Source: Planctomycetes bacterium GWF2_42_9
GTDB lineage: Bacteria; Planctomycetota; Phycisphaerae; Sedimentisphaerales; UBA12454
DNA length: 53,317 nucleotides
Assembly: GCA_001825675.1 (NCBI GenBank)
Contig: MHYA01000155.1
Coordinates: 1-53,317, forward strand
Reading direction: 5' to 3'
Program-made: the position numbers and the translations under genes
The notes under the pieces: generated by a model
Database searches by the model: none
Told to the model about the DNA's origin: nothing
The model's input: the letters and a program-made list of their open reading frames with translations, nothing else
Shown here: one piece after another, positions 1 through 53,317 of the stretch
How the letters are laid out: every line of letters begins with the position of its first letter
Position numbering within the stretch: the first letter of the stretch is position 1

Positions 1-1354
1 TAATCTGGTCATCATCTTTGTCATCCTCAACACTTAAGTGTTGATTTTTTTATCGGTCTATCCGACCATCGCAACTCCTTCAATCTTTACATGTTCTTCT
101 AATCGCTTCATATTCAAATAACATGCCGTGCTCCATTTTGTACCGGCTATATGACGCAACCTCGCTGCCGAAAGCATCAATGCACTATTGCCGTCAGGGA
201 AGCTGCCAACTACTCTTGTTCGTCTGCGTATCTCTTTCATTATCCGTTCAAGCATGTTGTTCGTCCGTATTCGCAGCCAATGCTCACGTGGAAAATAATA
301 ATACGATAACGTCTCGGCAATACCATCCTGAACTACTTCTGATGCCTTGCCAAGTCTCATTGATTTCAACTTCTCAACAACATCCGTTGCCTTAACCAAT
401 GCCGATTCTCTGCTTTCCTGTGCATGTATCGCTTTGAGCATTCCAGCTACTTCTTTGACCTTATCGTTTGGCACACAGGAAAATACATTTCTATAAAAAT
501 GTACCATGCATCGCTGCCATCTTGCATCAGCAAAAAATTCACCAAGTGTTTCTACAAGGCCAAGGCATTTGTCGGATATAACCAACTGAACGCCTGTCAA
601 CCCTCGCTGCTTTAAATGCCTTAAAAAATTACGCCAGCTTTCCTGGTCTTCTTTGATACCCTCGCAAATGCCCAATATCTCTCTAAAACCGTGCTCATCA
701 ACGCCTACCGCAACAAGAACAGCTATATTCCTTACCTCGCCGCCCCAACTGCGTTTCAAATATATGCCGTCAAGATAAACATAAGCGTATTTACCCGTTA
801 ATGGCCGATTACGCCATAATTCAATCTGCGAATATATCTTCTTATTCATTTCGCTGACCGTGGCCGGACTTACACGTGTTCCCCATAACGCCTCTGTAAT
901 GTCCTCCACTCTGCGAACAGATACTCCGGCAAGGTACCGTTGAATCATAGCCTCTTCAATGGATGATTCTCTGCGTTTATATCGTTCAATGATAGCAGTC
1001 TCAAATGTGGTCTTACGCAACTTTGGTATTTTGATATTTATTTCACCAGCTTTCACATGCAGCTTTCTTGTATAATGACCTGCACGGCTGTCCGCTCTTG
1101 AATCGCTGTGTTCATAACGGGCGGCATTACAAAGCCTATCTGCTTCCTCATCGAGCAGTTTGTTAAGCGTTTCCTCGACCGAGGTTCGCACTACGGTATC
1201 AAGGTGCGAATGAATCTGTGCAGCGTCAAATTTTATTACACCATTCAAGTTTTTTGCCGATTCTACCGATGTTTCATTGTTCATATAAAGCCCTTTCTCT
1301 GTCAGATGGTTAATTGTTTTGTGAATACTATTCCATCGACCAGATTGAGGGCTT
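1..1354 (-). mobile_element. IS256-family insertion sequence, left end cut by window edge
   Basis: The element carries one transposase gene on the minus strand. Its right terminal repeat lies at about 1338-1354 (GACCAGATTGAGGGCTT in plus orientation). The matching left repeat begins at position 1 (AATCTGGTC core), and its outermost bases lie outside the window. Comparison with a second copy of this end at 36427-36469 shows a 17-bp repeat of which 15 bases agree, AAGCYCTYAATCTGGTC. Target duplication cannot be judged because the left flank is missing. A 14-bp palindrome AACACTTAAGTGTT at 29-42 lies between transposase and terminus. Confidence 0.85.
58..1284 (-). CDS. IS256-family (mutator-type) DDE transposase
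   Basis: 408 residues, the usual size for the family, and apparently intact. The catalytic triad is visible: Asp172 in YLDGIY, Asp238 in VISDKCLGL and Glu346 in RTNNMLERI. The 'WQRCMVHFYRNV' block about 20 residues after the second Asp is the typical IS256 C/H region. The N-terminal third is the usual helical DNA-binding part. It moves its own element by cut-and-paste or copy-out transposition and is not part of the glycan operon next to it. A diverged second transposase C-terminus of the same type lies at 32411-32480. The gene looks able to encode a full protein. Confidence 0.95.
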   Translation of the reverse strand: MNNETSVESAKNLNGVIKFDAAQIHSHLDTVVRTSVEETLNKLLDEEADRLCNAARYEHSDSRADSRAGHYTRKLHVKAGEINIKIPKLRKTTFETAIIERYKRRESSIEEAMIQRYLAGVSVRRVEDITEALWGTRVSPATVSEMNKKIYSQIELWRNRPLTGKYAYVYLDGIYLKRSWGGEVRNIAVLVAVGVDEHGFREILGICEGIKEDQESWRNFLRHLKQRGLTGVQLVISDKCLGLVETLGEFFADARWQRCMVHFYRNVFSCVPNDKVKEVAGMLKAIHAQESRESALVKATDVVEKLKSMRLGKASEVVQDGIAETLSYYYFPREHWLRIRTNNMLERIMKEIRRRTRVVGSFPDGNSALMLSAARLRHIAGTKWSTACYLNMKRLEEHVKIEGVAMVG

Positions 1355-1504
1355 TTTCTTTATTTTTAACAGGCATACCACAACGCCCGATAAGTAATGT
1401 GCGAAAAATATTATACGTTATCGCTGTGTGAGTAGAGACATAAGTGTTTAAAGTAACAAATCACGATACTATTCAAACTGCGATTGCAGTAAACCTTGCA
1501 GTTA

Positions 1505-1606
1505 TGCTGGCATCTTTAGACGTGTCTAGTCAATTACATCCCGCTGTTGCTGATTAATCTAGCTAGCAAACATTGTTAAAATCATCGCCCATGGTCGGTG
1601 TTTCAT
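1505..1606 (-). pseudogene. decayed N-terminal fragment of integrase-core transposase
   Basis: Minus-strand reading from the ATG at 1606 gives MKHRPWAMILTMFAS, a stop, then INQQQRDVID. This matches the better kept fragment at 36770-36973 (MKIRPWTMILTMLAGWINQQQQDVIEY). It has an in-frame stop and then loses the frame. It is the N-terminal end of a planctomycete-type rve integrase transposase. The rest of the 1355-1840 gap shows no gene or structure I can support. Confidence 0.6.
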
Positions 1607-1840
1607 ATTGCAATTTCCAATCAATTAAAACTGAAAATTATAACTCAAAGTTCATGTCAAAACAGGACTTTTTGACTGATCTAAATCCATGCCCCAAAAG
1701 ACCGTGGTTGGATTACTTTTTACATATTAAGGCCACTCTGTCAAGCTGAGACAAATTAATAAAATTGTTAATAAACGTTCTTTAGATTTCATAGATTGCC
1801 TTAAATAATTTACTTAAAAACTGAAAAATAATAAATATCA

Positions 1841-4327
1841 CTATCTAGTCTCTTCCATAAGATTTACTTCAGACACTCTTTTGTTATCAACCCTGATTGT
1901 TTTAATTTCGAATGGTCCAAAACTAAGTCTTCGGGAAATACCTAAAACCGGCAACTTCAATTGAGCAGATTGCTTCTTGTCAGTTGAATTGAAAAGTCTT
2001 ATTATCCAGTCATTGTTATTCTCTGCCTTTTTAATAGCTGATATTCCAATCGATTCATTATTTAAAATCGCAAAAGATTCAAGCTTGTTACCATCGCCGT
2101 TCGGAAAAAATGATAAAGCAAACGGCTTTTCATTCTTTGCAAGAGCCTCATTGTCAATTTTTGCGAATCTTTCTGCAACATTTCCACCATTTATCCAGAG
2201 CCTGAACAACCGTTCACCTTGGTCCATACGTTCAGTAAACTGACTTTCTGATATCACTTTATTTTTGTTAACCGGATGGCCGCTATATGCAGGTGAACGA
2301 AGTAATGTAAGACGCAGACTGCCTCCTGAAAAGTCAGAACCATAAATGCCATCATTTATACAACTGAAATATTTATCTGATTTTTTATTCACAACAGCCA
2401 CCCATTTTTGGGCAACAGCTTCGTCACCATTTGACGGCAGTTGCTGAATACCGAAAGCTGTCTGACCAAAATATTCACAGCCGGCACCTGTCATTGGAAT
2501 TAGCAACTTAAGGAGCCTATCCTTTTGATTCCAATAAACCCTTGTTTCAACTTCAAATTGCGTACCTGTTTTGGGAAGCTTATAGCGTTGGCAAATAAAT
2601 GACTCTTCAAAACCAAGTACAACTTCTACAACTGTTCTGACATCACCATCTTCAATAATTCGCACTGAATCCAGTTTAGATTTAACTTTATCGGCAAGAC
2701 CACTAAACTTTGTGCCAAAGGTTTTGTCCAGAAGTTTGAATCGCCCGATTTCCTTTCCAAAACGTGTGCCATCCATTCTCCATGGGTCTTCATTATCTTT
2801 AAGCACCACAGGACAAAACGCACCTTTACCTACAAAATCAATACCATTTACTTTATAACTGTCTATAAAGCCTGTTTTAATATTAATTACAATTTTCAAC
2901 TGTGAATTATCAAAAATTATTTTGCCATTTTTAGCAGATTTCAAAACAGATGGTTTATTGGGAATCTGATGCATAGTACAGTCAAACCGGTTCATACAAC
3001 TCGGTTCGAGTGTGGCATAAAAAATTACCCTCTTGCGCCAATCGACAGCCAAATTACTTAATTCCTTTTCCACTTGCGCAGGAATCATTTTGCCCCTTTG
3101 ATACACTTTAATATCCGTAATACTGCCGCTATAATTGAAATCCGGCAAATTAAACTCACACTCAAAAATTCCTTGGACTTTATGCGGATGCGGATTATAG
3201 ACTAAAATTGGTATTCGGCCATCTTCTGCTTTTTTCTGGCCTTTGGCAAGTGCAAAGAAACTGCGGGCTTTTATTCTTGAAAGTATTTCCAATCCGTGAT
3301 CCATTATTCGCAGTGCAGCTTCTTCTACAGGCTGAATCGATGTACCAGGCAAAATGTCGTGAAATTGACCAAACATCAAATCTTTGGATGCTTGAGCAAT
3401 TTCATCCTGCGGATATGTCAAAAGATTATTGGCGGCCGCACAAGATACCATTTTTTCCACCATATACAGCTCATTTTCAAGCTGACGGTGCTTTTGCTTG
3501 ACCCGAACCATAGAAACGTAGCAACCAATTCCCCATGGATTCAAATCCGCCTTACGCGTTCCAGGTTTAATACCGCTCTTATGAACCTGTGCAAAATAAG
3601 CTTCAGGCGTAGAATGTAATACTTTTACGTCTTTGCAATTTTTTATCATCACATTTACATCTATCAAATCCTTTCTACTGGGACCTCCGCCATGATTACC
3701 CACACCCCAAAGAACTTCTACAATATCATCATTGGATTGTTCAATTCTTTCTGTAATCTGTTTTTCTGCCTGACCAAGCTTGGTGTTATACCAACCGCGG
3801 AACCTTTTGGCCAAAATTTCAGAACCATCAAACCCAACCCACGTAAATAGATCGCTCGGCATATCCATATATTGTTTTGGCTGCGGCCTTCCAAACAAAT
3901 ATGAATCGTAACCTGATTTAGCAAGTATCTGGACAAGACCGCGACTATGACCGAATGGGTCAAAGTTTATAGCAGTAGTCGGCGTAACACCAAAATGCTT
4001 CTTGAAATATTGTCTGCCCGCAAGAATCTGACGAACAAATGATTCCCCGCTTGGCATATTACAATCCGGCTGAAGATACCAGCCGCCCATAATGTGCCAT
4101 CTTCCTGCCTTGACAAGTTTTTTTATTCGTTCAAACAGTTTGGGATCATATTCCATTACCCATTCGTATAAAATGACTTCATTATGATTAAATATAAATG
4201 TATTATTTTGTTCACACAACTCTGCTGCTGTACGGAATGTTGAAATCACTTCAGCAGCACCTTCTTCCCATTCCCAAAGCCATACAGGGTCCAAATGTGC
4301 ATTACATATCAAATGAATATTTTTCAT
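1841..4327 (-). CDS. GH38 alpha-mannosidase
   Basis: 828 residues. The N-terminal GH38 catalytic domain starts at once with the zinc-binding His11-x-Asp13 (NAHLDPVWLW). The nucleophile is Asp123 in NFDPFGHS, and a further zinc-ligand candidate is His323 in FGQFHDILPG. The C-terminal half (about 380-828) is the beta-rich GH38C region. Family enzymes hydrolyse terminal alpha-mannose residues of oligomannosides and N-glycans. There is no signal peptide, so it is predicted to act on imported oligosaccharides. It is the last gene of the minus-strand operon, 136 bp after an SGNH esterase gene. Length and motifs look complete. Linkage specificity (alpha-1,2/1,3/1,6) cannot be read from the sequence. 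Confidence 0.93.
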   Translation of the reverse strand: MKNIHLICNAHLDPVWLWEWEEGAAEVISTFRTAAELCEQNNTFIFNHNEVILYEWVMEYDPKLFERIKKLVKAGRWHIMGGWYLQPDCNMPSGESFVRQILAGRQYFKKHFGVTPTTAINFDPFGHSRGLVQILAKSGYDSYLFGRPQPKQYMDMPSDLFTWVGFDGSEILAKRFRGWYNTKLGQAEKQITERIEQSNDDIVEVLWGVGNHGGGPSRKDLIDVNVMIKNCKDVKVLHSTPEAYFAQVHKSGIKPGTRKADLNPWGIGCYVSMVRVKQKHRQLENELYMVEKMVSCAAANNLLTYPQDEIAQASKDLMFGQFHDILPGTSIQPVEEAALRIMDHGLEILSRIKARSFFALAKGQKKAEDGRIPILVYNPHPHKVQGIFECEFNLPDFNYSGSITDIKVYQRGKMIPAQVEKELSNLAVDWRKRVIFYATLEPSCMNRFDCTMHQIPNKPSVLKSAKNGKIIFDNSQLKIVINIKTGFIDSYKVNGIDFVGKGAFCPVVLKDNEDPWRMDGTRFGKEIGRFKLLDKTFGTKFSGLADKVKSKLDSVRIIEDGDVRTVVEVVLGFEESFICQRYKLPKTGTQFEVETRVYWNQKDRLLKLLIPMTGAGCEYFGQTAFGIQQLPSNGDEAVAQKWVAVVNKKSDKYFSCINDGIYGSDFSGGSLRLTLLRSPAYSGHPVNKNKVISESQFTERMDQGERLFRLWINGGNVAERFAKIDNEALAKNEKPFALSFFPNGDGNKLESFAILNNESIGISAIKKAENNNDWIIRLFNSTDKKQSAQLKLPVLGISRRLSFGPFEIKTIRVDNKRVSEVNLMEETR

Positions 4328-4463
4328 AAAATCATTAATCCTAAAATTCTTTATTTGGCTCTTCTACTTACTATTCAAAATCTGTCAGATTTAGCCATGC
4401 AAATTCCATTTTGATGCTACGGAATAGTTTTTACATACTAACGCAAAATACTGATGAAGTAAA

Positions 4464-5120
4464 TTAACCTTTGATGATATACTTTTTTATTTTACCAAAG
4501 ACAGTATCATTCCACCGTTGAGATATCCAGCAATGGGCCCATAGGTTGGGATGTACCATATCAGCAGACCACTTTTCACTACTTACACACGCCGATAACG
4601 AATCAATTTCACTTTGTAAATTTAGAAGTGTAATATTATATTCCGTGGCGAGTTTCGCACATATTTTCTGATAATGCTTTAATTCTTTAAACATATCATT
4701 GTTTTTATCATTACAGAACATAAATGGCTCTATGATAATGATATCAGATTTGCAAGAATTTAACACCATTTGGATCATTTGGCGGTAATTTGCCTCAAAC
4801 TGTTCAGGGTAAACAGCCTCACTGACTTTATCTTTTTCATATCTCCTCCACAAATCATTAATACCTATCAGGATTGTTATGATGTCGGCTTTATAATCGG
4901 TACAATCGGTTTTCCATCTATTCAGTAACTGTGTTGATGTATTACCAGAGATACCTGTGTTTATTATTTGAATTTCTAAATCAGGATATTTAGCCATCAA
5001 CGCATAGGCTGCAAAATACACATAACCATTACCTAATGGCTGATATGCAGGATTATTTCTACCACAATCAGTAATGCTATCTCCGGTAAAAAGCAACTTT
5101 ACTGTTTTTTTTAGAACCAT
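4464..5120 (-). CDS. SGNH/GDSL hydrolase, probable carbohydrate esterase
   Basis: 218 residues with all four SGNH blocks in normal order: Ser15 in FTGDSITD, GISGN (oxyanion Gly) at about 56-60, Asn88 in IGINDLW, and Asp187/His190 in DMVHPN. There is no signal peptide. Such proteins commonly deacetylate sugars or oligosaccharides. Its place between a GH2 beta-mannosidase-like gene and a GH38 alpha-mannosidase gene suggests removal of acyl groups that block the exo-glycosidases. The start is supported by GGAG eight bases upstream of the ATG at 5120. The acyl group and sugar are unknown. Confidence 0.88.
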   Translation of the reverse strand: MVLKKTVKLLFTGDSITDCGRNNPAYQPLGNGYVYFAAYALMAKYPDLEIQIINTGISGNTSTQLLNRWKTDCTDYKADIITILIGINDLWRRYEKDKVSEAVYPEQFEANYRQMIQMVLNSCKSDIIIIEPFMFCNDKNNDMFKELKHYQKICAKLATEYNITLLNLQSEIDSLSACVSSEKWSADMVHPNLWAHCWISQRWNDTVFGKIKKYIIKG

Positions 5121-5211
5121 ATTTCCAACTCCAAAAGTTTACTTAATTATTTTGTTTTATTCATTTAAATGCGTAGACAATTAATGATCTACTTTTCATT
5201 TAACATAATTA

Positions 5212-7167
5212 TTAATCCGAGGTTAATATTTTCTTAATTTGATAAGCCGCTGGTTTATAATTTCCTTCAAAATCTAATATTGAAGTATTAGCTGTGCATG
5301 GGAAACAATCATGCCCCATCCAGATGATAAATATTCCACATTGTCCTAATCTATGTAGACAGTTTTGAATCGATATTACAAGAGCTTTGCTTTGTCGATT
5401 TGTTCCCCATGCAACATATTCATTAAGATCTACTGGCTGACGACCATTTTCAGATATAAATTCTTTCCACTCGCACCACCATGGTGTTCTTGCCCAAAGA
5501 GGATTTTCTAAATTGCATGGAAACGGATCAATATCACCACAATATTTTTCTATTATTTCAGTAGACGAGGGGCCGGGACAACCTATTTCCGTTCTTGCAA
5601 GAGAATCATCTGCTCTCCAATAACGTTCCCAATCTTCTAGTGTACCATCTATCTTCCAAGGTCCGTTAACAGCCCAATGAAGCCCTTTTCCATAGTTATG
5701 TTCATATGCACAAAAACTGGGCCCAAAAGGCGTAGAAGGTATGAATTTTCTCTTAGGATCTTTATTTATAAAAACATTTACCAATTCTTTAATCAGTGGA
5801 TGATCAAACTCAATGGGATCATCAGTTTTCTTTGATGCACGAAGCTCATTACCACCGCACCACATCAATAATGAAATATGATGCTTGCGCCTACAAATAA
5901 ACGATTCTGCAATTTTAGTAACAACTTCTATAGATTTTGGATCATCAGGGGGATAACTCTCCAAACCAGATGACGACAAAGGCAGTTCCTGCCAAACCAT
6001 CAAACCCGATCTATCGCAAAAATCATAAAAACATTCTTTTTCGAGAAAAGCCCCACCCCAAACACGAAATAGATTAAAACCTAAATTTTTGTATTTATCG
6101 ATTCTTAATTGATAATCTTCAATATTTACATCGGCAAAATTAGGGCGGATGGGTGTCCAATTAACACCCTTCAAAAAAACTAATTGATCATTTATTGAGC
6201 ATAGCCAATTCGTTGCACCTTTTGGCGCATCTTTACACGGCAACCAATCTATATGCTTAAAGCCTATATGTTTACAAAAAATATCAATTAAATTATCTTC
6301 TTTATCATATAATTTAATGATTAATGAATATAAATTCTGAAAACCCATTCCATTTGGCCACCATGGTAACACTTCCAAATCCCCAACAACTATCCCTCGT
6401 TCATTAAACAGGCAAGCATCAAGTTTTGTATCAAAAAGCAACTCTTTTTCTTGATAATCGTATAGAGATACAGATAAATATGTATCAGATTGGCCGAAGA
6501 TGTCTCCCTTTATTGCCAGCCAACCTGATTTTTTTTCAGCTATATAATCAGTTTCAATATCGAAATGATTTATCTTGTCTTTTTCAAAAACATCTAAAAC
6601 TATATCATCCCAAATTCCTATCTGTACCAACCGCGGACACCAGTCCCATGTATAATTAAAACGCGGCTTAAAATCTGTCATCTTAGATGTTTCACCATAC
6701 TGACCAAGCCATCTCGGTGAAACATCAAATACAATGGAAAGCACATTATCCGATTTATGAAATTTCCCATTTAAGTTCAGTTCATATTCCAAATGCGAAT
6801 TATCAAATGTCGCAAGCTCAACTCCATTAAAATATATCCATCCTTTATAATCTAAACCTTTAAATTTAAGAATGTGATTTTCCCCAGAAAAAAACCAGCT
6901 ATCCGGAATTTTAGTACTGAATATCCAATGCCTATTTTCTATCCATTCACAATCACGCGAATTAAGCCCAATATTCCAGTTTTTAATAATATTATTATCT
7001 AAAAGCACTTTTTGAACAGAAGACGGTATCTTAGTATCAAGGCTGCCTACAATAGAAACTGCTAAACTATTTGTTTCAAAACTTCGAAAAAGTTTCCATT
7101 CATAAGGATTATATCCTTCTAAAGTCCATTTGAGAGCCGAAAGCAAAAATCTCTTATTTTTCAACAA
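5212..7167 (-). CDS. GH2 beta-mannosidase-like glycosidase
   Basis: 651 residues. The N-terminal GH2 jelly roll (about 20-190) and Ig-like domain (about 195-300) precede a TIM barrel. The barrel opens with LKGVNWTPIRPNF and continues FRVWGGAF, the signature of the beta-mannosidase branch of GH2. The acid/base is Glu441 in WCGGNE and the likely nucleophile is Glu527 in ARTEIGCPG. Typical bacterial beta-mannosidases are near 800 residues or more with one or two C-terminal Ig-like domains. This protein stops soon after the barrel. No signal peptide is visible, so it is probably intracellular. The start is a TTG at 7167 with AAAGG five bases before it; an adjacent TTG at 7164 is equally possible. 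A related exo-glycosidase specificity is possible. Confidence 0.86.
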   Translation of the reverse strand: MLKNKRFLLSALKWTLEGYNPYEWKLFRSFETNSLAVSIVGSLDTKIPSSVQKVLLDNNIIKNWNIGLNSRDCEWIENRHWIFSTKIPDSWFFSGENHILKFKGLDYKGWIYFNGVELATFDNSHLEYELNLNGKFHKSDNVLSIVFDVSPRWLGQYGETSKMTDFKPRFNYTWDWCPRLVQIGIWDDIVLDVFEKDKINHFDIETDYIAEKKSGWLAIKGDIFGQSDTYLSVSLYDYQEKELLFDTKLDACLFNERGIVVGDLEVLPWWPNGMGFQNLYSLIIKLYDKEDNLIDIFCKHIGFKHIDWLPCKDAPKGATNWLCSINDQLVFLKGVNWTPIRPNFADVNIEDYQLRIDKYKNLGFNLFRVWGGAFLEKECFYDFCDRSGLMVWQELPLSSSGLESYPPDDPKSIEVVTKIAESFICRRKHHISLLMWCGGNELRASKKTDDPIEFDHPLIKELVNVFINKDPKRKFIPSTPFGPSFCAYEHNYGKGLHWAVNGPWKIDGTLEDWERYWRADDSLARTEIGCPGPSSTEIIEKYCGDIDPFPCNLENPLWARTPWWCEWKEFISENGRQPVDLNEYVAWGTNRQSKALVISIQNCLHRLGQCGIFIIWMGHDCFPCTANTSILDFEGNYKPAAYQIKKILTSD

Positions 7168-7316
7168 AATAACCTTTAAAACGTTCTATTATCAATAACA
7201 TAAAACACTATTTTTCTTATCAAATGCAGATATAGATAAATTAAGAAGCATAGTGATAATTTTGTACGATGGAAATTTCACATTTAATTCATTATTATAA
7301 ATAAGTGTTTTAATTC

Positions 7317-8801
7317 TTAGAAATATTTATAATAAGGACTCATTGCGTAATTGAGCATATTTTTGGAATCGCACATAGGGTTCCAGAGCATTTGCGAAAA
7401 CAAAGCGACACTCGGCTGTATGCATTCTTCGAACATCCCGTCTTCTATAAGCCCCGTTACAGTCATTCGCGATGGTTTTGATGCCAGCAATTCCTTATAA
7501 AACCGTTGAGCATGCTTGTAATTCATGAACCACAAGCGATTCACCTCATCCCATCGTGCCTGCCGTTCACACAACCGCTTCTTTATAAAATCATGTTCTC
7601 GTTGTCCTAAAATGAACGAGCCATGATTTTCAAATTCTTCTTTCCACCGCAGTGTAATCCAGCCTTTGGGCACCATTGCAAATTCACAGCCAAGTCTTAA
7701 TGCAGCAAGTTTTTTAGAATATTCTATTGTCTTATCAACACTATCAATTCCAACTGGTTTAGAAAAGCCTGCATCAGACTGGTTCGTAACAGGATTATAG
7801 GAATACGGTATCACTCCGGCATCTTCCCAGACAAGACTTACCTTCGAATCGAGATATTTGAATTGTGTATAATTATCAAGAACACTCGTAGCATGAATAC
7901 CGAACTGAAGATAAAGCTCCGGCCGCTGATTCAGTATCTCTCCTGCGACCTGATTGACAAGTGTACATGCGGCGGATGCAATTGATTGACCACCGATTTG
8001 AGTATTTCCGTGTTCTGTAATCGTCTGAAAGTAAATACCATCTGCGGAAATATGTTTATAATTCTGCGACCAGTTCATTAATACGGAAGATTTGATCTGT
8101 TCCCGGACACCGGCATCTGTCAAAATAAAATCCTTCTGCCCCCAATCCAATCCCCACCCCCAGTGAAAACCTAATATGATTTGCACCCCTCTGTCATGAG
8201 CATAATTAATTACCTCATTGATGTTATGTGGCAGACAATCATTCCAAATCGTCAGCATATTCATTCTGAGGCGTGCCAAATTGTCTATAAATCGCTTGTA
8301 ATCATATATTACATATCCCCATGTCCAGATGCCCCTGTTATCGATACGCGGATACTCTGAAATTACAAAATTCCGCAATTTATTTAATTGCTCCTGCGTT
8401 TCCTTAGGCGTTTCAGCAGTAATTTCCAAATGCAGTATTGAATTTATATGTTGGACTCCATATAAAACAGCCTGTTCATCAAAACCGGCAATCGCAAGAA
8501 TACGAGCTTCCGAATTCCAAGGAGAAATACCGGAAAAAATCGAATATTCGCCAGATCTCGTTGGCAAAGATATGACACCCTTATCTACCATTTCTGCAAT
8601 GAGTTGATTATCTTTTATGGTACCTGCAATTACGGCATGAAACAACTCGGGGGTGAATTCTCGACTGGGTCGAACTTCTATAAGATACGGCACAAACTTC
8701 TGCACACATTTATTAAGTTCATCAACTGCAAACTTCTCAATTCCAGAATATTTGCCAAAAAATAATTTCCATCTTGTACCATTATAAATTTTCTGAGGCA
8801 T
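7317..8801 (-). CDS. uncharacterised TIM-barrel glycosidase-like protein (GH20/GH67-type layout)
   Basis: 494 residues, not assignable to a named GH family by eye. The first 130 or so residues look like the alpha/beta domain found before the barrel in GH20, GH67 and GH84-type enzymes (FAVDELNKCV, VIAGT, DEQAVLYGVQHI). A barrel follows with YPRIDNRGIWTWGYVIYD, MNMLTIWND, GVQIILGFHWGWGLD and SADGIYFQTITEHGNT. The last segment holds an acidic pair reminiscent of alpha-glucuronidases. No signal peptide. It lies between the GH2-like gene and an SGNH gene in the same operon, so a role on a side-chain sugar of the same glycan is likely. Possible substrates include uronic acid or hexosamine residues, but this is a guess. 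Confidence 0.6.
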   Translation of the reverse strand: MPQKIYNGTRWKLFFGKYSGIEKFAVDELNKCVQKFVPYLIEVRPSREFTPELFHAVIAGTIKDNQLIAEMVDKGVISLPTRSGEYSIFSGISPWNSEARILAIAGFDEQAVLYGVQHINSILHLEITAETPKETQEQLNKLRNFVISEYPRIDNRGIWTWGYVIYDYKRFIDNLARLRMNMLTIWNDCLPHNINEVINYAHDRGVQIILGFHWGWGLDWGQKDFILTDAGVREQIKSSVLMNWSQNYKHISADGIYFQTITEHGNTQIGGQSIASAACTLVNQVAGEILNQRPELYLQFGIHATSVLDNYTQFKYLDSKVSLVWEDAGVIPYSYNPVTNQSDAGFSKPVGIDSVDKTIEYSKKLAALRLGCEFAMVPKGWITLRWKEEFENHGSFILGQREHDFIKKRLCERQARWDEVNRLWFMNYKHAQRFYKELLASKPSRMTVTGLIEDGMFEECIQPSVALFSQMLWNPMCDSKNMLNYAMSPYYKYF

Positions 8802-8831
8802 ATTTTATCACTTACTACAAACCAAGTTATA

Positions 8832-9572
8832 CTAATTAAAATTATACAACGCAGATAACCATGCCGGATATGTCTGTCCTGTCGAAGTACCTTCGCCTTT
8901 TACATGCACACCGAATGTAATGCTGTCACCAACACATGCAATTTTTTCCGGCTTTAATTGTTGCGACTCCATAAATCCATATAGAGCCGTTGCCATAATT
9001 TTATAGCCATCCGAGGTAGGATGAATGCCATCCTGTGCATTACTGTTTTCTGAATTCCGAATCAAACTGTCTTTTTCGAGCCCAACATTGCCAATTGACA
9101 TGAAAATTCTATAAATATCCAGCACAGGGATACCCTCTTTCGCTGCAAAAGCTTTTATAGCACTGTTATAGATCTTCACTTTATCTTCAGGTGTGTGGGC
9201 TTCGAAGAATTGGGCAGGATGCCGCATAAGCACGTATTTCCCATAACAAGGAGGTATGGTCATGAGAATCAGAGTAATCTTCTCAGTCCGAGCAAGGTCT
9301 GATATCTTTTTCAGATTTTCTGTAAACCGCTCAACTGTAACCGACTTAGATGAATTCAGACTGTCGTTGGTACCGACCATAAGAATTATAGTATCAGGCT
9401 TTGCTTTGAGAATATCGGGGAATCTATTGAGAATATCATTGCTATTCTGGCCGCCAATTCCATTATTAATAACCTCAATTTTTTTGGTTGAACACTGTGA
9501 TGGTTCTGCAGCAAAACCTAAACTCATACAAAACGTAATACTCGCAATTGAACATAATATTATTGTTCGCAT
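8832..9572 (-). CDS. secreted SGNH-type esterase with circularly permuted blocks
   Basis: 246 residues. An N-terminal signal peptide (about 1-22, ending GFAA) is followed directly by what is normally the second part of an SGNH domain: NNGIGGQNS (block II, about 36-44), MVGTND (block III, Asn69) and DGIHPT (block V, Asp181/His184). Block I, which carries the catalytic Ser and normally opens the domain, is at the C-terminus (VGDSITFG, Ser217), and the protein ends at ALYNFN. Each block occurs once, in order II-III-V-I. The stop is clean, and the start has AAAGG six bases upstream. It is either a natural circular permutant or a chimera of two SGNH genes. Likely role: extracellular deacylation of the glycan used by this locus. 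Confidence 0.8.
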   Translation of the reverse strand: MRTIILCSIASITFCMSLGFAAEPSQCSTKKIEVINNGIGGQNSNDILNRFPDILKAKPDTIILMVGTNDSLNSSKSVTVERFTENLKKISDLARTEKITLILMTIPPCYGKYVLMRHPAQFFEAHTPEDKVKIYNSAIKAFAAKEGIPVLDIYRIFMSIGNVGLEKDSLIRNSENSNAQDGIHPTSDGYKIMATALYGFMESQQLKPEKIACVGDSITFGVHVKGEGTSTGQTYPAWLSALYNFN

Positions 9573-9573
9573 A

Positions 9574-10842
9574 TCAACCTTTCAAAAGCTTCCGATGTGA
9601 TTCAATAAGAATTTCTGGACAGATTCTGGCAATCAGAGTCAAAAAGAACGACAAATGGAGTAAATTGCCAGAATCAACATAATAGTATGGTTTGGGATAA
9701 AGTGAGTAGTTTCCCAATTCGCCAGAATGCATTGTGTTTATATGCTCAGGAACAAGATTTGATTCAGGATTTGTGAATTCAAGCAAAATACAAATCTGTT
9801 GAGCAGCATGCTCGAACAGGCCGGCCTTTAAACATGCATAGATTATAACAGGTAGTGTTCCTATTTGAACTCCAAAGCCGGAATATTTATTTTCGAGAGG
9901 TTTATTTTTTTTAAGAACGAGATCAAAATCATAAATCCAATAGGTATGTTTTATCTTCGGATCCTTATTATATAATGATTTTTTTTGAAACTTTAAAGTA
10001 TCACAAAGCAAATCATCGAAAAAATCAAAAAGCCAAAAAGGTATCGGCGTCATCCATGCAACGGCTGCTGTCAGACGAGTCCCATCTTCGGTTAATCCGA
10101 ATGAAAAAGTACAGTTATCCGCATCCCACAAATATTTGCGAATTCCGTTCTGAATTATATCCATACCAGTCGCACTATACCGTCCTGCCAAATCATCATA
10201 TCCCATAAGCTGTGCAAGTTCTGAAGCAGCAAGCAGCCCTTTTGCACAAACACAATTTATATGCAATGAAAATCTTATAGGCATTTTCTCAAAGCCAGGT
10301 ATGTGCGCCTCTTCCTGTCCCCAAATTAGTTTTATGGTACTGTCGAATTTACTAAGTAGAAAATCAGCAGCACTCTGAACTTTTTGCCAATTTTGCTTTA
10401 ACCAGCTGTAGTCCTCGGATGCTTTTACGTATTGGCTAAAATGCCATAGCATATAACCGACATTATCCGTCTCCGGCCATCCTGGAAATTCAGAATAATC
10501 GCGAACATCATAACAGTGCAGCCAGCTTCCATCTGTTTTCTGGCATCTAAGCCAAAAGTTACAGAATTTTTTTACACGATCAAACTGTTTAAGCAATAAA
10601 AGCGGTTCGACAATATATGTACGCGGCCAGCACCAAGGCCAATATAATTTCCTCCCGCCATCTACACGCGAGTCAGATTCTACAATGCCGCCAGTATCAT
10701 ATTGATCCTGCCGCCAAAAAACCGATTCCAGACTCGCAATGCACATCTGCGTGAGTTTGCGTTCATGGGTATGAAATATTCTTCTTGCCTCATTTCGCAA
10801 GTTTACATCCAGCTTATTATTAAATGAATTAATGCAATGCAT
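9574..10842 (-). CDS. (alpha/alpha)6-barrel glycosidase-like protein
   Basis: 422 residues of mainly helical sequence with aromatic-rich motifs typical of six-hairpin glycosidases: YDTGGIVESDSRVDGGRK near the N-terminus, YWPWCWPRTYIVEPLLLL, DGSWLHCYDV, GWPETDNVGYMLWHF and WGQEEAH. The pattern resembles GH15/amylo-alpha-1,6-glucosidase-like proteins, but I cannot assign a family. No signal peptide is seen. The gene starts 9 bases after the GH99-like gene stops and is followed, one base after its own stop, by the permuted SGNH gene, so it is surely in the same transcript. A role in hydrolysing a terminal sugar or a released oligosaccharide is inferred from context. Confidence 0.6.
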   Translation of the reverse strand: MHCINSFNNKLDVNLRNEARRIFHTHERKLTQMCIASLESVFWRQDQYDTGGIVESDSRVDGGRKLYWPWCWPRTYIVEPLLLLKQFDRVKKFCNFWLRCQKTDGSWLHCYDVRDYSEFPGWPETDNVGYMLWHFSQYVKASEDYSWLKQNWQKVQSAADFLLSKFDSTIKLIWGQEEAHIPGFEKMPIRFSLHINCVCAKGLLAASELAQLMGYDDLAGRYSATGMDIIQNGIRKYLWDADNCTFSFGLTEDGTRLTAAVAWMTPIPFWLFDFFDDLLCDTLKFQKKSLYNKDPKIKHTYWIYDFDLVLKKNKPLENKYSGFGVQIGTLPVIIYACLKAGLFEHAAQQICILLEFTNPESNLVPEHINTMHSGELGNYSLYPKPYYYVDSGNLLHLSFFLTLIARICPEILIESHRKLLKG

Positions 10843-10851
10843 ATATTATTT

Positions 10852-13800
10852 CTAATTGAGCCAGTTTGGTGCAAGCATTGCTAAATCAGCAAAATCAATT
10901 TTGCCATTCTGGTCACAATCCGCACCATCACACCATTGATTGTCTGAACTGCAGGATGAAATCAGCCAGTTAGCTGCAAGAAGACCCAAATCCTCAAAGT
11001 TAGTAAAATTGTCTTTATTAATATCTCCAAACCAATATTGGGGAATCCAACTGGTAGAGAAATTATCCATAAAAATCTGAACTCCGGCTATTTCTCCGCC
11101 CCTAATTTCAGCCTTCGTGAAATAATCAACGGCATTAAACAGTGACCACCCATCGCCATCATTGTCATAAACCTGACCATCGATTCTGATAAACCAGGCG
11201 TCTCCGTCAGGTAATGTCCTTGCCTCTATTTCGACTAGATGGTACTGATCCGTAGAAATTTCGATTGGTGTCTGCCAGCCGCTATGAAGCGGTGAATAAA
11301 TCTTTATCTGGGCAGTATTTGAACTTGTATAGAATAACGTTGCCAAAGTTGCACGATCTTCGGTTGCATGATCACTGGTTTTAATACCCTTAATTGAGAA
11401 ATCGAACGAACGAGTCTCTGATTGTATTGCTACATTTGAAGGAACATAAATTCGGAAATTCCATCTTACAGCAGTTTTGTTCATCAGTGATGTGTAAACA
11501 CTTGGCCGGAAACTCATGGGGTCAGAAATAATCTTAAAACTCAATGCATGCATATCGCCATATATCCATTGCGGCAAAACTCCAGCAGTCTCATTCCCAA
11601 ATACTTGGACTTGATTAATAATGGTAGATTCCTGCACTGTCCAGGGAGGAGAGCAGGGATCATTATCATAAGCTGAAGTAAATGCCGGCACAGCAACATC
11701 AGTTTCAAATCCATAATTTAAAATAGATACATCCTTTTTCACAAATGGTTGCAGGTAAGGCCATTCCAAATCTGATGGAACAATATTAACCGGCCAGTTT
11801 CCAGGCGTTGCAAATGTCTGCCTAACAGCCTCAAGATCGCCAAAACCAACTTTATTCGTAGGTTCCAGAACGCATCCCTCACCGTACTCATTCCAATTGC
11901 CCAAAATACAGAATGTTTGGCCATAAGTATCCATATGAGTCTTGAGCAATGAAAGCGCCTCGCCCCAATACACCGAACTATGCTCAAATCGGCGAAGCCC
12001 CATGGGGCCTTTCCATGGTCTTCTGTCATAAGTGGGCGTCAATGTGGGCATATAATCCAAATCTAATCCGACCCTGGTTTGCTCAACATTGTCCCACTTT
12101 TCCCGGTGTTTCAAAACAAATTCATGATATGGAGAATGATCTGTCACCTGACCTGTATTGGCAAAAGCATACTCGGTAACAAAATCAAAACCGCACTCTT
12201 TATATAGCGACATAACCGAAGAAGAGTTTTCACTCTGCATACATAAGCCAATATATAAACCGGGCAAACCTGCATCGATACATCTTTGACGCATGGAATT
12301 TAAGGTTGCAGCAACTGTGCTCGCAGATGCAGGAGTACCGTTTCCTAAACCCATTCTTAAACTATACAGGCTCCAAAAAATAATGCAGGGTTTTTCATCG
12401 ATTCGCAAATAATTAGATTGCTTTAAATAGTTGTTAATCCAAAAATCGGTTATCTGCGTTAATTCCGCATCTGTGCTGCCGGCAAAAGGTTCGTGATTAC
12501 ATAAGAGCAAACAGAATTTCATCATATTTTTATAACGCGCTCGCATGAAACCGTCGCGCAACGCAGCACCAAGTCTTTCAGTACCATTTTGCCAGTACCA
12601 ATCAAATATGAAAAAATTAACTCCGTTTTCGACAGCGAATTTAATCTGCCAATCCGAAACCTCCGGCTGCCCCTCAAGATATTTACCTATCACTGGTTCA
12701 AGCCCAAGATAGTCATAGCTTTGCCAGTAATTACATTCATTTGACCATCCTGGAAAATAAAAAGTCCCAATATTATAATTTGTATTTATCGGTACCGGCA
12801 CCGGAACCGCATAACTACCAGGCGTTATTTTTGAGGTCGGCTCATCAATGCGAAGGTTTTCTATAAATTTTTGACCATTATAGTGGCATTCTAACACACT
12901 TTGACCATCGGCAAGAGGCAATACTTGTGTTTCAACAGTAACATTCTGGCCCGGATTTATCGCAGGAACTGTTACTGACGCTATTGGAGAAAAATAATTA
13001 GAATCAGAAGTAAAAGTCATCAATGATGACGGTATTGCCGGGCCGGAAATATGTTTTAATGTAATGCTGATAGTCGCAGCTCGGTTAGGCCGATTTATAG
13101 CATCTTTGAAACCAACGTATGTTGCTCTTACAACCGGAACTCCTGCTGTATTGTAATAAAATCCTAAAGAATCTATAGATAATTGTTCATCGCCATAAGT
13201 ACCAATGCCAATACCGATGTCTGTAATGGTGCCCGTCCACGTTTCCTCCGTTCTTAAATCAATGCCTTCACTGGGATCAGACCGGCCATTCTTTAATGGA
13301 ATTGGTATTCCCATAAAGCTGATCATTTCTGAATTTTTCCAATAAAGAGTTACACTGTCCTCACCGGGACAGTTGACATCCAGCCTTAAAATACTTGTTG
13401 AATTAGAATCAAACGGATTCACTTGCGCAGCAATTATTCCAAAAGTCTTACCGGAAGCGATCGAAACATTCAGTTTTCCTGAACTGCGAGACAAAATTGC
13501 CGAATCGTAATTTTGCCAGTCATCATCGGGGTCAAGAGGATCCTCGAAACTCCAAACGGGCAATCCGGTTGGGCCGCCGGAACCATCCACACTAACCTGG
13601 TCAACAAAAGCATATACATTTGAATTCGTATTTGTGTTGCTAAACATCACTTTATCTAATTTGCTGCATGACGACTGAAAACCATAGCCTTGTCCAGAGT
13701 TGTCAAATTTGGTTCCATTATAATAAATTACGTATTTCTGATTAGATACATCACCAAGCAATTCCAATTTAATTTGAAAATACTGATTTTCTGCAACAGG

Positions 13801-14229
13801 TGTAATATAAGTAGCAACGCTGTTTTGAAAACATGTCAAATAACGCAAATTATTATAAGTCAGGAATGTCAGATAAGGCCCTGTTGTAAATCCATCCCGC
13901 TGAAGCATTATATTAACTGAGCGGTTCTCTCCGCTATAATTAGTTCTATTCGCTGACGGTTCATAACACCATATAGTTACTGCATTAATGTTCGCCGTAG
14001 TACCATAAGATTTATAAAACCAGCCCCCGCTTCCACCTGTGATCTTTACAGCTTGTCCTGTGCCGCCGTAAACAGGTGATGTAATTTTGTTTACATTGCC
14101 TGAAACAGACCATCCGCTATATAAGCCAGCTAAATCAAAAGAACTCAATTCAGGAAAAATACCGCCATAGACAATTGATTCACACATTACACAAAGCAAA
14201 ACATATTTTAAAATTCTTTGAAGGCTCAT
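10852..14229 (-). CDS. secreted GH99-like/WbsX-type protein with N-terminal beta-module and dockerin
   Basis: 1125 residues. Order: signal peptide (1-22); a 190-residue beta-module (about 26-215, with WCYEPSANR) shared with the next two upstream secreted proteins; a second jelly-roll-like part (about 225-360); a linker domain; a GH99-like barrel (about 480-815) opening NIGTFYFPGW, with FFIFDWYW and WNEYGEG; a lectin-like beta domain (about 880-1060); and a C-terminal dockerin-like pair, GDINKDNFTNFEDLGLLAANWL-type and CDQNGKIDFADLAMLAPNWL. The WNEYGEG motif is the hallmark of the GH99-like WbsX group; true GH99 enzymes are endo-alpha-mannosidases. It probably acts outside the cell as the endo-acting enzyme of the locus. 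Catalytic residues are not proven. Confidence 0.82.
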   Translation of the reverse strand: MSLQRILKYVLLCVMCESIVYGGIFPELSSFDLAGLYSGWSVSGNVNKITSPVYGGTGQAVKITGGSGGWFYKSYGTTANINAVTIWCYEPSANRTNYSGENRSVNIMLQRDGFTTGPYLTFLTYNNLRYLTCFQNSVATYITPVAENQYFQIKLELLGDVSNQKYVIYYNGTKFDNSGQGYGFQSSCSKLDKVMFSNTNTNSNVYAFVDQVSVDGSGGPTGLPVWSFEDPLDPDDDWQNYDSAILSRSSGKLNVSIASGKTFGIIAAQVNPFDSNSTSILRLDVNCPGEDSVTLYWKNSEMISFMGIPIPLKNGRSDPSEGIDLRTEETWTGTITDIGIGIGTYGDEQLSIDSLGFYYNTAGVPVVRATYVGFKDAINRPNRAATISITLKHISGPAIPSSLMTFTSDSNYFSPIASVTVPAINPGQNVTVETQVLPLADGQSVLECHYNGQKFIENLRIDEPTSKITPGSYAVPVPVPINTNYNIGTFYFPGWSNECNYWQSYDYLGLEPVIGKYLEGQPEVSDWQIKFAVENGVNFFIFDWYWQNGTERLGAALRDGFMRARYKNMMKFCLLLCNHEPFAGSTDAELTQITDFWINNYLKQSNYLRIDEKPCIIFWSLYSLRMGLGNGTPASASTVAATLNSMRQRCIDAGLPGLYIGLCMQSENSSSVMSLYKECGFDFVTEYAFANTGQVTDHSPYHEFVLKHREKWDNVEQTRVGLDLDYMPTLTPTYDRRPWKGPMGLRRFEHSSVYWGEALSLLKTHMDTYGQTFCILGNWNEYGEGCVLEPTNKVGFGDLEAVRQTFATPGNWPVNIVPSDLEWPYLQPFVKKDVSILNYGFETDVAVPAFTSAYDNDPCSPPWTVQESTIINQVQVFGNETAGVLPQWIYGDMHALSFKIISDPMSFRPSVYTSLMNKTAVRWNFRIYVPSNVAIQSETRSFDFSIKGIKTSDHATEDRATLATLFYTSSNTAQIKIYSPLHSGWQTPIEISTDQYHLVEIEARTLPDGDAWFIRIDGQVYDNDGDGWSLFNAVDYFTKAEIRGGEIAGVQIFMDNFSTSWIPQYWFGDINKDNFTNFEDLGLLAANWLISSCSSDNQWCDGADCDQNGKIDFADLAMLAPNWLN

Positions 14230-14237
14230 TTTATCTC

Positions 14238-17200
14238 TTAATTAAATTTTAATTCTGCGAAAAATGCCGGTTGTGAATATGTGCCAGTCTTTATTCTTGC
14301 CCAAGAAATTGTTTCCCTACCAAAAGGCTCTCCCTCACGTCTTGGCCGATTACGGCAAACGTTCGCTTTCCATATTTTACCTTTTTTCGAAAACATGTTG
14401 AGTTGGCTTAAGGCTATCTTTGCTTCAACAGACCACTGCGATCCGTTTATAACCGTTTTGGTTTCAATACCTGAGAAAATTTGGAGATTATGATCTGCAT
14501 AACAGCTTCCATCAGCTCCAATTATAACCTTGGTGACAGGTTTATTGACATCCTCACACAAATATATCTCAACACTATCATCAGCCCAGGGAGACCCTTC
14601 TTTGCCGTGCGATGTAATAACTCTGGAGCCGGATGGTTCTAAGCACTGGAATAAAATGTACAAATTATTCGGGTCATAAAGCATCTTTACAGTGGTTTTA
14701 CAATCTTCAGCGCTATTCAGTTTATGTAAAAATCTGAAATCCGTTATTACTTGTGCAGCACTCCAGCTTTTTTCATTTCCGAGCCCATCAATCGCCATCT
14801 GGTCATTTACAAATGATACGGTATATGGAGCTGGAAAAACTGACAAACTGGCAACGTCTGAACCTCCTTTTAATATCTCGTTTGACCATTTTGGTTCCTC
14901 ATTTGCGATGTCAATAATTTCGAAGGATATCCATCTGTCCGGAAGTATATTGCCCAGGCATGCATTTATCCAGCATTGGCCGGACCAATCAGTCGGCGCC
15001 CATTCTTCAAGATCAAGTGCCATATCTGATGTTTCCTTTGAAGTTATCCAGTCTGTAATTGAAACATTCATATCTACTTTAGATGCTTTGCCGTAATCCG
15101 GAGATGCCCAGTGATTTTCATTGAGACCACAATTTAAAGCTACGCGTTTTGTATATCCATCTGCTGTTTTGTAATCAACTACCAGGCCTGCAAACGGTTT
15201 ATCTCTTCCATAGCGATGTTCAATACAGTATGCCGAACTGATATTTGATGACGCCCTTAATTTAAGCCATCGCACATTTTTCAACTCTAATCCTGCGGAT
15301 GAAAACCCCCAGGCACTTGTAGGTCGGCGCGGAGTTTTTGCCGTAATAGTACGTTTACTTAGATCATATGAACTTTCGCAAGCACCTGAACTTTCTTGTA
15401 CTGCTGCGTTTAAGATCAAACTATCTTTAACCACCTGCAATTTATATTTTGCTTCAGTTGATGTTAATGGAGCCGACGTTTTTTCTATTTGGTTTATTAT
15501 TTTTATGCTTTGTTCCCAAAGAATCTCATTTGAAACTGCCGAAACAAGTCTTAACTTATAGTCTCCTGCATGTAGCTCAGATGGCACTTTTATTTCCGAT
15601 TTACCGGTACATGCATTCAGTACCGCCATAATCTGCTGTTTTTCATTTATAACATTCCAGCAAATATTTTTTGGTGCCGATTTAATTTCGACCTTCAAAA
15701 ATTCACCAGAGGTCGCGATTGCATCACAAGTCAGTAGAACCGGGATTTCATCATTCAGGCAAGTCGGGATAAATTCAAGAGAATAGCTGCCGGAACCACG
15801 CGTTTTAACACACGTTATACAGGTATCATTTTGCCAAAAGAAGCCTGTCATATTAGCATCTGAGGAACTGGCAATACAGCCACTAGGCAAAATGCACCAT
15901 AAATCAACTTCCTTGACAGTTTCGGGTGCACTAACCTGAATATTGACCAGATCATTTTTATATTCTGTCTGTACTGAAACATTCAGAATATTGCTCATTT
16001 TCAATTGTGTTGGTAATCCATCTATGGCACTTATAACTGCACCACTATTTGAAAGTCCTAATATCGATAACTGTGTCGGGTTTAGTTTTACATTTATTTT
16101 CTCATGGTTTGCGGAGGTAGTTCCAAGGTATCTCGATTCTACTGAATGTTGAGGATACCAAGATGTTCCATCATAAGCTTGCATCTGTTCAAATTCAGAA
16201 TATATTTGCGGTTTTGAAAGTATAGGTAAAAAGTTATTTTGCCACACATAAATTGATTTATCACGAGAAGAGTTAAGTTTGCCAGGCAATTCAACTTTTG
16301 CATCTTGCACCTGATCAGAACTATTCATCAATGAAATGACATCAGTATTACCCCTGAACAAAGCATAACCGCTTATTTTTTGTCCCCAGCTGTCTGGATA
16401 CAAGCCCTCTATCACATCATTAGGTATTGTCCCAACCATTTCTCTTGCAACTGTAATTACATGAGATTTTAAGCCAATAAAATCTGTTTCAACACTTGAT
16501 AACCCAGCAGCTTCTATATGAGGAATCATTCCCAATCCAACACAAATATTACTGTACCAAGGATCACTGAAGCCCCAGTAACAAGGAATAACGCGATGAT
16601 TCGGGTCAGTTCTTTCTTGAAGTTTCCCACCCCACATATAATTCATTATATATGCAGTATCACCCTTGTAAGCTCCCAACGCCATCTCGGCTATTCCGAA
16701 ATCAGCTATTGGATTGCTCTTACAATTAAAACATACACCTGATTTCGCGGCCTTTTCGGATAGGTCTCTCATAAAGCAATAAAATTCTTGCCAATCATAA
16801 TCCTGTTCGACCGTACCACGCTGCCAGTCAATTTGACTTGAACCACCGATTCCGCCATCCAGGTAAACATAATCTACGCCATAGGATTCAACCATTTTCC
16901 TGTATTGCTCCTTAAGAGCATCAACTGACGGCTTATCAATCATGCGTCTCAAATGTGTGGTATCGATACCCGGCCATGCGTTGAAAGGTTGACCGGTTTT
17001 GTCCAAAACATTTGCGCAATCTTTGAATTCTTTAAAAAACTCTGATTTAGGGGCAATTGTCCATATCCAACTATACAAGGCAACTTTGACTCTTGGCGAC
17101 ATAGACTTAAGTTCTACTATAAGTTTTTTGTAATCATCCGGGTAAACACGTGCTCCCCAGATATTTAAAAATTCTGGTGTTTCCCCAAATGAACCCCAAA

Positions 17201-18662
17201 TAAAGGGCTGATTCAAAATCACCAAAATATCTCCACGGGCAGTCATTTCAAGCAATTCCCCGAGTTTTTTGACTGCAGCCCCTTCACACATAGGATCAAG
17301 CCAAAGATTACATGAAACTTCTTTAGTCCATTCTGGTCTTTTTATTTTTGAATATGCATCTGCCACATCCGGTACATTAGAAAATTTCTGAACGAACTCG
17401 GGTTCCTGCCCTTCAAAGAATATAATATCGGTTTCATAACTTGCCTTTTGATTGTGAAGAGCAAAAGTTGAAATAGGAATGAGGCCGCCATCAGGATAAT
17501 AACTTAATGAATTATATGTCTCATAATTATGAACAGAACTAACCGGCCAACAAAAATGATCGTTGACTCGCCTTCTATATATTGCAAGAGAGTTTTTATT
17601 TCCTGATTCCTGATCTATAACCATCATACAATGTGATACACCACTCCCCCTTTGGCGTGTTTTAGCTATGATATCTTTGGGCCAGACCCGGGGGCCATAC
17701 CATGGATCACCTCCTGCAAAAACAACTTGCTCAAGTCGCTCTTGCGGCAATAGCAGCCTTTCCGCGGGGGTTATGAATGTGAAATCCTGTGATTGAATTT
17801 GTGAACCATCGTAATCAACTCTCTTTATTATTCGATTTGATTCGAGAGTATAGGTCTTAATCATTCGAATTCGTCTATCACCCGCATATGTGCAATTAAA
17901 TACCATTTTATTGAGATCTGAATGGAAAGATTCAACAACATCATCTGCAACGATTTCATTCTCCACGTCTTTTGTTTGCAGCATACTCCAAGTCGCTATC
18001 TTATTTACAAGCCTTTTGCGAGAACCTGCTTTGTAAATACCTGAAATTTCGCCAGAGCTGCTATTAAACATAACTTTGACTATATCGTTTTGAACACTGC
18101 AAGTACCATTTACATCTGCCAAATCTTCACAAATTACTGTAGTAATTTGTGATTTTTCGACAGGCCTATCTAAAGTACTTACTATATTAATATGATGAAT
18201 AGCTATTGGCACCTCAATAAATGGCGCGTAAATGGAAAGACGCACATATCGAGCTCTTTCAGAAAAAATTTTACTTTTTAAGGAATAAAAAATTTCATTA
18301 AGCCTGCTATCCTCACAATTAATAACATCTACTTGCCTATAGTTGCTTTTATCAATAGCGGTTTCAATTATAACACGATCGATATTACGTTTTGGCGCCG
18401 CATTGGCAAATAGCTCAATATTGCTAATCCATTTTATTTCTTCAAAATCTAATTCAATAACTATTTCACCAGTAAATGCAGGCCATTTGAACTGTGCATT
18501 AGAATCACCTGTCGCATTTAAATTATTCAACAGATCAGCATTAACTGGCTTACCCGTAGGCAGTTTTGAAAAATTTATAACCGAAGATGCTTTGCTTATC
18601 GTTACTGCAAAAATCTGAGATAGCAACACTATGATACAAAATCCCTTTAAAGGATTATTCAT
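14238..18662 (-). CDS. large secreted TIM-barrel glycosidase-like protein with C-terminal CBM9
   Basis: About 1474 residues from the ATG at 18662, which is preceded by GGGGA and gives a good signal peptide (MNNPLKGFCIIVLLSQIFAV). An upstream TTG at 18686 would only add eight residues that spoil it. Early parts are beta-rich, including a discoidin-like segment. A barrel follows at about 450-760, with CNLWLDPMCEG, KVALYSWIW and GVDYVYLDGGIGG, whose Asp is a candidate nucleophile as in alpha-galactosidase-like barrels. It resembles the large planctomycete/verrucomicrobial DUF6259-like proteins. The last 190 residues are a CBM9-type domain (YDPNNLYILFQC, DDSVEIYL, WSVEAKIAL, ISWARI). Likely an extracellular glycan hydrolase; substrate unknown. 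Confidence 0.72.
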   Translation of the reverse strand: MNNPLKGFCIIVLLSQIFAVTISKASSVINFSKLPTGKPVNADLLNNLNATGDSNAQFKWPAFTGEIVIELDFEEIKWISNIELFANAAPKRNIDRVIIETAIDKSNYRQVDVINCEDSRLNEIFYSLKSKIFSERARYVRLSIYAPFIEVPIAIHHINIVSTLDRPVEKSQITTVICEDLADVNGTCSVQNDIVKVMFNSSSGEISGIYKAGSRKRLVNKIATWSMLQTKDVENEIVADDVVESFHSDLNKMVFNCTYAGDRRIRMIKTYTLESNRIIKRVDYDGSQIQSQDFTFITPAERLLLPQERLEQVVFAGGDPWYGPRVWPKDIIAKTRQRGSGVSHCMMVIDQESGNKNSLAIYRRRVNDHFCWPVSSVHNYETYNSLSYYPDGGLIPISTFALHNQKASYETDIIFFEGQEPEFVQKFSNVPDVADAYSKIKRPEWTKEVSCNLWLDPMCEGAAVKKLGELLEMTARGDILVILNQPFIWGSFGETPEFLNIWGARVYPDDYKKLIVELKSMSPRVKVALYSWIWTIAPKSEFFKEFKDCANVLDKTGQPFNAWPGIDTTHLRRMIDKPSVDALKEQYRKMVESYGVDYVYLDGGIGGSSQIDWQRGTVEQDYDWQEFYCFMRDLSEKAAKSGVCFNCKSNPIADFGIAEMALGAYKGDTAYIMNYMWGGKLQERTDPNHRVIPCYWGFSDPWYSNICVGLGMIPHIEAAGLSSVETDFIGLKSHVITVAREMVGTIPNDVIEGLYPDSWGQKISGYALFRGNTDVISLMNSSDQVQDAKVELPGKLNSSRDKSIYVWQNNFLPILSKPQIYSEFEQMQAYDGTSWYPQHSVESRYLGTTSANHEKINVKLNPTQLSILGLSNSGAVISAIDGLPTQLKMSNILNVSVQTEYKNDLVNIQVSAPETVKEVDLWCILPSGCIASSSDANMTGFFWQNDTCITCVKTRGSGSYSLEFIPTCLNDEIPVLLTCDAIATSGEFLKVEIKSAPKNICWNVINEKQQIMAVLNACTGKSEIKVPSELHAGDYKLRLVSAVSNEILWEQSIKIINQIEKTSAPLTSTEAKYKLQVVKDSLILNAAVQESSGACESSYDLSKRTITAKTPRRPTSAWGFSSAGLELKNVRWLKLRASSNISSAYCIEHRYGRDKPFAGLVVDYKTADGYTKRVALNCGLNENHWASPDYGKASKVDMNVSITDWITSKETSDMALDLEEWAPTDWSGQCWINACLGNILPDRWISFEIIDIANEEPKWSNEILKGGSDVASLSVFPAPYTVSFVNDQMAIDGLGNEKSWSAAQVITDFRFLHKLNSAEDCKTTVKMLYDPNNLYILFQCLEPSGSRVITSHGKEGSPWADDSVEIYLCEDVNKPVTKVIIGADGSCYADHNLQIFSGIETKTVINGSQWSVEAKIALSQLNMFSKKGKIWKANVCRNRPRREGEPFGRETISWARIKTGTYSQPAFFAELKFN

Positions 18663-18737
18663 AAAATCCCCAATTGTGACACACAATAAATGTTAGTAAA
18701 TTTGGAAATTATATTACAGTAAAATTAACAACCTTTT

Positions 18738-19412
18738 TCATCTCATCATAGTATAAGTATTATCTACTTTGATTTCCTTAAGTTTATTGAAATCCACATG
18801 CTTAACATGACCATCACCGTATAGATTGTTATTTCCAAGAAATTTTTTACCAGCTTTGTGATTCCAGTTTGATGGTGCAAGCCGCCATTCCGGTGCTTTT
18901 GGAGGAGCATATTTGTCAGTAAAGCATTTATCTGACATTACAACCTCTCTTGGTTTATCTGTTATTTTAACCAAGCCTATATCCTTCATTTCCTGAGGAA
19001 CGTCAAACCAGTACGAACCGCAAGCTTCTTTCGTAATGCCGCCCCAATAACAGTACTGTGTATACCATGTACTTGGGTTACCGGGATCAAATACTTTTTG
19101 TGGCAGAGGAATGCCAAGCAATGGACAACTAATAATACTTAGGTCTTTTGTCCCAAAATATTTACTTAGCATTAGCAGAAGATTTTTTTGCCGATAAGGA
19201 GGTGAATGCCATCCCAGAGGATAAGACTGCTTATTATCTTCCGCGTATAATTTTAACCCCAATCCCCATTGCTTCAAATATGAAGCACATACAACTTTCT
19301 TTGCTTGAAGCCTCGCTTTACCAAGTGCAGGCATAAGAACAGAAAGTAAGATTGCAATTATAGATATTACCACCAACAATTCGACTAAAGTAAACGCGTT
19401 TTTCCTATGCAT
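18738..19412 (-). CDS. type IV pseudopilin-like protein
   Basis: About 224 residues from the ATG at 19412, chosen because a perfect AAAGGAG lies seven bases upstream and the protein then starts directly with the prepilin leader. MHRKNAFTLVELLVVISIIAILLSVLMPAL is the classic class III leader: cleavage before F7 and Glu5 of the mature protein. The C-terminal NLYGDGHVKHVDF segment is the H-x-DG(HV) tail of the large planctomycete pseudopilin family. It would be processed by a prepilin peptidase and assembled in a pilus or pseudopilus at the inner membrane. Placed third in a glycan operon between secreted binding proteins and enzymes, it may help present or secrete them. Confidence 0.88.
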   Translation of the reverse strand: MHRKNAFTLVELLVVISIIAILLSVLMPALGKARLQAKKVVCASYLKQWGLGLKLYAEDNKQSYPLGWHSPPYRQKNLLLMLSKYFGTKDLSIISCPLLGIPLPQKVFDPGNPSTWYTQYCYWGGITKEACGSYWFDVPQEMKDIGLVKITDKPREVVMSDKCFTDKYAPPKAPEWRLAPSNWNHKAGKKFLGNNNLYGDGHVKHVDFNKLKEIKVDNTYTMMR

Positions 19413-19440
19413 ATAAACTCCTTTCGTTACAGGTAATACA

Positions 19441-19477
19441 AACTGCGGCAAGCAACACAAAAAGACCTGCCGCAGTT
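19441..19477 (-). promoter_or_regulatory. intercistronic hairpin
   Basis: AACTGCGGCA and TGCCGCAGTT form a perfect 10-bp stem around a 17-base loop, between the stop of the three-module gene and the start of the pseudopilin gene. No T-run follows on the minus strand, so it looks like an mRNA stabiliser or processing site, or a leaky terminator, not a strong terminator. Confidence 0.65.
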
Positions 19478-19490
19478 AAGATATTTTTTA

Positions 19491-21614
19491 TTACAATTCA
19501 GTTGCGGCCAACCATTGCTCAACAAAATCGTTCAGATCATAAGAATCAACGCTGGTATTCTGATCCAAATCAGCCTTGAGATACATCAGTTGCGGATTAC
19601 TATTTGTTTGAATAATTGGATAGTCGCATTCAGCAGGATCTGTGCATGCCGTTCTGCTGATGGTTTCCATCCAATATTCTGCAAAGAACGCCATATCCTT
19701 AAAATTCACAATACAATCATGATTATAATCACCAGTGTAATAAGGTGTCCCAAGATCGCCGCAATTTACTGGATGCAAAACATCGAGCTGAACATTATCG
19801 ACATAGAAAGTTTCAGTGCCTGTATAGCTTGTGTTGGCAAACATAATTTGATCAATTCTGTAAAGCTTGGTGCTGAAATCATAATATTGTCCTAAATTAT
19901 CGTATCGAATGCCATCATAGATAACTGCGAATTTGCCTTTGCCCCAAGCGGCATCAGCTTCAACGGTTAGTGAAACATACTGATTGGTTATTGCAGGTGT
20001 TATTGGTGTAAACGTAGTACCATTCGCCAAATAACCCAAATACCTCGCTCCGCTATAATTATCAAAAGCGAGCGTTAAGCCTGTAGCAACATTTCTATTC
20101 TGTACAAGAATATTTACAGACCGTCCCGCGTTAGTTGCTGGTTCATATGTCCACGCAGACAACTTTATATTTGTATAAACATTTGAATCTATCGCTAAAT
20201 TCTTATATAGCCACGATGCCTTCTGAATTACAACGGCAAGACTGCCATCTCGGCTCGGAGTGGTTGTTTTAAACGCACCGCTTTCATTAAACCATGAATC
20301 AAAGCTATTAACCACGTCAAGATTAAAATCACTGCTGCTGGGAACCATAGGTTCAGATGAAAACTCAATTTTTACATCATCGACGTATGTTTTGTTATCG
20401 TAATCATAATTGGCATTGCTGTACATCACCTTCTGGATCTTTGGTATATTGTCATAATACTTATATCCATTGCCTCCATTGTCATACCTGACGCCGTTAT
20501 ACGTTACCACTGTATAACCCCTGATGCCTGAAGGAGGATTTCCTGAACCGGCAACAATAGGATTTCCCATATCGCTTTCCAACTTTAATTCAACATACTG
20601 ATCGGTGATAATTGGACAAATATTTGTCCACACGCCGGAGCTGCTTGATTGCAGCATCCTAACGCCATTGACATCGTCAATTTTTAGGGACATTCCTGTA
20701 ACATTTGTGGATTGCAACAAGAGATTAAGCCCCCTGCCATATCCAATGTTGCTGCTTGATTCATAAAGCTGCATAGTCCATATCATGTGATTATATGGCA
20801 ATCCATCACCATTTAAATCAAGCCATAACCAAGTTCCGGATTTTATTTCTACTGCCTCACCTGTTGTTCCTACTATTGGACTTGTCACCTTTGCTGGTCT
20901 GCCGCTGCCTTGCCAGCCGCTAAAATAACCAATTGAATTGAAATTATCATATTTTGGAAGTAGATAGCTGAAACTTTTTGCGACTCTGACATTATCAATA
21001 CGATTCCACGTTCCTGTTGCTGCGTTGGGATTGTTGAACATTACCATGTTAATCCTGGTTAATGCCTTAGAAAATGGAAAGCCTAAGTCGCCTGTATCAT
21101 TGTAGTCTATACCATCGTATGTAAAAGCAAATTGGTTGGCATCACAATCTGCCTGGATCTTAATTTCCACCCATTTATTTAAAATTGCCGGAGTAATCGG
21201 ATGAAATGTAGTTCCAACTTTATAACCAACATACCTAACACCACCAACATTTGAAAAGGTAACCGTAGGACCTGTTGCACTACCTGCACTTTGCAGCAAA
21301 ATTCCAATTGATTCACTGTTTTTTGTCACATTTTCGCTTGGCTCATAAACATACGCCGACAAAGACAATGTTTTATAATAAGGTGTATCTGCACTAAAAT
21401 CTAAACTTAGCCAGTTTTGGTCGGTTAGCTTTAGACACTCTGTTCCATTTATACCATTCAAATCTTTCACAACACCAGTATGTGTCCAACCGTCAAAATC
21501 ACCGGTTGTATCAAAGTTGCTATATTTTGGTATGACTGAAGCATTTGAAAATACAGAAGCCATAAATAACATCAAAAAGGCGGACAAACTTATTCCGGAA
21601 AATTTCATATTCAC
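19491..21614 (-). CDS. secreted protein with three tandem beta-modules and dockerin-like tail
   Basis: 707 residues with a signal peptide (1-25). Three successive modules of about 190-200 residues occupy about 27-215, 218-425 and 430-620. Each has the same landmarks: a start like 'YxNF(D/N)xxGxFxGW', 'YEPSxNxxRSxNILLQ', 'ITPAIxxQYVxLxxEAD', 'YNGxxYDNxGxxY' and an end like 'MFxNxxYxxxxTFYVDNV'. The tail holds two EF-hand-like dockerin repeats (GDYNHDCIVNFKDMAFFAEYWM-type and DLDQNTSVDSYDLNDFVEQWL-type). No catalytic motif is seen. The modules resemble jelly-roll sugar-binding or lectin domains, so an outer-surface glycan-capturing role is inferred. It is the second gene of the operon. Confidence 0.8.
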   Translation of the reverse strand: MNMKFSGISLSAFLMLFMASVFSNASVIPKYSNFDTTGDFDGWTHTGVVKDLNGINGTECLKLTDQNWLSLDFSADTPYYKTLSLSAYVYEPSENVTKNSESIGILLQSAGSATGPTVTFSNVGGVRYVGYKVGTTFHPITPAILNKWVEIKIQADCDANQFAFTYDGIDYNDTGDLGFPFSKALTRINMVMFNNPNAATGTWNRIDNVRVAKSFSYLLPKYDNFNSIGYFSGWQGSGRPAKVTSPIVGTTGEAVEIKSGTWLWLDLNGDGLPYNHMIWTMQLYESSSNIGYGRGLNLLLQSTNVTGMSLKIDDVNGVRMLQSSSSGVWTNICPIITDQYVELKLESDMGNPIVAGSGNPPSGIRGYTVVTYNGVRYDNGGNGYKYYDNIPKIQKVMYSNANYDYDNKTYVDDVKIEFSSEPMVPSSSDFNLDVVNSFDSWFNESGAFKTTTPSRDGSLAVVIQKASWLYKNLAIDSNVYTNIKLSAWTYEPATNAGRSVNILVQNRNVATGLTLAFDNYSGARYLGYLANGTTFTPITPAITNQYVSLTVEADAAWGKGKFAVIYDGIRYDNLGQYYDFSTKLYRIDQIMFANTSYTGTETFYVDNVQLDVLHPVNCGDLGTPYYTGDYNHDCIVNFKDMAFFAEYWMETISRTACTDPAECDYPIIQTNSNPQLMYLKADLDQNTSVDSYDLNDFVEQWLAATEL

Positions 21615-21654
21615 TTCTCCATATTTTATATAACTTGTTACTTTGTATTTTGCT

Positions 21655-21687
21655 CAATCTCGGCAAACATAGTGCTTGCCGAGATTG
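21655..21687 (-). promoter_or_regulatory. strong intercistronic hairpin
   Basis: CAATCTCGGCAA and TTGCCGAGATTG form a perfect 12-bp stem with a 9-base loop between the PEP-CTERM gene and the three-module gene. On the minus strand no T-run follows, so it more likely protects the upstream message or lowers read-through than fully ends transcription. Confidence 0.7.
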
Positions 21688-21706
21688 AAACATAACTTGA
21701 ATTTTT

Positions 21707-22465
21707 TTATGCTTTCTTTTTACGAAATGCCAATGCCCCCAAAGCCAATATAGCGATTGTGCACGGCTCTGGCACTATAATACTTACATCATCAATAGTT
21801 GTTCTGCTGACAACGGCCGAACCATTTGTATTACTAAACTGAACTCTGCTAATCTCATTGATAGGTTGATAAAAACTGTATCCATTGCCATTATTATTGT
21901 ACATTACCCCATTATATTGAACTGTAAATGTATCACTAATCGTACTGGCACTTATTGTTAATTGACTCCATTGATCCATAACTATTGAAGCAATTACATC
22001 TTCAACCAACAACGCCGTACCCGGATTAGCAGGATTGTCTATGTTATAGTAATGCACAAGACTTCTCACGCCATTCTTAACCTTTATGCGAAGATTTGGA
22101 CCAACATAGCCTACGGTCGTAGTATCCTGGAGTGCAATGTTGAGCGATTGGTCGTTAGCATTGGCCGAATACTCGTACATCCAAAACGAAAGTTGCATTT
22201 GTGTATACGAACCTGGGTCGCTTGCAAAATCCTTGTAGACATAGCTCGGGTAACCACCCTTGGCTCTTACGTTAACTGCTTCTCCGGTACCACCATGGAC
22301 AATCGTTGTTTCTTTTGTAGCCACCCCTGTTTTAGTCCAATCTTCATAACTTCCTGCTGTGTTAAAATTATTAAATGACGGTATGATCGTCGCCAACACA
22401 TAAGAAGATTGAGACAACACAAAAACCAATGTAACCAGAACTGCTGTTTTTAATTTAATAATCAT
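21707..22465 (-). CDS. PEP-CTERM-anchored single-module surface protein
   Basis: 252 residues: signal peptide (1-25), one copy of the same beta-module as in the two secreted proteins downstream (FNNFNTAGSYEDWTKTG, MYEYSAN, YNGVMYNNNGNGY, TTIDDV), and a C-terminal sorting signal. That signal is VPEP, a short hydrophobic helix (CTIAILALGALAF) and the basic end RKKKA, the form recognised by exosortase. A Cys directly follows PEP. It is the first gene of the minus-strand operon, with a strong GGAGG ribosome site about 9 bases before the ATG and the LacI-type operator about 140 bp upstream. It is probably an abundant cell-surface glycan-binding protein. No enzymatic motif is visible. Confidence 0.85.
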   Translation of the reverse strand: MIIKLKTAVLVTLVFVLSQSSYVLATIIPSFNNFNTAGSYEDWTKTGVATKETTIVHGGTGEAVNVRAKGGYPSYVYKDFASDPGSYTQMQLSFWMYEYSANANDQSLNIALQDTTTVGYVGPNLRIKVKNGVRSLVHYYNIDNPANPGTALLVEDVIASIVMDQWSQLTISASTISDTFTVQYNGVMYNNNGNGYSFYQPINEISRVQFSNTNGSAVVSRTTIDDVSIIVPEPCTIAILALGALAFRKKKA

Positions 22466-22604
22466 AATTTCCTTCCTCCATTAAAAAAGATAAACTATTT
22501 TAACATAAAACTTCATCCAACAAACAAACTTAAACCAAATTCCAATTGCCCCCTTTCTTCGAAACCATGATAATACAAAGTAACTTCATACTCGATTGAA
22601 CACT

Positions 22605-22633
22605 ACGATAACACGCGTTATCAAATTAGTCAA
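22605..22633 (-). promoter_or_regulatory. probable promoter of the minus-strand operon
   Basis: On the minus strand TTGACT (-35, 22628-22633) is followed after 17 bases by TATCGT (-10, 22605-22610), a good sigma70-type layout. The GATAAC palindrome lies in the spacer and overlaps the -10. Transcription would begin near 22598 and leave a leader of about 130 bases before the PEP-CTERM gene. Confidence 0.6.
22607..22622. promoter_or_regulatory. LacI-type operator, GATAAC-N4-GTTATC
   Basis: GATAACACGCGTTATC has perfect 6-bp arms around a CG-containing centre, the form typical of LacI-family sites. It sits between the -35 and -10 of the minus-strand promoter, where a bound repressor would block RNA polymerase. 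The divergently encoded LacI-family protein is the obvious candidate ligand. Confidence 0.65.
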
Positions 22634-22675
22634 GCAAAAAACTGCCTTTTTTTAACTAATTTTAAAATAATTATC

Positions 22676-22703
22676 TTGCATTTCCATCACCACCTATTAC
22701 AAT
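22676..22703 (+). promoter_or_regulatory. probable promoter of the LacI-transporter operon
   Basis: TTGCAT at 22676-22681 and TACAAT at 22698-22703 are separated by 16 bases. The -10 box is immediately followed by GATAAC repeats. The LacI gene starts 41 bases later, with AAAGGA as ribosome site. Confidence 0.5.
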
Positions 22704-22729
22704 GATAACATAAGATAACTTGGTTTATC
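22704..22729. promoter_or_regulatory. second GATAAC operator region
   Basis: Two direct GATAAC copies (22704-22709 and 22714-22719) are spaced 10 bp apart, about one helical turn. The second forms an imperfect palindrome, GATAACTTGGTTTATC (22714-22729). It lies just downstream of the -10 box of the lacI-like gene and suggests autorepression. Confidence 0.5.
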
Positions 22730-22743
22730 ACTAAAGGAATCAA

Positions 22744-23796
22744 ATGACTATTTCAGGTTTAACACGCGGCAAAAACAGGGTCACAATGGCCGATATCGCT
22801 ACTATTGCCGGAGTATCGCGATCAGCTGTATCAGCCGTTTTGAATAACCGGGTCGAAAATATAAGAGTAGGTAAGGAAACTCGTGAAAAGATTGAAAAAA
22901 TTGTTCGCCAAACCGCTTTTCGCTCAAATGCTTTTGGGAAAGCCCTTGCTTCGGGCAAAAGCAATTTGATTGGGTTAGTGGTCAAATATATATCTGACTC
23001 ATTTATGCCAAGTTGCGTTGAAGCAATTGAAGATGTCGCTGAAAGTTTAGGCTGTGGCGTACTATTAATGACAACTCGCGACTACGGCAAAACGCGACAG
23101 GCTGATGTTATGAATTTCGTTACTGGAAAATGGGTTGATGGGATTATACTTGCATCTGAATGCGAGGCCGATCAAAGCACTAAAGCATTTATGGAACAAA
23201 GAAAAACTCCAGTAGTTTATTTAGCACACATACCTAAAAATGCTTTAACAAATTCTGGCACAGTTTGCGTCAACGGTACTGCAATTGGAACAATGGGAAT
23301 ACAACACCTGATTTCAAAAGGACACAAACACATCGCATGTATAGGCATGAGCGAGTGGGTCAAAAGTGGTGTCAACGATGGAGTAAATGTTACACCTTCT
23401 GATAAGAAACTGGATGTAGAGTTTTGGTCTTGTGATTATGGTTCAAACAACCCTATGTTTGAAATTTTTGAACGATGGAACAAAACTATTCACAAACCAA
23501 CCGCACTATTTTTCAATGGTGACAACTTTGCCTGTGATTTTATCAATATGGCAGTGAGAGCAGGTATTAGAATACCACAAGATGTGGCATTGATGGGTGT
23601 TAACGATATTCCGGAAGCTGCAAAGGCAATTTATCCATTGACCACAATACGCCAGCCAAAATATGAACAGGCGGAAGTTGCGTGTAAACTTCTTTTTGAG
23701 ATGATTGACGGTAAACCAGGAAGAGAGATTATGCTCGACCCTGAATTAATTGAACGTGAAACCACAAGGCTTGGTCCTAATATTACATCATTGTAA
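22744..23796 (+). CDS. LacI-family transcriptional regulator
   Basis: 350 residues. The N-terminal helix-turn-helix is clear at about 14-60 (VTMADIATIAGVSRSAVSAVLNNR, then the hinge region). The periplasmic-binding-protein-like effector domain follows from SNLIGLVVKYISDSF to the C-terminus (GVNDIPEAAKAIYPLTTIRQP). It binds a sugar effector and controls operators with dyad symmetry. It is transcribed away from the glycan operon, and GATAAC-type sites lie in both promoters of the shared 278-bp region, so it probably represses both arms until an oligosaccharide or sugar is present. The effector cannot be named. AAAGGA lies five bases before the ATG. Confidence 0.95.
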   Translation: MTISGLTRGKNRVTMADIATIAGVSRSAVSAVLNNRVENIRVGKETREKIEKIVRQTAFRSNAFGKALASGKSNLIGLVVKYISDSFMPSCVEAIEDVAESLGCGVLLMTTRDYGKTRQADVMNFVTGKWVDGIILASECEADQSTKAFMEQRKTPVVYLAHIPKNALTNSGTVCVNGTAIGTMGIQHLISKGHKHIACIGMSEWVKSGVNDGVNVTPSDKKLDVEFWSCDYGSNNPMFEIFERWNKTIHKPTALFFNGDNFACDFINMAVRAGIRIPQDVALMGVNDIPEAAKAIYPLTTIRQPKYEQAEVACKLLFEMIDGKPGREIMLDPELIERETTRLGPNITSL

Positions 23797-23807
23797 GGAG
23801 CACGATT

Positions 23808-25796
23808 TTGAATTGGATAGACTGGTCAATCGTGTTAGGGCTTTTCACTATAATTACCCTGGTTGTGCTTTTTACCAAAATATACATGCATAGTGTGGCC
23901 GATTTTCTCGCTGCCAATAGATGTGCAGGCAGATATATAATCTGTGTTGCCGATGGAATGGCAGACCTTGGTGCCGTAACTTTTATATTCAGCTTTGAAA
24001 TGTACTTTTTTTCAGGTTTTAGCCCCTATTGGTGGAGCCTGATGACACTGCCTATAAGCCTTATTATAGCGCTTTCAGGCTGGGTTATCTATCGGTACCG
24101 GCAAACCAGAGCGATGACATTAGCACAATTTTTCGAAGCGCGTTACAGCCGCAAATTTCGGATTTTTGCAGGAATTCTTGCTTCAACTTCCGGGCTACTC
24201 AACTTTGGAATATTTCCCGCTGTGGGCGCAAGATTTTTTGTTTATTTTTGCGGGTTACCTGAAACCGCATTTTCAATCTTTGGCATAAATATTTCGACTT
24301 TTGCCGTTACAATGGCAATACTTCTCGGCACATCTCTTTGGTACACATTTTCCGGCGGGCAAATTACCATAATCGTTACTGACTTCCTTCAGGGCATTTT
24401 TTGTAATATTGTTATAATAGTCATTGTAATAGGGATTTTAGTTACCTTTGGATGGGAGCGTATAACAGAAGGCCTTATGGCAGCACCTCCTGAAAAATCA
24501 ATGCTTCATCCATTTCATTCAGCAGCCAGTGATTTCGGTATATGGTACTGGTTTATTGGTGTTTTTGGCGCTTTTTATAATTTTATGGCATGGCAGGGTA
24601 ATCAGGGATTTAATTGTTCGGCAAAAACTCCTCACGAAGCAAGAATGGCTCGCGTTCTCGGCAGTTGGCGAAGCATCACACGTGTTATAGTGCTCCTAAT
24701 GTTGCCAATCACAGCTTTTGCTGTTATGAATCATGCGGATTATAGTTCGGTTGCAAATAACATAAATACTTCTTTAAATCAAATCCCTAATCCGACCATA
24801 AAAGGACAAGTTACTGTCCCGATTATACTAAGACATATTCTTCCAATCGGATTCATGGGTATGTTCTGCGCTGTAATGCTGGCCGCATTCATAAGCTCAC
24901 ATAATACATATTTACACTCTTGGGGAAGTATAATAATTCAGGACGTCATCTTGCCCTTGCGGAAAAAGAAAGAATTGAGTCCACAGGAACATATCCGTTA
25001 TCTGCGAATCTCGATTATAGCCGTAGCCGTATTCATATTCTTGTTTAGCCTGTTCTTTCGTCAGACTCAATACATTCTTATGTATTTCGCCGTTACTGGT
25101 GCCATTTGGCTTGGAGGCGCAGGCTCTGTAATAATAGGCGGTTTGTACTGGAAAAAAGGCACTACACTTGCGGCTTGGTGTTCTATTATAAGCGGTTCAT
25201 CGATTGCTGTTATAGGTATGGTTCTTCAGCAAATTTGGCCTATGATCTATAATAACGAAGCAAAGTTTCCAATCAATAGCCAGTGGATTTACTTCATTGC
25301 AATGGCCTGTTCAGTTATAATCTATATTGTCATAAGCTTATTACAAAATCAAAACTTTAATTTAGATAAAATGCTGCATCGGGGCGAATATGCGATTGCC
25401 GAAGACGGCATACAACCACAAAACTTCAAAACTAACTGGCTTTTCAAGGCGCTTGGCATAACAGCAGAATTTACTTTAATAGATAAAATTATATTCTTTG
25501 CAGCTATGGTCTATTCGCTGGGATGGTGGTGCGTTTTCCTGTGTGGGTGCCTATGGAACATTATAAAAGATGTACCGGACAGCTCATGGATGCGTTTTTG
25601 GCATTTCAAAATAATTTTTGATCTTATTCTGGGAATTTTTGTTACTGTCTGGTTTACAACCGGCGGAGCTAGAGATTTATTGGGTATGTTAAAAACACTT
25701 AAGGCTAAAAGAATTGATAACGATGATGATGGAGTAGTTAGAGCAACAGCTTCTATTCCAAAAACTGAAATAAATATGACTACTATTGAGAAATAA
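23808..25796 (+). CDS. sodium:solute symporter (SSS) family transporter
   Basis: 662 residues with about 13-14 hydrophobic segments. It starts NWIDWSIVLGLFTIITLVVLF and contains the SSS-type stretches ADFLAANRCAGRY, TYSGG-like LWYTFSGGQITIIVTDFLQG and GAIWLGGAGSVIIGGLYWKKG. It imports a sugar or sugar acid with sodium across the inner membrane. The start codon is TTG at 23808, fixed by AAGGAG seven bases upstream. Only 11 bases separate it from the lacI-like gene, so the two are cotranscribed. A clear paralogue lies at 48845-51187 and carries an extra soluble insertion that is absent here. The substrate is likely a product of the neighbouring glycosidases. Confidence 0.93.
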   Translation: MNWIDWSIVLGLFTIITLVVLFTKIYMHSVADFLAANRCAGRYIICVADGMADLGAVTFIFSFEMYFFSGFSPYWWSLMTLPISLIIALSGWVIYRYRQTRAMTLAQFFEARYSRKFRIFAGILASTSGLLNFGIFPAVGARFFVYFCGLPETAFSIFGINISTFAVTMAILLGTSLWYTFSGGQITIIVTDFLQGIFCNIVIIVIVIGILVTFGWERITEGLMAAPPEKSMLHPFHSAASDFGIWYWFIGVFGAFYNFMAWQGNQGFNCSAKTPHEARMARVLGSWRSITRVIVLLMLPITAFAVMNHADYSSVANNINTSLNQIPNPTIKGQVTVPIILRHILPIGFMGMFCAVMLAAFISSHNTYLHSWGSIIIQDVILPLRKKKELSPQEHIRYLRISIIAVAVFIFLFSLFFRQTQYILMYFAVTGAIWLGGAGSVIIGGLYWKKGTTLAAWCSIISGSSIAVIGMVLQQIWPMIYNNEAKFPINSQWIYFIAMACSVIIYIVISLLQNQNFNLDKMLHRGEYAIAEDGIQPQNFKTNWLFKALGITAEFTLIDKIIFFAAMVYSLGWWCVFLCGCLWNIIKDVPDSSWMRFWHFKIIFDLILGIFVTVWFTTGGARDLLGMLKTLKAKRIDNDDDGVVRATASIPKTEINMTTIEK

Positions 25797-25821
25797 TTAT
25801 ACTCCAAGGAGTTCACTGAAA

Positions 25822-26835
25822 ATGAATATTATAGAGAAAAATAAAACTTCCATGAATTTGAAGAAACTTGAAACGATTTCTGTTAAAACTACAAGTAAAG
25901 TACCTTATATAGTTAAGCTCAAAAAGTATGAAGGGAATCCCATTTTGAAACCTAATCACAATAAATGGGAAGACAGAAATGTATATAATGCTGCTGCAAC
26001 TGTTTATAACGGAAAGGTATACCTTCTTTACCGCGCTGAAGGATATGATGAATTGAGAGAAGGTTTAAAATGGGAATGCCCTATTACACGATTAGGACTG
26101 GCAATTTCAGAAAATGGCTTTGATATAAATTATAGATCTCCACAAGCAGTTTTTGACAGAGACAAGAAAGACCCTTGGCGTGAGTATGGATGCGAAGATC
26201 CTCGCATCTCGAAAATCGGCGACACATATTATATCGTTTTCGTAAGTATGTCACGTTTCGGCTACACAGGAGACAGGCTTGGTCTTGCTACAACAAAGGA
26301 TTTTAAAACATTTCATAATCATGGGTTGATTATGAAAGAATTCGAACAGCGTACAAGTGGTTTGCTGCCTGGAAAAATTAATGACTATTACGCATTGTTT
26401 CATCGTCCAATGCCTAATATGTGGATAAGTTACAGTAAGGACTTGAAAACATGGGAAAGAATGAAGTGCATACTTCAGACAAAAGATAGTTCATGGTATG
26501 AAAACAAGCTTGGGATAGGAGCCCCTCCGATAGAAACTGAACATGGATGGCTGCTGTTCTGGCACGGAAAAAACAACAAGGCTGAATACCGTCTCGGTAT
26601 AATGCTTCTTGACAAAAACGATCCATCTAAAATAATTAAATTCCAGGAAGAGCCTATCTTGGAGCCGCAGGAAGAATATGAATTAAAAGGGTATGTCGCA
26701 AATACAGTTTACACCAACGGTGCTGTCCTTTTGAAAGATAAATTTTTCGTTTATTATGGATGCAGTGATAAATATCTCTCTGTGGCAACCATTAATTATG
26801 ATGAAATAGATTATTGGTGCAAACAAAAGGTCTAA
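25822..26835 (+). CDS. GH130 mannoside phosphorylase/hydrolase-like enzyme
   Basis: About 337 residues from the ATG at 25822, which has AAGGAG ten bases upstream; a longer start at 25786 would overlap the transporter gene. GH130 five-bladed propeller motifs are present: NPIL, RNVYNAAATVYNGKVYLLYRA, GCEDPRI (Asp is the catalytic acid region), HRPMPNMW, LGIGAPPIETEHGWLLFWHG and YRLGIMLLDKNDPSK. Known members phosphorolyse beta-1,4-mannosides (mannosylglucose, mannobiose, mannosyl-GlcNAc) or hydrolyse beta-1,2-mannosides. The sequence is closest in style to the mannooligosaccharide/Man-GlcNAc branch, but the subfamily is not certain. It is intracellular and in the same operon as an AGE-family epimerase. 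Confidence 0.9.
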   Translation: MNIIEKNKTSMNLKKLETISVKTTSKVPYIVKLKKYEGNPILKPNHNKWEDRNVYNAAATVYNGKVYLLYRAEGYDELREGLKWECPITRLGLAISENGFDINYRSPQAVFDRDKKDPWREYGCEDPRISKIGDTYYIVFVSMSRFGYTGDRLGLATTKDFKTFHNHGLIMKEFEQRTSGLLPGKINDYYALFHRPMPNMWISYSKDLKTWERMKCILQTKDSSWYENKLGIGAPPIETEHGWLLFWHGKNNKAEYRLGIMLLDKNDPSKIIKFQEEPILEPQEEYELKGYVANTVYTNGAVLLKDKFFVYYGCSDKYLSVATINYDEIDYWCKQKV

Positions 26836-26936
26836 TTGCTATTGAACATAAGGGTGTTTTCGCCTATTGCATGTTTTGCTTTACAGATTTTGAGCCTTCG
26901 CAATAAAAACATTATTTTTAGTAATGATAATAAATT

Positions 26937-28235
26937 ATGAACAATTTTAATTATGATGTAGTTGTCATTGGTGGAGGCCCTGCCGGATTCGGTGCTGCTC
27001 TTGCTTCTGCCCGACAAGGCGCAAAAACCGCCCTAATTGAGCAATATGGCTTTTGTGGTGGGATGGCTACCGCTGCAAACGTCAGCGTCTACGCAAATTT
27101 CCCAGCGGGTACAAAAAATGTGGCCTCCAATATTTTCAATGAATTCACAACAGAATTGATCCATTCAGGCGGTGCATATAAAGCTGTAAACGCATGGGTT
27201 ATGACAAACCCGGAGGATATCAAACATCTTTTAGACACCATGCTTTGTAACGCGAAGGTGGATCTGTTTTATCACTGTAAATTGTCCGAGGTTAAGACTG
27301 TTGAAGGCAAAGTTACCTCCATTACTGCAATAGGTAAATCGGGAGTAAAATTCGATTTCACTGCTCGGTTATACATTGATACAACTGGCGATGCCGAAGC
27401 TGCTTATCTTGCTGGTGCACAATTACAGGCCAAGTTAGATGCCGGATCATATCAGCCAATGACTATGATATGCACACTAGCCAACGTTAATATACAATCT
27501 GCTGTAAAAGCAGGTGCACATCTTATCGACTCTAAATACCTCTTTTGGGGCAATGGTGACGATTCGCTAAATCGGATTGTTGAGATTGCCAAATCAAATA
27601 ACGAATGGAAAATTCCGCGTGATTCTCTTGCAATGCTATGGTCTGATCCACGTTGCCCTGAAGTAATATCCATAAATGGCACACGAATTTCTGGCTTCAA
27701 TGGCTGCGATTCATATTCACTATCGCAGGCTGATATCGAGGGGCGCCGACAAGTTCGATTTGTAGTCGAATTCCTTAATAAATATGTTCCAGGATTTGAA
27801 AAGGCTGGCATTATCAAGACCGCTGCACAAATTGGGGTGAGAGAGACAAGAAGAATTGCAGGTCAATATCTTCTAACCGAAGACGATGTACTCCAGTGCA
27901 GACATTTTCCCGACGAAATTGCCATGTCTGCTTATCCAATTGATGTACATAAATCCAATGCGAATGGCGTCGACTACCACGACCTTCCACATGGTAAATG
28001 TTATGGAATACCATATCGCTGTCTCTTAAGCAGTGTGGACAACCTTCTCGTTGCCGGTCGTGCAATTAGCGCAACACATAATGCTGCCGGCTCTACACGT
28101 GTAATGCCGGTCTGCATGAGTACTGGCGAAGCAGCCGGTACAGCTGCCGCTATTTCTTGCAGGGATAACATAATATTAAAAAATATTAACATTACTTTAC
28201 TTCAAAAAAAAATATTAGGACTGATTCTTGGATAA
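26937..28235 (+). CDS. FAD-dependent oxidoreductase
   Basis: 432 residues. The N-terminal Rossmann motif [21 protein letters not shown] (Gly12-x-Gly-x-x-Gly17) is followed by [14 protein letters not shown]. The second FAD-contact motif [15 protein letters not shown] and the C-terminal [32 protein letters not shown] are typical of the FAD_oxidored family common in planctomycete and Bacteroidetes glycan loci. The substrate of this group is mostly unknown; oxidation of a sugar or a modified sugar is likely from context. No signal peptide. A 101-bp gap precedes it. It overlaps the AGE epimerase gene by eight bases, so translation is coupled. Confidence 0.9.
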
Positions 28236-29412
28236 AGTAAAAAGCTATCTATTGCAGTATGAAAACGCTCTTTACAAAGATGTGTTGCCATTCTGGGAAA
28301 AGTATTCTATAGACTCAAAATGTGGGGGGTTTTTTACTTGTCTTGATCGCCGGGGACAAATTTACGATTCTGATAAATTTGTATGGCTGCAGGCTCGTCA
28401 GGTATGGATGTTTTCTAAACTCTATAATGAAAAACGTCAAAAAAGCAAAGATGGAAAATGGCTTGATATCGCCCAGCACGGAGCAGACTTTCTCAAAAAG
28501 AATGGCCATGATAAACAATTGAACTGGTACTTTTCTTTAGATAGACAAGGCCGTCCTTTAATTGCACCATACAACATATTCTCTGACTGCTTCGCTGCAA
28601 TGGCTTTTAGCCAATATGCTCTCGCCAGCAAAAAAGAATGGGCTCGTGATCTCTCGTTAAAAACATATAAAAACGTCCTTAAAAGATATAAAAATCCCAA
28701 AGGCAAATACTCTAAAATTGTCTCCGGCACACGCCCATTGGTTTCATTCGCTTTGCCGATGATTCTGCTCAACCTTACTAAAGAGCTTGAATGGATGCTT
28801 GACAAGGATTCCGTTGAACAAACAACATCACAATGTATTTCTGAAATTCTAAACATATTTTATGATAAAAATAAAGGTCTCATTTTTGAACACACCAGCC
28901 CAAATGGTAAACATCCTGACTGCTTTGATGGCAGACTGATAAATCCCGGCCATGGCATAGAAGGCATGTGGTTCCTTATGGATATTGCCAGACAGACAAA
29001 AAACCGCGTACTAATCAATAAAGCTGTTAAAATCGTCCTTGACACATTGAACTATAGCTGGGATCGTCATTACGGCGGAATTTTTTACTTCATGGATTCC
29101 GAAGGCCTTCCGCCCCAGCAACTCGAATGGAATCAAAAACTTTGGTGGGTACATCTCGAAACTCTTATAGCCTTACTAATGGGTTATTATCTAACAGACG
29201 ATAACTCCTGCTGGATATGGTTTAAAAAGGTACACAAATGGACATGGCAGCATTTTGCGGATCCAGAGTATGGCGAGTGGTTTGGTTACCTTGATAGACA
29301 AGGCAAAGTTCTCTTACAACTCAAAGGTGGTAAATGGAAAGGATGTTTTCATTTGCCGAGAGCTTTATTGAAATGTTCACAACTATTTGAATCGCTTTCT
29401 TCAAAAAAATAG
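28228..29412 (+). CDS. N-acylglucosamine 2-epimerase (AGE) family protein
   Basis: 394 residues of the (alpha/alpha)6 AGE fold. Visible motifs: [61 protein letters not shown] and the C-terminal [32 protein letters not shown]. The latter is very close in style to renin-binding-protein/N-acyl-D-glucosamine 2-epimerases, whose histidines catalyse C2 epimerisation. Family members interconvert ManNAc/GlcNAc, or mannose/glucose ends of disaccharides. The start is TTG at 28228 with AGGA seven bases upstream, inside the end of the FAD oxidoreductase gene. Together with GH130 it may process mannosyl disaccharides or hexosamines. Confidence 0.9.
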
Positions 29413-29427
29413 AACGGAATTAATTCA

Positions 29428-30888
29428 ATGGATTATTATGATCGCATAACAGCATGCTGGATTGGCAAATGCATTGGCGGAACTCTTGGCGCACCTTATG
29501 AAGGACAAAACGGCCCGCACAATCTTGTTTTTTATGACCCAATACCTGACAAACCTTTAGCAAATGATGATTTAGATCTGCAATTAGTCTGGCTCAAATG
29601 CCTCGAACAATCTGACTGTGATATAGGATATGATACTTTTGCTAAAGCATGGCTTCATTGGATCAAATATGGGTGGGATGAATATGGTGTTGCGATTTGG
29701 AATTTAAAGCGCGGCATAAATCCGCCATTAAGCGGATTGCACAATAACTGGTTTATTCACGGTATGGGAGCTGCCATTCGCTCGGAAATTTGGGCATGCC
29801 TTTTTCCCAATCAGCCTGATATAGCCGCATATTTCGCCAAAATTGACTCATCAGTAGATCATGCCTTTGAGGGCGTATTTGCTGAAATGTTTTTGGCAGG
29901 CGCTCAAAGTGCCGCTTTCACCGCCCCCTCGATTGAAGATGCTATTAAAACAGGTTTAAAATATATTCCACCAGAATCTCAGATTCATAAAATTTTCGCA
30001 CATACACTCAGCCTGGCTAAAAGTAACACCTCATTTTTAGATGCACGCCAATCTATTCTTAATAATTTTTACAGCCATAATTTTACAGATTGCCTGATGA
30101 ATCTTGGATTTATACTCTATGCCCTTTTGAAAGGAAATAGTGATTTTGAAAAAACATTGCTTACCGCTGTTAATTGCGGAATGGATAGTGATTGTACAGC
30201 AGCAACCTGCGGTGCTTTTGTTGGAATTTTTAAAGGCATGAAAGGAATTGATTTAAAATGGTCTAAACCTATCGGACAGCACATTGTCGTTGCAGATTTT
30301 TTAAACAATTTAGGTTTACCCACAACCATTTCCGAACTAACAGACAGAGTTGTCAGGCTTTCACAAAAGATGAAAAAACAAATGGTGAATTTCAAGCCAG
30401 ACCTAACTTTGTCGCCGATTGATGACAATTACTCCTGGCTGCTCTTTACTGATGAAAATCAATGCAACGATTTTGAAAAGCAGTTAGATAAGTCAAAATG
30501 TAAAACAATCTCGGCATCTTGTATTCATATCACTTTGACAGACCACCTTAAATTACCCCTGCAATCTCCGTGTTTTCTCACCAATCTAACTGTTCCAGTT
30601 GATATCGATGCCTTCATAATGATTTGTTCTGACGCGGGTATTACCGCCTGGCTTGATGATGAAATGATACTCAACTATCATGGCCGTCACCTTGCAATTC
30701 CCGCTTCACACCGAACAGAAGGTGGAGCAAGCATACCCGTAAAATTGAAAAATGGTTTAAAATACAAACTAAAAATTCGCTTTTGGAATGTGACCCATCC
30801 AACCACCTTTACTGTTGCGGTCTTAGATAAAAATAATCACTATATAAACCAATTCAATTTAAATGCTGTTGATTTATTACCAAAATAA
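29428..30888 (+). CDS. ADP-ribosylglycohydrolase-family protein with C-terminal beta domain
   Basis: 486 residues. The N-terminal 310 residues are ARH-like: RITACWIGKCIGGTLGAPYE, the metal-binding ANDDLDLQLVW, FAEMFLAGAQSAAF, and GMDSDCTAATCGAFVG near 255. The acidic residues expected for the Mg pair are present. The last 150 or so residues form a beta-rich domain (IDAFIMICSDAGITAWLDDEMI, PVKLKNGLKYKLKIRFWN) like the PA14/CBM-like tails of planctomycete catabolic proteins. Canonical members remove ADP-ribose; members in carbohydrate operons probably cleave another N- or O-glycoside. It is 15 bases after the AGE gene. Substrate unknown. Confidence 0.87.
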   Translation: MDYYDRITACWIGKCIGGTLGAPYEGQNGPHNLVFYDPIPDKPLANDDLDLQLVWLKCLEQSDCDIGYDTFAKAWLHWIKYGWDEYGVAIWNLKRGINPPLSGLHNNWFIHGMGAAIRSEIWACLFPNQPDIAAYFAKIDSSVDHAFEGVFAEMFLAGAQSAAFTAPSIEDAIKTGLKYIPPESQIHKIFAHTLSLAKSNTSFLDARQSILNNFYSHNFTDCLMNLGFILYALLKGNSDFEKTLLTAVNCGMDSDCTAATCGAFVGIFKGMKGIDLKWSKPIGQHIVVADFLNNLGLPTTISELTDRVVRLSQKMKKQMVNFKPDLTLSPIDDNYSWLLFTDENQCNDFEKQLDKSKCKTISASCIHITLTDHLKLPLQSPCFLTNLTVPVDIDAFIMICSDAGITAWLDDEMILNYHGRHLAIPASHRTEGGASIPVKLKNGLKYKLKIRFWNVTHPTTFTVAVLDKNNHYINQFNLNAVDLLPK

Positions 30889-30985
30889 GGCAAGCTTGTA
30901 GATAACAAATAAATCATATTCAATCAATGCCAACTGTATAGCATAGCCATTAATTGTCTAAAAATATATTAGGAATAAAGACAAA

Positions 30986-32395
30986 ATGAATATAACAAAT
31001 GAAAAAGAAAAGAAGCTTACATTTGATAAAAAGTTGTCATGGGGTGCAGGCGGTATGGCAGACTGCCTGATGTCAAGTGCTATATTCCCATTAGCTATGC
31101 CAATATATAATATTGCTCTTGGTGTTAGCCCTGTTCTGATTGGATATGCAATGGCAATTCCAAGGATTTGGGATGCCTTCGCTGATCCACTTGTTGGAAA
31201 TATTTCCGACAATACTCAGAGCCGCTTAGGACGCCGAAGACCATATATATTTATAGGAGCCATATTGGCCGGCATACTATTTGCCCTTATATGGACACCT
31301 CCGTCTGGTTTATCAGAAATTGGTTTGTTTTTTTACTTTCTGGTTCTCTCAACTTTATTCTTTACCGCATATGCTGCTTTTGCTATTCCATGGAATGCAT
31401 TAGGATACGAATTGAGCACCGATTATAATGAACGAACAAACGTCATGGCCTATAAAGGTTTTCTTGCGAGTCTCGCCAGTGCTATACTCATGCCTTGGCC
31501 ATATAAACTCTGCTTCATGAAACTCTTTGGCAGCACTAATGAAATCCAAGGTGTTCGTATTGTTGGCGTCATATATGGATTAATGATGATTTTATTGGGT
31601 ATTATCCCCGCAATATTTTGCCGTGAACAAATCTCTACTAATTATCAAAAGAAATTATCTCTTCGAAATGGTCTCAAGGAGACATTTAAGAACAAGGCAT
31701 TTGTAATTTTGTCATGTGTTATGGCCTGTGTAATTATTGGAGTATTTCTTGTTAGCCCACTTCAGACATATATTTTTATCTTTCATGTATACAAGGGCAG
31801 CAAGGCTGACGGAGCAACTTTAAGTGCGATTTTTCAAATTACGTACAACATCTTGGGAATGGCCATAATGCCTTTAATTGTACATTATGCGGCAAAATGG
31901 GGCAAAAAACGTGTTTTGCAAATAGGACTGCTCATGATAATTTGCGGTTATCTTTCAACATTTTGGGCTTTTAATTCCAGGTATCCTTATCTTGCATTGG
32001 TAATTTGCTTTTTTAATAGCCCTGGACTTGCATGCATTTCGGTACTGTCGTCATCTATGTTAGCAGATATTTGTGATATCGATGAATTGAATACAGGTTA
32101 TAGACGACAAGGTATGTACGGCGGAATTTTTTCCTGGATATTCAAGGTTGGAATGGGTGCTGTTATTGCAATAAGTGGCGTTGCAGTCAGTCTATCTGGA
32201 TTTGATGCTGCTTTAGGTTTAAATCAGAAGCCCCAGGCAATTTTTTATCTGCGTTGTTATTATGCTGTTGCACCAATTGTAGTTCTGATAATTGCATTTT
32301 CATTGACTTTTTTGTTCCCAATAACTGAAAAACAAATGCGGCAAATACGCAACGTACTCGATAAAAGAAACTTGAATAAAACTTTGGTTGCATGA
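30986..32395 (+). CDS. GPH-type (MFS) glycoside:cation symporter
   Basis: 469 residues with about 12 membrane helices. Typical GPH motifs are present: SWGAGGMADCL, AIPRIWDAFADPLVGNISDNTQSRLGRRRPYIFIGAI, the NALGYELSTDYNERT loop, and the DICDIDELNTGYRRQGMYGG stretch before the later helices. Family members import disaccharides, pentosides or glucuronides with Na+ or H+. It is the last gene of the plus-strand operon, 97 bases after the ARH-like gene, with AGGA upstream of the ATG. A lone GATAAC half-site lies at about 30904 in that gap. A transposon relic begins within about 20 bases of its stop. Confidence 0.92.
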   Translation: MNITNEKEKKLTFDKKLSWGAGGMADCLMSSAIFPLAMPIYNIALGVSPVLIGYAMAIPRIWDAFADPLVGNISDNTQSRLGRRRPYIFIGAILAGILFALIWTPPSGLSEIGLFFYFLVLSTLFFTAYAAFAIPWNALGYELSTDYNERTNVMAYKGFLASLASAILMPWPYKLCFMKLFGSTNEIQGVRIVGVIYGLMMILLGIIPAIFCREQISTNYQKKLSLRNGLKETFKNKAFVILSCVMACVIIGVFLVSPLQTYIFIFHVYKGSKADGATLSAIFQITYNILGMAIMPLIVHYAAKWGKKRVLQIGLLMIICGYLSTFWAFNSRYPYLALVICFFNSPGLACISVLSSSMLADICDIDELNTGYRRQGMYGGIFSWIFKVGMGAVIAISGVAVSLSGFDAALGLNQKPQAIFYLRCYYAVAPIVVLIIAFSLTFLFPITEKQMRQIRNVLDKRNLNKTLVA

Positions 32396-32410
32396 CAAAG
32401 ATAACCTTAT

Positions 32411-32480
32411 TCGCCGGTTAAGCGATATATGAGTATGGATAGATTGAATGAAATGGAAGTAGAAAATGCGGCGATGTCCG
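32411..32480 (+). pseudogene. C-terminal relic of an IS256-type transposase
   Basis: Reading YMSMDRLNEMEVENAAMSDK in frame matches the pattern of the IS256 transposase C-terminus in this window (YLNMKRLEEH...GVAMVG). It is followed by an IS1182-like end at 32502, and the matching IS256 terminus reappears at 36427-36469 in the right orientation. Everything upstream of this tail is lost. Confidence 0.6.
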
Positions 32481-32594
32481 ATAAGCTACTGCCTGCCCCT
32501 CCGGCTTGTCGATTTAGTTTTTTAGCATTGCATCTTTGGAAGCTTGCGCTATAATCTGATTAAATAAAAATTTCTGAAGCATGGATGTATTCAG

Positions 32595-33816
32595 ATGACT
32601 CGTTGGGCGAACACTTCTCTTGAACGTGAACAGATTGTACTTTTTAGTCCCACCCTTGATAGTTGTATTGATGAGGATCATCCAGTCAGGCTGTTTGATG
32701 AAATCTTAGTCGAATTGGACTGGTCTGTATGGGAATGCCAATATTTTAGTGGCATCGGACAACCGGCTATACACCCACGAATTATTGCTTCAGCCATCCT
32801 TTATGGTATGAGTCATGGTATACGTTCGAGTCGACGCCTTGAATGGGCATGTAAGAATGCTGTGGATTTTATATGGCTGGTAGAAGGCCGGCAGATCGAC
32901 CACTCAACATTTTGTAACTTTAGAAACCGATTCAAAAAAGAGCTTAAAAATATATTCCGCCAATTGGGACAGGTAGCTATGGCAATGGGCATGGTGAATC
33001 TAAACCAGATAGCATTTGATGGCACCAAGATACGTGCGAGTAGCCGTAGATGGTGAACGAGGTTTTATCGTTGACGCTGATGTTATTTCAGGAAATGACG
33101 AGCCAGGCGCAACACCACAATTGATAAATCAAATTAAAGAAGATTATGGCCAAATGGCAAAGCAAGTCTTGGCAGATGCATTATTTTCGAGCGGTTCATT
33201 GCTCAAGTGGCTAGATGATCGTGGAATAGAAGCATATATTCCAGTTGATGCAAATGTGTCGGTGAAAGACAATCCAGCAATTCGTGATGATTTGACACAG
33301 CCTGTAGCGGTTGAAGACTGGCCTAAACTTCCTCGGAATCCTCAAACAAAAAAGATTGACAGAAGTGCATTCATTTATGATGAATCAAAAGATTGTTATT
33401 ATTGTCCTATGGGAAAAATGATAAAATATTCCAAGACAGTATATGGCAGCAATCCTGTTGTAGAATCGAGAAGGTATGAATGCGGGCATTGCATAAGATG
33501 CTCTCTTTCATCAGAATGTTTAATTGGAAATTCATGCTTTCGTACTGTTACGCGAGATCAATATCAGGAATTGCGAGACAAGGCATTAGCAAGAATGAAA
33601 ACTGAGGAGGGCAAAAGAAATTACGGTAAGCGCATGTGGTTAAATGAAGGTGCATTCGGTCTGATCAAATCATGGATAGGGTTACGACAGTTCCTTTGCA
33701 GAGGCTTGGATAAAGTGCGAACCGAATGGCTATGGGCCTGTACGGCATTCAATTTAAAGAAACTTGCAAAAGTTGTCTTGAGTATCCGTCTCCAAGTACA
33801 ACTTTCGCTCAAGTAA
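32595..33816 (+). pseudogene. IS1182-family transposase, internally deleted and frameshifted
   Basis: The first part (32595-33056) reads from RWANTSLEREQIVLFSPTLDS to FDGTKIRASS and then hits a stop. The second part continues in another frame from VAVDGERGFIVDADVISGND to the end at 33816. Between the two, intact relatives carry roughly 100-130 residues, which are missing here; the join is at about 33040-33048. The catalytic residues still visible are Asp in FDGTKI, Asp in LADALFSSG and Glu in WLNEGAFGLIK. The Cys cluster CGHCIRCSLSSEC is typical. It is inactive as it stands. Confidence 0.88.
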
Positions 33817-33851
33817 GAGAGTAAATAAATGTGTCTTAAGTGTTTTTTACT

Positions 33852-33859
33852 GATAAAAT
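33852..33859. repeat. IS66 target-site duplication, left copy (GATAAAAT)
   Basis: GATAAAAT at 33852-33859 is repeated exactly at 36296-36303, directly outside the two inverted repeats of the IS66 element. Eight bp is the known duplication length for IS66. Confidence 0.92.
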
Positions 33860-33894
33860 GTATCATTCCGGCCAAATACACCCCTGCAAAAAAT

Positions 33895-35441
33895 TTATGC
33901 GGCGGCTTTATCGGCAGTCTTTTCAGGCGGCTTCCAATTACTCGGCAGCAACTCATCTATCTTTTCCATCGGATGGGTGCTAATTCTGCTCAGCACATCC
34001 TGGAAGTATGCAAACGGATCAATGTCATTTAATTTTGCAGCTGGCCACAAGGCTGTAAATATTCGCTGCACATCGTGCTCCGGCTTCACTTCCCGCAAAG
34101 AGATAATTTTTTCTGCCGATGCAGACTGTTCGCAAAGTTCTTTCAGATAAATTATTATCTATCTCAAGTATCGGGTCATCAACATATCTGTTCAACGCTT
34201 CCCATTGATTCAGCGAATATGTAATTGCCTTGCCCATCGGACTTTTCGGAAGCACCTGGTCTTTATATTCGTTAAGAACAGCCTTTATTTCATTCAATAT
34301 CGGCTTGGCTTCATTTTGCCTTGCTTGGAGCAATTGTGTACCATCGTATTTTTCTTCTTTAGCATGTTTTTCAATTTCATAAAGCCTGCCCCATAATACC
34401 ATCAAACGAGCAGCTCTGACAGGATCACTGTCTAAAGCATATTCAAACTTTCTTCTGGCATGTGCATGACAGCCTATCTCTGTAGCTCCAGATGTCCTGA
34501 AGTATTCATCATAGCCGCTGTATGCATCAGCCTGCAATTTACCACAATATTTACCAAGGAATTTTATTGGACCCTCTCTTGACCGTGTCGGTGTGAAGTC
34601 AAAAACTACGTTTTTCTTATCATCGATATATGCCCATAAATAGCCGTTATACGTAGAACCTTTGCGGCCTGGATTTTTTACTGGTATCGATGTGTCATCC
34701 GAATTTATCTTCGGTGACTCAAGTATTTTTTTATGCATCCTTTTTACCAATGGCACAAGCAAATCTGAACACTGCCCAACCCAATCGCACATTGTCGATA
34801 CATTGATATCAACACCACTTCGTTGAAATATACCTTCAAGCCGGTTCAACGGTGCATGGTCGCAATACTTGCTCGTTATAATATGTGCAAGCAGTCCTTC
34901 ACCAGCTATGCCTTTGTCAACAGCCATCGGAGGAAGTTGACCTATTGATATATTCCCTTCACATTTTTTACAGGCCATTTTATATCTGACATATTGCTTA
35001 ACATAAAAACACGCAGGTCTGTATTCGAGTTTTTCTGTTTTTTTCGGAGCCGATGATTTCTTTTGGGGTGTTACAGATTTCACAGGTTTGCTCTTTCGGC
35101 TGCGGCATTATCTCGGTTGTCTCTCTGGGAAGCTCGGCAGGCAGTGGATTTCTGCCGTTATGATTTTCATTCTTTGGCTTTTTAACTATTTCCTGTTTTT
35201 CTTGCTTCTGCTGTTCGAGCTTCGCCTTAACTTCATCATATAGATTTTCAAACAGCAATCGTTGTGCAGGATTTAGTTTCTCACTCTTTTTGCCGAACAA
35301 TTGTCTCTTGAGATAATATAATTGCCCCTGTAAATCATCGATTTGACCAAGCAGAGTAAGCACCATTTCCTTTAGAGTATCGGTATCATTCGGAAGGTTT
35401 TCTTTAGATGTTTCTGCTGTTACTTTTATCGTCCCTGACAT
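33895..35441 (-). pseudogene. tnpC: IS66 TnpC transposase with two frameshifts
   Basis: Read through, it is a full IS66 transposase of about 510 residues: an N-terminal leucine-zipper-like part (35441 to about 35040), a zinc-finger region, the DDE core, and the C-terminal DIDPFAYFQDVLSRI element (to 33895). The catalytic residues are Asp in SDDTSIPV, Asp in QADAYSGYDEY and Glu in IDNNLSERTLR. The frame is broken near 35038-35044 by a run of seven A, where six would restore it, and again near 34030 by one extra A in AAAA (minus strand). Both are +1 A-run changes, so sequencing error, slippage or real decay are all possible. tnpA and tnpB are intact. Confidence 0.9.
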
Positions 35442-35515
35442 GAATATCTATATAACAGCAAATGCCTTAAAAGCAAGCCTAAAGTCGTATAAATACAAAA
35501 TAATTTAAATATATT

Positions 35516-35875
35516 TTATATTTTTTCCGGCCTTTCATAACGTTTTCGTCTTCTTGCCTTGAACAAATCTATGCCTTCAAGTATCCATGTCAGTTTTGCA
35601 ATATCAACTTCGATAGATGGTTTGTTTTTATCTTGAGGAAGTTTTTCAAATGTTCCTTCCTGCAACTGCTTATACCAGATTATAAATCCCGTTCTGTCCC
35701 AGAAAAGTATTTTGCATTTATCACCTGTCTTGCTGAAAAATACAAACAGATGTCCGCTGAACGGATCTTTTTGCATGAAACTTTCTGTTAGCATTGAGAG
35801 TTTGTTGAAGCCCGATCTCATATCCGTCGGCTGTGAATAAATAAATATTTTTACCGATGATGGCAGCGTCAGCAT
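35516..35875 (-). CDS. tnpB: IS66 TnpB accessory protein
   Basis: 119 residues of the IS66 Orf2-like family, with the familiar run YSQPTDMRSGFNKLSML, then DPFSGHLFVFFSKTGDKCKILFWDRTGF and WYKQLQEGTFEKLP. It is needed for transposition of IS66 elements but its exact role is unclear. It overlaps tnpA by seven bases and appears intact. Confidence 0.95.
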   Translation of the reverse strand: MLTLPSSVKIFIYSQPTDMRSGFNKLSMLTESFMQKDPFSGHLFVFFSKTGDKCKILFWDRTGFIIWYKQLQEGTFEKLPQDKNKPSIEVDIAKLTWILEGIDLFKARRRKRYERPEKI

Positions 35876-36228
35876 AATTGGGTCTGATGTAAAACTGAAA
35901 TAACTGTTGTTAATGTTTTAGCGTCAACACCAGCAGGAATTTTTAGAATGCTGCCACAACTAAGCAAAAGTTCTATGGCAGCAGAATTATTTTCAGGCAT
36001 TGCCACTTCGATGAATGCCGATGGTTCGGATTCATGTTGGTTATCCTGTTCTGAATCACCGCCGGTCAGCTTTTTTCTCCACGAATAAAAAGATGGCTCT
36101 GATAAGCTTTCTTTTTTACAAAACTGACGGACCGATAGCCCGCTGGACTGCCATGTTTCAATTACCATCTTCCAAAATTGCTGCTGGTCGGTTTCAGATT
36201 TTTGCTTCGTACTCACGATATACTCCAT
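35869..36228 (-). CDS. tnpA: IS66 TnpA-like helix-turn-helix protein
   Basis: 119 residues. The N-terminal helix-turn-helix is QQFWKMVIETWQSSGLSVRQFCKKESLSEPSFYSWRKKL, as in IS66 Orf1 proteins. A basic and acidic linker follows, then the short conserved C-terminal part (IELLLSCGSILKIPAGVDAKTLTTVISVL). It probably binds DNA and supports transposition. It is the first gene of the IS66 element and appears intact. Confidence 0.92.
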   Translation of the reverse strand: MEYIVSTKQKSETDQQQFWKMVIETWQSSGLSVRQFCKKESLSEPSFYSWRKKLTGGDSEQDNQHESEPSAFIEVAMPENNSAAIELLLSCGSILKIPAGVDAKTLTTVISVLHQTQLC

Positions 36229-36295
36229 TTAAATCATGAGATGCATTATTCACTTTTTAAAGAATACCGCAAGATGCACTTGGCCGGAAAGTTAC

Positions 36296-36303
36296 GATAA
36301 AAT
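36296..36303. repeat. IS66 target-site duplication, right copy (GATAAAAT)
   Basis: Exact copy of 33852-33859, immediately outside the right inverted repeat of IS66. The following bases up to 36426 are the right remainder of the IS1182-like element. Confidence 0.92.
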
Positions 36304-36426
36304 AGCAATGTGGTATGTAATGTCATCAGTAATTTAAAAAAAACTCTCAATCGCGATTAAATTTGCAGCTATGACCTCAGGTTCAAAAAATTCTGAATGA
36401 TTGGATAGTATTAAATCGACAAGCCG

Positions 36427-36469
36427 TAAGTGTTGAGGATGACAAAGATGATGACCAGATTAAGAGCTT
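36427..36469 (+). repeat. IS256 terminus relic (perfect inverted copy of window positions 1-36)
   Basis: Positions 36427-36462 are the exact reverse complement of 1-36, and the outer part of the IS256 terminal repeat (GACCAGATTAAGAGCTT) runs 36453-36469. It is the other side of the IS256 relic whose transposase tail is at 32411-32480, split by the IS1182-like insertion. Confidence 0.85.
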
Positions 36470-36485
36470 ATAAAAAAATGTGGTC

Positions 36486-36758
36486 GCGGTAGGGACTGAG
36501 ATTACTCCCAGCCCCCCGCACATTTCCGTACGGGCAGTACTACTGCATACGGCTCTTGCCTTGAGTCATAACGTGCAATCGCTCCCAGGGAAATGGATGC
36601 AAGATTCGCGGTTGTGGCAACCATCTATTAATCAGGGGATGCATTCGTTTCCATGTAAGACGACTTTTCTGGCTTCTGCGTCGTAACGCTCGAAACCAAA
36701 GCCAGCAAACATGTTTTCGGAATGACAATAATCGGCGATACGTTACCAGCATAACCAC
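36486..36758 (-). pseudogene. C-terminal remnant of a group II intron-type reverse transcriptase/maturase
   Basis: Minus-strand reading includes FRKHVCWLWFRALRRRSQKSRLTWKRM and RWLPQPRILHPFPWERL, the pattern seen at the C-terminus of group II intron RT/maturases. Downstream comes GAGCCGTATGCAGTA, then TACTGCCCGTACGG, a hairpin, followed by a G-rich GTGCGGGGGGC stretch of the sort that follows such ORFs. The RT core is missing. The upstream end joins an integrase fragment at about 36765. Confidence 0.6.
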
Positions 36759-36769
36759 ATGACTTGGGG

Positions 36770-36973
36770 TCAGTGTAGGTCGCTACGACCGATTCTTTTG
36801 GCCAACACCGCTAATTTCCATCGCTGCTCATCAGAAAGAATAATTCGCTTCTTGCCAATTTTTTCTTTGAGTATGGCGTTCTCTGTTTTGAGGTATTCTA
36901 TTACATCCTGCTGTTGCTGGTTAATCCAGCCGGCAAGCATAGTTAAAATCATTGTCCAGGGACGAATTTTCAT
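36770..36973 (-). pseudogene. N-terminal fragment of integrase-core transposase
   Basis: 67 residues, MKIRPWTMILTMLAGWINQQQQDVIEYL then KTENAILKEKIGKKRIILSDEQRWKLAVLAKRIGRS. This is the N-terminus of a planctomycete-type integrase-core protein, cut off where the next helix (about 'VLSEV...PDTILAWHR') should follow. A more decayed copy is at 1505-1606. Confidence 0.75.
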
Positions 36974-37150
36974 AGATGTCCTTTTTTACTATAATGAATT
37001 TTCTAAATTCCTATATAAAATCCTCATATTGAGTTTTGAACATCTTAACAAGAATAATAATTTCAACAACCGAAAATGGCTGGAATGTCAAAGTATGATA
37101 GACGGGTGAAATATTTGAAAACATTTTCAAAGATGTTATAATTTTTGACT

Positions 37151-37870
37151 ATGAAAAAGGATTTATGGATTACAGTGGTAACTTATCCTGCCTATTGCGT
37201 AGATAAAGAACTTTACAAAGCAATCGATTATCTTCGGGAACAGGTACGCGTACTATAGAGCAGCAGGAAAAACAGAATAAACGGATTCTGCTGACCAAGA
37301 ACCAAAAAATGCGAGTGGCTTCCAAAGCAAAAAGACTCAGCAGAAAAATATTAGAGCAATGCACGGTGTTGTTTACGCCGGATACCATATTAAGCTGATT
37401 TAACAAGCTTGTTGCTGGAAAATATAACGGCTGCAATAATCGCGGCAAAGTCGGAAGACCACAAATTAATCATGAAATAGTACAACTTGTAATCAAATTC
37501 AAAGAAAATCTGCGCTGGGGCTATCAAAAAATAATAGACCGAGGTTGTTTACCTCGGATATGAAATTAGCCAATCAACTATTAAGAACATCCTTATTGAA
37601 AATGGCTTTAATCCAGAACCCGACTTAACTGTAAAAACTACTTCGTGGGAGTTTATCAAAAGCCACTGGAATGTTTTAGCCGCCTGCGATTTCTTTACGG
37701 TTGAACTGCTCGTAGGACGCAGACTTATACGATGCACGATTTTCTTTGTCATAGAGCTTTCCACCAGAAAAGTATTCTTTGCTCCAATTAAACCCCAGCC
37801 TGACGGCAGACATATGGAACAAGTAGCGAAGATTTTAACCGATTATGAAGATGGTTTTCTTAACGGCTCG
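37151..37870 (+). pseudogene. decayed integrase-core (rve) transposase
   Basis: Plus-strand pieces in shifting frames follow the order of the family: YKAIDYLREQVRVL, then KQNKRILLTKNQKMRVASKAKRL, LFTPDTILS, FNKLVAGKYNGCNNRGKVGRP, RWGYQKIID, YEISQSTIKNILIENGF, and WEFIKSHWNVLAACDFFTVELL, where the Asp is the first catalytic residue. It ends with IFFVIELSTRKVFFAPIKPQPDGRHMEQVAKILTDYEDGFLNG. At least two frameshifts and stops break it, and it is truncated after DGFLNG, before the second and third catalytic acids. The 37871-38179 stretch that follows shows nothing I can support. Confidence 0.8.
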
Positions 37871-38179
37871 GCGGCCTGCTCAAATCATCACAGACTAGCG
37901 GCATAATTGACGCGTCGCTTTTTCTGATACATCTACGGTGATAGTCTGCCCTTTGCAGGAGCTTTTAGCGAAAAGACAGTTTTCCTAACAGCTAAAAACA
38001 AACAACTCAAAAGTTTTCCGCGATTTCACTGTCCAAATTTTCAATATTAAGTTGTGAAAGAACAAAACTTTAAGTCATGATGAATTTTTGCACGGACGAG
38101 ATAAAAACGTATTCAATAAACAATAATGTAAACTTTGGATGAATTACAATTGGACTCTCATAGGTACAACCATTTGAAA

Positions 38180-39913
38180 CTATAGATTCTGTAACAATTT
38201 GATTTTTCTTTGTATTCCTGCTGAATCAAACATCTGGCACTGGGCTTCCTGATGGAATCCGGCCCTTGGTTCGCTTTCCACAAAAGGCAAAACTGATTTT
38301 AGATTAGCTATTTCATCTAAAATAATGTCTTTCTCTTTTGGATTGATTATATTCGTTCTATTATTTTTGCGAAGCAAATACCAGTTATAAATATTATATG
38401 TACTACGAAATATTCCACCTACAATCTTGGCGAGACTGAACTCTCTACACGCTTTTATATTGTGTCTGTTACGATCCAATGCTTTCTCATAAACGGCAAG
38501 AGCCTGGGACCATTTTTTTGACATTTTTCCAAACAAATCAGCTATTTCTTCAAGCGAATATGTCAAAGCAGTATCTTCGAGTCTGTCACCAAACTCATGT
38601 TTCATCCATGAGCCGCCCATCGGAATACCTTTAAAACCCAAAACAAGCGGATATGACAATGCTTCATTAACCGGTGAAAAATATAGAAAATTATTATTTC
38701 CCCCTATAGGATAATACTTGCAAGCACTATCAAAATCGTACCATGCTTTTACAACTAAATCTGAATTAATTTTGCTGCCAAAATATTTTTTCGCGAAATT
38801 TGTAAGCCATCGCTTTTCATCGCTGTCAAATTTGCTGCATAATTCTTTAACCGCAAAAGTATTCAAAGTATTGGTAAAACACCCAAAATTCCAGCATCCC
38901 ATGAAACCTAATACTTTTGATTGTCTCATGAATTTAAATTTGCGATACAGTGACACGATCAAAGGTAAATTGGGAACCGTAGCAAGTTCATGCGTTGTAT
39001 TGACCTGAAAGCGTGACCACAATTTTCTCTCATTATTTAGTGCATACTGTGCTTTAGATTTAAATCGCGGAGATGGGCCATGGTAAATCAAACTATACTC
39101 TTCAACGATTTTTGTTTTGTTTGCACGTTTGATTTTGCCGCCCCTCTCAAAATCACCCATCAAAATTACATCTCTATGTAATAATTCGCTAATTTCCTTA
39201 TAAGGCGGTTTGAAATGCATATTCCATGACCAATCCCATGCAACGAGTTGTGCTTCTTTATTTACGGTGTGGATTGAATTATATATTAAATTTATTATTG
39301 AAGACAAAACTTCAGCAGGACCGTATTGACTACACCGTGGACATAGGCATTTTTTTGCCCAAAATGTTTCGGGATTGGGATACGTCTTAGGATTACTTAT
39401 AACATGTGCCCAGCAATTACTGACATGTTCACTGCTTGTTATCAAAATAGCACCTGCCAATGGCAATTTTTTGTATAGCGTAGAAAATCCATCATGCAAA
39501 TAATCTTTTACAGCCGGCGTCAATGAACATAAAGCTATTTGTGGTTCTTCACCATAAATTTTGGTATTGTGGCCCGCCAAATCCGGATTATCTCTCCAAA
39601 ATGGATGCGATGCTTTCATCCCCAATGGCTCAGTCAAATAAGGCCATACCTTTAATCCGAAACGTTCTGCACGCTGGCATAACTTACCCAGCTCTTTTAG
39701 ATACTTATCAGAATTATGATTATATTTTTGAAATAATTTTGTAGACGAAATGTCCCGGAGAGCTAATCTTAGCCAAATGCCATTAAAACCGGAATCCGCA
39801 ATCGCTTTTAGATTATCATCTGAATGAGTTTTATTAACGGCAAGTATTTCATCTTTTAGATTATAATTACTTTGACCGCAGCGAAAAATACGATTTTCAA
39901 AAATCTTCGACAT
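38180..39913 (-). CDS. uncharacterised glycosidase-like TIM-barrel protein
   Basis: 577 residues, no family recognised. The N-terminal half reads like a (beta/alpha)8 barrel: DSGFNGIWLRLALRDIS, FGLKVWPYLTEP, LPLAGAILITSSEH and AQLVAWDWSWNMH. A CLCPRCSQYG pair of Cys doublets after a TFWAKK segment is seen in several GH20/GH67-like planctomycete proteins. The C-terminal 180 residues are helical. No signal peptide. It is the last gene of the second minus-strand cluster, two bases after the creatininase-family gene, and next to transposon debris. A hexosaminidase- or uronidase-like role is possible but not shown. Confidence 0.6.
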   Translation of the reverse strand: MSKIFENRIFRCGQSNYNLKDEILAVNKTHSDDNLKAIADSGFNGIWLRLALRDISSTKLFQKYNHNSDKYLKELGKLCQRAERFGLKVWPYLTEPLGMKASHPFWRDNPDLAGHNTKIYGEEPQIALCSLTPAVKDYLHDGFSTLYKKLPLAGAILITSSEHVSNCWAHVISNPKTYPNPETFWAKKCLCPRCSQYGPAEVLSSIINLIYNSIHTVNKEAQLVAWDWSWNMHFKPPYKEISELLHRDVILMGDFERGGKIKRANKTKIVEEYSLIYHGPSPRFKSKAQYALNNERKLWSRFQVNTTHELATVPNLPLIVSLYRKFKFMRQSKVLGFMGCWNFGCFTNTLNTFAVKELCSKFDSDEKRWLTNFAKKYFGSKINSDLVVKAWYDFDSACKYYPIGGNNNFLYFSPVNEALSYPLVLGFKGIPMGGSWMKHEFGDRLEDTALTYSLEEIADLFGKMSKKWSQALAVYEKALDRNRHNIKACREFSLAKIVGGIFRSTYNIYNWYLLRKNNRTNIINPKEKDIILDEIANLKSVLPFVESEPRAGFHQEAQCQMFDSAGIQRKIKLLQNL

Positions 39914-39915
39914 AT

Positions 39916-40659
39916 TTACTTACCTGTCAAAATCTGTTTTATACTATTAAGAATCATTTTCTTGACGGCATTGGCATATTCAACATTTGCATCTTTAGCG
40001 GATTGAGCAAACCAGTGTTCCTTAGAGTGCCTTTTCATATCCACTCCTTCCGGACAAAACGCCATCATTAGAGATGTTTCCTGCTTGCCGGCATGGTCGA
40101 TAGGAAATTGCTTTTGGGTCAGCTCATCCATAAACGGATGAATCTGGATCCAGCTAAAAGGATCAGAGCCTTTCTCATGTTGCTTATAATAATCCTGCAT
40201 CTTTTCGCTGCCCCACCAGCCTTCGCCGCGTTCTTTTTCCAAAAACTCAAATATCGTTTCTTTTGCCGCCAATTTCAACGCAAGGTCTGTAGGCATTCCT
40301 AGGGTAAAATTCTCACTCTGATGATGTATGAACAAGTGGATATTTCTTAAACCTACTCTAAGCAGGTTCATAAACAATTCTTTTGCATATAGATAAACCG
40401 TATGCGAACTGATACTGATCGTTCCTTTTTTTTCAGGCGGTGCTACCGCATAACTTGCCGTACCATAAACAAACGGCGGCAGAATAACCATTTCCATTTC
40501 TTTTTCAAGAATATCCAATGCTCTGGTCACCACAAGTGTATCAACACCAACGCAGCAATGCTCGCTATGATATTCCATAACACCAATAGCCATTACCGCA
40601 GGCACATTTTTATCTATCGCCTGCCTCAATTGGTCTGGGAACATTAGTTCAAATCGCAT
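39916..40659 (-). CDS. creatininase-family amidohydrolase
   Basis: 247 residues. The metal-site motif of the family is present in altered form: IGVMEYHSEHCCVGVDTLVV (Glu29, His34, Asp40), then GLRNIHLFIHHQSEN and DHAGKQETSLMMAF, where HAG-x-x-ETS is characteristic. Family members hydrolyse cyclic amides or formamides (creatinine, N-formyl intermediates) with a di-metal centre. In planctomycete catabolic loci the true substrate is unknown. It is followed two bases later by the 577-residue glycosidase-like gene and preceded by an ASRT-family gene. A creatinase-like M24 gene lies just upstream. AAGGTG precedes the ATG. Confidence 0.88.
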   Translation of the reverse strand: MRFELMFPDQLRQAIDKNVPAVMAIGVMEYHSEHCCVGVDTLVVTRALDILEKEMEMVILPPFVYGTASYAVAPPEKKGTISISSHTVYLYAKELFMNLLRVGLRNIHLFIHHQSENFTLGMPTDLALKLAAKETIFEFLEKERGEGWWGSEKMQDYYKQHEKGSDPFSWIQIHPFMDELTQKQFPIDHAGKQETSLMMAFCPEGVDMKRHSKEHWFAQSAKDANVEYANAVKKMILNSIKQILTGK

Positions 40660-40676
40660 AATTCACCTTAAGGGTT

Positions 40677-41042
40677 TTATTCGAGAGCGTATCCCATAGT
40701 TGTATAATATGACAAGTTTGGCTGTGTAATATCCATTCTTCCTATCTGCGCCACAACTGGCAATTGGCTGCGAACCACCAGTGCATATTGTCCAAAAGGT
40801 ATTTGATAATTATTTTCACCTATCGGTTTATCAAGTCTGAAACATCGCACACGCTGGGCTTTTATGATAGATTTAATATTTTTCACAGGTTCAGCTTTAT
40901 CGAAGTAAACATCAAATTCTACATTCGTATCTTGATCATTCATATTTAAAATAACGAGCGATTCGTGTCCGAAAGGTTCCTTATCACCTGCCTGAGGCAA
41001 ATCACCATCAGGAAAAACCCAGACTCTTTTACCGGTATTCAT
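40677..41042 (-). CDS. ASRT-family (sensory rhodopsin transducer-like) small protein
   Basis: 121 residues, all-beta. KRVWVFPDGDLP, FGHESLVILNMNDQDTNVEFDVYFDKAEPV, AQRVRCFRLDKP and LVVRSQLPVVAQIGRMDITQ match the Anabaena sensory rhodopsin transducer superfamily, a single-domain tetrameric beta-sandwich. Family analysis has proposed that most members bind small molecules such as sugars rather than serving a rhodopsin. No rhodopsin gene is in the window. It sits between the frameshifted M24 gene and the creatininase-family gene with short spacing, which supports a metabolic sensor or sugar-binding role. AAGGAA precedes the ATG by eight bases. Confidence 0.82.
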   Translation of the reverse strand: MNTGKRVWVFPDGDLPQAGDKEPFGHESLVILNMNDQDTNVEFDVYFDKAEPVKNIKSIIKAQRVRCFRLDKPIGENNYQIPFGQYALVVRSQLPVVAQIGRMDITQPNLSYYTTMGYALE

Positions 41043-41054
41043 TTTCGTTTCCTT

Positions 41055-42217
41055 CTAAAGTTCAACTATGCCTTTGATTTTATCTGAAAGAAGTTCTATG
41101 CCGTTTTTCTTTATAACAGCACCAGTTTCCCATCTTAAGCCAAAATATTTATCACGGACAAAAGTATCGATCTGGAACGTCATATTTTCCTGAAGTTTAT
41201 ATTCCGATGTTGTTTCTATCCATGGCTTTTCAACTTCAAGCATTCCAAGTCCGTGGCATGGACCATAAAGATAATTGGCGGCATATCCTTTTTCTTTAAA
41301 ATATGCCTCAAATTTCTTCGCAACTTCACCTGCGACGATTCCTGCTTTTACCATTCTCTTGTTTTAAAATGTGCATCTAGCCCAAACTGAATAAGCTCTC
41401 TTTGACGCGGATTCATTTTGCCTATACAGAATGGAATTCCTATTGAAGGCGAATAGCCATTGTATCTTGCGCCTAAATTAAGCTGAATTATTCTTCCTTT
41501 CTCTATGATGTTGTATCTCGGCCGGGAAATAGCATTATTTGTATTGTTGCCGCCAAAAAGATAAAGTGCGTGAGCTTCGTACTCTCCGCCATTTGCATAA
41601 ATAGCTTCTTGCGCGATACCTACAACCTGGAGTTCTGTCATGCCTGGTTTGATTTTCGATAAGACCGCATCAACAGCAATTTCGGAAATACGAAACGCCT
41701 CTTTAAGGCAGGCTATTTCAGCTTCAGATTTAACTTGTCTAAGCTCTGTAACAATATTATCCGCCTTAATAATCTCCGCAGATGGAAATGCTTTTTGTAT
41801 AGATTGATACAGTTCAACGCTTGTTACGAGCCAGCCTGCTATTCCAATCTTTTTAGGATTTTTTACGCCAATAGATTCAAACACTTGAGCAAATGTGTTA
41901 AACCCGCCGCCTGGAAACTGCGGATCTGCGGACTCGCGATATTCTCTCATACGATGAATATTCGTAATCGGCGACCAGCTCTCGGCAAATTCCTGTGATT
42001 CAGGGCCAACCATTAATGCCGCTTTGCCGTTTGCTGCGATTGCAACACCGCCAACTTCAAAGAGCGGCCAAAAGCCTGAAAAATATCTGACATTTGCAAA
42101 ATCAGCTTCATTTGAATTTGCTATTAAAACATCAAGACCGGCTTTCGATATTAAGTTTGAAGCCTTTTTAACTCTACCCAAATATTCTTCTGCTGAAATA
42201 CATACTTTGCTTTTCAT
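41055..42217 (-). pseudogene. M24-family creatinase/aminopeptidase-like protein split by a frameshift
   Basis: The first part (42217 to 41348) has the N-terminal creatinase domain and the first half of the pita-bread domain. The second part (to 41055) completes it. One missing A at about 41352 (GAGAATGG instead of GAGAAATGG) breaks the frame; rejoined it reads HFKTREMVKAGIVAGEVAKKF. The conserved metal Asp pair of peptidases is absent: IQLNLGARYNGYSPSIG has Asn and Ser/Pro in place of Asp, and FQIDTFV has Asp for Glu. The active-site His (CHGLGMLE) and a late Glu (RWETGAVI) remain. That pattern points to a metal-free creatinase-like enzyme, not an aminopeptidase. Real decay or a sequence error are both possible. 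Confidence 0.82.
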
Positions 42218-42323
42218 AATTCGTCTTCCTAAAACATGTAATTCCTTGTACGTTTTTTATCCTCACCTCTTATAAGTAAGTTTATTTACAGGTTGTTATT
42301 TGTAGTAGAGGTAAATAAATATT

Positions 42324-43097
42324 CTAAGCATGTAAGCCACCATCCATCAAAATATTCTCGCCATTTAAGTAAGCACTCGCATTCGATGCAAGAAACACTA
42401 TTAATCCTTTTATATCATCATGGCCTGCCATACGAACTAGAGGTACTTTAGCCTTGTATCGCGACAAAAATGGTTCAGGCTGGTTTGAAAATAGGCCTCC
42501 TGGACTTATACAATTAACACGTATCTTCTGCGGAGCGAGTTTGCGAGCCAAATATTTCGTTAAAGCTATCATACCACCTTTATGAAAATGGTAATCAGGA
42601 GGTGAATCCATTTCAGTTCCTTCATATAGGTTAAAATCAGCCCCGAACATCCCCTGCATAGATGCAATATTAATTATTGTTCCGCCGCCACGTTTGGCAA
42701 TTAGGTCAGCCATTTCGCGGGTAATATCGAACATGCCTGTTGCATTAATCCGCATCGATTCCGCAAACGCTTCAAGCGGATCAGTATATTTTCGCATAGG
42801 CCTTGCAACCGCATTATTAATAAAGACATCAAGACCGCCAAATTCTGAATCTATTTCAGCTTTAAGTTTTATTATTGAGGCATGGTCTGCCTGATCAACA
42901 TATTTAGCATAAACATCCAGCCCTCTACTCTTCATCTCATCGACTATTTTTTTAGCGTTTTCGACAGAACGGGAAGCTGTAATTACCTTACCATCAGCTT
43001 CTGCCAGAGCTTCAAGCATACCGCTCCCATATAAACCTGCGCCGCCAGTGATTAATATTACTTTATCTTTTAAGCTCAACAGATTTTTAACGTGCAT
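42324..43097 (-). CDS. short-chain dehydrogenase/reductase
   Basis: 257 residues. The NAD(P) glycine motif is TGGAGLYG (17-24), the NNA motif is FINNAVARP, and the catalytic triad is Ser146 (IASMQG), Tyr169 and Lys173 (YHFHK). The C-terminal LIVFLASNASAYLNGENILMDGGLHA is typical. It oxidises or reduces a sugar, sugar acid or related alcohol. An acidic residue placement after beta2 could not be read clearly, so NAD versus NADP is open. It is the gene before the M24/creatinase-like gene. AGGA lies seven bases before the ATG. Confidence 0.93.
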   Translation of the reverse strand: MHVKNLLSLKDKVILITGGAGLYGSGMLEALAEADGKVITASRSVENAKKIVDEMKSRGLDVYAKYVDQADHASIIKLKAEIDSEFGGLDVFINNAVARPMRKYTDPLEAFAESMRINATGMFDITREMADLIAKRGGGTIINIASMQGMFGADFNLYEGTEMDSPPDYHFHKGGMIALTKYLARKLAPQKIRVNCISPGGLFSNQPEPFLSRYKAKVPLVRMAGHDDIKGLIVFLASNASAYLNGENILMDGGLHA

Positions 43098-43106
43098 TTT
43101 ATGTTC

Positions 43107-43541
43107 CTACTTCTTTGCTTTAACAACAATTTTACATGAAGCTTTGTCACAATTACTAAGATCTATATTATATTCAAATCCAAGCGGCTCAAGCACACGC
43201 CTGTAGAGCCGGTCGCAATGTTCGCAATAGGCATGATATGGTTTTAAATGTTTTACTGCTAGAAGCATTCCTTTGCTCGGACATTTATGCATTTCAATGG
43301 TAAAAATATTATTATCTTCGTCCAGAGTCATTTTAAAATCGGCTGCCTCTTCAGAAAGACTATGACTCCAATATTCAAAACAGCCGGCAAGCCCCTTTTT
43401 AGCCGCAATATCTCGCAGGTTTGTCAGAAACGCGTCAGACAGATGTTCCCAAAAACGGACAACAGCAGCCTTGCCTCCTTTTTGTTCAAGGAATTTAAAC
43501 AGTTCACTGTATACCGGTATAAACTCTGTGCAGGATATCAT
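43107..43541 (-). CDS. small Cys-rich protein, ATC-hydrolase-like family
   Basis: 144 residues, helical N-terminal half followed by a beta part with conserved cysteines (IEMHKCPSKGMLL, YCEHCDRLYRRVLEPLGFEY, CDKASCKI). The pattern resembles the L-2-amino-thiazoline-4-carboxylate hydrolase-like family (PF14196-type), whose general function is poorly known. It shares its layout with the 156-residue protein at 44443-44913, so the two are paralogues in one cluster. No signal peptide. The function in glycan or amide metabolism is not known; the name is a family guess. Confidence 0.55.
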   Translation of the reverse strand: MISCTEFIPVYSELFKFLEQKGGKAAVVRFWEHLSDAFLTNLRDIAAKKGLAGCFEYWSHSLSEEAADFKMTLDEDNNIFTIEMHKCPSKGMLLAVKHLKPYHAYCEHCDRLYRRVLEPLGFEYNIDLSNCDKASCKIVVKAKK

Positions 43542-43629
43542 ATTTTCTTTTTTAAGATTTTCCTATTATCCAATTCATCTGCAGTCCATTTGTATTTTCA
43601 AAGTTTAAAAAAAATAAACGTTTACCACG

Positions 43630-44373
43630 TTATGGCACAAATAATTTGCAGGTTGGACTGTTGGTATCATATATTTCCAAAGCTTTGAAAATTTCTTTCG
43701 CAATTTCAATATGGCCGTATAAATTGGGGTGTATACTATCGGCAAGCCATTCCATCATTGAATCTTTACCCGGCTTGATTGTTTCCCAGTGTTTCCAGTG
43801 GTCAATCAATATGATGTTTTTTTGTTCTGCGACCTTTCGCATAACTCTAACATATTCAGACAGACACGCCCTATTAGCGCCGCCGGTACCAACCTCTGAA
43901 AGTATCGGATTAGGCGTATTGAGTACGGGAATAGCGTCGCTTTGACGAATCAAATCAACCAACTTAGAGAGGTTCGACTCATAAGTATTCACGCCATCCA
44001 TGCCGGCCACGGAATCATTTGTGCCAATCATAAGAAACACGACATCAGGCTTTAATTGGCTGACACGACGTTCAAAAGACTGAAGAACTTCACTTGTGGA
44101 ATTTCCGCTGATACCAGTATTTATTACATAATCCAAGCCTCGTCCCATCTCAAAACGAATACGCTCTGAAAAATGTTCGGAAAAACTCCGCCAGCCGTAT
44201 GTATGCAATGCCCCATGAGTAATACTGTCGCCCGTAAAAATCCATGTTAAAGGTTTTTTCGCTATCAATAATGTTTTAATTTTTTCCATATCTTCCATTT
44301 TCATAGAATTGTTGTCATAAATTTCTGCACTTGCAACGAAGCATAGAGACAAGATTAAACTCCACATAAGCAA
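43630..44373 (-). CDS. secreted SGNH/GDSL esterase
   Basis: 247 residues from a TTG at 44373; an ATG two codons on (44367) is the better start and leaves the signal peptide (WSLILSLCFVASA) intact. All SGNH blocks are in normal order: Ser50 in FTGDSITHG, NTGISGNST (Gly90), MIGTNDS (Asn119) and Asp212/His215 in ADSIHPN. It likely removes acetyl or similar groups from extracellular or periplasmic glycans. It lies between the two Cys-rich paralogues. Compare the permuted SGNH protein at 8832-9572 and the cytoplasmic one at 4464-5120. Confidence 0.87.
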   Translation of the reverse strand: MLMWSLILSLCFVASAEIYDNNSMKMEDMEKIKTLLIAKKPLTWIFTGDSITHGALHTYGWRSFSEHFSERIRFEMGRGLDYVINTGISGNSTSEVLQSFERRVSQLKPDVVFLMIGTNDSVAGMDGVNTYESNLSKLVDLIRQSDAIPVLNTPNPILSEVGTGGANRACLSEYVRVMRKVAEQKNIILIDHWKHWETIKPGKDSMMEWLADSIHPNLYGHIEIAKEIFKALEIYDTNSPTCKLFVP

Positions 44374-44442
44374 GTTAAACTTAATTATTTTATATAATTT
44401 GGCGTTAATAAAAGTAATTCCAATGTTAAAAGTCTGCTTCCG

Positions 44443-44913
44443 TTATTCTTTCCAAAATTTCTGAATACATTTACCTTCATACGGCTTGTATCGACAACTA
44501 CATTTATAGCCGGCCTGTTCACATACGGTCTTATTCAGAATCACTGTAGTCAGGCAATAACGGTCGGTAAACAACTGGCCAGTAGACTTTAGATGTGATA
44601 TTGCAGGACACTTCGATACATTTATCGTCAATTGATTGTTTTCTATTTGAAAATCTGCTTTACCATTTTCAAGTTCAAATATTTTTTTAAAATGGCGATC
44701 TATAGCAATCAGACCATCGCTTTTTATTGCTGCGATAAGATGAGAAAACACTTCTTTGCCAATCTGTTTGAGATATTCAGATGTCGCATCCGGACCCAAC
44801 TTTTCATCAAGATATTTTATTGCATAACACAATGCACCATGAAAATCTTTGTGTAGGTATTCATTTTGGCTGCTTTTACAGTCTAGAACTTTAACTTTAT
44901 GCTGCAATGTCAT
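44443..44913 (-). CDS. small Cys-rich protein, ATC-hydrolase-like family
   Basis: 156 residues with the same plan as the protein at 43107-43541: a helical first half (ALCYAIKYLDEKLGPDATSEYLKQIG), then FQIENNQLTINVSKCPAISHL, RYCLTTVILN and CEQAGYKCSCRYKPYEGKC. The repeated KCP and YC motifs and the closing Cys suggest metal binding or a Cys nucleophile. Its ATG overlaps the stop of the upstream NAL-family gene (TAATG) and is preceded by GAGGAA, so translation is coupled to that aldolase. The exact reaction is unknown. Confidence 0.55.
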   Translation of the reverse strand: MTLQHKVKVLDCKSSQNEYLHKDFHGALCYAIKYLDEKLGPDATSEYLKQIGKEVFSHLIAAIKSDGLIAIDRHFKKIFELENGKADFQIENNQLTINVSKCPAISHLKSTGQLFTDRYCLTTVILNKTVCEQAGYKCSCRYKPYEGKCIQKFWKE

Positions 44914-45803
44914 TAACGATTCCTCTTCATAAATGGGAACACAACATTGTTATCCATTAAATCTTTTGCTTTGAGTTGCGACTTTATCGCATACATCCAA
45001 TCTGTCAAAAGCTCTGGTCCTAGCATATCATCCATTTGTTTGCGAAATTCCTGTTGAATGTTAAATGCTTTCAAACAGTCATTTTCCAGAACTGCTGCAG
45101 CATAAAGTTTGACGAGCGTATCTACAAAAGCAGTACCCCCGCCAGTGATTACACCATTTGCACCCATCAACAGACTTATGTCATATACATTTTCATCTCC
45201 TTGAAGAATAGCACATGGCCTATTATCCTTTTCTGAGTAACGGCGTAAAAGCTCCGCAAACAGATATATATCACAACTTGAATCCTTTATAGCTTTCATT
45301 TGCGGAATCTGCATAATCTTTATCAGTGTATCAAGACCGACTTTATTTCCAGTAGCTCCCGGACAATGATAAAAAACAGTAGGATAATCGAGCTCGTTTA
45401 CAACCTTTTCTATTGCGCCAAATAAACTGTCAGGATGAGGAAATCGATAGTAAAACGGCGTGGTCACAACAAGGTAATCTGGATTAAGTCCTTTTACCTT
45501 TTTTCCCAATTCAATCATTCTCCTCGGCGATACCTCCGCAATCCCAGCAAGAACCGGCACACGTTTATTGGTATGCTCAACAGTTGTTTTAACCGCAATA
45601 AGTTTTTGAGAATCAGCTAATGCCGGCCCTTCACCCATATTGCCAAGTACAAAAATTCCATTTGCACCCTGCGATATTACATGATCAATAAGTTTCTTTA
45701 GTGATTTAATATCAACATCTTCATCGGCGAGCAAAGGCGTTGGTAGTGCTGTTATAATTCCATGTAAGGAATTTGTCATTGTACCGTTTCCTGGATATGT
45801 CAT
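44913..45803 (-). CDS. DHDPS/N-acetylneuraminate lyase-family aldolase
   Basis: About 296 residues from the ATG at 45803. An ATG at 45779 is equally good, and the longest frame from 45866 would overlap the aldo/keto reductase gene. The barrel signature is complete: HGIITALPTPL, GNMGEG (in place of GTTGE), the active-site Tyr in VFYHCPGA, and the Schiff-base Lys in MKAIKDSS (about residue 173). Relatives cleave or form N-acetylneuraminate, KDG or related 2-keto acids. It lies in a cluster with an SSS transporter, a second aldolase of the family and a sialidase-like gene. Sialic acid or another 2-keto-3-deoxy acid is possible. Confidence 0.87.
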   Translation of the reverse strand: MTYPGNGTMTNSLHGIITALPTPLLADEDVDIKSLKKLIDHVISQGANGIFVLGNMGEGPALADSQKLIAVKTTVEHTNKRVPVLAGIAEVSPRRMIELGKKVKGLNPDYLVVTTPFYYRFPHPDSLFGAIEKVVNELDYPTVFYHCPGATGNKVGLDTLIKIMQIPQMKAIKDSSCDIYLFAELLRRYSEKDNRPCAILQGDENVYDISLLMGANGVITGGGTAFVDTLVKLYAAAVLENDCLKAFNIQQEFRKQMDDMLGPELLTDWMYAIKSQLKAKDLMDNNVVFPFMKRNR

Positions 45804-45838
45804 TTCCTTTTTCCTGTACGTCCTTAAATAACTATAGT

Positions 45839-46837
45839 CTATTTCAACCAGCCTAACTTGTCCCATTTAGGTAAATTAAGGAACTCAGGCTCAGGATAAG
45901 CCAGTTCGCAAAGTTCTTTAATAGTTGTTTCTGATATTTGCGAGTTACTAAATATACCTATTGCTTTTTCGAGGTAATCCGCTTTGTCTATACCAATTAA
46001 AACTGTTGAAACTGCATCAAACGAAAGAATAAACTTTATAGCCAATTCATATAAGCTTTTAATATTTTCATTTATGAATTTAAAATATCGTTGCCTATGA
46101 TTTTGAACTGAAATCAATGCAGGATGAAGGGTATCGACCTTGTCCGTTAGAATACCTTTAAATAATGCAGAGCGCACCACTACCCCAATACCCTTAGTTT
46201 GCAGCGATTTGAAATTTACCAATTCACGCTGATCCATCAAGTTAAAAGCTAATTGAACAACATCCCAATGGGCACTGCATAGCACGGCTTCTGTATCAGA
46301 TGGACCGTAAGTTGAAATACCCACACTTCTAACACATCCTCTTTTTTTTAAATCTTCGAGAATATAGATTAAATCCGAATTATTCACAATGTTTTTGCAT
46401 TCATAATCATGCAGGAATAATATATCGACATAATCAGACTGTAAAGCAAACAAACTTTTTTCGAGTGAATCTGTAATAAGGGACTTTAAGTTCTTGAATG
46501 AATAAATACATCCATTATCATCCAATATGCGGGGACACTTGGTTGCAATAATGACATCATGACGTATACTTTTAAATGCTTTCCCCATCAAATTTTCACT
46601 TCGACCATAATTAGGAGCGGTATCAAAGAAATTGATTCCATTTTCAAAAGCTTGTTTTAAGATGGCTATGGCATCAGTTTCTTGAAGCAAATCCGATTCA
46701 CCCTTTACACCAAGACCATAAGGAAAACCTATCGGAGCTCCCCCAAAAGCAATTTGCGATACGGAGATTCCCGTTTTTCCCAAAGGTTTTCTCAAAGGAT
46801 TCCCACCATCCGGCGGACAATCATGCTTAGTATACAT
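45839..46837 (-). CDS. aldo/keto reductase
   Basis: 332 residues with the AKR tetrad: Asp72 and Tyr77 in FFDTAPNYGRSE, Lys100 in IIATKCPR and His143 in LFLHDYE. The C-terminal VLIGIDKADYLEKAIGIF fits the cofactor-binding end of the family. It reduces or oxidises a sugar or aldehyde with NAD(P)H. Start and stop are tightly coupled with the clan-D-like glycosidase gene upstream (TAATG, one-base overlap). It probably acts on the sugar released by that enzyme. Confidence 0.93.
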   Translation of the reverse strand: MYTKHDCPPDGGNPLRKPLGKTGISVSQIAFGGAPIGFPYGLGVKGESDLLQETDAIAILKQAFENGINFFDTAPNYGRSENLMGKAFKSIRHDVIIATKCPRILDDNGCIYSFKNLKSLITDSLEKSLFALQSDYVDILFLHDYECKNIVNNSDLIYILEDLKKRGCVRSVGISTYGPSDTEAVLCSAHWDVVQLAFNLMDQRELVNFKSLQTKGIGVVVRSALFKGILTDKVDTLHPALISVQNHRQRYFKFINENIKSLYELAIKFILSFDAVSTVLIGIDKADYLEKAIGIFSNSQISETTIKELCELAYPEPEFLNLPKWDKLGWLK

Positions 46838-48861
46838 TATACAATTTCCTTTTTTAACTGCTTAATGTCAGGTTCATGCTGACTGTTACCGTACAGTAAA
46901 GGAGCGTATACCCTATCGTAGCTTTTTAGATATTTAGACCAAATACTTTTTAATAGTTCATAATCTGCGTCAGTAAATTTCTCATATGTGGTTTCCATTC
47001 CTGTCACATAATAAAGCACAGGATTACCTATAAAAGGCTGGAATTTTGCATATTCACGCCAAGCCTCAAGATTTGGCATTGGATGCTGATCGGTATGAAT
47101 ACAACACCCTGGGCAGCTAATTGCCGCAATCATGGCACGATGAAGCATTTGATCAACCACACTCTTGTTGTCAGTGTAGAAATCATTTAGCCGAAGCATA
47201 TCAACGACATCATTAAAATATGGATTGAACGTGTGCGCAATTACAAGTGAGTCAGGCTTTGCTTTCTTAGCAGCACAATAATATAGAGCTAATGTCTTGC
47301 GTAGGAGTTCAATGCCCCAAATCACCGGACCGCCTCCGTTAGGAACAAAACCGGTTCGGGAAGGAATATTGTGCAGATAATCAAACTCAATACCATCAGC
47401 ATCAAGACCTTCCGTGGAAAGAAGATATTGTACTTTACGCCGAACACGATTTTCGTATGCTGCGCTTAATGGATTAACGCCAAAGTCCCACTTATGCTGT
47501 CCATATTCATAATTATGAGGGACACGCACTTTCTTTTTGGCCATCTTCATTGCCGGATAAAAAATATCTGTATCAATCTCAAGTTTATAACTATTTGCAT
47601 CGTTGAGTATCAATAGTTCTTCAGGAAGAACATCCTTCCCCATAGCAGAAGGCTGGTAATGAAACGGCGAAACCCATAGTATTACCTTTCTGCCTTTTAC
47701 ATGCTGATTCTGTATGAAGCCTTTCATATCTGGCCAAAGTTGTTCATCAACCTCTAAGCAGCAGTCATTCTTATACCATCTGTTATCAACTATGAGTATG
47801 CATGGATTAACACCTTTTTTTTCCAACGCATCAAGCATTTCTTCATATTTTGCCTGTGTGCAGTTTTCTGCGCTCTGCCCTGACCTTCCTGATCTGCCAA
47901 CAGTAAAATAATCCTGCCATGATGTTGAATGATAGCACTGCTCACCCCATCCACCAAAAATCGGTTTCTTCCACCACAACGGCATAGTACTTCTATTTCT
48001 TTTATTAACGTAGCCATTATTAATAAGATAATTAACATACGAGCGAAGACCATCATATACATCCCCGGCTTTCTCAAATAGAATTGCTGGGCTGCACCAC
48101 TGTCCATTGATAAAAGTTTTACCGCTATAGTTTAGATTAAAACCGAAACCTTCCCCTCCGCAGTAATCAAAATTCAAAAAATTGTTTTCGCCGGGCTTTA
48201 CCACTAATCCCATTGTAACCCATTTGTCTTTTGTTCTGGGACCAACCATAAAAGAAAATATACTCGGAGTAACAAAACAATCACCACCATAGTTATAAAT
48301 CCAGCCGTTCAAGCGATGCGTTATTTGTTCGTAATACATATAGAAACGCTTGTCAGCTGAATTAATTTGCGTAGAGAAAACAATGTCAAATTTTGGTACC
48401 GAGGATGTTAGAAAATCTTTTACCGGTCTGTGCCATGCGGTCTTGCGACCTTCACCAGTGTACGCCGGCTTAAATTTTGCTAAAAGTCGAGGATCATCTT
48501 TAATAAAACCTTCAAAGAAACGGACATCATCGAGAGAACCACAGCCTTCGACCTTATATGCATACAATACTCGCGTATTATAACAACTAAAACAATATTC
48601 CACTCTATTCCACAAAGTTGTTTTACCTGCAAAAATAACATCAATACGGTCATCTGACTGCCTTAGCACCGGTTTATCCAGATACTGAAGTTCATCAATC
48701 ATTTCGTCTCTGTCGCAACCTGATGCAACAAACAAACGGCCTCCAATGCCGTTGTTGAAAATGAGAGATACAAACAGATTTTGAGCAAAGTCATGCTCCA
48801 GAATATAATCTTGTGCAATTATTTTTATCGTTGTTGCCGTTTTGTCAACTTTTAACCCCAT
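46837..48861 (-). CDS. clan GH-D/GH31-like glycosidase-like protein
   Basis: About 674 residues from the ATG at 48861, chosen because GGAGG lies nine bases upstream; a longer start at 48903 has no such support. An N-terminal beta-sandwich (about 1-290) precedes a TIM barrel opening PLWWKKPIFGGWGEQ, with PCILIVDNRWYK and KVILWVSPFHY. The segment STEGLDADGIEFDYLHNIP carries the candidate nucleophile Asp. The style resembles alpha-galactosidase/GH31-type exo-enzymes without matching a family exactly. No signal peptide. It overlaps the SSS transporter gene by 17 bases, so import and cleavage are coupled. Substrate unknown. Confidence 0.68.
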   Translation of the reverse strand: MGLKVDKTATTIKIIAQDYILEHDFAQNLFVSLIFNNGIGGRLFVASGCDRDEMIDELQYLDKPVLRQSDDRIDVIFAGKTTLWNRVEYCFSCYNTRVLYAYKVEGCGSLDDVRFFEGFIKDDPRLLAKFKPAYTGEGRKTAWHRPVKDFLTSSVPKFDIVFSTQINSADKRFYMYYEQITHRLNGWIYNYGGDCFVTPSIFSFMVGPRTKDKWVTMGLVVKPGENNFLNFDYCGGEGFGFNLNYSGKTFINGQWCSPAILFEKAGDVYDGLRSYVNYLINNGYVNKRNRSTMPLWWKKPIFGGWGEQCYHSTSWQDYFTVGRSGRSGQSAENCTQAKYEEMLDALEKKGVNPCILIVDNRWYKNDCCLEVDEQLWPDMKGFIQNQHVKGRKVILWVSPFHYQPSAMGKDVLPEELLILNDANSYKLEIDTDIFYPAMKMAKKKVRVPHNYEYGQHKWDFGVNPLSAAYENRVRRKVQYLLSTEGLDADGIEFDYLHNIPSRTGFVPNGGGPVIWGIELLRKTLALYYCAAKKAKPDSLVIAHTFNPYFNDVVDMLRLNDFYTDNKSVVDQMLHRAMIAAISCPGCCIHTDQHPMPNLEAWREYAKFQPFIGNPVLYYVTGMETTYEKFTDADYELLKSIWSKYLKSYDRVYAPLLYGNSQHEPDIKQLKKEIV

Positions 48862-51187
48862 AAACTTCTTCCTCCAGTAAATTATTTGAAATATGGCCAT
48901 CATCTAATTCATTTCTTTTTTTCGTTCGTAAACGATGATACATTTTTTTAAGATCAAAAATTCCACCAATACTAACCCAAATACAACCAACTATTGCCGT
49001 CACAAATACATAATACATTTGAATCCGCCACCATATCAACCAACGGTGGTCGTTCATCCATCCATGTAAAGCGAAACATAATAGTAACAGTGAACCCCCA
49101 AATGTCCAGGCTGATGTAAGCGTCATATAAAGAAAAAGCCCCTTATCAACACGCGAGAATTCGTGGCTGTTAACACCGATAAACGCCCAAAATCGTCCTA
49201 CAGGCTTTTCTTCTTTTACGTTTTCTTTAATGGCATCTTCATCTTCTTTGACAGTATATTGGCCGCGGTGCAAAAGTTTATCCATATCCACAGTTTTACC
49301 TTTACAGGTAAATAATGAAACAATAACATATGACATAACTCCAAGGGCCGCACACCAAAATGCCATAACAAGACCATTTATAGGAAATGGAGGAGATATT
49401 TTGGCTATCAACGTATGTTCTTTATTTTCATCAGCAACTCGATAGTAACTATTTTTAAGCTTTTCGACAATTTGTCCTCTGAAGACAAATGCCTTTGCCG
49501 CATCTGGCTTAGAAATAATTTCGGAAATAGTAGATGACTTAGCGCCCACATACATTGTCTGTCCATTCTTAAGCGTCATTTGATTAACTTGCGGCAAAGG
49601 TGCAAGGGCTTTTTTACCTAACTTCAGCGACTTTGCCTCAAAAGTCAGACCTTCTTTCTCGCTTAAAACCACCATACCTTCCAACTGAACATCTCTACCA
49701 GGTTCAAGTTCATACCAATACGCAACTTTTTCTGGAATATGAGGCCAAATTTGTTGGGCAGCAATAGCTGAAAGCGATAACAAACAGCCTACTGTCATTG
49801 ACACCCAGGCCGCGGCTGTAGTTCCTCGCTTCCAATACAATCCACCTATGATCACCGAACCAGCTCCACCTACAAAAATTGCACCTGTAATTGACAGAAA
49901 CATCATAATAAAATCGCTCATCGGATAAAGCCAGCTAAATAGAAAAATAAACACGGCCTGAAAAACTACGGAAAGACGCAAGATCAGCATATGACGTTCT
50001 GTTGAAAGCGGTTTTTTACGTATGGGACAAATAACATCCTGCACAAAGATACTGCCCCACGAGTGCATGCAAGTACTATGAGAACTAACGAACAACCCTA
50101 ACATCACGACTACAAAAGCACCTATTAATCCAGATGGCAATATTTTCCCGACCGCTGTTGTTACCGTCATTTGCGTTTGCAGCTGTTCATTGCCTGGATA
50201 AGTTTGTCTAAGTTCCTGAACAACTTGGGTTGCCACTTTGTTGTAGTCAGGATGATGCATAATCGCAATCGCTGATAGAGGAATTATTATCAGGCTTAAA
50301 CCTATTATTCCATTACGCAGCGATCCTACTATCTTTGCCATCTTAGCCTCATGCGCACTCACAGCCGAGCAATTAAACCCCTGCGTTCCCTGCCATGCCA
50401 TAAAACTGTACAAATTAATAAACAACATCATAGCAAAAAAACTAAAATTGAAACCTTGCTGCTGTCCGATATCAAGCGGATTGATTAAAGATTTTCCCGT
50501 TTCTGAAGATGCGATCAAGCCATCGGACAAGGTACTCCATGGAAACTTTATCCATAAAAATATTATCAATGCCATTAAAAAAATAGAGGAAAGAAATCCC
50601 TGCCAAAAATCTGTTACGAGCACTGCTATTTGTCCACCAGCTAACGTGAAATACAATGTTACAGTGATCAAAATTAACATTAATATAGGATACGTTGTCC
50701 ATGTAATACCCATAAACTCAAAATATTGGGGGAAGCCGCAAAACTTGATAAAAAAGCGTGTTCCTATACCCGGAAACATACCAAAGTTTATTGTTCCTGC
50801 TACCCATGCCAGAATTCCGGTATAAATTCGAAATTTACGGCTATACCGCATCTCGAAAAACTGCGCTATTGTCATCGCCCTCGTCTGGCGATATCGATAA
50901 ATCACCCAGCCTGAAAAAGCAATTAACAGCCCGAATGGAACCGACATTGCGCTCCAGAATGACGGTGAAAACCCTGCCACATAGAATTGCTCACAAACAG
51001 CTATAATCGAGACAATTCCAAACCCTGCCTGTCCTTCTGCGGTCCCAAGCAGATAGCGACCGGCACAACGATCTGCGGCCAAAAAATCTGCTACACTTCT
51101 AGTGAGCTTTTGTGTCGAAATCGCCGCATAAGCAATAAAGCCTGTAAAACAGATTACCAAAGTCCAATCAAACCAACTCATATTCAT
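48845..51187 (-). CDS. SSS-family symporter with a soluble insertion
   Basis: 780 residues. The membrane part is a close relative of the transporter at 23808-25796 (ADFLAADRCAGRY, YRYRQTRAMTIAQFFEMRYSRKFR, GAIFVGGAGSVIIGGLYWKRG). Between two late helices (about residues 485-600) it carries a 115-residue hydrophilic beta-rich segment (VQLEGMVVLSEKEG, VGAKSSTISEIIS, VFRGQIVEKLKNSYYRV) that the other protein lacks. It probably imports a sugar acid or glycoside with sodium. AAGG lies eight bases before the ATG. It is followed by the glycosidase gene, which overlaps it. Confidence 0.92.
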   Translation of the reverse strand: MNMSWFDWTLVICFTGFIAYAAISTQKLTRSVADFLAADRCAGRYLLGTAEGQAGFGIVSIIAVCEQFYVAGFSPSFWSAMSVPFGLLIAFSGWVIYRYRQTRAMTIAQFFEMRYSRKFRIYTGILAWVAGTINFGMFPGIGTRFFIKFCGFPQYFEFMGITWTTYPILMLILITVTLYFTLAGGQIAVLVTDFWQGFLSSIFLMALIIFLWIKFPWSTLSDGLIASSETGKSLINPLDIGQQQGFNFSFFAMMLFINLYSFMAWQGTQGFNCSAVSAHEAKMAKIVGSLRNGIIGLSLIIIPLSAIAIMHHPDYNKVATQVVQELRQTYPGNEQLQTQMTVTTAVGKILPSGLIGAFVVVMLGLFVSSHSTCMHSWGSIFVQDVICPIRKKPLSTERHMLILRLSVVFQAVFIFLFSWLYPMSDFIMMFLSITGAIFVGGAGSVIIGGLYWKRGTTAAAWVSMTVGCLLSLSAIAAQQIWPHIPEKVAYWYELEPGRDVQLEGMVVLSEKEGLTFEAKSLKLGKKALAPLPQVNQMTLKNGQTMYVGAKSSTISEIISKPDAAKAFVFRGQIVEKLKNSYYRVADENKEHTLIAKISPPFPINGLVMAFWCAALGVMSYVIVSLFTCKGKTVDMDKLLHRGQYTVKEDEDAIKENVKEEKPVGRFWAFIGVNSHEFSRVDKGLFLYMTLTSAWTFGGSLLLLCFALHGWMNDHRWLIWWRIQMYYVFVTAIVGCIWVSIGGIFDLKKMYHRLRTKKRNELDDGHISNNLLEEEVYGVKS

Positions 51188-51199
51188 TATTATTACCTT

Positions 51200-52111
51200 T
51201 TATAGCAAATTTTTCTGTTGAAAAAAATTGCGTAGTTGATCCATTTCCTGATCATTTAAACTATAATATGGCGAGCGACGCCAGCGTTTGGCAATCCCAA
51301 AAAGTTCGAGAGCGCCATGAATACCAGCATCAAAACCTCCGGGTAAGGATAAAATAAACTCAAAAAAGGGAATATCAATATTCCCTATTATCTTTGATGC
51401 CCTCGCTAGATCGTTCGTCTCTATAGCTTTCCAGTAATCATGGCTAACCCGAGGTTTGAAGCAAAGAAAAGTTGATAGATAACCATCGCATCCAAATGGC
51501 CACATATTTATATGATTTTGTTTCTGACCACCGGCAATAACTGCACAACGGTCGTATGCCAACAAGCATAATTGCCTGGCAAAGTCACCACACATATCAT
51601 CCTTTATTGCAACAATGTTTTTCGATAAATTCAAAGACATCTCAATTGTGTTTAAGCCGGATTTTACGCCGCGGGGTAAAAATATATTCGTCACAATCAT
51701 TACAGGCATGACCTTCGATACAGAAACATAATGTTCAGCTAATGATTTGTCTGTGCAGGAACCGCCCCAGTCAGGCGGCAAACACATTTGTATATCTGCT
51801 CCCATTTCCTTGCAGATATCTGCAAATTTACACGCTCGCTCAGTACTGTGATAACGATCTGCTGCAATTACTAAAGCCCTTCCCTTTACCAGCTGACACG
51901 TCAAACGCGTTATTTCAAGAATCTCCTCATCTGACAGGCAAATATAATGACTGTCTCCCGCTGTCAGCATAATTGCCTTTGCTCCGGCTTCAATACAGAA
52001 CTCTATTTGATTTCCAAGCCCTTCAAAATCAATATCACCATTTCGATCAAAACATGTACGAATAGAAGGAATATACCCCTTTAGCTGCTTGCGTATCGAT
52101 GACCTGCTCAT
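51200..52111 (-). CDS. DHDPS-family aldolase paralogue
   Basis: 303 residues of the (beta/alpha)8 fold, more diverged than the paralogue at 44913-45803. The Schiff-base Lys170 is kept in NIVAIKDDM. The usual active-site Tyr of the YN motif is replaced: VMIVTNIFLP has Thr141-Asn142. The GTTGE motif is also altered (LTAGDSH). The reaction may therefore differ from a standard lyase. It lies between the sialidase-like gene and the SSS transporter gene. A role in 2-keto sugar acid breakdown is likely but not proven. Confidence 0.82.
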   Translation of the reverse strand: MSRSSIRKQLKGYIPSIRTCFDRNGDIDFEGLGNQIEFCIEAGAKAIMLTAGDSHYICLSDEEILEITRLTCQLVKGRALVIAADRYHSTERACKFADICKEMGADIQMCLPPDWGGSCTDKSLAEHYVSVSKVMPVMIVTNIFLPRGVKSGLNTIEMSLNLSKNIVAIKDDMCGDFARQLCLLAYDRCAVIAGGQKQNHINMWPFGCDGYLSTFLCFKPRVSHDYWKAIETNDLARASKIIGNIDIPFFEFILSLPGGFDAGIHGALELFGIAKRWRRSPYYSLNDQEMDQLRNFFQQKNLL

Positions 52112-52171
52112 TAATTTAAGCCTTGTTTATTTTATAATTATAAATTAGAAAAAAATGTTATCAAAAGTTAC

Positions 52172-53287
52172 TCAGGAACATAACAGTTTAAACCATCTGA
52201 CAACACCTATACAGTCTTCATAGCACCAGAAGGCAACAAATATTGTTCCATCGGGACACCTTGTTATACATGGTGCACCGAATCTTAATACATTAAAATT
52301 ATGTGACATATTGGCCGATACTTCGGTCAATTTTTCTGTATAATGACCCCATAGGCACATCTCATATTCGTTGATCCATCTATCACCATTTAGTCGAGAC
52401 AAATTTGCCCACAAACCTGGTTTGTCCATACGACGGTAAATACATAGTATCCGATTATCTGAAAGTAAAAAAGGTGTCAAGGTTTGGCCTAACAAACCCG
52501 TAGCACATGGCTTCGACCATGTGCAGCCTCCATCACTGCTAATCGCATATTGATTAGGTAAATCTTTAGCTAACTCGTCATCATAAGACCATGCTGTTGA
52601 CATCAACCTGCCATCGTCGAATTGGACAATTTTGGATTCCCAGAAAAAATGCTTTCGGCCAGGTACATGCATAACCGTCCAATACTCTGGCCAACTACGT
52701 CCTTGATCGTGTGATAGCAATGCAATCATTTTTATCCCATTGGGACATAATCCATCCCAGCCAGGCCAAGTCTGGGTGGGAATAATCCACCGTCCATCCC
52801 TCAAAATAGTAACCGGACTACACATCTCGAAAGCAGGACCCGTTAAGGCAGGCTTTATTGGTTCTGGACTTGCCCAAGTATGACCGCTATCAAAAGAACG
52901 TAATAAACATAGTTCCGTGGGAACAAAACCAAGATTTACAGGGTTAGTCAAGCCTTCTTCTTGGTGATCAGTGCGGTCATGACGGATCATGAAAGCGATT
53001 ACATCTTTATCAGAAACACGCGTGATCCGGGCACAATCTGACATTATACGTCCAGGAACATCAGAACAAAGACGTTTCTGGTGAACCCAAGTTTCACCTG
53101 AGTCTTCCGAACGAAATAAACTTGTATGCATATTTAGCGATTCAAAAGCCTCTGCTAGGCAACAAGTCGCCAACATCGTATTTCCCTGAAGAGTAACCAC
53201 CGATGGAAAGTATGCATGAATACTTCTTACATGCGGTTTAATATTGCGATATATAAGACCTGATTTTGCTATACTAATATTAAGCAT
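52172..53287 (-). CDS. sialidase-like six-bladed propeller protein
   Basis: 371 residues with four Asp-boxes (S-x-D-x-G-x-T/S-W): SEDSGETW (60-67), SFDSGHTW (131-138), SHDQGRSW (192-199) and SSDGGCTW (250-257). The spacing is that of a GH33-type propeller. No signal peptide is visible, which is unusual for a secreted sialidase. Full catalytic residues (Arg triad, Tyr-Glu pair) cannot be confirmed by eye. Many planctomycete members of this fold act on other sugars, so sialidase activity is only a possibility. It opens the second minus-strand cluster; its own promoter lies at or beyond the window edge. Confidence 0.78.
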   Translation of the reverse strand: MLNISIAKSGLIYRNIKPHVRSIHAYFPSVVTLQGNTMLATCCLAEAFESLNMHTSLFRSEDSGETWVHQKRLCSDVPGRIMSDCARITRVSDKDVIAFMIRHDRTDHQEEGLTNPVNLGFVPTELCLLRSFDSGHTWASPEPIKPALTGPAFEMCSPVTILRDGRWIIPTQTWPGWDGLCPNGIKMIALLSHDQGRSWPEYWTVMHVPGRKHFFWESKIVQFDDGRLMSTAWSYDDELAKDLPNQYAISSDGGCTWSKPCATGLLGQTLTPFLLSDNRILCIYRRMDKPGLWANLSRLNGDRWINEYEMCLWGHYTEKLTEVSANMSHNFNVLRFGAPCITRCPDGTIFVAFWCYEDCIGVVRWFKLLCS

Positions 53288-53317
53288 ATAAAATTTTCAA
53301 GAAAAGGGTTTTAGAAT

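Follow-up and report, generated by a model that had tools for sequence, protein, structure and literature searches.

The window analysed here, a stretch of 53,317 nucleotides that makes up one contig of the assembly Planctomycetes bacterium GWF2_42_9, encodes an SGNH hydrolase in which the block carrying the putative catalytic serine closes the chain instead of opening it. In this reading frame of 246 residues every block occurs once and the block order is II, III, V, I (Table 1), as an earlier note on this DNA had claimed; the translation, the checked residue numbers and a profile match bear this out. The protein is very probably a secreted SGNH (GDSL-type) esterase with a circularly permuted domain that would de-esterify polysaccharide. 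The search for relatives with the same block order returned many of them, 57 non-identical permuted domains having been gathered and two more found afterwards, and this supports the circular permutation proposed in the earlier note and speaks against a one-off rearrangement. The permuted order thus appears to be genuine and handed down by descent.

Table 1. Features of the permuted SGNH gene in the window (residue numbers refer to the translated protein)
Feature	Position	Strand	Remark or basis
ORF of permuted SGNH hydrolase	8832..9572	minus	246 aa + stop, ATG start
Likely signal peptide, residues 1-22	9507..9572	minus	translation judged by eye
Block II, N36-x-G38-I-G-G41, putative oxyanion Gly38	9450..9467	minus	alignment
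Block III, G67-T-N69-D70, putative oxyanion Asn69	9363..9374	minus	alignment
Block V, D181-G-I-H184, putative catalytic Asp and His	9021..9032	minus	alignment
Block I, G215-D-S217-I-T-F-G221, putative nucleophile Ser217	8910..8930	minus	alignment and profile
C-terminal residues 235-246, YPAWLSALYNFN	8835..8870	minus	predicted helix and conservation

Block order and profile evidence

The block II region of the window protein reads KKIEVINNGIGGQNS, and its C-terminal end, KIACVGDSITFG...TYPAWLSALYNFN, comprises block I and the stretch behind it, the last twelve residues corresponding to the helix found behind block I in enzymes of normal order. The Ser, Gly, Asn and His residues of blocks I, II, III and V that characterise the SGNH superfamily are all present, together with an Asp three residues before the His, but they occur in the order G-N-H-S and not in the canonical order S-G-N-H. 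The protein resembles the SGNH/GDSL hydrolases of PF13472 (PDB 4iyj, 3p94 and 4ppy; E. coli TesA, 1ivn) in sequence family, in its four blocks and in the predicted fold of its body, whereas it differs from them in block order (I-II-III-V in those enzymes, II-III-V-I here) and in the position of the nucleophile, since Ser217 lies 33 residues after His184 and only 29 before the C-terminus. The next gene starts (position 8801) 30 bases past the stop codon, a gap that leaves no space for the remainder of a second SGNH domain; on the other side, the permuted gene begins one base after the end of the upstream ORF (9574).

The Pfam model Lipase_GDSL_2 (PF13472) recognises the window protein with an E-value of 3.7e-24 and a score of 86.6 bits, against a curated cut-off of 32.9, a second stretch being counted besides the best one. 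The best stretch enters the profile at position 33 (of 178), and block I is therefore absent from the N-terminus of the protein. The tail (residues 204-238) aligns weakly with positions 36-69 of 231, towards the N-terminus, in the NCBIfam model of the Rv0518 GDSL lipase (E 0.0098; 15.4 bits, far below the model cut-off of 300). A profile of 196 positions, for which 53 SGNH proteins of normal order were taken from the fetched loci, aligns with the body of the window protein at positions 32-194 and with its tail at positions 2-30 (tail i-E 0.00051); the two matches are complementary and swapped, and together cover nearly the whole domain. When this profile is run against the 57 permuted domains (E-values for 57 sequences, filters off), the swapped tail is recovered in 55 of them at i-E <= 0.01 and in all 57 at i-E <= 1, and after shuffling of the tails (one shuffle each) in 0 of 57, even at i-E <= 10.

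Conservation and spacing

In the alignment of all 57 domains, Gly67, Asn69, Asp181, His184, Cys213, Gly215, Asp216, Ser217 and Thr219 are present in every row, a count that for Ser217 is partly a product of construction (the collection script required a GDS-like motif) and for Gly67, Asn69 and others is partly forced by the patterns used to scan genome_contigs and the viral contigs, which contained stretches of GxND, block II or CxGDS; neither Asp181 nor His184 was part of a search filter. Gly38 occurs in all 56 rows with a letter at this position (one row of the 57 has a gap), Tyr235 in 52 and Pro236 in 55 of the 57 domains. The distance from His184 to Ser217 is 33 residues in 51 of the 57 and ranges from 29 to 35 overall. 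In 49 domains the frame ends at most 60 residues past the GDS motif, and in 48 of these it does so 20-43 residues after the Ser, the exception being locus L096, whose frame ends 2 residues after it. Cys213, which precedes the predicted catalytic Ser by four residues, is likewise invariant (57/57), with a possible bias for the four viral loci, as one of the two viral-scan patterns held this residue.

Predicted structure and proposed architecture

Aligned with 18 relatives (19 rows), the window protein is modelled by AlphaFold2 with a pLDDT of 92.1 and a pTM of 0.85; the model from the window sequence alone was too poor for use (pLDDT 37.4). Residues 1-30, the region of the likely signal peptide, are of low confidence, and within residues 201-240 there are blocks with a pLDDT of 95-98. 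The tail is modelled as a strand (210-215), a nucleophile turn (217-220) and a helix (235-245), which in this predicted fold is the arrangement expected of block I. The best PDB matches found by Foldseek are SGNH acylhydrolases, namely 9hi6 (a design scaffold) followed by 4iyj, 4ppy and 3p94 (best E about 1e-8); they cover about 170 columns with TM-scores of only about 0.5-0.6, as expected for a permutant because the alignment is sequential, and a non-sequential match is not thereby proven. Phage esterases or tail proteins are also found.

From the fold and the conservation we infer that Ser217 comes close to His184. The chain would begin at the second core strand (block II) and pass through block III, block V and the final helix; the opening elements of a normal domain, namely its first strand, nucleophile turn (GDSIT) and first helix, would come at the end. 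The permutation cut would lie in the loop between the first helix and strand 2, the old ends being joined via a short linker. In the folded protein, Ser217, His184 and Asp181, together with Gly38 and Asn69, would form an ordinary SGNH site, in which an O-acyl ester, most likely acetyl, would be cleaved by the usual acyl-enzyme route.

Relatives and distribution

The permuted domains come from the window's phylum, from Verrucomicrobiota-like genomes, from one Bacteroidia MAG and from four IMG/VR contigs, where phylum labels beyond the named loci are extrapolated from the named loci and an IMG/VR record can represent host DNA. No two of the 57 domains are identical, yet they are not independent, as near-copies stay among them (e.g., L195/L196 and L097/L098); L027 and L175 hold the same domain, which was counted once. 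Order calls rest on the sequences wherever the locus was fetched, and 43 matches are unclassified for order, among them L185 and L106.

Neither the family of the window's genome (13 genomes, E <= 1e-20) nor its taxonomic order (148 genomes, E <= 1e-15) yielded a match outside the window's own assembly (1/13 and 1/148). At class level (397 genomes, E <= 1e-12) five genomes match, the window's own included; L012 and L013 have the window's block order, and L014 and L015 the normal one. In the phylum (392 genomes, E 1e-15) 46 genomes match; the sequences show the permuted order in at least 14 of them, counting the window's own genome, a number that refers to the matches fetched, which are a part of the 46. 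Two of these 14 are cut short, L096 ending just after GDSLT and L106 being interrupted by the contig edge ahead of block II. In the phylum of the Verrucomicrobiales MAG that carries L018 (G802, included in the sample; 1e-30) 35 of 288 genomes match, and 29 of the 35 matches reach the C-terminal block I while six do not; among the 29, L185 has a frame that stops after block V. In the phylum of the Bacteroidia MAG that carries L022 (G806), 3 of 296 genomes match, G806 among them, all three with the C-terminal block I.

Single-sequence scans of genome_contigs and viral_contigs gave no matches, whereas alignment-based scans succeeded. The scan of genome_contigs returned 74 loci, and in the best 14 of them (L016-L029) the match continues into the C-terminal block I; going by the record titles, they come from Verrucomicrobiota/Verrucomicrobia, Verrucomicrobiales, Verrucomicrobiia, Victivallales, Kiritimatiellae, a single Bacteroidia and two bacteria without a name. 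The loci ranked below L029 have the normal order in those classified. Among 24 IMG/VR loci, four are permuted (L120, L121, L122 and L141). In the last three the permuted domain forms the end of an open frame that is 437-486 codons long. The immediately upstream ORF of L121 and L141 has matches to tail PHROGs and, in addition, to one PHROG without assigned function. In tblastn searches of INPHARED phages (the L120 domain matching 17 records and the L141 domain five) and of PLSDB plasmids (the window protein matching 26 records, 15 of them listed), none of the listed matches extends to the C-terminal block I.

A match from the phylum search, in genome G472, reaches profile position 233 and was left out of the permuted set, the locus (L208) being a tandem of two normal-order domains; profile coverage alone is therefore no proof of permutation.

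Origin of the permuted domain

A quick tree was calculated from 109 rows (56 permuted and 53 normal), the body and block I being aligned apart. It leaves out L096, five normal rows in which no block V was recognised and, by hand, five further normal rows (L132 and L134, which are near-copies of L131, as well as L055, L140 and L143). On the free tree the order label changes twice, compared with a mean of 36.8 changes with shuffled labels, none of 500 shuffles being as low. The smallest drawn group that includes all permuted rows has 67 rows (support 89), of which 11 have the normal order. When the permuted rows are held as one clade, the log-likelihood lies 22.38 above that of the free quick search and p-AU is 0.852, so that a single origin of the permuted rows is allowed, not proved; for the permuted clade plus L202 the p-value is 0.832.

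L202, found in the phylum search of G802 (genome G1049), is the sole one of the 11 normal-order rows that does not come from IMG/VR, the other ten being IMG/VR loci. In contrast to the permuted family, with which it groups, it has block I first, and it may be either an unpermuted sister of the permuted group or a reversion within it. The protein (L202:1375-2025) adjoins a sulfatase-like ORF, as judged by eye, and the segment that separates its blocks I and II is very short.

The permuted domain could derive from a normal domain that was duplicated in tandem or fused, the product then being trimmed at either end. Tandem normal-order proteins, L111 with two SGNH bodies and L208, make duplication and subsequent trimming plausible. 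In L208, 45 residues separate the His from the next Ser, and by eye the linking stretch exceeds that of the permuted family by about 12 residues. Within the extent of the fetched loci, an intermediate with block I at both ends was found in none of the 57 permuted and 63 normal ORFs, and the fetched part of none of the 57 permuted ORFs contains a second SGNH body. The ORF of L208 (330-3020, minus strand, 896 aa) has, by eye, an esterase-like region ahead of its two tandem normal-order SGNH domains.

Relation to known SGNH permutants

Permutation of the SGNH fold as such is already known. In the available portions of PMC9487903 and PMC4148444, AlgX/AlgJ and PatB1 (DHHW family) are described as circularly permuted SGNH folds, and WssI appears in this literature as related to them. 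AlgX/AlgJ have, in the part of PMC9487903 at hand, the block order H-S-G-N (V-I-II-III) with altered motifs, namely GTSYS, DxH and a Tyr in place of Asn; for PatB1 the accessible descriptions give KDS, DxRY and DHHW. By these descriptions the window family is set apart, having G-N-H-S with canonical GDSIT, GxND and DxxH: the window protein shows neither the order H-S-G-N nor GTSYS with DxH or KDS with DHHW, and carries GDSIT and DGIH instead. What distinguishes the family is thus the way in which a known fold is permuted. The expectation in the earlier note that a permuted SGNH esterase would be new has therefore to be narrowed to the cut point, which differs from that of the permutants in the accessible accounts. 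The G-N-H-S order was not found in the accessible parts of the open-access literature, preprints excluded (including PMC9487903, PMC4148444, PMC5697884, PMC3779223, PMC5408684, PMC12419801 and PMC2848206), and may be published elsewhere.

There is a reasonable likelihood that the family represents a second, undescribed natural type of SGNH permutation, catalytically canonical, which arose once with its cut between helix 1 and strand 2, occurs in the window's phylum, in Verrucomicrobiota and Bacteroidota and in some predicted phages, and has been overlooked because annotation sees a GDSL protein seemingly without block I. Where annotation looks for block I at the start, such genes may be labelled truncated or inactive, and estimates of how many carbohydrate esterases polysaccharide-degrading bacteria possess would then be biased. 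Circular permutants that occur naturally among well-studied enzymes are moreover useful tests of fold evolution; here normal-order and permuted homologues lie in one gene cluster, and the tandem normal-order proteins could serve as models of the precursor.

Alternative explanations

The block order is also what a trimmed fusion would show, and the earlier note had raised the alternative that the protein is the remnant of two fused SGNH proteins, the first without block I and the second reduced to it, with a dead or accidental product. The existence of tandem normal-order proteins lends this some substance, but order, spacing and catalytic residues are alike in the 57 domains; the alternative is very improbable and fails for the present protein, although a fusion of this kind may be its historical origin. 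An assembly chimera or frameshift artefact in the metagenome-assembled contig has a negligible chance of being right. The assembly is a draft of 214 contigs with 7.05% contamination, so that the host of the permuted gene is uncertain, yet the open frame is whole and an artefact is refuted by the independent contigs, L016-L029 included, that carry the same order.

A further alternative accepts the permutation and denies the hydrolysis: the domain would O-acetylate carbohydrates in the manner of AlgX/PatB1 or act as a binding module. The known SGNH permutants do serve polysaccharide O-acetylation according to the available text (PMC9487903; PMC4148444). However, the Asn in block III and the DxxH in block V are kept, unlike in AlgX/AlgJ, and the partners in the window and in several fusions are degradative glycosidases, which makes a non-hydrolytic domain improbable.

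Fusions, genomic neighbours and predicted function

The best guess for the permuted esterase family is a predicted carbohydrate O-deacylase. The domain occurs as a stand-alone protein or fused on either side to other domains, and some of the fusions and neighbours suggest polysaccharide de-esterification. The fusion partners include a GH36 melibiase with NPCBM (L027, and L175 with the same domain), an alkaline-ceramidase domain (L025), CBM4_9 (L176; in L187 the match lies just below the cut-off) and DUF6259 in six proteins (L092, L176, L178, L182, L183 and L191), each of which ends at the edge of its locus. In the window, the neighbours of the permuted gene include GH38, GH2 and a CBM9 protein, and the substrate would be an esterified polysaccharide that the neighbouring glycosidases process. 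Ten ORFs near relatives comprise a sulfatase and a xylose-isomerase-like TIM barrel (both L018), a GH38 (L024), AAT-like, FAD-oxidoreductase, GFO/IDH/MocA and fn3 proteins, and three without a Pfam match; that several of these are no carbohydrate enzymes speaks against the proposed role.

Several other genes of the window, all on the minus strand, deserve mention. The gene adjoining the permuted one (7317-8801, 494 aa) has no Pfam match at 0.001 and is glycosidase-like by eye, and a large protein (10852-14229) combines a WbsX domain with what looks by eye like a C-terminal dockerin-like repeat, a tail that would fit Planctomycetota. The normal-order SGNH protein in the permuted gene's own cluster (4464-5120, 218 aa) covers PF13472 positions 1-172 of 178, and the third SGNH gene of the contig (43630-44373, 247 aa) is also of normal order, with PF13472 positions 1-176 of 178.
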